Shown: positions 1 to 30,289 of the stretch, one piece after another
How the letters are laid out: each line of letters starts with the position of its first letter
How positions within the stretch are numbered: position 1 is the stretch's first letter
Source: a virus
DNA length: 30,289 nucleotides
Strand: one strand, 5' to 3'
Virus record (IMG/VR): IMGVR_UViG_3300020378_000024
Coordinates: 1-30,289 of that record
Position numbers and translations under genes: made by a program
Notes under the pieces: model-generated
The model's database searches: none
What the model was told of the DNA's origin: nothing
What the model saw: only the letters and a program-made list of their open reading frames with translations

Positions 1-510
1 ATTATCATCACTAGCATTTTTCGTTATTATCTTTTGCTCCTCTTCCTCTAATTCTTCAGGTTCTACTTCTATTATTTTACCAGCAGGTAATACACCACCT
101 GTATCATAATAAAGTTGTTTCATACGTTCTAACACTTCTTCTTTTGACATGGTATCTACTCTGTTTACAGTAAGTTCACTTCTGTTCACATACAAACCTG
201 CAGCTTTACCACGAGCCACCTCTGCTGTGACTGCTGCAGAGAAAGCATTATTACGCATAGCACCATCACGAATATCTTTCAAATCTTTTAGATGAGTTCC
301 TAAACTTAATTCTGCCTTGTCTGCAGCTTTTTCTTGCAACTCACTTATTCTCTTTTGAACTAATGGATTATCTTTACTCGTTAGCACTGTACCAGCTTTC
401 CCTGCATTCTTCTCGCTGTACCCAGCATCTTTTGCAGCATCTTTCTTGCTCATGCCTTTAGCGACATTTTGAGCAAATTTTTCTTGCTTTGGTGTTAGCT
501 TATCCGCCAT
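1..510 (-). CDS. terS: Terminase small subunit, C-terminus cut by window edge
   Basis: An open frame of 170 codons starts at ATG 510 and runs off the left edge. The N-terminal third (LTPKQEKFAQ..GMSKKDAAKDAGYSEKNA) has the look of the helix-turn-helix Terminase_2 small subunits, which bind the phage packaging site and hand DNA to the large subunit. Residues about 45-110 are helical and rich in Glu and Lys; the visible end becomes very acidic (VEPEELEEEEQ). The gene overlaps the stop of the preceding gene by 16 nt and its Shine-Dalgarno is weak. It is last in the leftward block, so the large terminase probably lies just beyond position 1. Family call is from sequence pattern; the missing C-terminus cannot be judged. 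Confidence 0.8.
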   Translation of the reverse strand, partial: MADKLTPKQEKFAQNVAKGMSKKDAAKDAGYSEKNAGKAGTVLTSKDNPLVQKRISELQEKAADKAELSLGTHLKDLKDIRDGAMRNNAFSAAVTAEVARGKAAGLYVNRSELTVNRVDTMSKEEVLERMKQLYYDTGGVLPAGKIIEVEPEELEEEEQKIITKNASDDN

Positions 511-731
511 ACTCTAAACTGTGTCATACCATCTTCAAATACTTTTCTGGTGGTAAACTTTTTATTGTTTCTTCTACAGTATTGACTTAAAGCCACTCTC
601 ATTTTTTGAACTAACGTAGGCTCAAAAACAACTGCATAACTGTCACCGATTTCCATCTTATGATAATTATACTTGTTATTTCTCGGACCATCGTAGTTTT
701 CGGGTATAGGTACGTTCTTTTCAAAGTCCAT
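495..731 (-). CDS. Small basic hypothetical protein upstream of terS
   Basis: A 78-aa protein I do not recognise. It starts at ATG 731, with AGAGG six bases upstream, and its stop overlaps the start of the terminase small subunit. The N-terminal half is polar with a DGPRNNKYNY stretch; the second half (about residues 40-78) is basic and predicted helical followed by strand, with QYCRRNNKKFTTRK and ending FRVWRIS. That charge pattern would suit nucleic acid binding, but no family motif is visible. Placement directly before terS suggests co-expression with packaging genes. Function unknown. Confidence 0.65.
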   Translation of the reverse strand: MDFEKNVPIPENYDGPRNNKYNYHKMEIGDSYAVVFEPTLVQKMRVALSQYCRRNNKKFTTRKVFEDGMTQFRVWRIS

Positions 732-732
732 A

Positions 733-1062
733 TTATGCCTCTGCTATATCGAGTTTTTCCCAGCTGTTCCAGTCAACATCAATAATAGTCCTCTCATTAC
801 CTGTTCCAGGAATATATATTGACGCTCTAATATGTGGAGCAACTTTTTCACCTTGAGCATGCTCATGTATCATAAGGGCAGTCATAGGAAACTTAACCTC
901 ATTTATATCCATGTGCATTTTATCTAGCTCTTTAACTAAAAAAGGTTTGAGTTTAGTTTCATCGAGTTGTCGATTGTACTCATTCTCTCTACCCTTTTTA
1001 ATTATATTTTGTAGCTGTTTAAAGGTTGCTACTTTACCTTTTAGAGACATCGCTCTAGCCAT
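733..1062 (-). CDS. Hypothetical protein, 109 aa
   Basis: Starts at ATG 1062, one base after the preceding stop, with AGAGGTG five bases upstream. Residues 1-45 are basic and helical (SLKGKVATFKQLQNIIKKGRE). The C-terminal half looks beta-rich and carries MIHEHAQGEKVAPHIRASIYIPG and IIDVDWNSWEKL, so it may be a small alpha/beta domain. I do not recognise the family. It sits in a run of three unknown genes between an intergenic promoter-like element and terS, with translational coupling on both sides. Confidence 0.65.
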   Translation of the reverse strand: MARAMSLKGKVATFKQLQNIIKKGRENEYNRQLDETKLKPFLVKELDKMHMDINEVKFPMTALMIHEHAQGEKVAPHIRASIYIPGTGNERTIIDVDWNSWEKLDIAEA

Positions 1063-1063
1063 A

Positions 1064-1624
1064 TCACACCTCTTCTGCGAATTTGGATTTTACGTCATAC
1101 TTTATATCACCTAGTTTTAGATCACTGTGTTTTTCTAATAACTCAGCAACGGTTAGTTCACCAGTGTAATAAAGTTGCCTTGTTTTATTTTTATCAGATG
1201 AAGGAACTTTATCAGTAGCTTTCACCTTACTCTCCATATTAATGCTTGACACACGAACCACTTTTTTCTGTATAGGTTTTCTAAACGAAGGTTTCTTAAC
1301 CACGTTTGAGTGAAACGCTACATGATGTGGGTCAAAGTCAGAGTCACTAGGCTCTTTAGCCAGTGGTAGAAGTAATTTATAGAGTTTTCTGCATGCGTCT
1401 TGCTTATCTTTGTACTTAAACTTTTTCAAGTTATGGCACTCGATAATTTTATCTAGATGTTGCACATTGAACCATGAAGGATAGGCAAATTTATTAGGGT
1501 CAGCTAATATAAGTGACCCACCTCTAATCCTGCCTGACTTAACACTATTCACACGTACTACTCTTTTATAAGTAGTACCTTGTGGTGTATCTAAAACAAA
1601 TACGACAGCTTCTTCGTCTAACAT
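1064..1624 (-). CDS. Hypothetical protein, 186 aa, first gene of the terS unit
   Basis: Starts at ATG 1624. The N-terminal part (residues 1-60) is beta-like: VVFVLDTPQGTTYKRVVRVNSVKSGRIRGGSLILAD. Residues 60-90 are helical and basic (HNLKKFKYKDKQDACRKLYKLLLPLAKE); a Lys/Ser-rich linker (about 110-145) joins a short C-terminal helical end. No catalytic motif seen. It is preceded by a 79-bp gap holding the conserved intergenic element (1661-1679), so it is probably the first gene of the transcript that ends with the terminase. Function unknown. Confidence 0.65.
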   Translation of the reverse strand: MLDEEAVVFVLDTPQGTTYKRVVRVNSVKSGRIRGGSLILADPNKFAYPSWFNVQHLDKIIECHNLKKFKYKDKQDACRKLYKLLLPLAKEPSDSDFDPHHVAFHSNVVKKPSFRKPIQKKVVRVSSINMESKVKATDKVPSSDKNKTRQLYYTGELTVAELLEKHSDLKLGDIKYDVKSKFAEEV

Positions 1625-1660
1625 AATTACTTAAAATAAAAGCTAAGCATATATAACAAT

Positions 1661-1679
1661 AAGTTAAAAGTAAAGGATA
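1661..1679 (-). promoter_or_regulatory. Conserved intergenic element, copy A
   Basis: On the minus strand this reads TATCCTTTACTTTTAACTT. It matches 17 of 19 bases of copy B (3042-3060) and resembles copy C (10630-10647). It lies in a non-coding gap, 36 nt before the ATG at 1624. Its recurrence only in gaps that precede leftward gene sets suggests a promoter, transcription start region or operator. Confidence 0.45.
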
Positions 1680-1681
1680 AT

Positions 1682-1707
1682 CTAAAATTCTTCGTAAAAA
1701 ATTTTAG
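1682..1707 (-). repeat. AT-rich inverted repeat at a gene end
   Basis: CTAAAATT (1682-1689) and AATTTTAG (1700-1707) are perfect 8-bp arms around a 10-nt loop. The right arm covers the stop codon of the gene ending at 1704. The stem is A/T-rich and no U-run follows on the minus strand, so a rho-independent terminator is doubtful; it may protect the mRNA end or be chance in AT-rich DNA. Confidence 0.25.
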
Positions 1708-1994
1708 TGAAGATTGTCTTCTTCAGTCCTAAACTCAGATCCGAAGTGATAACTCAAAGCAAGATCCATTGCGGAATGCATTACTTCTCTTAGATTTTCT
1801 TCTTCAAATACATGACCACTTGGTACAGTGGTTTCAAAAAATTCTATAGCTGATTGAACAGCAGCAAATAAAAATGCTGCAGGCACCACGCTATCTGGTG
1901 CTTCCATGTTTTCTGATATGTGTTTAGACTCTTCGACAAGACGTCGGGCTATCTCTTCAGTTAGCTCGGACATCTCGTCGAAAGTCATAGCCAT
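1704..1994 (-). CDS. Small acidic helical hypothetical protein, 96 aa
   Basis: Starts at ATG 1994, which overlaps the TAA of the DUF932 gene (TAATG), so it is translationally coupled to it. The product is acidic and almost wholly helical: residues 5-30 (DEMSELTEEIARRLVEESKHI), 38-55 (VVPAAFLFAAVQSAIEFFE) and 65-82. The middle helix is hydrophobic but short and mixed, more like a buried core helix than a membrane span. I do not recognise it. Coupling suggests a role tied to the DUF932 protein, but this is inference. Confidence 0.65.
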   Translation of the reverse strand: MAMTFDEMSELTEEIARRLVEESKHISENMEAPDSVVPAAFLFAAVQSAIEFFETTVPSGHVFEEENLREVMHSAMDLALSYHFGSEFRTEEDNLH

Positions 1995-3022
1995 TATGCA
2001 GCCTTAGCATACTCCAGAGCTTTTGATATAGCTTTCTGCTTAAGTGATGCACGACCACCGAACCACGCATTATGTAATGCTGCGTCACGGTCATGACCCC
2101 ACTTATGATCAACTATAAAAGTGACAGCATTAGCAGCACCCCACCAAGTACCCTTAGAGGACTTGAGGTTAGCTCCTGGCTGTTCTTCTAAAGCCTGATG
2201 TACCATTGCTGGTATACGCTTAAACTCATCAACCATTGATTGACGTGTTGCTATAGCTTTTATATCACTCATTTGCTCAATATTCTTTTGCTGTTCCAAT
2301 AATTCAGGTTGGAATAGCTCAGATATATATGATACTACATTTTGTGACGTATAGTTCTTAGAACTTAAGAACTCGGCAGACTCTTTAAAGTCTTTCATAC
2401 GATCACCAGCGATACCTAGTGCTTCCTCAGCAGACTTAAATACTTCTGCATCAAGAGCCGTTAAATGAGGCATCTTGAAAGAAGGTCTAGTCTTATCTGC
2501 TAAAGCATAGGTAAGAGTGTTATTACAGACAACCCTAATAGGTGTAAACCTAATCTCGTTAGCTTTGCCCCACTTATGAGATACAGAAACTAGTAAATAA
2601 CCTAGTACTCTGTCATCTCCAGGAAGCGTAAAACCATCATTGATTTTAGCTAAGCCCCAGACTTGTTCACCACCTTTTAAGGCACCAGCTGTATCCATCG
2701 ACATATCTCCTACGCTAGTAAACTTCTCAAAAAATTTAAAAGCATCGGCATTTTGTGACGGTACAAACTTTGGACCACAAGGACCAAAGGTTTTGTTATC
2801 ACTATCTCTTACTAAAACGTAGTAATCGTTCACAGGTATAACCTCTTTACTATTTTCTACGCTTGGCTCAGAGTGTGTGAATAAATGCCTTTTACTTACT
2901 GTCCAATCAAGTCCAGCAGCAACAAGCATTTCATCAGGAGTAAGGTTATCTTCAACCTTAACACCTAATCCGTGCCAGGGAACTTCCCCAGCATAAGCCA
3001 TTGTTTCTACGGCATGAGCCAT
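1994..3022 (-). CDS. DUF932 (TIGR03299-type) phage/plasmid protein
   Basis: A 342-aa protein with the typical opening of this family, GEVPWHGLG at residues 12-20, followed by LTPDEMLVAAGLDWTV and, further on, VRVVCNNTLTYAL-like sequence about residues 165-175. DUF932 proteins occur widely in phages, plasmids and mobile elements; their biochemical role is not established. Full length for the family. The start is certain: AGGAGG lies five bases before ATG 3022, the strongest Shine-Dalgarno in the left block, suggesting high expression. The conserved intergenic element copy B sits 19 nt upstream, so this gene and the following 96-aa gene may form a separate transcript. Confidence 0.85.
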   Translation of the reverse strand: MAHAVETMAYAGEVPWHGLGVKVEDNLTPDEMLVAAGLDWTVSKRHLFTHSEPSVENSKEVIPVNDYYVLVRDSDNKTFGPCGPKFVPSQNADAFKFFEKFTSVGDMSMDTAGALKGGEQVWGLAKINDGFTLPGDDRVLGYLLVSVSHKWGKANEIRFTPIRVVCNNTLTYALADKTRPSFKMPHLTALDAEVFKSAEEALGIAGDRMKDFKESAEFLSSKNYTSQNVVSYISELFQPELLEQQKNIEQMSDIKAIATRQSMVDEFKRIPAMVHQALEEQPGANLKSSKGTWWGAANAVTFIVDHKWGHDRDAALHNAWFGGRASLKQKAISKALEYAKAA

Positions 3023-3041
3023 AATTACCTCCTTCTAATAA

Positions 3042-3060
3042 AAGTTAAAAGTTAGGGATA
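3042..3060 (-). promoter_or_regulatory. Conserved intergenic element, copy B
   Basis: Minus-strand reading TATCCCTAACTTTTAACTT, in the 52-bp gap before the DUF932 gene. It differs from copy A at two of 19 positions. TTTATAG lies immediately upstream on the same strand and could serve as a -10-like box with the element around the transcription start. Confidence 0.45.
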
Positions 3061-3074
3061 CTATAAACTAACGA

Positions 3075-3482
3075 TTACGAGATAATAGCATGTTCTTTAA
3101 GAACATTAACAAGTAAATCAAGCCAATGATCAAAAGTCATCACGCATTTAATGTCAGAATTTTTATACTTATTATTAATATAATTAATAGGTGCAACGAC
3201 TCTTATAGGTTGTCTATCGAACTTATATATAAGTATAGGTATTTGATCCTCAGCAGATTTTTCTACTTGATTCCACCATGCATCTTTATACCAACTACCT
3301 TCTCTATATCTTTTACATTCAATAACGTGTAGGGGAATAGTTAGATCGCCCTTATCTTTTTCTTGATACTGTTCAAGGTTTCTTTTACAAACATAATCAA
3401 TGTTATGCTCACTAAGGAAAGCGTTGAGTTTCTTAGCAATGTCACGCTCAAATGAAGCACCTTTGTTTCTTACATTAATCAT
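3075..3482 (-). CDS. PD-(D/E)XK nuclease, Holliday-junction-resolvase-like
   Basis: A 135-aa protein. Residues 7-14 (KGASFERD) carry a conserved-looking Glu12; GDL with Asp46 is followed by HVIECKRY with Glu55 and Lys57, giving the E...D...ExK arrangement of the PD-(D/E)XK fold. After it come DAWWNQVEKSAEDQ and a strand pair (PILIYKF, IRVVAP) usual for the archaeal Hjc/phage resolvase-like group. Likely cleaves branched or damaged DNA during replication or packaging. It is the last gene in the long overlapping run, its start overlapping the stop of the 76-aa gene. A restriction-like activity cannot be excluded. Confidence 0.7.
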   Translation of the reverse strand: MINVRNKGASFERDIAKKLNAFLSEHNIDYVCKRNLEQYQEKDKGDLTIPLHVIECKRYREGSWYKDAWWNQVEKSAEDQIPILIYKFDRQPIRVVAPINYINNKYKNSDIKCVMTFDHWLDLLVNVLKEHAIIS

Positions 3483-3705
3483 TAACCACCTCTATATCTG
3501 CCGTAGTTTCTATCACAACTCTAGCACCACAGGACAGGATGGGCTTATCATTGCCCCCATACCTGACTGTACTCTCTCCTAGAATTTTAACTGCGTGACA
3601 GTAAGTATTATTCTTTCCTTCTTTTATAGTAATAACTGGCTCATCAGTGCCGTGTTTCAAGTTAGCTTTGATTTTATGTTGATTAACGTGAATGTATTTC
3701 TTCAT
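3475..3705 (-). CDS. Small hypothetical protein, about 76 aa
   Basis: An unrecognised small basic protein, beta-rich (VITIKEGKNNTYCHAVKILG, VRYGGND, ARVVIETTADIEVV). I prefer ATG 3705; a TTG at 3711 in the same frame has GGGAG at closer spacing and would add two residues. The gene overlaps both neighbours, typical of the compact early block. The hydrogen-bonding-rich beta sequence resembles small phage regulatory or anti-host proteins only in a general way. Confidence 0.6.
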   Translation of the reverse strand: MKKYIHVNQHKIKANLKHGTDEPVITIKEGKNNTYCHAVKILGESTVRYGGNDKPILSCGARVVIETTADIEVVND

Positions 3706-3928
3706 CTTCAATCATCTCCCTTTTCTGTCGTGGCATGTACCCTAAAGCCCAGCAACTTATCACTATAAGTTTTTTCTTTATATCGTCGTATGAGTTCCAA
3801 TCTCTTATTTCCTCAGCTGTGCGACCACAACCTTTACAAACCACAGTACCCCATTGAGTGACTGAGCAAGTTCCTATACATGGAGAGTCAGCTAAGCCTG
3901 TTGTTCGATGTAGAGATTTCTGAGCCAT
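3683..3928 (-). CDS. DUF1289 family four-cysteine protein
   Basis: An 81-aa protein with the DUF1289 signature: DSPCIGTC at residues 14-21, then CKGCGRTAEEIRDW at 31-44. Cys17, Cys21, Cys31 and Cys34 form a C-x3-C-x9-C-x2-C set able to bind a metal or Fe-S centre. The family is mainly known as small proteins of proteobacterial chromosomes and has no settled function. The gene overlaps the HTH gene upstream and the small hypothetical downstream. The family call is confident; its role in the phage is unknown. It probably came from a proteobacterial host. Confidence 0.8.
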   Translation of the reverse strand: MAQKSLHRTTGLADSPCIGTCSVTQWGTVVCKGCGRTAEEIRDWNSYDDIKKKLIVISCWALGYMPRQKREMIEDEEIHSR

Positions 3929-4208
3929 TCCTGCTTTTTATGAGTCTTATACCATTTTCTCTAAGCCACCCTCTCAACACATCATTATGCATATCAGGGT
4001 ACTTCTCTTTTACTTTTTTACAAACTTCATTATAAACCTTTAATCCCTTGTAGTAATCACTATGCCCTAGCTTACACATACGAACTATCTGCCACACCCT
4101 CTGTTTTGAAATTTTATATTTCATACCTATCTCTTCTAAAGTAGCGTCAGAATTTTTATACAACATGTATATAGAAAAATACATTCTCTTTTTATCGTAC
4201 CTAGTCAT
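3888..4208 (-). CDS. HTH protein with sigma-70 region 4-like motif
   Basis: A 106-aa protein. Residues 22-42 (ATLEEIGMKYKISKQRVWQIV) match the pattern of sigma-70 region 4 and related helix-turn-helix domains (LxEIGxxxxIsxxRVxQI), which recognise -35 elements or operators. The C-terminal half is basic and helical with no further motif. It lacks regions 2 and 3, so it cannot be a full sigma factor; it may be a transcription regulator or a sigma-appropriation protein acting on the conserved intergenic elements of this phage (inference). The start ATG 4208 overlaps the stop of the cytidylyltransferase gene. Confidence 0.65.
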   Translation of the reverse strand: MTRYDKKRMYFSIYMLYKNSDATLEEIGMKYKISKQRVWQIVRMCKLGHSDYYKGLKVYNEVCKKVKEKYPDMHNDVLRGWLRENGIRLIKSRNGSEISTSNNRLS

Positions 4209-4614
4209 TAATATACCTTTGTCTTAAATCAGTGCTAGAAAATCCATGTTGTCTAGAGTTGTAGTAGATTTCTTTATCAGAGCGTGGGTTATTAAATTCT
4301 GTACAGCCAGTAAATGCTTTTCCTTTATATTCCTCACCTATTATTCTTACATGCCATTTTACCATATTGAGTAAGTTTAATAAATCTTGCTCTGTTTCAT
4401 AACAAATTATTTCGTCCACATATTTACAACCCTTTAATTGTATCTGTCTTTCTATCAAACTTTGTATGGGTTTGCTTTTACTGTCTCTTTCTAAACTAGG
4501 GTCAATATGTAGTCCTACAATTAAATAGTCACAAACACCTTTAGCTTCTTCTAGCATAGCAACATGTCCTGCGTGTAATAAATCAAAAGCACTAAAAGTA
4601 ATACCTATCTTCAT
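4201..4614 (-). CDS. Cytidylyltransferase-like nucleotidyltransferase
   Basis: A 137-aa protein of the HxGH nucleotidyltransferase superfamily, closest in look to glycerol-3-phosphate cytidylyltransferase (TagD) and the C-terminal domain of RfaE. TFSAFDLLHAGHVAML spans residues 6-21 with His14 and His17; the second nucleotide-binding motif, GFSSTDLRQR, is at about 124-133. Full length for the family. It would couple CTP or ATP to a phosphorylated small molecule, making an activated donor such as a CDP-alcohol or nucleotide sugar. The start overlaps the PolA stop (ATGA). In this context an activated donor for DNA decoration is attractive; host-surface or cofactor metabolism is the alternative. 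Confidence 0.8.
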   Translation of the reverse strand: MKIGITFSAFDLLHAGHVAMLEEAKGVCDYLIVGLHIDPSLERDSKSKPIQSLIERQIQLKGCKYVDEIICYETEQDLLNLLNMVKWHVRIIGEEYKGKAFTGCTEFNNPRSDKEIYYNSRQHGFSSTDLRQRYIND

Positions 4615-6482
4615 TTAAAATACTCCAAATAATTTTCTATCTCTCCCCAGCTTTTACCTATCTCAGCATCTACTTTATTAGGTACATTGATTTTTACACA
4701 GTCTCTCATAACCTCAATGACTTTTTCACATTCCTGTTTATCTTTAACAGATATATTTAACTCGTCATGCACTTGAGTATGTGCGAGTATACCTTCTTTA
4801 TGTAAATCCAGCATAGCTTTTTTAGTCATGTCTGCTGCTGAGCCTTGTATAAGTCGATTCATAGCCTTATATGTAAAAGCCCTTTTAAGCCCTTTTCCAT
4901 ACGTTTCGAGGGCTTTTTCGTAGGGGTAAGGGGTATCCCTATACGACATAGGTTCGTAAAGGTTAAAGCGACACTTACGTCCTAGAATAGTCTTTATATA
5001 ACCTCTATTTGACCCTAGCCTAGCACAAGTATCTCGTAGACCACGGATAAAAGGTACTCGTTCATGATACTGATCAAATAGTATTTGACCCTCTTCTTCA
5101 CTAATACCTAATTGACGTATGAGTTTATCTTTACCCATACCATAACTCAAACCTAGATTTATATTCTTAGCTTCCTTACGACTTATGTTAGCCATGTCTG
5201 CTACTATTTGATGAAAGTCTGCATCATCTGTGTAAGCCTCTGCTGCCTCTTGTGCACCTTCTTGTTTAGTAAGTAGCGAGTAATGTACTGTAAGTCTAGG
5301 CTCTTGTTGAGAGTAATCAAAACAACCCCAGTGACAGTCTTCTTCTGGTATAAATAAACTTCTTATTAAACTGCCTATTTCTGGATCACGAGCTGGTACT
5401 TGTTGTAAGTTAGGGTTGCTACAACTAAACCTACCAGTGACTGTGCCTCCATCATCTGACCTTAAAGGGTGTAGTTCCCCATGTATTCTACCGTCTACCT
5501 CGTGGTCTAAAATCATTTTATCTATAAAAGTAGTTCTAGCTTTATTAAGTTTTCTAGCCTGTGCTATCGCTAGTGGTAATTTATGGTCATGTGCCTCTAA
5601 CCAAGCAGAAGTAAAACTCGGTGCATTTAGTTTTGGCGATCTAGGGTAATCTAAACCAGCTCTGTCAAATACCTGTGCGACTGATGCTGCTGCCCATAGG
5701 TCAGGGGTAATACCATACCAATTTTTTATTTGACTTAATATCTTTTGTTCTTTACCCTTTAACTCCTGACTAACTCTATCTGCTTTATCTAAATCGACTC
5801 TTACACCACGTCTCCTCATCTCTATAAGTACCCTTATTAAAGATGACTCAAGTTTATATATTTCACTAACCTCTTCCTCTTTTATTTTCTCTTTTAGAGT
5901 TTGCCATAATCTATAGGTAAGGTCAGCATCTTGCTCACCATACATGCCAACATATTTGGGTTCTAATTTATACATCTCTGATTTAGGGTTTAGCCCAAAT
6001 GCTTCTGCTGCCTCGGTTAAAAGTTTTTCATCTTTTAATTCTCCCATAAACCTTTCGCCTAAACTGTTGAGAGAGTATCTCCTCTCGTTTTCATTTATCA
6101 AAGGTGCAGCAATCATAGTGTCTTGTACAGTACCATTAACAGTAAAGCCCTCATAAGTAAGCCACCCTAAATCATACTGTGCGTTATGAAATACTTTATC
6201 GTTGTCATGCTCTAACTGTTTAGCTAACCATTTATAGACTACTCCTCTATCTAAATTAGCCCCATAATGATGAGCCACAGGGAAATAACCTTTCCAACCT
6301 TCTGTAGCTATACCTATCCCAATTATTTCTCCTTGCTTACAAGCCCAGCTCGGACCATGAGTCATAAGCAGTGGGTCTCTAGTTTCTAAATCAATAGCTA
6401 TCTCTTTAGCTTGTGTTAAATCAGGGAAACTATCTGGGGGTGTCCAGTCGGACTCAGGTGGAAAGAAACTTTTTTGATCCAT
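4611..6482 (-). CDS. polA: Family A DNA polymerase with 3'-5' exonuclease
   Basis: A 623-aa replicative polymerase. The proofreading domain has Exo I IDLET (Asp31, Glu33), Exo II FHNAQYD (Asn100, Asp104) and Exo III YGEQD (Tyr181, Asp185). The polymerase domain has motif A DYSQQEPR (Asp389), motif B RKEAKNINLGLSYG (Arg435, Lys439, Tyr447) and motif C VHDE (571-574). No 5'-3' exonuclease domain. The residue equivalent to E. coli Phe762 is Leu443, a variant reported in many marine phages and linked to altered ddNTP discrimination and slower, more accurate synthesis. All catalytic residues are present. The start ATG 6482 is coupled to the preceding gene (TAATG). It lies just downstream of the modification genes, consistent with a polymerase that must accept a modified pyrimidine. 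Confidence 0.96.
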   Translation of the reverse strand: MDQKSFFPPESDWTPPDSFPDLTQAKEIAIDLETRDPLLMTHGPSWACKQGEIIGIGIATEGWKGYFPVAHHYGANLDRGVVYKWLAKQLEHDNDKVFHNAQYDLGWLTYEGFTVNGTVQDTMIAAPLINENERRYSLNSLGERFMGELKDEKLLTEAAEAFGLNPKSEMYKLEPKYVGMYGEQDADLTYRLWQTLKEKIKEEEVSEIYKLESSLIRVLIEMRRRGVRVDLDKADRVSQELKGKEQKILSQIKNWYGITPDLWAAASVAQVFDRAGLDYPRSPKLNAPSFTSAWLEAHDHKLPLAIAQARKLNKARTTFIDKMILDHEVDGRIHGELHPLRSDDGGTVTGRFSCSNPNLQQVPARDPEIGSLIRSLFIPEEDCHWGCFDYSQQEPRLTVHYSLLTKQEGAQEAAEAYTDDADFHQIVADMANISRKEAKNINLGLSYGMGKDKLIRQLGISEEEGQILFDQYHERVPFIRGLRDTCARLGSNRGYIKTILGRKCRFNLYEPMSYRDTPYPYEKALETYGKGLKRAFTYKAMNRLIQGSAADMTKKAMLDLHKEGILAHTQVHDELNISVKDKQECEKVIEVMRDCVKINVPNKVDAEIGKSWGEIENYLEYFK

Positions 6483-6772
6483 TATTTTTTATTAGTCATG
6501 TGACCTTCTACAAGTAGTAAATACCTTCTTAGGTCTCTTATATCATCAAGTATACCAGTGTTGCTAGGGTCTTCTAATATAGTTTTAAATATATCGTAGC
6601 CGTTCTTTTTACACTGATTCTCTATCCTATCAAACTTTCTAGCTAACATCATAAATGCACCAACACCACCACGAGAACGCCAACTGTCACCATAACTGAC
6701 CTGTGCTTCCTCTAGCTTTTCTACATCATTATGGGCTAGTAATTTAATTAAATCAAAGTTAGATCCATTCAT
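6482..6772 (-). CDS. Nmad1/DUF1599-like small protein
   Basis: A 96-aa helical protein with YGDSW (27-31), RGGVGAFMMLARKFDRIE (34-51) and DDIRDLRRYLLLVE (76-89). This resembles the phage domain called DUF1599 or nucleotide modification associated domain 1, which is found near DNA base hypermodification genes and may act on free nucleotides, as MazG-like all-alpha pyrophosphatases do. Family assignment is from memory of the motif and was not searched. The start is fixed by GAGGAG eight bases before ATG 6772. It sits between PolA and the Cas4-like gene in the modification/replication run. Confidence 0.6.
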   Translation of the reverse strand: MNGSNFDLIKLLAHNDVEKLEEAQVSYGDSWRSRGGVGAFMMLARKFDRIENQCKKNGYDIFKTILEDPSNTGILDDIRDLRRYLLLVEGHMTNKK

Positions 6773-6774
6773 AA

Positions 6775-7461
6775 TTAATACTCCTCATATTTTTCTCTAC
6801 ACATATTCTGCTTACCAAAATAACACCACTTACACTTCCACTTAGAAGGATTAGCAGGAAACTCTGTAGCCTCAGTCATTTCTACAGCTCTTATATGTAT
6901 CTTATCTCTTTTGATATTTATACTCTCTTGAGTATAGATGTATCTATCTATTTTACCATGATCTAAATACCACATCTCTGTGATAATTTTTTCTAACTCA
7001 GGGTATCTTTTCAGGGCTATACCACCGTACAGCTCACACTGTTCTTTATGTGCTTCTTGATTGCCTTCGTATCTACCTGTCTTAAAATCAATTACTCTGG
7101 CTTCTTTAGAGTTTCCCTCGTCGTACACAAACGCATCTACTTTAGCTCTGCCCCATGTATCTTCATCAAACCAACCTGTTTGATCCCAGTCTTTAGTTAT
7201 AGCCCAGTCACTTTCACATGTCACCTGACCAAGTTCATGTAGTTCTTTTAGTTTTACAAATGCTTCTTCAAACTCTCTTAACTCTTTCGGTAATTCGTCA
7301 AACCTACCACGAATGTACTCCTCACATAGTTTATGCATATCCTTACCACGATCCATGGCAGGACTTCCAGGCTCTTTTATCTTTTTAATAAATTTAAACT
7401 CAGCTTGTTTAGGACACTTCTCATAACAACTAAGACGACTATAAGACCACTGTTCGATCAT
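6775..7461 (-). CDS. Cas4/RecB-like PD-(D/E)XK exonuclease with Fe-S cysteines
   Basis: A 228-aa protein opening with WSYSRLSCYEKCPKQ, the usual start of RecB/Cas4-type nucleases. Catalytic set: GKDMHKL (His43), Asp109, VIDFKTGR (Asp125, Lys127) and QCELY (Gln141, Tyr145). Cys16 together with Cys210, Cys213 and Cys221 would ligate a 4Fe-4S cluster as in Cas4 and AddB. Likely a single-strand or end-processing exonuclease in recombination, repair or host DNA breakdown. No cas1, cas2 or repeat array is nearby, so CRISPR adaptation is not implied. The start at 7461 has AGGAG six bases upstream. It follows the thymidylate-synthase-like gene after 13 nt. Confidence 0.85.
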   Translation of the reverse strand: MIEQWSYSRLSCYEKCPKQAEFKFIKKIKEPGSPAMDRGKDMHKLCEEYIRGRFDELPKELREFEEAFVKLKELHELGQVTCESDWAITKDWDQTGWFDEDTWGRAKVDAFVYDEGNSKEARVIDFKTGRYEGNQEAHKEQCELYGGIALKRYPELEKIITEMWYLDHGKIDRYIYTQESINIKRDKIHIRAVEMTEATEFPANPSKWKCKWCYFGKQNMCREKYEEY

Positions 7462-7474
7462 TTGATTCTCCTGT

Positions 7475-8524
7475 TTACTTTATTCTTCTAGATAACCATC
7501 TAAAACAAGCTTCCATCCAGTCATCAGCCTTACAGTGTTGTATTTCTATAAGTGCTTCTTCTTTCATACCTTTCTTAGAAAGATACCAAGCATCTTGTAT
7601 AGGGGCTGCGACCTCAGAGAAAAATGGGTCGTTAAACTCCAACTGCTCAAAAGGTTTTCTAGTAAAAAACATAATTAAGTCAAATTCCCAATCACGGAAG
7701 CCTACGCTAACCATAGGATAGGGATTTACTTCGTCTAGTTTATACGGATTGTGATTAATTAATAGCTTTATTGTGTAATAATCAAAAGAATCTATCTGTA
7801 GTAGTTTTTCTCTCATAGGCTCGTACACGTTTAAATATGCATGATAATTATTACTTACCTGATAGTACTTACCTATTCGGATACCTGTTGCTGCAGCTAC
7901 AAACTCATGCAGCATTGACATGTGCACTACGTTAGCTCCATATGCACCCCAGATAATATCGTTTGACCTATTTGATACTGTCATATCGAGACGAGGACTG
8001 TAGCCGTCAATGTGTACAGTTTTAAAGTATATAGCCGTATTACAGGGTACGTCAGCTCCATCTCGCCCTAAATCGCCCACAGCGTCCCACATTTGTAGTA
8101 CACAGCGTCTGTCATAAATGTCATTTCTAAGTCTATCGATGATAATTCTTATTTGATCTTTGCCAGCAAAATCTTTAAACGTGGGGTCTTTAAAATAACT
8201 ACGCCATCTCCATCCATACGCTCCCCACAAAGTATCACCATCATCACTATACCTACTCATGCCTTTATTGTAATGTTCCATAGTGGCTAAGTCATTAAAA
8301 CCAGCTAACATCCATAAACCTTCCATAAAATGGAAAAAGGGGTTAGCGTCTCTATCTGGGTCAAATAAAACTCTCTCACGAGGGTTAGCATAAACTGTAG
8401 TGACAGGGTCTTCTACAGTGATAACTTCACCGTTCCTAGTTTTTTCTACGTGACCGTGTGAGTCTAATAAGTCCATGCCTCTCAAAAAGGCATCGTTCAC
8501 GTTTCTACATTTTAGTGTGTGCAT
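7475..8524 (-). CDS. Thymidylate synthase / dUMP hydroxymethylase-like enzyme
   Basis: A 349-aa member of the thymidylate synthase fold, longer than cellular ThyA (about 264 aa). Seen: HFMEGLWMLAG (65-75), the phosphate-binding RR at 139-140, the nucleophile Cys161 in VPCN, RSND (186-189) and GAYGAN ending at Asn198, plus HAY (228-230). Asn198 corresponds to the residue that selects dUMP over dCMP, so a dCMP enzyme is unlikely. The residue after the nucleophile is Asn, not the His of standard ThyA, and the Asn198 loop is one residue longer, as in divergent phage enzymes. With a glycosyltransferase and an aGPT/HMUDK-like gene directly upstream, synthesis of 5-hydroxymethyl-dUMP is plausible; plain dTMP synthesis remains possible. 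AGGAG precedes ATG 8524. Confidence 0.85.
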   Translation of the reverse strand: MHTLKCRNVNDAFLRGMDLLDSHGHVEKTRNGEVITVEDPVTTVYANPRERVLFDPDRDANPFFHFMEGLWMLAGFNDLATMEHYNKGMSRYSDDGDTLWGAYGWRWRSYFKDPTFKDFAGKDQIRIIIDRLRNDIYDRRCVLQMWDAVGDLGRDGADVPCNTAIYFKTVHIDGYSPRLDMTVSNRSNDIIWGAYGANVVHMSMLHEFVAAATGIRIGKYYQVSNNYHAYLNVYEPMREKLLQIDSFDYYTIKLLINHNPYKLDEVNPYPMVSVGFRDWEFDLIMFFTRKPFEQLEFNDPFFSEVAAPIQDAWYLSKKGMKEEALIEIQHCKADDWMEACFRWLSRRIK

Positions 8525-9300
8525 TACTCTCCTACTCCTTCTTTATATGCTTTCTTCCAACCTATGATTACATCCTTACGAGGTAGTCCGTTCCAAGCAG
8601 TTTTAGTTTGTTTCTCTACTACCTTAACACATGTAGGGTGTAAGGAGTGTAGTCTTTCTGCACCTTCATTGTGTACATCAATAGTTCGCCACTCACTACA
8701 ACCACCGTCAGCGTTAGATGATTTTTGACCTTGTGCGTAATAGAAACTTACCTTACATGCTTTACCTTTTCTCAGCAGTTGTAGGGCTATATCAAAATCT
8801 TCCATTACCCTAGTCCTACCCCACTCTATATCATCAGGAAACTCGTTTAAGTTATAAGCGAGTACCCTCATGTATCGAGTATTTTCTACAGATAAATCTT
8901 CTACCCTATTATTACCCTCCCTAGCACTTACACCCACGTGGGCATAACCTTGACTGAGCCACTCGTCTAATAAGCCAAACATAGCAGGATACTCATCAGA
9001 CTCTAAGTATCGTAAGTGCCAGTCGGTAGGGCTTTTACGAATGTAAAAACGTAAATCATCATCTAGCATAACTATATGGGGGTCATCGCTATGCTCTATA
9101 ATATATTTTCGTTTAGCCCCTATGCCTATACAGTCCTCTGGGACTACCATTTTAGGTGTGTTAGGATATTTAGTATATAAGTGTTGCTCATCGTGGTCAA
9201 TGACTAACGTCACGTCTCCATTAACTTGCATCCATTCGGGAAACCATTTTAGAGTTTCTTGATTAGTGGGTCTTCCACGAGTTGGTATATATATTTTCAT
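8524..9300 (-). CDS. GT-A glycosyltransferase-like, possibly TET-associated type
   Basis: A 258-aa protein opening MKIYIPTRGRP, as in GT-A nucleotide-sugar transferases, with the metal-binding DDD at residues 80-82 (HIVMLDDDLRF) and a possible catalytic acid in VMEDFD (165-170). The conserved IGIGAKRKYIIEH (58-70) precedes the DxD segment, as in GT-A proteins encoded by phages next to base-modification enzymes (TAGT group; recalled, not searched). Predicted to move a sugar onto a hydroxymethylated base or another acceptor. Its start overlaps the stop of the aGPT/HMUDK-like gene (ATGA) and its stop overlaps the TS-like start, so the three are translated together. Surface-glycan or capsid glycosylation is the alternative. 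Confidence 0.72.
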   Translation of the reverse strand: MKIYIPTRGRPTNQETLKWFPEWMQVNGDVTLVIDHDEQHLYTKYPNTPKMVVPEDCIGIGAKRKYIIEHSDDPHIVMLDDDLRFYIRKSPTDWHLRYLESDEYPAMFGLLDEWLSQGYAHVGVSAREGNNRVEDLSVENTRYMRVLAYNLNEFPDDIEWGRTRVMEDFDIALQLLRKGKACKVSFYYAQGQKSSNADGGCSEWRTIDVHNEGAERLHSLHPTCVKVVEKQTKTAWNGLPRKDVIIGWKKAYKEGVGE

Positions 9301-10157
9301 AAGTATTGTGCCTCGTTAAAATTAGGGTATTTACTGTAGTTATATTTTGCTCTAGGTCTACCCTCGCCTAACCTAGTTCTCTCATATTTATCAAACTCAC
9401 ATAAACTATGCTCTATCTCTCTCATCTCTAGCTTTGGTACATGTGGCTCTAGATATTTATCTGCTATTTGTAAAAGCTCATACATCTCTGCGTTCCAGTC
9501 ATGTTTATTTGAGTCCCAAGTAAGCGTTCTTAAATTCATTCTATTTAGTCCACGCTTTGCTCCTGGACCTGGATTTGCCCAAGTATATATATCACGAGCA
9601 TTCCTTAATAAATGTGTGTGCCTTAAATCTGTGACAACTTCGTATGACATAAACCCACTAAATCCAGCGTAAGGAAGATAGTTTCTCCAAGTCTCTTCTA
9701 AACTACCAGAAACTATCTCTGGGTGGTTATTATATAAAGGTGTAAGTATTTTGTCTACTGTTTGTTCTATCTTAGTACCACCTAAAGTACCTGTCAACAT
9801 ATATGCACCTGTGTAAACTTTTTCTCCTCTATCCATTCTATCCTGCATTATGGCTTTTACCTTTTCTGGTTGCCAATCCTCAGGGAAACCTATCTCTTCT
9901 AGGGTGGATGGCCAATTTATTTGACGAGCCACGGACATTGAGAAAGCTAAGTTAGGGTGGTCAAAGTATGGCTCTCTCCAGTTTGTTCTTACCCATTCTG
10001 TGACTGTGTCTAGTTCTCTAAACACATTACAAAAACTATAAGTTTTTAATATCTTATCTTCTGTCCACGGTGGATGAAGACCGTTTTTTCTCCTTAAATA
10101 TATTTGGTGTCTTTCATTTATGTAGTTAAAAAACCCTTCTACTTTATCTTGTACCAT
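9297..10157 (-). CDS. 5-hmdU kinase helical domain / aGPT-PPlase-like DNA hypermodification protein
   Basis: A 286-aa protein, mostly helical. The region RKNGLHPPWTEDKIL..YSFCNVFRELDTVTEW (23-56) has the hallmark of the family called 5-hmdU DNA kinase helical domain and its relatives, the alpha-glutamyl/putrescinyl thymine pyrophosphorylases, which work on 5-hmdU or its pyrophosphate ester in phage DNA. Later segments: TGAYMLTG (117-124), WRNYLPYAGFSGFMSYEVVTDLRHT (162-186), WANPGPGAKRGLNR (193-206). No P-loop is present, so it is not itself a kinase; it may be the transferase/glycosylase-like part. Family recognition is by motif memory, not a search. It overlaps the 155-aa gene by 19 nt and the glycosyltransferase by 4 nt. 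Confidence 0.7.
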   Translation of the reverse strand: MVQDKVEGFFNYINERHQIYLRRKNGLHPPWTEDKILKTYSFCNVFRELDTVTEWVRTNWREPYFDHPNLAFSMSVARQINWPSTLEEIGFPEDWQPEKVKAIMQDRMDRGEKVYTGAYMLTGTLGGTKIEQTVDKILTPLYNNHPEIVSGSLEETWRNYLPYAGFSGFMSYEVVTDLRHTHLLRNARDIYTWANPGPGAKRGLNRMNLRTLTWDSNKHDWNAEMYELLQIADKYLEPHVPKLEMREIEHSLCEFDKYERTRLGEGRPRAKYNYSKYPNFNEAQYL

Positions 10158-10606
10158 GATGGTGTACCTCGTTTAGTCCATTTCGCGAATACTTTTTCGC
10201 CTATATAATAGTTTCTATATGCCTCGACTGCATTCCCCTGAACTTTATATTGATCAGGCATGCATTGTGGATGTTCTTGTAGCCCTTTACTTTTTATCAA
10301 AGGGTTGGGCAGTGACATAATAACATCGTAAGATTTATGACATACGTTTTTATTATATCGCCACATAAATTCTTCATTGAGACAAATTAACAAGTCCTTT
10401 AGCCATAGCCAATTATCTAGACTGGCTGCAGACCATATAGTACAAGGGTGTTTCATATGTACAGGTCTGTAAGGTGCTGTTTGATCATGAATCCAAAAAC
10501 TTGTACAAAGCATTTGAGCTGACTCTAAAATCATTTTAGACACATGTTTGTCACAGTGCATTTCTGCTGCAGTCTGTATATTATTGTCTAATTTAAAAAT
10601 ATTCAC
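10139..10606 (-). CDS. Conserved phage protein, 155 aa, His/Cys-rich, first gene of the modification run
   Basis: Pattern: MNIFKLD near the N-terminus, then AAEMHCDKHVSKMILESAQML (14-34), HPCTIWSAASLDNWLWL (53-69), and ECMPDQYKV-like sequence near 113-122 (PQCMPDQYK) with AYRNYY (128-133). Proteins with this arrangement are common in marine and T4-like cyanophages, where I recall no proven function; some annotations suggest a DNA glycosylase, which I cannot confirm. The conserved His, Cys, Asp and Lys residues (HCDKH, HPC) look catalytic or metal-binding. It overlaps the aGPT/HMUDK-like gene, and the conserved intergenic element copy C lies 23 nt upstream, so it probably begins the modification transcript. 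Confidence 0.65.
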   Translation of the reverse strand: MNIFKLDNNIQTAAEMHCDKHVSKMILESAQMLCTSFWIHDQTAPYRPVHMKHPCTIWSAASLDNWLWLKDLLICLNEEFMWRYNKNVCHKSYDVIMSLPNPLIKSKGLQEHPQCMPDQYKVQGNAVEAYRNYYIGEKVFAKWTKRGTPSWYKIK

Positions 10607-10629
10607 GTCGATATTTTACTTTACTTGTA

Positions 10630-10647
10630 AAGTTTAAGTATAGGGAT
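10630..10647 (-). promoter_or_regulatory. Conserved intergenic element, copy C, with adjoining inverted repeat
   Basis: On the minus strand this reads ATCCCTATACTTAAACTT, matching copy B at 14 of 18 aligned positions. It lies in the 45-bp gap before the long modification/replication run. Overlapping its downstream edge is a perfect inverted repeat ACTTTAC (10618-10624) / GTAAAGT (10627-10633), which could be an operator; no U-run follows it, so it is not a typical terminator. Confidence 0.4.
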
Positions 10648-10651
10648 CTTC

Positions 10652-12145
10652 CTAAAAAATAAACTGTTTTCTAGTTTTAGACCTCACTATGTGTAGGTTT
10701 TCTTTAGTTCTAGTCACACCTACATAAAAGTTTCTACACTCGTTGTCAGGGTTTCTATATAATTCATCGTAAGACTTAGTAGCCATATCAGATAATAAAA
10801 CTACGTTGTCACACTCACCACCTTTAGAAGCATGTATAGTGCTAAGTTTTATCCTTGATGTATTTAAGTTTTCTTTTCTCCTCAAGCAAGATATTAGGTA
10901 CTCTCTCTGAGTTATACCTATAAGGTCAAATGATTCATGCCATATACCGTCTACTAATAAACCATAGTCTCTTTTTAAATCTCCCATACTCAAAACTGTA
11001 TCGCCTAATAAACTTTTTAATGTTTTATACCCCTTCTTAACTCCCTTACCAGCCCTCATATACGAGTAGATTTTTCTTATACTGTCAGCTTCTATTTTCT
11101 GACCTTTCCTTAACCTTTCCCAATCTTTTATAGCATTGATTAAAGTATCAGACACAGGAGATTTACCTGCCCTCTGATAAAATCTACCAGACTTTTTAAG
11201 GTAGTCCTCTACTTGATTCAGTAGATAATTATTTCTAGCTAAAAATAACCATTCACCTTCTGACACATCAATATGTTCAAAATCCATATGTATATTTATT
11301 TGACCCTCTTCTTCTCTAGGCTCCCATACCTTTTCCTTTCTATTACCTATTCTTTTTACTATTCTTAATGCCACATCGTGTACTTTTCTAGGTACTCTGT
11401 ATGATTGTTTTAAATAAATGTTATTACCTTTTAAATTTATAAAATGATTTACATCAGCACCTGCCCATTTATAAATGGCTTGATCATCATCACCAGCTAT
11501 GTACACATGCTTTACACCTTCTGCTAATTTTTCTACACACTTCCACTGTAGAGCTGATAAATCTTGTGCCTCGTCTATAATTAATACATCTAAGTTAGGT
11601 TTGGTGTCGTGAGTAAGAAACATCTCTAACATGTCTGTAAAATCGATTAAAAAGTTTTGGCTCTTATACTTAGAATAGTTTTTACAAAACCAATTAAAAT
11701 GCATCCATGTTATATCTAAATCGTTAGCGTTGTTCCATATTTCTTTATAGCCCATTGATTGATTACGAGCCATGTTTTCTAAGAACAGCATTCTATCCCC
11801 CTTGCTTGATAGTGTCATTATATTTTCACCATCCCACGCAGAGTTTATTCTCTCACCTATAGTCCTACTAAACTCTCTAAGATTACTCCTAGCTAATACA
11901 TCGTTCTTAGTAAAACCTAACCAATGATAACAGAGTGAGTGTAGCGTCCTAAAATAACACAGCTCTTGGCTTGTGTATGAAAACTTACCCATAGCTCTTG
12001 CGAGTGCTTCGTTTGCAGCTTTTTTAGTAAATGCTAAGTAGCCAAGTTTTTCTGGTGGAGTACCTTTCTCAAAATACTCTTCTACTTTGTTCAAAAGGTA
12101 CGTTGTTTTTCCAGTTCCAGGTGGACCAAGAACCACGTTATACAT
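10652..12145 (-). CDS. SF1 DNA helicase, UvrD/Rep-like
   Basis: A 497-aa superfamily 1A helicase with all main motifs: Walker A GPPGTGKTT (7-15), LAFTKKAANEA (38-47, motif Ia region), FRTLHSL (65-71), Walker B VLIIDEAQD (187-195), IAGDDDQAIYKWAG (216-229), SYRVP (248-252), STIHASKGGECDNVVLL (435-451) and YVGVTRTKENL (474-484). It should unwind DNA 3'-5' with ATP. At under 500 aa it lacks most of the accessory 2B material of cellular UvrD. The start ATG 12145 overlaps the primase stop (TAATG), so helicase and primase are co-translated and are likely partners at the fork. No DnaB-type helicase is seen in the window, so this may be the replicative helicase, or a recombination helicase if another lies outside. 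Confidence 0.93.
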   Translation of the reverse strand: MYNVVLGPPGTGKTTYLLNKVEEYFEKGTPPEKLGYLAFTKKAANEALARAMGKFSYTSQELCYFRTLHSLCYHWLGFTKNDVLARSNLREFSRTIGERINSAWDGENIMTLSSKGDRMLFLENMARNQSMGYKEIWNNANDLDITWMHFNWFCKNYSKYKSQNFLIDFTDMLEMFLTHDTKPNLDVLIIDEAQDLSALQWKCVEKLAEGVKHVYIAGDDDQAIYKWAGADVNHFINLKGNNIYLKQSYRVPRKVHDVALRIVKRIGNRKEKVWEPREEEGQINIHMDFEHIDVSEGEWLFLARNNYLLNQVEDYLKKSGRFYQRAGKSPVSDTLINAIKDWERLRKGQKIEADSIRKIYSYMRAGKGVKKGYKTLKSLLGDTVLSMGDLKRDYGLLVDGIWHESFDLIGITQREYLISCLRRKENLNTSRIKLSTIHASKGGECDNVVLLSDMATKSYDELYRNPDNECRNFYVGVTRTKENLHIVRSKTRKQFIF

Positions 12146-13659
12146 TATAAGTCTGACCCCTCAAAGTTAGTTGGCTCAAGCTCTAAGTTCTCTACTCCAT
12201 ATTCAAACTCAGGTATAGACCATACATTAACTCCCCTACCTTTTAAGTTTAAAAACTTGTGTTCAGCTTTCATGTCTCTTAGCTTAGATGCTATTCTGTT
12301 AGTATCCATTTCTGTGAACCTGTGTTTTAAAAGGTACTCTTTTAAATCTTTAATTCTAAAAAAGGTACGACTATCTTCTGTGAAAGGCTTACCTAAAAGT
12401 ATCTCGTCTCTTGTATTAGCTTGTGCCATATCAGTACAAAAAGATTCGAGTAAATCCATAAACTGCCCCTCTACAGAAATATCATCACTTACCTCTATAA
12501 TCTCCATACCGTTGTCCATTAAGTTTTGTATAAGAGTCTGCCAAGCCCTGTCGTTCATACGCTGTGGCATTATATTTAAAATCTCCATACACACTCTTTG
12601 AAACTTTATTTGATTTTGAAGTTGTTCGGTGCTTAACTCTAATCTTTTATCATCAATAGATAAAAACCAGAGAGGTGGATTACTGTCTAACTTAGCTAAA
12701 CTAGAGAATGTAGGAGCCGTGTTCCCGTTGCCGATGCCGTACTTACAGCTCCTACATTTACTTACATTACAGTAAGACTTGATTGGTTCATCTGAGCATT
12801 TATAGTTGTACTCTTTTTTTCTTAATGTACTTATTAAGGTTAAAACTTCTTGAGCAGGTAAAGGTGGTGTCACATATTTTCTGTTATACTCTTCTATCTC
12901 AGTTTCCCAAGTTTCTGGTATAGCTTTCTTTAAATATACACCCACATTAAATAAACCATTATTTCTTGTGCCTTCTGGAAAACCTTGTTTAAGTAATACT
13001 TGTAGACAAGGTGGACCGTCTTTCATGTCATCTAATAGAGGTACTTCTAACTCTAGTAATTCTTCTAAACTTAACGACCTTTTTTCTATATGCTCTATAA
13101 AGCCGTCTATACTTAGTGCCTCGCCCTTAGTATCGAAAGCGTACCTAAGAGAGTTTTCGCCCTCGAAATAGGGCATATTTAGCCATGAGCCTAAGTCTCC
13201 CCTATCTACTAATACCTCTCTTTGCTTAGGAAATATCTCTACACCACCATAACCTAGTCCTGCAGATATTTCTCTTAACTTATCTTGCATATCTCCTGCA
13301 CTTACTCGCTCTCGAGTAAAACAGTATATGTGAGCTCCACCACTTTTACTTCTACACACTATAAGTGGTAAGCCAAATTCTTCTATCTTTAATACTAATT
13401 TTTTTAAATCTAATGAGTATTGGTCAACGTCAATGGCACCCCACCGTACCATGTTTTCTTCGTCTATAGGTATAATACCTAGCCCTGATTTACCACTAAG
13501 GTGGTCGTCCCAATGATTTGTAGTAGCCCCTACAGTTTTAATAGTTTTTGCTTTACCTGATTTTTTCTGACCTGTAGTTGCTATGTCAACAGTAAAAGTA
13601 CCATGAGCTCTGTTAGAGCCTCTGAATATTTCATTTAATTTATTTGAATAATTCTCCAA
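12145..13659 (-). CDS. Archaeo-eukaryotic-type primase (TOTE-like AEP) with zinc-binding segment
   Basis: A 504-aa protein. The AEP catalytic core shows WGAIDVDQY (73-81; Asp77 and Asp79), VCRSKSGGAHIYCF (101-114) and GGVEIFPKQ (138-146), followed by GSWLNMPYF (157-165). This matches the primase-polymerases described in TOTE conflict systems and many phages. After GTRNNGLFNVGVYLKK (230-245, PriCT-like) comes a cysteine group (Cys288, Cys297, Cys302, Cys305) suited to zinc. The C-terminal third is unassigned. It starts at TTG 13659: GAGG is five bases upstream and the frame has no ATG or GTG between the upstream in-frame stop and this codon. A strong hairpin lies just upstream of that ribosome-binding site. 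Confidence 0.85.
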   Translation of the reverse strand: MENYSNKLNEIFRGSNRAHGTFTVDIATTGQKKSGKAKTIKTVGATTNHWDDHLSGKSGLGIIPIDEENMVRWGAIDVDQYSLDLKKLVLKIEEFGLPLIVCRSKSGGAHIYCFTRERVSAGDMQDKLREISAGLGYGGVEIFPKQREVLVDRGDLGSWLNMPYFEGENSLRYAFDTKGEALSIDGFIEHIEKRSLSLEELLELEVPLLDDMKDGPPCLQVLLKQGFPEGTRNNGLFNVGVYLKKAIPETWETEIEEYNRKYVTPPLPAQEVLTLISTLRKKEYNYKCSDEPIKSYCNVSKCRSCKYGIGNGNTAPTFSSLAKLDSNPPLWFLSIDDKRLELSTEQLQNQIKFQRVCMEILNIMPQRMNDRAWQTLIQNLMDNGMEIIEVSDDISVEGQFMDLLESFCTDMAQANTRDEILLGKPFTEDSRTFFRIKDLKEYLLKHRFTEMDTNRIASKLRDMKAEHKFLNLKGRGVNVWSIPEFEYGVENLELEPTNFEGSDL

Positions 13660-13677
13660 TCTATCCTCAAGTCTTAG

Positions 13678-13708
13678 TCTAGGGTAAGTACATATAACTT
13701 ACCCTAGA
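13678..13708 (-). promoter_or_regulatory. Perfect 12-bp stem-loop in the primase leader
   Basis: Arms TCTAGGGTAAGT (13678-13689) and ACTTACCCTAGA (13697-13708) pair perfectly around a 7-nt loop. It lies between the SSB-like gene stop and the TTG start of the primase gene, about 18 nt before the start on the mRNA. No U-run follows on either strand, so a standard terminator is unlikely. A translational operator, RNA processing site or protein-binding palindrome fits better. Confidence 0.6.
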
Positions 13709-13727
13709 ACTGTAATTTAAAAAAGGA

Positions 13728-14543
13728 TTAGAAAGGAGCTTCGTCGTTAGAAGTAGCCATCACAACATTTTCACTACCAATAGTTTGTGAAAACTGTTTA
13801 GCTGCAAGATACATATCTGTTTCTTCTTCTGTGACTGGACCCACCATGTCTACATTCCAACCGAACCATGTACCACGATCATTTGACTCCTGTACAGTAG
13901 TCAGTTTATATTTGTGGCTATAGGTAGGAGGAGTAAAAACACCACCGTCCGCTTTTTTCACTTTTAGACTAGCCATAACTGCGTTCCAAGTTCTTGATTT
14001 CTTTAACTGTGTTCCAGCCATAGGAATCATAACTTGTTGAAACGAGTCACCGTCTAGTACTAGGCAATAGTGAGTTGCTGATGTCTGGATATAGTTTCCA
14101 TTATCGAGGACATCTCTACCATCCCTATCCTTTTTAGTTTGACGTAGTATTTCAGGGTCGAAGTGTTGCGTCACCAACCCTCCACCTGTCTCACGTGGCT
14201 GCCACTCGAGAAACATACGTCTATAAGAAACTGGTAATACAAAACATCCAACATCTTCTCTAAAGATTTCTTTAGTGACTGTGTTGGTTATATCACCAGC
14301 TACTGCACCCTCAATATATTTACCATCCTTCTTATTTACTTCTGGGCTCATAGCTTGAAGTATTTTAAGACGAGGGATAGTAATATCGTCAGAGGTCACA
14401 TTTTCCAAACCTGACCCAGCATCTTCCTCAAATAATGAGGCAGTGGCTATAGCCGTGTTTGATTTTTTAGCTACTTCTTTTGATGGCTTAGATTCAGTAG
14501 GAGTAGCCTCTACGTCTTCTTTAACAGCTTCGTTAGTTGTCAT
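13728..14543 (-). CDS. Putative single-stranded DNA-binding protein
   Basis: A 271-aa protein. Residues 1-45 are a disordered, Glu/Lys/Ala/Thr-rich lead; about 50-230 are a mixed beta domain with many aromatic residues (CFVLPVSYRRMFLEWQPRE, THYCLVLDGDSFQQVMIPM, YSHKYKLTTVQES). The last residues, NDEAPF, resemble the acidic-Phe tail (DDDIPF) by which bacterial SSB recruits partner proteins. This tail, the basic-aromatic core and placement beside primase, helicase and the coiled-coil gene suggest an ssDNA-binding role; no OB-fold signature can be proved by eye. The start is ATG 14543 with AAAGGTG five bases upstream, overlapping the preceding stop (ATGA). Confidence 0.5.
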   Translation of the reverse strand: MTTNEAVKEDVEATPTESKPSKEVAKKSNTAIATASLFEEDAGSGLENVTSDDITIPRLKILQAMSPEVNKKDGKYIEGAVAGDITNTVTKEIFREDVGCFVLPVSYRRMFLEWQPRETGGGLVTQHFDPEILRQTKKDRDGRDVLDNGNYIQTSATHYCLVLDGDSFQQVMIPMAGTQLKKSRTWNAVMASLKVKKADGGVFTPPTYSHKYKLTTVQESNDRGTWFGWNVDMVGPVTEEETDMYLAAKQFSQTIGSENVVMATSNDEAPF

Positions 14544-15094
14544 TTTTTCACCTTTATTTTACGACCTACATATACGTTAAAGGTTTCTAAAGGGAGGTCG
14601 CTACCTTTTTCTACCTGCTCTTTAATGACAGCTTTGAGAGTCATAGGCTCTACCCATTTTTTCTGCATGAGTGAGTACCCTTCTTTCTCTAAGTTAGTCA
14701 TAAGAGTTTTTGCACTCTCGTCTTCACCTCTACCGAAGTTAGCCGAGACAGTGTTCTTTATAATATCACCAAGACCATTTTCTTCAAGCCAATGAAAACA
14801 TTGGTCTCTATTTTCCTCAGTGATACGACCAGAGTAAAACCTGTTTACTGAAATAGAAGTACCATCGCTAAGTTTAAATTCAGACATACCTACTTCTTCT
14901 AATTTAGAAGGTAAGTCCTCTTCACTTATTTGACGGTATTTATTTTTAAGATTGTTAAGAACATCTTGCTGTTCTTCTATTTGAGCTTCTAGGTCTTTCA
15001 GGTCTTTAGCTAAAGCAGAAATACTTTTTAAATCTTCAGACTTAATTTCTTTCTCCTCTGCATCTTTTTCCATTTGATCTAATATATTTGTCAT
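14540..15094 (-). CDS. Coiled-coil hypothetical protein, 184 aa
   Basis: Residues about 18-55 (KSEDLKSISALAKDLKDLEAQIEEQQDVLNNLKNKY) form a clear heptad-type coiled coil. The rest is a small alpha/beta domain: FKLSDGTSISVNRFYSGRIT (73-92), WLEENGLGDIIKNTVSANFGRGED (102-125), and a basic end, VGRKIKVKK. The layout of coiled coil plus small globular domain is common in phage early proteins next to SSB-like genes, but I cannot name the family. Coupled to the SSB-like gene by ATGA, so the two may work together on DNA. Start ATG 15094, with AAGGA six bases upstream. Confidence 0.65.
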   Translation of the reverse strand: MTNILDQMEKDAEEKEIKSEDLKSISALAKDLKDLEAQIEEQQDVLNNLKNKYRQISEEDLPSKLEEVGMSEFKLSDGTSISVNRFYSGRITEENRDQCFHWLEENGLGDIIKNTVSANFGRGEDESAKTLMTNLEKEGYSLMQKKWVEPMTLKAVIKEQVEKGSDLPLETFNVYVGRKIKVKK

Positions 15095-15111
15095 AATTTT
15101 TCCTTAGTTAT

Positions 15112-15128
15112 CACTACTTTTGGTAGTG
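15112..15128 (-). repeat. Short hairpin in the 15095-15179 gap
   Basis: CACTAC (15112-15117) and GTAGTG (15123-15128) are perfect arms around TTTTG. The hairpin is in the leader of the coiled-coil gene, within an 85-bp gap. The same gap (15151-15168) holds the minus-strand stretch CCTATTTACTTTTATTACC, which shares TTTACTTTTA with the conserved element copy A. Regulatory role possible, weakly supported. Confidence 0.3.
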
Positions 15129-15179
15129 CGTCTCTATTAAACTATTTTTGGTAATAAAAGTAAATAGGCTGTTGCGTAT

Positions 15180-15761
15180 TTAAACGCCACTTCTAAATGT
15201 GAGGTTGATTCTCTCTCCACAACCTTTCATATCTAACACTGCGTGTGTACTTCTCATTTGAGATTTACCGTCAAATATAAAAACATCTCCATCTTCCATT
15301 AAATAATGTGTCAAACTTTTTTTAGGAATATACTTAGTGTATATTTCACTAGTGTCTACTCTATCTTTTATGTTCTTTTCGTACTCTAGCCATTCAAATA
15401 CTCTCGGTGCACCAAGAGACACGGACAAAACTATGTCATTTTTAGTAGGTACTGTATCAGAGTGGTGGGGTATGCCTTTACCTTCTGGTCCATAATACCC
15501 ACACAAACAAAAATTAAATTTTACTTTTCTCTTTAACTTCTCACTTACTAAATATTCTGCGTTTAATTTTATAGCAGTCATAGGAGTGGTCCATGGCTCA
15601 GGCTCATATAGTTTACCAGCATAATTAAAAGGGCTATCACCAAATCCACGAGTTGGTCTACCTACTACCTTTTTACCTTTATACATGCGAACTCTTGGCT
15701 CGTCCCAAGTAGTTATGCCACAATCAAAACCTGTAAATTCTCCTTTTATAAATTCCATCAT
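15180..15761 (-). CDS. AlkB-like 2-oxoglutarate/Fe(II) dioxygenase
   Basis: A 193-aa protein with the AlkB pattern: FNFCLCGYYGPEGKGIPHHSD (83-102) giving the HxD iron ligands His100 and Asp102; the distal ligand His173 in STHAV; and ERINLTFR (183-190) where Arg184 and Arg190 bind 2-oxoglutarate and substrate. AlkB enzymes oxidise alkylated bases to reverse damage; some phage and viral members protect nucleic acid or may act on modified bases. Length is close to that of E. coli AlkB. It is the first gene leftward from the control region. ATG 15761 and ATG 15758 are adjacent and neither has a clear Shine-Dalgarno. A role in base modification is inference. Confidence 0.85.
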   Translation of the reverse strand: MMEFIKGEFTGFDCGITTWDEPRVRMYKGKKVVGRPTRGFGDSPFNYAGKLYEPEPWTTPMTAIKLNAEYLVSEKLKRKVKFNFCLCGYYGPEGKGIPHHSDTVPTKNDIVLSVSLGAPRVFEWLEYEKNIKDRVDTSEIYTKYIPKKSLTHYLMEDGDVFIFDGKSQMRSTHAVLDMKGCGERINLTFRSGV

Positions 15762-15807
15762 AATAAGTGATGGTGTGTCTTGTCAAGTTTATTGTCTTAG
15801 GAGGATC

Positions 15808-15870
15808 ATGGAAAATGACAAAACTTATACGGCACCACCATCAGTGCCTATTAGTACTATTTACTATTAG
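15808..15870 (+). CDS. Possible 20-aa leader peptide
   Basis: ATG 15808 is preceded by AGGAGGA (15799-15805), the best Shine-Dalgarno match in the control region, but with only three to four bases of spacing. The frame encodes a 20-residue peptide starting MENDKTYTAPP and ending in TIYY before TAG. It is followed by about 200 bp of non-coding DNA and then the SNF2-like gene in the same direction. It could be a leader peptide, a small anti-host protein or chance. Confidence 0.3.
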   Translation: MENDKTYTAPPSVPISTIYY

Positions 15871-16005
15871 TAGTATAGGGAGATTTTATTTTTAGTAAAG
15901 GATAAATGTTAATTTTAGCTAATAGGTCAATATGTTCTTAGGTATATCCTTAAATAAATCAATTACTTAAGCTACCTATTAGCTGATATATTATCACCCT
16001 ATTAG
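15847..16005. repeat. Four CCTATTAG repeats in the control region
   Basis: CCTATTAG occurs on the plus strand at 15847-15854, 15975-15982 and 15998-16005 and inverted (CTAATAGG) at 15919-15926. The last two extend to a 10-bp identity, CCTATTAGCT, set 23 bp apart; the inverted copy extends to 11 bp with the first of them (15917-15927 against 15974-15984). The arrangement resembles operator or iteron clusters. Confidence 0.6.
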
Positions 16006-16021
16006 CTAGATAGTGCTAATA
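16000..16021. repeat. Inverted repeat ahead of the SNF2-like gene
   Basis: TATTAGC (16000-16006) and GCTAATA (16015-16021) pair around 8 nt. It includes part of the last CCTATTAG copy and lies 54 bp before the SNF2-like start, where a regulator of the rightward promoter could bind. No U-run, so not a terminator. Confidence 0.35.
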
Positions 16022-16074
16022 AATCACGAGCAATCATTTACTTTCTGGTTAAGTATAAATATGCTATCCCCTAT

Positions 16075-17517
16075 ATGAGTCAGTTTATTTATAAAACCAC
16101 ACCGTATGCTCATCAGATAAGTGCATTGAAGATGTCATGTGATAAAGAAGCATTCGCTTTATTTATGGAGATGGGCTGTGGTAAGTCAAAAGTAGTAATT
16201 GACAACTTTGCTAAGTTGTACATAGATAAAAAACTGAACGGTGTACTCATAGTTGCACCCAAAGGTGTATACGATAATTGGTTTACATACGAAATACCAA
16301 CACACTTACCTGACGAAATACCAAGATCGGTAGTCAAATGGTCAAACGCTAATACTAAAAAGAATAAAGAAAACTTAGAAACTCTGTTTGATAAATCAGA
16401 TGAGCTAAAGATATTTATTATGAACATAGAAGCATTCAGTACAAAGAAAGGTACTGAGATAGCTTCTAAGTTTTTAATGGAACGTCAATGTATGTTTATT
16501 ATAGATGAAAGTACAACTATCAAAAACTACAAAGCTAAGAGAACTGTCAATACTGTAAGACTTGGTAAGTATGCATATTATAAAAGAATACTGACAGGCT
16601 CTCCTGTGACAAAAAGTCCACTAGATTTATTTAGTCAATGTTATTTTCTAGACCCATCACTACTAGGTTTCAGTAGTTATTTTTCATTCAGAGCAAGGTT
16701 TGCTGACTTAGTAGAACGTTCCATGAACGGTAGGAACTTTAAATTAGTCACAGGCTATAAGAACTTGAACGAATTAAATGAATTATTAAGGTCATTTAGT
16801 TTCCGTATCTTGAAAAAAGAATGCCTTGACCTTCCTCCAAAAGTGTATATTAAGCGAAAAATAGAGATGACAGACGACCAAAAACGCGTCTACAAGGATA
16901 TTCAACGCAATGCTTTAGCCGTACTGTCAGGCGAAAAGGTCACAATTAACTCTGTAATTACACAAATAGTGAGATTACATCAAATATCTTGTGGTTTTAT
17001 AAATACTGATGAGGGTACTACGAAAGAGTTAGATTCTAATAGGTTGGAAGAATTATTACAGATAATAGAAGAAGTTCAAGGCAAGGTTATTATCTGGGCT
17101 AACTATAGGCATGACATTAGAAAGATAAATAAAGCCCTCAGTGAGAAATATGGCTCTGACTCAGTAGGTATGTACTTTGGTGACGTACAACAATCAGAGC
17201 GTGAAGGTATTATAAGGGATTTTCAAAACCCTGACAGTAAAATGAGATTTTTTGTAGGTAATACACAGACAGGTGGTTATGGTATTACCTTGACTGCTGC
17301 AAATACAGTCATATATTATTCTAATAATTATGATTTAGAGAAAAGGCTACAGTCAGAAGATAGAGCTCATCGTATCGGTCAAAATGATAAGGTCACATAT
17401 ATTGATATAGTGTGTGAAAAAACTGTTGATGAAAAAATAGTGAAAGCCTTGCGTCAAAAACAAAACATTGCTCAAACTGTGCTTGGTGAAGAAAAGTGGA
17501 AAGACTGGTTAGTTTAG
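16075..17517 (+). CDS. SNF2-like SF2 helicase/translocase
   Basis: A 480-aa SNF2/Rad54-like ATPase. The Q-motif-like YAHQISALK (11-19) precedes motif I MEMGCGKSK (31-39); motif II is DEST (144-147) in place of DEAH; motif III LTGSPV (173-178); motif V GNTQTGGYGITLT (395-407); motif VI QSEDRAHRIGQ (426-436). Phage members are thought to move along double-stranded DNA in replication, recombination or fork reversal. It is the only substantial plus-strand gene and stands alone. No Shine-Dalgarno precedes ATG 16075 and a TATAAAT lies 15 bp upstream, so a very short leader is possible. Its stop codon overlaps that of the convergent virion gene. Confidence 0.93.
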   Translation: MSQFIYKTTPYAHQISALKMSCDKEAFALFMEMGCGKSKVVIDNFAKLYIDKKLNGVLIVAPKGVYDNWFTYEIPTHLPDEIPRSVVKWSNANTKKNKENLETLFDKSDELKIFIMNIEAFSTKKGTEIASKFLMERQCMFIIDESTTIKNYKAKRTVNTVRLGKYAYYKRILTGSPVTKSPLDLFSQCYFLDPSLLGFSSYFSFRARFADLVERSMNGRNFKLVTGYKNLNELNELLRSFSFRILKKECLDLPPKVYIKRKIEMTDDQKRVYKDIQRNALAVLSGEKVTINSVITQIVRLHQISCGFINTDEGTTKELDSNRLEELLQIIEEVQGKVIIWANYRHDIRKINKALSEKYGSDSVGMYFGDVQQSEREGIIRDFQNPDSKMRFFVGNTQTGGYGITLTAANTVIYYSNNYDLEKRLQSEDRAHRIGQNDKVTYIDIVCEKTVDEKIVKALRQKQNIAQTVLGEEKWKDWLV

Positions 17518-20500
17518 AAATCGTATTTAAGTGGCATAATACTTCTTTTCATGTTTCCAGAAGAAGGTGGACCACCTGATACTTGGCTGTTTGGTTGAAA
17601 ATTCAGTTCATCTAAATCTTTTTCTATAGATTTTTCCATTTGATATTGTAGATCATCTTTTAACATCTCTATTCTATCCTCATTAGACCTACCTTGAGCA
17701 GCACCAGTAAGTTCTCCTACCAAATCCCCTGGATGATATATGTATTCCCCTAACAAATAACCTACGTCTCTTCTGACCATATTAGCTATTGGGTCGTCTA
17801 ATCCTCTTTGAACCATTAAAGCATCATATAGCAGTTTAGGGTCATTCATTATATCTAATTGTTTTTTACTTCCCCTACTACCAATTAACTGGTTTGCAGC
17901 AGTTAAGAATCTTCCTGGTCTCGTAAATAGCCCCACATATGCTCTAAGTACAGATTGTGCAGCTTTATAGAGAGGGAGTTTGACACCCTCACCAAATCCT
18001 TGTCCTTCAGCTGGAAGTAAGACTTTTAATTGCCTTTGGAGTTTAGTTAAACCTTCTACAAAATCGTCACCTAAAAACACACCCATCGCTGCACCATGTT
18101 CAGATATATATTGACCCATTTTATTTGCGTCAAACACATCTGTGCCTAGCTGTTTTGTAGAAGTTTTTTTCATAAAGTCGTCATACATAGCTAATTTAAC
18201 TTTGTCCATTAACTGTGTGCCACCTGATTGATTATCTGCAGCTTTTACTATTTCAAATAGTTTACTTGGTTTCGTCACATTATTCGGTTCGAATATTTGA
18301 CTAAACCAAATTTCTGGTTGGTCTAAGTTATCTTTAGTGATTACATCTATATCGACACTATTTTTCGCTTTTTGTAAGAATAAGTTTTCAGCTTCTAAAT
18401 CTTTGTTATATCTTCTAACCAATTGATCAACATTGGCAAAACTGTCTAATTCTTGTTTAGAAAATATTCCATTGCTAGGATCTAATAGACTAGCATTGTT
18501 ATTTTTCCACACTCTAAGTAATTCTTCTCCATTTTCTTTAGGTATGATCTTACCGTCTTTTATATCAAAAACATTTTCAAATAAATTATTTTTACCTGCT
18601 AATCTGACATCATCTACTAATTTAGCATTATTAGGGTCTAAAAAGATTTCACTTAAATACTTAGGAGAACTGATAACTCCATCATCAGTTATAGTAGATC
18701 CTGAGTTTATAAATTTTAATAATCTGTTAGAAGCTGAAAGACTATCAGCACTAAGTGAATTCACGACGTTATTGCTTAATCTAGTTATATCTCCTATTAA
18801 CCCTGATTTATATTGATTTGTCAATACTTTATATTTGTCTAAAGCATCATCTAGTAATTTAGTGCTTCCTTCACCACCTTGTTCTACTAAAGTTTTGTAT
18901 CTTGTGGCATCATACGTATCTATAACTTTTTCTAATTCCGAGATTAGTTTTCTATTTCTTTGAGGGTTTTGATATGCGTCAAATAAAATTCCCCTAAGTT
19001 CTTCTAAATCTGCGTCAAATGACTCTCTTGATTGAAATTTTTGACCCTTTATTTTATCAGTACCTTTTATTTTGTTTATTGCTCTTTTTGCTATACCTAT
19101 TAGTTCTCCTGGAGGGAATATTTGGTCTTTCGATTGTTTAATTATTCCCTCAAAAACTTCGGCAACTTCTGTCATATCAAAAGGTTTTTTTCTTTTGTCT
19201 TTTATAGAATTAAATGCTAAGTCAAAAGCCTCATCTGATTCTTTTTGCCTAGCCATTCTTAAATTATAGAAATCTTCTTGTATATTTCTAGTTATAGTTG
19301 ATGGAGAAACATCTATACCACCGTCCAAAAATTTTGTAAATTCATCTGAGTTTCTCTTTATAAAGTCATCCATATTGTTTTTAGCAATTATAACATTAGG
19401 TGCACTTTCAGTGTAGTCTAGTGTTGCGTCACGCACTTGTGTACCTGTTCTTGACATAGCTATATCTGACCCTTCTTGAAAAGCGTCTATTTTATTTAAA
19501 TCTGCACCTGTTTCAAAAATATCGTCTACTGCTCTTTCACCTAATTCTTTTTGATCTTCAAGCTTAATTCTTATATTACTTCCTTCAATAGAAGTTGCTG
19601 CTTTTTCTAATTCTTTTTGTCCTGCTTCAAACGGACTTACAAGTTTTGGTCCACCTTGTGCAGCTTGTATTTCAGCGTATGCTTTTACAACCTGTGGGGC
19701 AGTAAGATTACTAACTGAAATTAAATTAGTGTCCTCTATATTTTTAGACACATATTCAAATGCTTTAATAAATTCATCTTCGTCTATGCCGAATGGTAAA
19801 GTACCTGCGCCTCTATCTCTTCCACCTTTAAGTCCAGGATCAAGAACTCCACCTCCAGGAATTTTAAATTTTCCTCTTGAGAGTATAGCCAGCATAGTGT
19901 TGACACTTCCCCCTATACCCATAATTATACCTGCTTCTTTCATAGCGTCTTTTAGTATAGGATAATCCTCAGCTATAATGCCTCTTTCTTGTAAATTATT
20001 TAGAACACTATATTTATAAAGAAATGCTGCAGTTCCTTCTGCTACTATACCACCTGTTATTCCACCAGCTATCGCTCCACCTGGACCTCCAGTAGCACCA
20101 ATAGCCGTTCCACCTGTCGTACCTGCAATACCAGCACCAATCTCAAGTGCTAATTGGCTCACAAAAGGTACAGCTTCCATAAATTGTAAACCTGGAGGAT
20201 TTACTGCAGAACGTTTACCGTCTAAATAAGGGTTTTGAAAAGTAAAACCTACTGTACCACTAGGGTCTGACTGTACATCAAAATCATAATCTGGAGGAAA
20301 TTCTTGACCTTCTTTTGCGTACGCATTATTAAATTTTTCTCTTAATAATCTTTCGATTGTTTCTTTACTATTTTGAGTTGGAGTGTTGATTATTGAGGGT
20401 GGTAGATTACTATAGTCGTGTAAAAACCCGAATGGTAAATTATTTTCATAGTCAATTTGAAACATTTCGCCAAGGTCTCGAGGTTGTAACCTATCTAGTA

Positions 20501-20879
20501 TTTTTCTTTGGAAAAAATAAGGATCTCCAGCTTTTACACCACGTGCTACAGCACTAGAGTATAGGTTTTGGTCAGCTGTGATAAGATCTTCATAGGTTAG
20601 TCTAGGATCTTCATAGGTTAGTCTAGGTTTGCCTTCAAGTAAAGACCACGGCTGATTGCTAGCTATATTCCTTTTCTGTCTATACTGGTCGGGACCATAA
20701 CCATATTCAGCTAATTTTTCTACCTCAAGTGCACGTGAAATCTCGTCATCTTGAGTAGAGTACACAGTGGGCAGGTTTTTAAATGCATCAAATGCTTTAG
20801 GGTTGTTTAAAAGACTTTGTAATCTTTGGTTAAGTAAATCGTCTGTTGTGGGTAGATCTATAATATCATCGTTTGCCAT
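17514..20879 (-). CDS. Very large internal virion/ejection-like protein, 1121 aa
   Basis: The largest protein of the window, last in the virion block. Residues about 245-290 are Gly/Ala-rich and hydrophobic (IGAGIAGTTGG..GGPGGAIAGGITGGIVAEG), a likely membrane-active segment as in podoviral ejection proteins; the rest is long, helical and charged (e.g. 500-700 with KQSKDQ, KKPFDMTEVAEVF). A 21-bp tandem duplication repeats PRLTYED at residues 85-91 and 92-98. No lysozyme or protease motif is recognised. Role inferred from size, position and composition: DNA ejection through the cell envelope, like P22 gp16 or T7 gp16 in function only. The stop TAA at 17514 overlaps the SNF2-like stop. Confidence 0.6.
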   Translation of the reverse strand: MANDDIIDLPTTDDLLNQRLQSLLNNPKAFDAFKNLPTVYSTQDDEISRALEVEKLAEYGYGPDQYRQKRNIASNQPWSLLEGKPRLTYEDPRLTYEDLITADQNLYSSAVARGVKAGDPYFFQRKILDRLQPRDLGEMFQIDYENNLPFGFLHDYSNLPPSIINTPTQNSKETIERLLREKFNNAYAKEGQEFPPDYDFDVQSDPSGTVGFTFQNPYLDGKRSAVNPPGLQFMEAVPFVSQLALEIGAGIAGTTGGTAIGATGGPGGAIAGGITGGIVAEGTAAFLYKYSVLNNLQERGIIAEDYPILKDAMKEAGIIMGIGGSVNTMLAILSRGKFKIPGGGVLDPGLKGGRDRGAGTLPFGIDEDEFIKAFEYVSKNIEDTNLISVSNLTAPQVVKAYAEIQAAQGGPKLVSPFEAGQKELEKAATSIEGSNIRIKLEDQKELGERAVDDIFETGADLNKIDAFQEGSDIAMSRTGTQVRDATLDYTESAPNVIIAKNNMDDFIKRNSDEFTKFLDGGIDVSPSTITRNIQEDFYNLRMARQKESDEAFDLAFNSIKDKRKKPFDMTEVAEVFEGIIKQSKDQIFPPGELIGIAKRAINKIKGTDKIKGQKFQSRESFDADLEELRGILFDAYQNPQRNRKLISELEKVIDTYDATRYKTLVEQGGEGSTKLLDDALDKYKVLTNQYKSGLIGDITRLSNNVVNSLSADSLSASNRLLKFINSGSTITDDGVISSPKYLSEIFLDPNNAKLVDDVRLAGKNNLFENVFDIKDGKIIPKENGEELLRVWKNNNASLLDPSNGIFSKQELDSFANVDQLVRRYNKDLEAENLFLQKAKNSVDIDVITKDNLDQPEIWFSQIFEPNNVTKPSKLFEIVKAADNQSGGTQLMDKVKLAMYDDFMKKTSTKQLGTDVFDANKMGQYISEHGAAMGVFLGDDFVEGLTKLQRQLKVLLPAEGQGFGEGVKLPLYKAAQSVLRAYVGLFTRPGRFLTAANQLIGSRGSKKQLDIMNDPKLLYDALMVQRGLDDPIANMVRRDVGYLLGEYIYHPGDLVGELTGAAQGRSNEDRIEMLKDDLQYQMEKSIEKDLDELNFQPNSQVSGGPPSSGNMKRSIMPLKYDF
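20585..20626 (-). repeat. Perfect 21-bp tandem duplication inside the 1121-aa gene
   Basis: Bases 20585-20605 and 20606-20626 are identical. The duplication keeps frame and doubles the heptapeptide PRLTYED. Perfect identity, including third positions, points to a recent event. Confidence 0.95.
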
Positions 20880-20880
20880 G

Positions 20881-23280
20881 TTATTCCGTACCTTCCATAA
20901 TTTTTTGTATTTCGTCTGCTATGAGAAATTTTTGATCTTGTGGTAAAGTCAATATGTAATTTGTTATATCTTTCACAAACATTTGTCTAACTGAACTAGA
21001 CTCGTTGCTAACTTCATTAGCTTTTTTACTTATTCTTTCTAGTATAGCTGAGAAATTATCCTCTCTACCTAAACTTGAGAAGAAAGGTGTATATCTTGTG
21101 CTGTAATTGGGTTGACCTGTACTTGTTTGAGATTGCTGTGTAGTAGTTTGTGATGTGTCATCAGTTTCACTCTCTATGTCTTTATAGAGACTTGCAAAAG
21201 AAACATCTGGATTAAATGGATCGATTGGGTTTTGTAGTATAGCGTTTAAACCTTCTACGAACTTATCATCTCCTGTTAAATATACATCTGATTCAAGTCC
21301 AAATTTAGTTTGATAGAGACTCCTAAGTAGTTGTTTTCTCAATTGGTTATGTCTTGCGACTAAACTTTCTCTATTAGAAGAGTCAAAACCAGCCGATTTC
21401 ATAGCGTGTACTAAATCTCTATCTGATAACGCTCTGGCTTCACCTAGCCCCATAGCTTTCGCTAAAGCAACAGCTAAGTTGAAAGTCAATGCTTGGTATT
21501 CTCTATTATTTACATTAGTTCCTAACAACCCAGAGTACTCTTCTGTATTTGTAAAATCAGTAAATAACTGTTGAGCTGTGATAGAACTACCGTCTGCACC
21601 TTTAAAAGTTGTATCTGTGAAATTTAAAACATCGTTTGTAGCTGTGACAATATTATCAAAACCACTACCTATTGCACCAATCTCATCTAAACCTCGTTGC
21701 ATAAAATTAGAGAATGTTCTAGCACCACCTGGAAGCTGGGCACCTTGATCGACTACTTTCATTATATCATCAAGTAGCGTGTACACCTCAGCAATATCTG
21801 TGGCTTGTTCTCTAAACTCTTTTGTTCTATTTCTTCTGTCTTTATTTAAAGTTCGTTCACTACCACCAGGACCAGATATAAAAGTAGTATTTCCTTCACT
21901 ATCAACAGAGAATGTAAACCCACCTGCGTATTGTTTTTGGTCAGTTTTATAATTTACTTGAGTTTCTGGTACAAGCATAGGCATAAGTTTACCGTCTATA
22001 TTTCTAAGAATAGGTATTAAATCAATATCCTTATCACTAAAGTCAACATCAGGAAACTTTTTCCTTAAATTTTCTACTTGACTATCAGTTAGATTTGCAA
22101 AATTAGGATTACCTTCTAATCTAGATCCTGGAGCTCCTGTGAAACCTTCTGGGTACACTATTTGGTATTGTTTTGTATCTTTATTTTGATTACCTGAAAC
22201 TATTTGAAAACCCATGTCTTGATATCCACTTGCTTCACTGTTAGTCAGTAGTGTGGTAATGCTATTGCCGTTTGGGTCAGTTATGGTATAGTCTGATACT
22301 TTTCCATCAAGATCTTTATCGTAAGGTCTTATGTCAACACCTTCTGTTCTACTTAATTTAGTGGCTTCCATAGTGTTCAATATTCGCATACCTCCGTTCA
22401 CTATGTATGGTGTGCCTTTTTCAGTAATTTGTGCAGCAGATATTTTTAAATCCTCTAGTGCTAAATTAGTAGCAAACTCATCTTTACGTATTCGTTCGTT
22501 TAATTTAAATTGTAAGTATTTATCATCAAATTGCCTATCTTCTTGTTTTTTAGTGACTGCGTATTTACTAAAAGCATTAGTCAAAGCAGTTGTCCAGTCC
22601 TCGCCTTCTGCACCTGATTGCATTAAAGACATGCCTGCCACCATGTAAGGTAATGCTTCATCTGGTCTACGAATATATTTTTCTAAATCATCCCCACCCA
22701 ACATACTTGCTGCAGCGTTTTTGTATATCTGCATTTTTTCTTTTCTTTCTTCTGGGCTATTACCTAAAAAACTTACTATAGAAGTATTGAGTGAAGTTAT
22801 ATCGTTAGCATTTTTTTGTGCTTCCGCTAATTGTTGAGGATCACCACTCGCTTCCGCAGTTTGTACTTTTTCTGCAGCTGAGTTTATTTGTGCTGCGACT
22901 ATTGTGTCTAAGTCATCAGCAGTGTCTTCATCTTTAGTAAGACCCAACATATCCATTTGATCTACCATATGACTCGTCACTATACCTAGCTCACCTGTAG
23001 GATCGCTTGACATTAACCCTCTGCCTAGAGTAGAAGCTATACCACCACTTTGATCCATACCCATAGTAGCCATAGGTGGCTGTTCTGGTACGTTAGTCAT
23101 TTGATCTCTTTGAAGTAGCATAAGCTCATCAGGGCTTAAACCTGTCTGTAATGATACTTCCTGAGGAGACATTCCTGAGTTTAATAAACTACTTGCTAAG
23201 TTTGCTGGGCTTTGTTGAAATAGACTATCTAAACCACTTAATTGGAAACCTTGTGTTATTGGGTCAAATCTTTGTGCCAT
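20881..23280 (-). CDS. Large putative virion protein, 799 aa
   Basis: Unrecognised by family. The N-terminus (about 30-60) has GMSPQEVSLQTGLSPDELMLLQRD, an HTH/UBA-like helical pair; residues 150-290 are helical; about 310-480 are beta-rich with DKDLDGKVSDY (possible calcium loop, about 322-332); about 705-725 are a Gln/Thr/Ser linker; the end is helical. It lies directly after the 358-aa gene (7-nt gap) and one base before the 1121-aa gene, in a set of long proteins between holin and the end of the virion block, which suggests an internal or ejection protein. No Shine-Dalgarno is evident at ATG 23280. Function inferred from context only. Confidence 0.55.
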   Translation of the reverse strand: MAQRFDPITQGFQLSGLDSLFQQSPANLASSLLNSGMSPQEVSLQTGLSPDELMLLQRDQMTNVPEQPPMATMGMDQSGGIASTLGRGLMSSDPTGELGIVTSHMVDQMDMLGLTKDEDTADDLDTIVAAQINSAAEKVQTAEASGDPQQLAEAQKNANDITSLNTSIVSFLGNSPEERKEKMQIYKNAAASMLGGDDLEKYIRRPDEALPYMVAGMSLMQSGAEGEDWTTALTNAFSKYAVTKKQEDRQFDDKYLQFKLNERIRKDEFATNLALEDLKISAAQITEKGTPYIVNGGMRILNTMEATKLSRTEGVDIRPYDKDLDGKVSDYTITDPNGNSITTLLTNSEASGYQDMGFQIVSGNQNKDTKQYQIVYPEGFTGAPGSRLEGNPNFANLTDSQVENLRKKFPDVDFSDKDIDLIPILRNIDGKLMPMLVPETQVNYKTDQKQYAGGFTFSVDSEGNTTFISGPGGSERTLNKDRRNRTKEFREQATDIAEVYTLLDDIMKVVDQGAQLPGGARTFSNFMQRGLDEIGAIGSGFDNIVTATNDVLNFTDTTFKGADGSSITAQQLFTDFTNTEEYSGLLGTNVNNREYQALTFNLAVALAKAMGLGEARALSDRDLVHAMKSAGFDSSNRESLVARHNQLRKQLLRSLYQTKFGLESDVYLTGDDKFVEGLNAILQNPIDPFNPDVSFASLYKDIESETDDTSQTTTQQSQTSTGQPNYSTRYTPFFSSLGREDNFSAILERISKKANEVSNESSSVRQMFVKDITNYILTLPQDQKFLIADEIQKIMEGTE

Positions 23281-23287
23281 TTGTATA

Positions 23288-24364
23288 TTAAATTATAGTG
23301 TCTTGCATATTATTGTGGTTCAAACCTTTCGCCATTCCGTATAGCTGTAATCCTGTACCTGCTAATTGCATAAATTTATTTGGCTGTGGCTCAGGGTCAT
23401 TTACGTCTTCTACTGTTTGGAAAACATTACTGCCCAGTGTCGGAGCAATACCAGATGCTAAGCTACCCACATTCCTAAGGACACTCATCGGATAATTTAT
23501 TGAACCAACATAATTACCATAATCAATATCAAGTCCTCTTTGAGCTTGTCCTTGTTGTTGAGCCCCAAGCGAACTTAACCTGTTAATATCTCCACCCATT
23601 AAATTATATATACCTGTGTTTATATTACCGAGAGCACCTGCACCTCTGCCTACAGTGTTAATTAAATCACCACCACCAGCTATACCTATGTTTGCTAAAT
23701 TACCAGCTAGTGAACCTAGCCCACCAGCTACAGTTCCTCTGCCTTTAAATGCAGCTTGTGCGTTAGCCATAGCATCACTAAAACCTTGCCTTCTTATACC
23801 ACCTACAGCTTCTGCTGCACCTTTACCAAATCTTTCTGCCAAGTCAGCTTGCATTAACCTACCTCTTGACCCACCAAAAGCACCAGACTGTATGGCTTGA
23901 TTATTTAGTTGGTTTTGAGTTATATCAAATTGATCTTGAAAGTCTGATAAAGTTTGATCGACTACAGCGTCTTCATAAGGATTGTAAAACCTAGCTGTAT
24001 CTGTAGGATCAAATCCACCAGCCATACTTCTTAGAATATTTTGCCCTTCTTGTGTACCTGATATACCTTGCTGAACACCAGTTTGCATTAAATTAGTGCC
24101 TGTATCTAATGCACCACTTAAAAAGTTTTGAGCCGAAGTCATTCCAGGAAGATAACTTCCTACACCTTGTCTAGCTAATTCAAATGCTTGAAGTTGGTCA
24201 GGTGTGAAGTCTGCTATTCTTTGTCCTTCATAATTATAAGGAGTTGTTCCATCAGTTAATAAGTTTTGAAATTCTTTATTAAGAGCAGGAAACACTCCTT
24301 GACTCATCAATTCACCATAAAATATAGGTGGGGAAGTAGTTGCTTGTGTAGTGTTTATCGCCAT
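23288..24364 (-). CDS. Gly/Gln-rich putative virion protein, 358 aa
   Basis: The protein begins MAINTTQATTSPP and has an aromatic N-terminal third with FTPDQLQAFELARQGVG (53-69). Residues about 125-175 (FYNPYEDAVVDQTLSDFQDQFD..QAIQSGAFGGSRGRLMQADLAERFGKG) form a conserved-looking helical part I have seen in marine phage virion proteins, without an agreed function. After it come Gly/Ala-rich, weakly hydrophobic segments (about 210-290). It is coupled to the 423-aa gene by TAATG. Probably a small ejection or internal protein that associates with membrane; not proven. Confidence 0.55.
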   Translation of the reverse strand: MAINTTQATTSPPIFYGELMSQGVFPALNKEFQNLLTDGTTPYNYEGQRIADFTPDQLQAFELARQGVGSYLPGMTSAQNFLSGALDTGTNLMQTGVQQGISGTQEGQNILRSMAGGFDPTDTARFYNPYEDAVVDQTLSDFQDQFDITQNQLNNQAIQSGAFGGSRGRLMQADLAERFGKGAAEAVGGIRRQGFSDAMANAQAAFKGRGTVAGGLGSLAGNLANIGIAGGGDLINTVGRGAGALGNINTGIYNLMGGDINRLSSLGAQQQGQAQRGLDIDYGNYVGSINYPMSVLRNVGSLASGIAPTLGSNVFQTVEDVNDPEPQPNKFMQLAGTGLQLYGMAKGLNHNNMQDTII

Positions 24365-25635
24365 TATACTGTCTCGAAATTAGGGTAAACTACCTGACTC
24401 ACTGGTTGAGCTCTCATAGATTCTAAATAATTTAATAAAGCTGAATTTTCTATGCCTGCGTTTAATGGTATTAACCCTGCTGCTTGATTCCTAGACTGTC
24501 TTGCTAATTGTGGACCAGAAGGGAAATCAAAAGATCCTGCCTGACCCATCCCTTTATTCATATAATCTAGTATTTGTGGATTTTGCATTAAAGTTCTTTC
24601 TTGTTCTTCTTGTTCAGGAGTTTTCATGCCACCCATGGCACCCATAGCCCCTAGACCAACTATAGCTTTTTCCATACCACTTAAACCTTGAAACGCTGAG
24701 CCTATGCCTGTTGCCCCTGGACCAGCAGTGCCAAATATTCCTCTTGCATTAGCCCCTAAGTTTTCTAAAAATCCACCTACTCCACCAGAAGTGACTCCAC
24801 CTGCACCAAAACCTAATTGTGGACCTGCACCAACTAAACCTTGTCCACCAGGACCTAGTACGAAGTTTTGACCTATTGAGTCTGAAATGACTCCACCTGT
24901 TGTGGTCAAATTTCCTACAGGAGTAGCTGAACCCAATGTACCACCTTGTAGCCCTGCACCTTGAGCCATACTACCAAGAGTGTAACCTGTTAGTGCCTGT
25001 TTTGCAGCATAACCTAAATCACCTTCTTTTACAGCACCACCAATAGCACCACCTATCGCTGCACCTGGAGGTCCAGCTACAGCAAAACCTACTATGTGTC
25101 CGATAGTCGGAGCATTTTTCTTAATGTCTCCCCATAAATCACTTAAAAACCCAAACTCCATGATTCCTGTGTTAGGATTGATTGAGTTTGCATCGTTGCC
25201 CACGGTATATTGATTCATATCAACACCGAATTTGTCGTAGACTTCTTGTAAGGTCTGTAAAAGCTCTGGGTCTTGTGCTAATTTTTTAGGTATTACGATT
25301 TCTCCTGGAGCTAGATGTCCCATAACTTGATCACCATACCTGCCTTGATCAGCAAGTATTTTTTGGGTCATAGCTTCGGGATCTGACTGACCCATCTCCA
25401 TCATCATTTGTTCCGACATATCGGATGCTATGTTCATTCCAGGTGTTGTGCCCATAAGTTCTTCTGGTAATACAGCAGACATCTGTGCTGTGACTTTATC
25501 TCCCAATAATGGAGAAAGAGGGATATCTTTCAATAAACCCATTTGACCTTTATTTAAAAGACCACTTATTCCACCCAGTTGCGCTATGCCACTTTGGAAT
25601 TGTCCCATAACAGGTAATGATTTTAAAAGATTCAT
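24364..25635 (-). CDS. Gly-rich putative virion protein with HLxPGEIVIP motif, 423 aa
   Basis: Residues 101-125 contain GDQVMGHLAPGEIVIPKKLA, a motif found repeatedly in large phage virion proteins (HLTPGEIVIP). Residues 178-202 (IGHIVGFAVAGPPGAAIGGAIGGAV) are Gly/Ala-rich and hydrophobic, a likely membrane-insertion segment; 210-345 are almost wholly Gly-rich repeats. The C-terminus is polar. Coupled to the holin gene upstream by ATGA. Likely an ejection/internal virion protein; the motif's function is unknown to me. Confidence 0.6.
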   Translation of the reverse strand: MNLLKSLPVMGQFQSGIAQLGGISGLLNKGQMGLLKDIPLSPLLGDKVTAQMSAVLPEELMGTTPGMNIASDMSEQMMMEMGQSDPEAMTQKILADQGRYGDQVMGHLAPGEIVIPKKLAQDPELLQTLQEVYDKFGVDMNQYTVGNDANSINPNTGIMEFGFLSDLWGDIKKNAPTIGHIVGFAVAGPPGAAIGGAIGGAVKEGDLGYAAKQALTGYTLGSMAQGAGLQGGTLGSATPVGNLTTTGGVISDSIGQNFVLGPGGQGLVGAGPQLGFGAGGVTSGGVGGFLENLGANARGIFGTAGPGATGIGSAFQGLSGMEKAIVGLGAMGAMGGMKTPEQEEQERTLMQNPQILDYMNKGMGQAGSFDFPSGPQLARQSRNQAAGLIPLNAGIENSALLNYLESMRAQPVSQVVYPNFETV

Positions 25636-26018
25636 TTCTCTCTTGAGACTCCTTTCATTTTCTCATAAGTTCTAAGACCACCTAATCCGAGCATACCCAT
25701 AAGTATACTAGATAATTGTGAAAACTCAAAGCTCGGTAGATCTATAGCCACACCAGTAGCTATAAGAATAGTCTCTATTATAGGGGAAACAACAAAGTGA
25801 TACGCTAAAGCTACACCACAAGTCCATCCCACAAATGGTCGCCAACCAGCTACAAATATGTTTTTATGTGCAGCTTCTTGTTTATTTAATTGTATTTGTG
25901 CGAGATTAGCGTCATGAAACGCCATAGTCATCTCTTTCTGTAGCTTCATTTTTAGATTTTTATCAGGTATGAATTTACCTAATACTTTATCTGCTACTTC
26001 TATTACTTGACCTATCAT
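25632..26018 (-). CDS. Holin, three-TM gene-transfer-agent type
   Basis: A 128-aa protein with the pattern of the 3-TM holins of gene transfer agents and alphaproteobacterial phages: a charged helical N-terminus (residues 15-55), WRPFVGWTCGVALAYHFVVS (59-78) with the first span, a second hydrophobic stretch (80-93), and MGMLGLGGLRTYEKMKG (107-123) at the end of the third. It would form lesions in the inner membrane at lysis. No Shine-Dalgarno is clear at ATG 26018. It sits among virion genes, about 2.7 kb downstream of the M15 endolysin gene rather than beside it. Confidence 0.85.
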   Translation of the reverse strand: MIGQVIEVADKVLGKFIPDKNLKMKLQKEMTMAFHDANLAQIQLNKQEAAHKNIFVAGWRPFVGWTCGVALAYHFVVSPIIETILIATGVAIDLPSFEFSQLSSILMGMLGLGGLRTYEKMKGVSREK

Positions 26019-26019
26019 A

Positions 26020-26475
26020 TTATTTATTTAATATCTTATGACCATAAATCTTATCTACCCAGTCGATTAATTCATTTTCTTCTAGGGTATGCTTGAGTAA
26101 GTTTACCTTTTTTGCAACTAGTTGTATATTCTTTCTTACATATAAACCTTTCGGTTTTATCCTATCAATAGAGACGTTTGTGTCCTCTCCACCGTCACTT
26201 TTATTAAAAGTCATAGGTATACCAGATAAAGCACATCTACCGTCCTGCTCGTCCCAGAGCTCGTATAAGTCCTCTGGTATAAGCGTAAATGTATGTCCTT
26301 GTTTTTCTCTTGAATATCTTAGTTGTATAAGCAAATTTTTCATAAACCTATATCTAGAACTAGATATATGTAGTTTTTTAGCTTTTTGTAAACAAGCACC
26401 ACATGCTTGAGGTTTATTATTATGCCACCTATCAGTAAATTTATTACAGTAAGGACATCTTTTCTGTTTTGTCAC
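26020..26475 (-). CDS. HNH-type endonuclease with N-terminal zinc ribbon
   Basis: A 151-aa protein. Cys7/Cys10 and Cys25/Cys28 form a zinc ribbon; the nuclease part has GRCALSGIPMTF (79-90), SIDRIKPKGLYVRKNIQLV (102-120) and NLLKHTLEENEL. This is the HNH subgroup in which the first catalytic His is replaced by the Asp of SIDRI. It starts at GTG 26475, overlapping the TGA of the gene before it (GTGA); no ATG is available near that point. It may be a homing-type mobile nuclease inserted between virion genes, or a packaging nuclease; the tight coupling favours a settled gene. Confidence 0.8.
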   Translation of the reverse strand: MTKQKRCPYCNKFTDRWHNNKPQACGACLQKAKKLHISSSRYRFMKNLLIQLRYSREKQGHTFTLIPEDLYELWDEQDGRCALSGIPMTFNKSDGGEDTNVSIDRIKPKGLYVRKNIQLVAKKVNLLKHTLEENELIDWVDKIYGHKILNK

Positions 26476-26822
26476 AAGTGAATACTGGTTGCTCCCTTCG
26501 TCAATACTGATACTATACCTAAACTTGCTTGAGCCGATAAGCCATTTTCTGGCGGACCACTAAAAGAAGAAGAGTCAGTTGTATCGATATTTAACCAGTT
26601 ATCGCCGTCATAAACTTGTAGTTTATTTAAAGTTGTGTCAAATACTATAGCCCCTTGATTAAATTTATTTTCTAATTTTTCCTGAGTTGTTATTTGACGA
26701 GTGTTATCAGGATCAAATTGACCTAAATTAATTTCAAGAATACGAACTAACCTATTGTACAGATTACCGTCTATACTACCATCCATACTTGTGGGTAGTT
26801 GTGTTTGTAGAAGTTTACTCAT
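26472..26822 (-). CDS. Hypothetical virion-associated protein, 116 aa
   Basis: Residues 1-60 are polar and helical (SMDGSIDGNLYNRLVRILEINLGQFD); residues 65-85 (FNQGAIVFDTTLNKLQVYDGDNWLNID) contain the short beta motif GxxxxxTTxxxLxxYdGxxW, common in tail-fibre and structural phage proteins. I read it as a small tail or baseplate accessory protein. It is coupled to the 636-aa gene upstream by ATGA and has GGGAG before ATG 26822. No fold beyond that can be named. Confidence 0.6.
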   Translation of the reverse strand: MSKLLQTQLPTSMDGSIDGNLYNRLVRILEINLGQFDPDNTRQITTQEKLENKFNQGAIVFDTTLNKLQVYDGDNWLNIDTTDSSSFSGPPENGLSAQASLGIVSVLTKGATSIHL

Positions 26823-28729
26823 CTTCTCCCGTTAGGTTTTATTTCTATTCTATTATTACCTAATCGCCAACCTGTGTCTGTGTTTCCTGGATATGAAGCG
26901 TCATCATCAGATTCAAAACGCACAGCTATCTGTCTTGATCTTGATCTTAAATCTACTTTAGCTGTATCACCAGCCACTACATTTGTACTATTTGTAGTTA
27001 AAGTTTCTCCTGGAGCATTACGAGTTTTTAATACAAAATTTATTTGACCATCACTAGAGTTGTTTAAAAACCTAACGTCTGGTATAAGTTTGCTCACAAA
27101 ACTAAATTGATCACCATCTTCCATGTCCATATCAGAACTTTCTATAAATACATTAGTCATAGGGCTACCGTCATCATCATAACCAAACTCATGTTGATAT
27201 AAATAATTACTACCTGTAGCTCTCGGGTATGGTTCTGTGCCTGCGTCTAACCAAGCTGTTCTGCTTAATTGACCATAAGCCCATGCATTATTAGCGTAGT
27301 TATAAGAAACATATCTATCTATCTCACTCCCACCAGCAGAAGTATAAAACCAACCTACTTCATCAAACTCTTCATTTAAAAAAGCATGAAATTTATATGC
27401 TTCCGAAATATTCAAATCATTAAATACATAACTTAAAACAGAACAAGGTATTTTTTGTACTGTTCCTGTGTATACATAAAAGTTATCAATAGCCATCCAA
27501 AAAACACCTTTAGAGGTGACTATTGCTGCATTAGGTCCAATTAATCCTGTTTCTTTATTTATTAAATTTATACCAAATGTAAAAGGTGGTCCAACAAACT
27601 GCATACTATACAAAGCAGTATCAGTCCAAACTAATATCTCTTGCCTAGATTTTTGAGCACCAATAATTATACTTCCTTCTGATAAAGTTAAAGAACCAGC
27701 AGTATTTGTACTTTTAGGTTCCCACTCTGATATATTTTCTTGGTCACAAAATGCTATGAAAAGTGGATCTTGTACTCCTGTTCTTGCTGTACCTGCAGCA
27801 TTTAAAGGGTCAGCACCCATAACGATAGCATGCCTATCTACTTGAGAAACTAGGGTCACTAAACCAACAGTTGGAGCTAAATTAGATCCTGCTAAATCTG
27901 TTAAATTTTTAGCTCTATTATTTGATGGGTTAGTTGCCCAAGATACTCCTGCAGAATTATCCCAATAAAAAACTCCGCCATTTCTTGGATTGATTAGTAA
28001 ATCTTCACCAAAATTATCATGAGACCACAGTCTTAATTGATTACCAAAAGCTAGTGGACTAGTAGAACCGAAAGTACTTTCTCCCCAAGCACCTGCTCCC
28101 CAACCTGTACCTGATACATAATTATCAAGACCTATCTGTATTTGATAATAACCTATCACGCTACTTCCACCTTTGCCACTTCCTGCATCTGAAGCATTTG
28201 CTGTCACTGGGACAGTAAATGTATAAGTGTTGACGGTTGGTACAGAAACTACTTCAAAACCAGATTGATTAAGTGAAGTACCTTCTTGGTTTATAACATC
28301 AGCTGTTATATTACCACCAAAAGTTGCTGCACCACTAAAACTTACATAATCTCCTACAGATAACCCATGATTACTGTCCGTAGCAGTTATTGTGCTTGAG
28401 CCATCACTTGCAGCAAAAGTGACATCTCCTGCAGCAGTTGTTTCTCGTAAAGGGGTTATATCGTAAAAACTACCACCTTCTTCTACATAGTATTTTACAG
28501 TTGTGCCTAAACCTAAAAATTTAGTTCCTACTAAATTTGTCCATCCATGTAAAGCTCTACAGTTGCCTTCAAAAGTATTACTGTTATCTTTTCTCCAGCC
28601 ACCTATTTTTTCAGGGAGACCTTTAGCAAACCTAATTAAATTTCCATCAAACCAACCGTTCTCATTAGAGTAATTTGTGTTTTCTCTATTGATTCCAGGT
28701 CTGAACTGTATAGTTGTAAGTTTTGTCAT
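26819..28729 (-). CDS. Putative tail/neck stabilisation protein, 636 aa
   Basis: The N-terminus (IQFRPGINRENTNYSNENGWFDGNLIRFAKGLPEKIGGW, residues 6-45) is a form widespread in marine phage genomes, for proteins I associate with the P22 gp10-type packaged-DNA stabilisation/tail-nozzle group; this is recalled, not searched. Residues about 105-200 look like an inserted beta domain with NHGLSVGDYVSFSGA and NTYTFTVP. The rest is beta-rich with repeated WxT/GxxW patterns suited to a beta-propeller. Lies directly downstream of the endolysin gene (ATGA). It is one of the main arguments for a podovirus-like virion. Confidence 0.6.
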   Translation of the reverse strand: MTKLTTIQFRPGINRENTNYSNENGWFDGNLIRFAKGLPEKIGGWRKDNSNTFEGNCRALHGWTNLVGTKFLGLGTTVKYYVEEGGSFYDITPLRETTAAGDVTFAASDGSSTITATDSNHGLSVGDYVSFSGAATFGGNITADVINQEGTSLNQSGFEVVSVPTVNTYTFTVPVTANASDAGSGKGGSSVIGYYQIQIGLDNYVSGTGWGAGAWGESTFGSTSPLAFGNQLRLWSHDNFGEDLLINPRNGGVFYWDNSAGVSWATNPSNNRAKNLTDLAGSNLAPTVGLVTLVSQVDRHAIVMGADPLNAAGTARTGVQDPLFIAFCDQENISEWEPKSTNTAGSLTLSEGSIIIGAQKSRQEILVWTDTALYSMQFVGPPFTFGINLINKETGLIGPNAAIVTSKGVFWMAIDNFYVYTGTVQKIPCSVLSYVFNDLNISEAYKFHAFLNEEFDEVGWFYTSAGGSEIDRYVSYNYANNAWAYGQLSRTAWLDAGTEPYPRATGSNYLYQHEFGYDDDGSPMTNVFIESSDMDMEDGDQFSFVSKLIPDVRFLNNSSDGQINFVLKTRNAPGETLTTNSTNVVAGDTAKVDLRSRSRQIAVRFESDDDASYPGNTDTGWRLGNNRIEIKPNGRR

Positions 28730-29196
28730 TCTATAACTCTATATGTTTTACCGTCGTAAGAAAAACTATTTCTTCTATTTTCTTCTGGTGATACATAACT
28801 TACATGTACCCAACCACTGTGTGGATCCACACCGTCATAATATTCGAGAATAATTTGGTCGTAGTCAAGTTTTTCTTTAATGTAATGTAAGAGCTCCTCG
28901 TTATCTATTCCAGGAAGTTCTATATCTACGGCTTGACCTAGAGTGTGTTGACTAGTGTCACGAGAGCCAAGTTTTCTATTGAGCTCCAAACAGCGATAGC
29001 CAGAATTAGGACTAAAAGGTTTGCCGAAATTATTTCGTATGGGTTCAAGTATTTCTCCACAAAGAGATTTTAAATTATTAAATATTGTTTCGTCTTGAAC
29101 TGTATTATCAATACCATTACGCAAAGCAACTTGAGATTTTTCAAGTTCTCTTAATCTAAAATGTTTTGATAATCTAGTTTCCGAGGAGAACTTCAT
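28726..29196 (-). CDS. M15-family peptidase, probable endolysin
   Basis: Encodes about 156 aa from ATG 29196, chosen because AGGAGA lies six bases upstream; an earlier in-frame ATG at 29220 would add eight residues but overlaps the preceding gene and has no good ribosome-binding site. The D-Ala-D-Ala carboxypeptidase-like M15A pattern is clear: SGYRCLELNRKLG (65-77), SQHTLGQAVDIE (82-93; His84 and Asp91 bind zinc) and GWVHVSY (128-134; His131). It would cut the peptide cross-links of peptidoglycan. No signal peptide or SAR segment, so it needs the holin to reach the wall. Confidence 0.88.
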   Translation of the reverse strand: MKFSSETRLSKHFRLRELEKSQVALRNGIDNTVQDETIFNNLKSLCGEILEPIRNNFGKPFSPNSGYRCLELNRKLGSRDTSQHTLGQAVDIELPGIDNEELLHYIKEKLDYDQIILEYYDGVDPHSGWVHVSYVSPEENRRNSFSYDGKTYRVIE

Positions 29197-29206
29197 TTTC
29201 GTTCTC

Positions 29207-29419
29207 CTAAAACAAGGCAAATTTTACTAAAAATCCAATAATAGTTAAAGAAATAGTCACAATAAATATCAAGCCATTCCTAATAGTTCTATTAATGGAA
29301 GAAACACCACTTTCAATAGAGTCAAGTCTGCGATAGTTTTCTTTCCATCGCTGGTCACATGCTGCTTCATGAGCACTTAACCTTTTATCTAACTCAGTGA
29401 CTGTTGCTCTTTTTGCCAT
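29207..29419 (-). CDS. Small single-span membrane protein, XhlA-like
   Basis: A 70-aa protein with a charged coiled-coil N-terminus (TVTELDKRLSAHEAACDQRWKENYRRLDSIESGVSSINRTI) and a C-terminal span at about 49-69 (GLIFIVTISLTIIGFLVKFAL). This layout is shared by XhlA-like haemolysin/holin-helper proteins and some spanin- or antiholin-type products. It immediately precedes the endolysin gene, which supports a lysis role. Family assignment is by layout only. Confidence 0.6.
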   Translation of the reverse strand: MAKRATVTELDKRLSAHEAACDQRWKENYRRLDSIESGVSSINRTIRNGLIFIVTISLTIIGFLVKFALF

Positions 29420-29420
29420 T

Positions 29421-29555
29421 TTAAAAATGATTTTTTAAATTTTCCCAGTATTCAACAGCTTTTTTATTTACAAACCTGTTGATGTCTGGTCTTACTGCTT
29501 TAAGTATAACTTTTCCTACAATTAAAATTAAAGCTATCCATATTATAATTTCCAT
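29421..29555 (-). CDS. Short membrane protein, 44 aa
   Basis: The frame from ATG 29555 to TAA 29421 encodes a 44-residue protein: EIIIWIALILIVGKVIL is a hydrophobic span at residues 2-18, followed by a basic, aromatic tail (RPDINRFVNKKAVEYWENL). GAGGT lies four bases before the ATG. It fits exactly between the 212-aa gene and the 70-aa membrane gene, with one base to the next ATG, so the spacing supports a real gene. A small holin, antiholin or lysis regulator is a reasonable guess. Confidence 0.65.
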   Translation of the reverse strand: MEIIIWIALILIVGKVILKAVRPDINRFVNKKAVEYWENLKNHF

Positions 29556-29562
29556 ATTTACC

Positions 29563-30201
29563 TCATGAGAAAGTGACTACGTGATTTGGACCTGCCCCAC
29601 TATAAGCAGTAAAGTAAGTTCCAAAAGTTTGATAACTGGTGGGAGATGGCATGTTCCATGTCCATGAAGTGTACCAGCCAGAAGGGGCACTGGCATCTTT
29701 GACTTGAAGGAAATAATCTGCTCCAGTTCTGCTAAAACTATTAGTTGAACTATTCCAACTTGGACCAGAACAGTTCGTTATTGATATACTGTTCCAATTA
29801 GCATTACTCATTTTACCATCTACTTTAAGAGAAACTGCTGTATTACCGAAAAAACCTCCAGAGGAGAGTGATAGTAAAGTTTTACCAGAAATACCAGTTA
29901 TAGAAGTTGCAGTGGTTGTGCCCAAGAGAGTACCACCATTATATGCTTGTTGTTTGTACCCCCATGTGAAGTACTGTTGATAATATGCATTTATCGTAAA
30001 TGTTTGTGCTACTGTTCCTGTTGAAGCTTCTTCTTTCATTGCACCGTAAAAATCTGCAAAATCTGATTGTGCTTCTGAGGATTTGCCTATTAAATCCCTT
30101 ATATCTGAATCATTTATGGTACAAGCAGTAGTAGAAGAACCTCCAGCTTCTACGTGGATCTCATTTAAATCTATTGCTCCACTAGTTGGAAGTTGGGGCA
30201 T
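29563..30201 (-). CDS. Virion/tail-fibre-like structural protein, 212 aa
   Basis: The N-terminus PTSGAIDLNEIHVEAGG..INDSDIRDLIGKSSEAQSDFADFYGA (residues 5-54) is a module widespread in phage tail-associated proteins of marine phages. The remainder is Gly/Ser/Thr-rich and beta-like (NAYYQQYFTWGYKQQAYNGG, TATSITGISGKTLLSLSSGG), consistent with a fibre or decoration domain. The start ATG 30201 has GAGG nine bases upstream and lies inside the end of the preceding gene by 20 nt. It probably contacts the host surface or decorates the tail. Confidence 0.65.
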   Translation of the reverse strand: MPQLPTSGAIDLNEIHVEAGGSSTTACTINDSDIRDLIGKSSEAQSDFADFYGAMKEEASTGTVAQTFTINAYYQQYFTWGYKQQAYNGGTLLGTTTATSITGISGKTLLSLSSGGFFGNTAVSLKVDGKMSNANWNSISITNCSGPSWNSSTNSFSRTGADYFLQVKDASAPSGWYTSWTWNMPSPTSYQTFGTYFTAYSGAGPNHVVTFS

Positions 30202-30289
30202 TTTTTAGTTCCTCTACTTGTTTACTTAAATCTTTTACTGCTTCTATAAGTAGCCCAACGGTATTGGCATATTTCATAGTTTTTACTGT
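30182..30289 (-). CDS. C-terminus of a tail fibre / S74 chaperone-like protein (partial)
   Basis: The frame enters at the right edge and ends at TAG 30182: 35 residues are visible. The sequence MKYANTVGLLIEAVKDLSKQVEELK is the amphipathic helix pattern seen at the end of Peptidase_S74 intramolecular chaperone domains of tail fibres (xxLLIeAIKEL..qieeL). The main part of the gene is outside the window. Overlaps the next gene by 20 nt. Confidence 0.6.
   Translation of the reverse strand, partial: TVKTMKYANTVGLLIEAVKDLSKQVEELKNAPTSN

Follow-up and report, generated by a model that had tools for sequence, protein, structure and literature searches.

Thymidine hypermodification of the M6/YuA/PaMx11 type is characterized by a 5-hmdU DNA kinase, an HMUDK_hel protein, an amino acid:DNA transferase (AADT) and a dUMP hydroxymethyltransferase. 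Base J of kinetoplastids (glucosyl-5-hydroxymethyluracil) is made by JBP dioxygenases that act on thymine in DNA, together with JGT. In T-even phages, a thymidylate synthase (TS) homologue, dCMP hydroxymethylase, performs hydroxymethylation before replication, and 5-hmC is then glycosylated in DNA by alpha/beta-glucosyltransferases and TAGT. TAGT is a DNA-glycosylation family of phages whose members with known activity use cytosine-derived bases as substrate, the T6 enzyme acting on glucosylated 5-hmC, and the function of solitary TAGT enzymes was called undefined in recent work (PMC13216743). As of 2019, glucosylated 5-hmdU had not been reported from a phage (PMC6449724). For uncultivated HTVC023P-type pelagiphages of clades V, VIII and IX, passages of a 2022 account describe TS and aG/PT-PPlase1 genes adjoining PolA, sometimes with a beta-glucosyl-HMC-alpha-glucosyltransferase as well (PMC9599517). 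The cultured Brevibacterium phage LuckyBarnes carries TS, two copies of TAGT and HMUDK_hel in one overlapping cluster (gp38-gp41), annotated as TS, two glycosyltransferases and a hypothetical protein.

The window analysed here is a linear fragment of 30.3 kb from a marine phage related to those that infect Pelagibacter, an abundant bacterium of the ocean, and its PolA is 48-50% identical to that of the HTVC023P-type lineage. The locus comprises the following features:

10139-10606, minus strand: 155-aa protein of phrog_624
9297-10157, minus strand: HMUDK_hel protein, 286 aa (PF18723; predicted aGPT-PPlase/HhH DNA-glycosylase fold)
8524-9300, minus strand: TAGT GT-A glycosyltransferase, 258 aa (PF20691)
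7475-8524, minus strand: TS-superfamily protein, 349 aa (Pfam Thymidylat_synt)
6775-7461: PD-(D/E)XK exonuclease, between TS and the 96-aa gene
6482-6772, minus strand: 96-aa protein of a family without a name (no profile match)
4611-6482: PolA
4201-4614, minus strand: cytidylyltransferase-fold protein (PF01467)

The initial annotation had proposed four coupled minus-strand genes with PolA and a cytidylyltransferase after them, and this arrangement is confirmed, the neighbouring reading frames overlapping by 19, 4 and 1 nt in the order 155-aa/286-aa/258-aa/349-aa. Relatives of the 286-aa protein are encoded on about 390 IMG/VR stretches, and in all of the 76 loci from a first IMG/VR scan that carry HMUDK_hel, TAGT and TS, the three genes lie in that order on one strand, so the linkage is not due to chance. 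The core of the cassette is HMUDK_hel-TAGT-TS.

The 155-aa protein is a conserved phage protein, as had been thought (phrog_624, E 4e-46; 572 phage records of many kinds). Its gene stands directly upstream of HMUDK_hel in only 62/76 loci, with another position in L057 and L080, and it is therefore a neighbour and was rejected as a cassette member. The label 'Nmad1-like' for the 96-aa gene was likewise dropped, as no Nmad1 match was obtained in Pfam (alone or via 22 homologues), NCBIfam or PHROGs; this gene accompanies the cassette at varying positions, in relatives frequently separating HMUDK_hel from TAGT, and its product weakly resembles the C-terminal region of the LuckyBarnes and Montesquieu TS proteins. 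The cytidylyltransferase-fold protein (PF01467, E 1.8e-12; rfaE_dom_II, E 5e-19, under the NCBI cut-off) is nearest to heptose-1-P adenylyltransferase and glycerol-3-P cytidylyltransferase. Many relatives have no such gene in view near the cassette, which makes it optional, and that it supplies an activated donor is possible as a matter of speculation.

The 286-aa protein, initially read as aGPT-PPlase/HMUDK-helical-like, matches Pfam HMUDK_hel with an E-value of 1.9e-45 (155.9 bits against a curated cut-off of 25; residues 6-264 on positions 4-277 of the 281-position profile) and phrog_2396 with an E-value of 5e-61, and it is 41-44% identical to M6 ORF055 and Sonora gp42. It contains no P-loop kinase domain. 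Searches of PDB sequences by phmmer with the protein and with a profile of 48 sequences gave no meaningful match. With an AF2 model (pLDDT 93.7), Foldseek returned no significant match, and VIA-align on the same candidates placed PUGT of PaMx11 first (8z2n; Z 11.7 over 212 residues), with Ogg, EndoIII and Mag enzymes at Z of about 9-10. By this modelled fold the protein would belong to the HhH-fold DNA glycosylase superfamily, and it may act as a subunit that recognizes 5-hmdU and presents the base.

Because its top structural match, PUGT, is an amino acid:DNA transferase, HMUDK_hel could instead be catalytic, working as a PUGT-like transferase on a glycosylated or hydroxymethylated base while TAGT acts independently. 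Invariant charged residues are retained in loci with a kinase as well as in those with a glycosyltransferase (the kinase and GT classes). Moreover, record MW202897 carries TAGT and a similar TS without HMUDK_hel, so TAGT need not require this protein; an IMG/VR search for kin of the MW202897 TAGT found none. Against a catalytic HMUDK_hel, the transferase role is already taken in M6-type phages by the separate AADT that adjoins it, the HMUDK_hel and AADT profiles have no significant match at the sequence level (hhalign probability 1.5), and the GT class lacks the kinase that makes the leaving group. A catalytic HMUDK_hel is accordingly judged unlikely, and the preferred role is that of a base-presenting subunit.

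The 258-aa protein had been described as a GT-A glycosyltransferase, with which its matches to Pfam TAGT (PF20691, E 5.6e-24; 85.7 bits against a cut-off of 27.5) and to phrog_842 (beta-glucosyl-HMC-alpha-glucosyltransferase, E 4e-51) agree. Residues D80-D81-D82 form the metal-binding DxD of GT-A enzymes, this DDD being invariant in 30 relatives, and an AF2 model (pLDDT 92.6) finds TarP and other GT-A enzymes as its best Foldseek matches. The 349-aa protein is TS-like, as annotated (Pfam Thymidylat_synt, E 6.5e-22; phrog_5131, E 3e-110), and the profile searches proposed at the outset gave the expected families. It has a catalytic Cys161, and Asn162 where His147 is expected. Its nearest relatives are the M6-like 'deoxyuridylate hydroxymethyltransferases' (42-44% identity), and in alignments Asn198 falls opposite Asn177 of E. 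coli TS, a site at which Asn specifies uracil and Asp, as in MilA, cytosine (PMC8670742). The Asp that marks dCMP hydroxymethylases is thus replaced in the window by Asn, and the protein is probably a dUMP 5-hydroxymethylase, with TAGT the putative enzyme that transfers a sugar to 5-hmdU in DNA.

Two further explanations bear on these enzymes. The cassette could modify cytosine, with TS producing 5-hydroxymethyl-dCMP, TAGT glycosylating 5-hmC as in T-even phages and HMUDK_hel being incidental. This would fit the substrate of the T6 TAGT (PMC13216743), the CMP hydroxymethylase MilA as best PDB match of the TS-like protein, and phage WilliamStrong, where TAGT and HMUDK_hel stand with an Asp-type, cytosine-like TS, so that uracil may not be the target of HMUDK_hel in every phage. 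The uracil-type Asn is nonetheless present in the window and in all aligned relatives except WilliamStrong, and it is shared by the TS of M6, whose DNA carries 5-hmdU derivatives; a cytosine pathway is for these reasons rather improbable. Alternatively, there may be no DNA modification, TS making dTMP for replication and the glycosyltransferase altering host surface sugars. Phages commonly encode both TS and surface glycosyltransferases, and the GT-A fold of this TAGT is TarP-like; yet the genes strictly co-occur, in fixed order, with HMUDK_hel, which is itself a DNA-modification family, TS groups with the M6 dUMP hydroxymethyltransferases and not with thyA, and TAGT is a family of phage DNA glycosylation, all of which leaves this explanation scarcely credible. 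The Asn, the M6-type kinship of TS and the profile matches thus uphold the initial reading of a thymine/uracil (rather than cytosine) modification cassette with a glycosyltransferase.

Like the M6-type phages, among them M6, Sonora and Lucjan, the window has homologous HMUDK_hel and TS genes (41-44%) close together and near PolA; unlike them, its class is without a P-loop kinase, AADT and Nmad5, and has a glycosyltransferase in their place. Neither the kinase (PF18748) nor AADT (PF18724) was detected in 20 GT-class contigs of 35-65 kb, including those of 59-65 kb, most of which may be fragments, while both were detected in the kinase-class L085. AADT was also absent from 10 further GT-class records (0/10), and a broader, sensitive kinase profile, positive in 6/7 comparison phages, matched 0/28 GT-class records. 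The complete genomes of LuckyBarnes and WilliamStrong, which both carry TAGT, have neither gene, and conversely TAGT is absent from kinase-class records. Among 63 non-redundant HMUDK_hel loci, 22 have kinase/AADT, 37 a glycosyltransferase, none both and 4 neither (Fisher test p 3e-13, which ignores relatedness, the tree counts given below being the safer statement). The whole lineage lacks kinase and AADT, and these two genes and glycosyltransferases exclude each other; judged by gene content, the window appears to have the TS of the M6-type 5-hmdU kinase pathway and to lack its kinase and AADT.

These data also bear on the explanation that M6-type hypermodification is at work, with the kinase and AADT lying outside the sequenced part, too divergent or host-derived, and the glycosyltransferase adding an extra decoration. 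The window is only a linear fragment, and passages of the pelagiphage account read the TS and aG/PT-PPlase1 of this lineage as M6-like (PMC9599517). It is the exclusivity (0/63 loci with both), the absence from every one of the 20 long contigs and the two complete genomes, and a negative result from a kinase profile able to detect the divergent kinases of PhiW-14, nACB2 and Det7 that render an M6-type system highly improbable. This explanation is close to the published view of pelagiphages, as worded in those passages.

The partner of HMUDK_hel has been exchanged at least three times: five changes are counted on the full HMUDK_hel tree and three on a reduced tree, on which a single GT clade is rejected (AU p 0.002). 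HMUDK_hel itself kept its conservation, 57/97 of the columns conserved in the kinase class being identical in all seven GT lineages. L080 has a GT-B-type enzyme at the position held by TAGT in its sister L057, a GT-B-type enzyme likewise replaces TAGT in the MAG contig L336, and in L166 TAGT and a sugar-1-phosphate nucleotidylyltransferase-like protein lie beside HMUDK_hel. The L163 glycosyltransferase has a weak family match. A glycosyltransferase-like protein of L081 has no family match, retrieves only itself in a search for relatives and has no match to the L080 or the L163 enzyme; it was labelled GT-B solely on visual inspection.

The reading favoured, with modest confidence, is a kinase-independent pathway of thymine glycosylation, in which the HMUDK_hel-TAGT-TS genes most likely turn part of the thymine into a base-J-like, sugar-bearing base. 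As suggested by M6-type homology and the uracil-type Asn, the TS-like enzyme would convert dUMP to 5-hydroxymethyl-dUMP, which would be phosphorylated and then built into the DNA instead of some of the T. After replication, HMUDK_hel, with its HhH DNA-glycosylase fold, would recognize 5-hmdU and present it to TAGT, which would move a sugar from an NDP-sugar onto the hydroxyl of the base to yield a base-J-like glycosyl-5-hmdU. In M6-type phages HMUDK_hel presumably presents 5-hmdU to a separate P-loop 5-hmdU DNA kinase, and it would thus be a reader subunit with an exchangeable catalytic partner. The predicted product is of the same kind as base J, although hydroxymethylation would be by a TS-like enzyme rather than by JBP dioxygenases; a search for PF12851 (TET/JBP dioxygenase) matched 0/26 records, the controls likewise giving no match. 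With T-even phages the pathway would share TS-homologue hydroxymethylation followed by glycosylation in DNA, and the TAGT family, but it differs in its uracil-type TS, in HMUDK_hel, and in that TAGT would be the primary transferase and not the enzyme adding a second sugar. LuckyBarnes resembles the window in its gene content, and differs in its reversed order, second TAGT, C-terminal extension of TS and 27-34% identity to the window genes.

The interpretation first given is therefore borne out in part: it overlooked the absence of kinase and AADT, and the set is not wholly the 'undescribed variant' that it suggested, since the co-location of TS, aG/PT-PPlase1 and, in some cases, a glucosyltransferase near PolA in HTVC023P-type pelagiphages is published. 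The passages of that account bearing on these genes make no mention of the missing kinase and AADT, of their exclusivity with glycosyltransferases or of the exchange of partners and glycosyltransferase types (PMC9599517).

The kinase-free pattern gives solitary TAGT enzymes a specific predicted substrate and partner, detaches HMUDK_hel from the kinase behind its name, and corrects the view of this pelagiphage lineage as one of M6-like amine hypermodification. More tentatively, with somewhat less than even confidence, HMUDK_hel may be a general 5-hmdU-reading subunit with interchangeable catalysts (kinase, GT-A, GT-B or GT61), supplemented in some lineages by FkbM methyltransferases and radical-SAM/SPASM proteins. 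If so, marine and soil phages would hold a whole range of thymines, glycosylated and more elaborately sculpted, that has so far gone unrecorded.

The four minus-strand open reading frames proposed in the initial annotation at 7475-10606 are real and overlap by 19, 4 and 1 nt. Profile searches agree with the labels given there to three of the products, namely an aGPT-PPlase/HMUDK-helical-like protein (HMUDK_hel), a glycosyltransferase (TAGT) and a thymidylate synthase (TS)-like enzyme.

The four genes and their profile matches
10139-10606, minus strand: 155-aa protein, phrog_624 (PHROGs)
9297-10157, minus strand: 286-aa protein, HMUDK_hel (PF18723, Pfam E 1.9e-45)
8524-9300, minus strand: 258-aa protein, TAGT (PF20691, E 5.6e-24); phrog_842, the T-even beta-glucosyl-HMC-alpha-glucosyltransferase family
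7475-8524, minus strand: 349-aa protein, TS-superfamily enzyme (Pfam E 6.5e-22; phrog_5131, E 3e-110)

Searching IMG/VR with the 286-aa protein returned 389 relatives. Among the best 80 of these 389 loci, which were read, the order HMUDK_hel-TAGT-TS on one strand is kept in every locus with all three genes (76/76), and phrog_624, a family found in 572 records of diverse phages, lies directly upstream in 62 of the 76; the core therefore comprises three genes, not the four first proposed. The Nmad1-like label of the 96-aa gene downstream (6482-6772) is not borne out by any profile. Its product carries a YGDSWRxRGG motif, and its place around the cassette varies. Weak similarity to this product is seen towards the C-terminus of the long TS proteins in Brevibacterium phage LuckyBarnes and in Montesquieu, which suggests a TS-linked accessory.

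The window is a linear IMG/VR record of 30,289 bases, whose PolA is 47-50% identical to that of HTVC023P-type pelagiphages. In the related phage 023Pt_psg01, primase, helicase and PolA follow one another as they do here, but the cassette is missing. The replication primase (12145-13659) has a match to PF22548, the AEP primase domain found in TOTE conflict systems, and a SNF2-type helicase (16075-17517) is the sole long plus-strand gene, the rest being coded on the minus strand. An AlkB-like 2OG-Fe(II) oxygenase is encoded at 15180-15761; in five other loci (L014, L015, L028, L036, L045) such a gene directly adjoins the cassette, between a UvrD helicase and phrog_624.

Phages M6 and Sonora encode HMUDK_hel as a protein of its own, next to a P-loop 5-hmdU DNA kinase (PF18748), and also have an amino acid:DNA transferase (AADT, PF18724). 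Neither family was detected in any of 20 glycosyltransferase-kind contigs, several of 59-65 kb; both were detected in a locus of the M6 kind (L085) in the same comparison. The complete genomes of two cultured phages, LuckyBarnes and Microbacterium phage WilliamStrong, contain HMUDK_hel, TS and TAGT, but kinase and AADT were not found. A broader kinase profile, based on 15 diverse sequences, picks up the PhiW-14 and nACB2 kinases that Pfam missed, and the Montesquieu one weakly, and matches 0 of 28 glycosyltransferase-class records. Conversely, TAGT was not found in kinase-class records. Nodularia phage 2AV2 carries an isolated HMUDK_hel gene (L301:6908-7867), with no kinase, AADT or TAGT found in its record, the only one in the kinase-profile comparison with HMUDK_hel and neither partner.

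Across 63 non-redundant HMUDK_hel loci, 22 have kinase and/or AADT and 37 a glycosyltransferase; the two classes never occur together, and in four loci neither is nearby. The HMUDK_hel tree requires five changes of partner class, or three when the longest branches are left out, and a single glycosyltransferase clade is rejected by the AU test (p 0.002). Within the marine clade, a GT-B-type glycosyltransferase of L080 occupies the place of TAGT in its sister L057; a MAG contig (L336) encodes a relative of this GT-B enzyme, and another locus (L339) reads TAGT-HMUDK_hel-TS. In L166, TAGT, sugar-nucleotidyltransferase-like and APH-like proteins stand next to HMUDK_hel, and further loci have added FkbM methyltransferases, radical-SAM/SPASM enzymes or GT61. 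Four loci with such enzymes or two TAGTs (L092, L102, L157, L163) are candidate sources of further-modified sugar bases; the second TAGT copy of L102 (8867-9700) is split into two ORFs, by frameshift or assembly error. Directly upstream of HMUDK_hel in L081 (8885-9964) is a 360-aa protein, GT-B-like by eye, with no Pfam, NCBIfam, PHROG or PDB match and no IMG/VR relative in a pattern scan.

The set had been thought possibly undescribed. A 2022 study already reports TS and 'aG/PT-PPlase1' close to PolA in clades V, VIII and IX of the HTVC023P type, in some cases accompanied by a beta-glucosyl-HMC-alpha-glucosyltransferase; it interprets the set as M6-like hypermodification, perhaps broadened (PMC9599517). 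A 2026 paper describes solitary TAGTs as numerous and of undefined function (PMC13216743). The consulted text of these two papers mentions neither the loss of kinase and AADT nor the exchange of partners.

The nearest matches of the TS-like protein are annotated deoxyuridylate hydroxymethyltransferases of M6- and Bordetella-phage genomes (42-44%). M6 and its relatives are thought to pass through 5-hmdU (PMC6449724), and the choice between uracil and cytosine is set at the position of E. coli TS Asn177 (PMC8670742). In alignments, the TS-like protein has Asn at the equivalent position, as does M6, and the CMP hydroxymethylase MilA has Asp. The same Asn/Asp correspondence can be read from alignments with M. 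tuberculosis TS and MilA. The WilliamStrong TS (L300:5102-5890) has Asp here, although the phage has HMUDK_hel and TAGT; its set is possibly a variant of this system that acts on cytosine.

Kinase-class HMUDK_hel proteins have 97 conserved columns, and 57 of these are unchanged in every one of the seven glycosyltransferase-class lineages, with many charged residues among them; HMUDK_hel probably does the same job in both classes. The AlphaFold model of HMUDK_hel (pLDDT 93.7) matches first the PaMx11 5-PmdU glycinyltransferase PUGT (8z2n, Z 11.7), followed by HhH DNA glycosylases that flip bases. Since PUGT is a member of the AADT family, the HMUDK_hel and AADT families seem distantly related, in fold alone; their two profiles do not match each other. 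Most simply, HMUDK_hel would be the protein that recognises 5-hmdU in DNA and presents it to an exchangeable catalytic partner. Alternatively, HMUDK_hel may itself be a transferase.

Gene identity, linkage, kinase/AADT absence and exclusivity are observations, from which point on we infer all chemistry of the pathway. The TS-like enzyme would hydroxymethylate dUMP, and 5-hmdU would then be incorporated into DNA. TAGT, which has a GT-A fold and an invariant DDD, would move a sugar onto the hydroxyl of 5-hmdU, the base being presented by HMUDK_hel, which would yield a base-J-like glycosyl-5-hmdU.

Follow-up and report, generated by a model that had tools for sequence, protein, structure and literature searches.

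The window analysed here, 30,289 bp in length, is the whole of a virus record, from an uncultured, tailed marine phage, and its non-coding region at 15762-16074 holds an array of five TATTRGC-type boxes whose geometry is conserved in close relatives and recurs at a second place in their genomes. The array is almost certainly a conserved protein-binding module of some kind. As to its role, the reading we tentatively favor, at slightly less than an even chance and by analogy, is that the region may be one of a pair of initiator-binding origin regions working like oriL and oriR of SPP1; an array for a transcriptional regulator is nearly as likely. Replication origins or master control sites have been mapped for very few open-ocean phages. 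A 2+3 box array that can be detected as a pattern shows, for dozens of marine contigs, where replication starts or an early/late switch should be sought, and could serve as bait for finding its binding protein.

Gene layout and repeats in the window

The leftward strand holds all large genes of the window, with the helicase gene at 16075-17517 as the sole exception. To its left, the region is followed by a 2OG-Fe(II) oxygenase-like gene, two genes like gp33/gp34 of Pam3, and genes for an AEP-TOTE primase and a helicase, with the DNA polymerase gene further left; the virion-type genes are found right of the 16075-17517 helicase gene, on the opposite strand to it. The primase gene agrees with the proposal of the initial annotation that the phage has a primase of its own. 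The best matches of the window helicase in the phage collection searched were those of 023Pt_psg01 (55%) and Pelagibacter phage HTVC027P (51%), and, judged by this top match of 55%, the clade has no close relative in that collection. At 7475-10157, genes for a thymidylate synthase-like protein, a TAGT-type glycosyltransferase and a protein with the helical domain of 5-hmdU DNA kinase are adjacent, a trio that suggests hypermodified thymine in the phage DNA. The features discussed below are as follows.

3888-4208, leftward strand: 106-residue HTH protein (UPF0122/YlxM and sigma-70 region 4-like), an unproven candidate for binding the boxes
12145-13659, leftward strand: AEP-TOTE-type primase gene
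15180-15761, leftward strand: 2OG-Fe(II) oxygenase-like gene, left neighbor and first gene of the leftward block
15762-16074, no strand: non-coding region with the array, between divergent units, 313 bp, 30% GC
15847-15854, rightward strand: CCTATTAG copy outside the conserved array
15863-15870, rightward strand: ACTATTAG, a one-mismatch copy outside the conserved array
15872-15877, leftward strand: TATACT, counterpart of the left outward TATA element, 47 bp from L1
15878-15916, no strand: A/T-rich tract left of the array, from AT content in relatives
15917-15926, leftward strand: box L1 (AGCTAATAGG; AATA at 15921-15924)
15927-15936, leftward strand: box L2, degenerate in the window (AATA at 15929-15932)
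15975-15984, rightward strand: box R1 (CCTATTAGCT; TATT at 15977-15980)
15987-15996, rightward strand: box R2, degenerate in the window (TATTAT; TATT at 15989-15992)
15998-16007, rightward strand: box R3 (CCTATTAGCT; TATT at 16000-16003)
16020-16028, rightward strand: TAAATCACG, degenerate counterpart (two mismatches) of the TAAAACRTG element of relatives
16075-17517, rightward strand: SNF2/HepA-type helicase gene (phrog_62), right neighbor

The initial annotation had described four copies of CCTATTAG, three direct and one inverted, in AT-rich non-coding DNA. Exact matches at 15847-15854 (+), 15919-15926 (-), 15975-15982 (+) and 15998-16005 (+), spanning 159 bp, bear this out, and the inverted pair CCTATTAGCT/AGCTAATAGG that it listed is likewise present in the window. 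None of 5000 dinucleotide shuffles of the region contained CCTATTAG four times; some 8-mer reached four copies in 49 of the 5000 and some decamer three copies in 16. Elsewhere in the window, a four-copy 8-mer is found in a single stretch, at about 12061. With one mismatch allowed, CCTATTAG is not enriched over the whole window (36 matches versus 35 expected), so the repeat signal is local.

The unit that had been drawn as four CCTATTAG copies is really a five-box array of fixed geometry, with a second copy elsewhere in relatives. The last three CCTATTAG copies are part of this array, which is 80-83 bp long, and comparison with relatives places the copy at 15847 outside it. In the window two inverted boxes (cores at 15921 and 15929) are followed, after a gap of about 45 bp, by three direct boxes (15977, 15989 and 16000). 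The 23 bp spacing remarked on earlier between two CCTATTAG copies (15975 and 15998) is real; the pair encloses the degenerate box R2, so that the spacing is 12 + 11 bp.

Conservation and placement of the two arrays

Relatives were sought by the helicase, and 80 loci were kept (L002-L081). The array pattern, AATA-4/5-AATA-36..50-TATT-8/9-TATT-6..8-TATT, was sought within 500 bp upstream of the helicase gene. Lack of conservation in relatives with the same gene order, which the initial annotation had named as evidence against its proposal, was not what we found: the array lies upstream of the helicase in 55 of the 58 loci (L002-L059) whose helicases are 60-100% identical. Of the three loci lacking it, two are contigs that end at the gene and the third, L052, has the left pair only. 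The pattern occurs in none of the 22 more distant loci (L060-L081), where helicase identity is 48-52%. In those of the 58 loci that extend beyond the region, the counterpart of 15762-16074 measures 288-469 bp; four of them (L031, L036, L037 and L048) have an extra common stretch, AAGTCCTGGACAAATAGA..AGGCTACAACGGTTAAGTTACGGCTTAACACC, directly before the helicase gene.

For counting we used the 56 loci with at least 250 bp of the non-coding region, which gave 46 distinct sequences, including the window, once duplicates were removed. Five-box geometry is present in 45 of the 46, and a narrower-spacing version of the pattern was found in 23 of the 46 real sequences versus 0 of 4600 shuffles. Sequences beyond the strict pattern differ solely by coupled spacings, the main forms being (4,42-44,8,7) and (5,39-40,9,7); the spacing is 8-9 bp between the left boxes and 11-13 bp between the right ones. 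Because the search pattern itself requires the TATT core, the constancy of that core adds no independent evidence. Right after the core the base is always A or G and the next are mostly G and C, hence TATTRGC. Identity between the boxes of array 1, the array at the helicase, is 0.463 within a locus versus 0.425 (0 of 1000 permutations), mainly through R2-R3 and R1-R3, with shared ancestry left in, which makes the signal weak; for array 2 the corresponding identity is not significant (178 of 1000 permutations). These values give weak support to a possible concerted evolution of the boxes.

A scan of 16 records for the right-hand triple detected it in all 16, with a second, very similar copy in 12 (typical form TATTGGCTAACCTATTAGCGACCTATT) and two further unrelated matches; the reversed control pattern gave two matches, in one record. 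Of another 16 records, the 12 that are IMG/VR contigs have the first array without exception, and four of them the second as well, with one unrelated match and one match to the reversed control. The triple is absent from four named phages, HTVC027P, HTVC023P, 023Pt_psg01 and DSL-LC04. Many single-array records are fragments, including the window with its one array; G018, a record of 60,247 bp whose helicase is 96% identical to that of the window, has both arrays.

Among nine long contigs, the full five-box pattern occurs in exactly two places in eight and once in G011 (array 1 only), and it is found nowhere in three HTVC023P-type genomes. A weight-matrix scan gave scores of 38-70 for the arrays, partly circular since the matrix was trained on them, and a next best score, shifted overlaps aside, of 7.6, itself at an array; the best score in the three HTVC023P-type phages was -4.4. 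Array 2 closes the early block, 18-24 kb away from array 1, and precedes the terminase/late genes. In each of the nine long genomes the arrays (one array for G011) rank among the six longest non-coding stretches. Downstream of array 2, loci L089-L100 have a long non-coding stretch rich in short GGACCATGG/GTGGTTCGTGG-like repeated words, and after it come small related proteins of one family, often in several copies per genome.

The strict pattern occurs in 106 stretches over IMG/VR. Of the 80 examined, 21 precede the helicase gene and 34 a terminase gene, 14 have small genes typical of the array 2 region nearby, and 11 lack diagnostic flanks; by eye, six of these 11 are array 2 sequence and five look like chance. 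The GTDB bacterial genome set gave 20 strict-pattern matches, and because none adjoins a gene matched by the phage queries used, they were taken as chance.

The flanks of the arrays are conserved as well. AT content left of both arrays is about 0.8 versus 0.57-0.64 genome-wide, and its mean is 0.79-0.81 across the 60 bp left of L1 (42 sequences). After the right boxes a TAAAACRTG element is present in 34 of 42 array 1 sequences (at most one mismatch) and in 39 of 45 array 2 sequences (one G variant also allowed). Each array is flanked by outward TATA elements, which lie 53-57 bp from L1 on the left and 50-53 bp from TAAAACRTG on the right; they were found in 37 of 42, 36 of 45, 29 of 42 and 39 of 45 sequences versus a background of about 0.05-0.20. 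We regard them as putative promoters and claim no proof of this; no clear -35 element was seen at them. The window departs from its relatives in the two mismatches of its TAAAACRTG counterpart, in the distance of its left TATA from L1 (47 bp) and in a right TATA that overlaps the helicase start codon. A common TATA-AAGAAAC word was tried as a genome-wide promoter motif and led nowhere. In the minus-strand transcript of the window, the 5' leader of the leftward block is bracketed by the arms TGATGGTG/CACCATCA (15768-15775 and 15836-15843); a stem of 7 bp is predicted across 17 relatives, with three pairs changed on both sides, and the leader hairpin may be conserved.

Possible functions of the arrays

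The initial annotation had offered an operator cluster or a replication origin. The conserved array supports that proposal in part, and the two functions are close in probability. Each module combines AT-rich flanks with five TATTRGC-type boxes, an inverted pair separated by about 45 bp from three direct boxes that are 11-13 bp apart. If the arrays are paired origins, a phage initiator would bind the boxes cooperatively, wrap or bend the array, and then open the AT-rich flank. Array 1, which has the primase, polymerase and helicase genes beside it, would be the main bidirectional origin, and array 2, before the terminase/late block, would be a second origin or a fork-stall site with a change of replication mode, as proposed for oriL/oriR of SPP1.

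Several features argue for this reading. The boxes are repeats beside AT-rich DNA, set in long non-coding stretches. Array 1 adjoins the replication block and the helicase gene, and array 2 is at the early/late boundary before the terminase. The same geometry at a second, unlinked place, with exactly two places in eight of the nine long genomes, means that the array is not tied to one promoter context. Left of array 2, moreover, the outward TATA runs antisense into early genes and serves no evident gene. SPP1 and ICP1, compared below, offer precedents. Against an origin, transcription units begin at both arrays, a placement directly explained by a regulator array, and G011 has array 1 only.

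A GC-skew check, proposed in the initial annotation, gave no clean origin signal. In all eight two-array genomes, main-strand genes of the early side have a higher third-position G-C skew than those of the late side. With the analysis restricted to four-fold sites, the GC signal is noisy and T-A skew changes at array 2, that is, at the early/late boundary, with no switch midway round the genome. Since the change falls at that boundary, coding differences explain the skew as well, and GC skew was dropped as proof of an origin. Tandem iteron origins of the lambda O type have head-to-tail direct iterons only; with two of its five boxes inverted the array is not a plain tandem iteron array. Also against an origin, the 20 window proteins scanned gave no Pfam match to a known replisome organiser or Rep family, a gp38-type replisome organiser included. 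A more far-reaching proposal, which we consider unlikely, is a new class of phage replicon in which one initiator outside the known Rep families would bind both arrays via the fixed 2+3 geometry and start replication at array 1, with array 2 marking a switch to concatemer synthesis beside the terminase. Were it true, the skew change at array 2 would be a trace of fork direction.

The main alternative, nearly as likely, is that a regulator of the phage or its host uses the five boxes as binding sites and turns the outward promoters on or off, those of array 1 serving the leftward replication block and the rightward helicase and those of array 2 serving the late block. Divergent units flank array 1, and array 2 has the early block on one side and the terminase/late genes on the other, so that a gene block lies in front of three of the four outward sides; the TATA elements keep fixed distances in both arrays at frequencies above background. 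The antisense direction of the left TATA of array 2 does not fit, nor do the missing -35 element and the overlap of the right TATA of the window with the helicase start.

A candidate regulator, sigma-4/YlxM-like, is the HTH protein encoded at 3888-4208, which has weak likeness to YlxM/UPF0122 and sigma region 4 and is present in 16 of 18 array-bearing records and in none of four array-less phages. Structure prediction gives it a plain HTH fold (mean pLDDT 85), whose best matches in the PDB, the DNA-binding domain of DeoR among them, are above E 0.1. However, many other genes have the same clade-specific distribution, and the protein is absent, profile search included, from G010, a 62 kb contig with both arrays; its candidacy as the box binder is weakened by this absence. 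The binder could also be another regulator or a host protein.

That array 2 is a packaging site, a pac/cos-type signal bound by the small terminase subunit, seems quite improbable. Array 2 does precede the large terminase gene, and no member of the small-terminase family was detected in G011 (L127-L130), the only long genome lacking array 2; the family is present in the eight other long relatives and the three HTVC023P-type phages. Yet the same array stands at the helicase, far from the terminase genes, and those three phages have the small terminase and no array. An RNA element, in which the inverted boxes pair as a transcript hairpin, was rejected as very improbable: window positions 15905-16030 do fold better than shuffles (z -3.6), but L1-R1 pairing has no covariation in 45 sequences (z 0.4, G-U pairing included), the differing distances between left and right boxes preclude one continuous helix between the two sets, and Rfam gave no match at gathering thresholds in 10 sources.

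Comparison with known systems

Literature searches found no description of such a five-box geometry or of its clade-wide pairing, and the available part of a pelagiphage paper (PMC9599517) has no occurrence of 'intergenic', 'origin of replication' or 'promoter'. The HTVC023P-type pelagiphages (HTVC023P, HTVC027P and 023Pt_psg01) have related helicase, primase, polymerase and Pam3 gp33/gp34-like proteins in a similar gene order; they differ in a pre-helicase non-coding gap of merely about 50-70 bp and in having no five-box array anywhere. Satellite phage P4 has two distant cis sites, ori and crr, whose common short repeats (type I iterons) are bound by one replication protein; the repeat sequence and the protein differ from those considered here.

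SPP1, as described in the available part of one account (PMC6316719), has two origins about 13 kb apart, each with direct repeats and an AT-rich region and bound by one protein; one is linked to replication genes, with oriL inside gene 38, and the other lies in a long non-coding stretch of the late region. Our arrays are likewise two separated sites per genome with short repeats beside AT-rich DNA, one beside replication genes and the other at the late region. Unlike those of SPP1, both are non-coding, they are 18-24 kb apart, two of their boxes are inverted, and no counterpart of gp38 was found among the scanned window proteins. For ICP1, the part of the report available to us (PMC7145576) describes an early bidirectional origin and apparently a second one late, near the predicted pac site, an arrangement resembling that proposed here for array 1 and array 2; the ICP1 origins are known from coverage and our arrays from sequence. 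Paired phage origins and operator arrays are both already known kinds of element.
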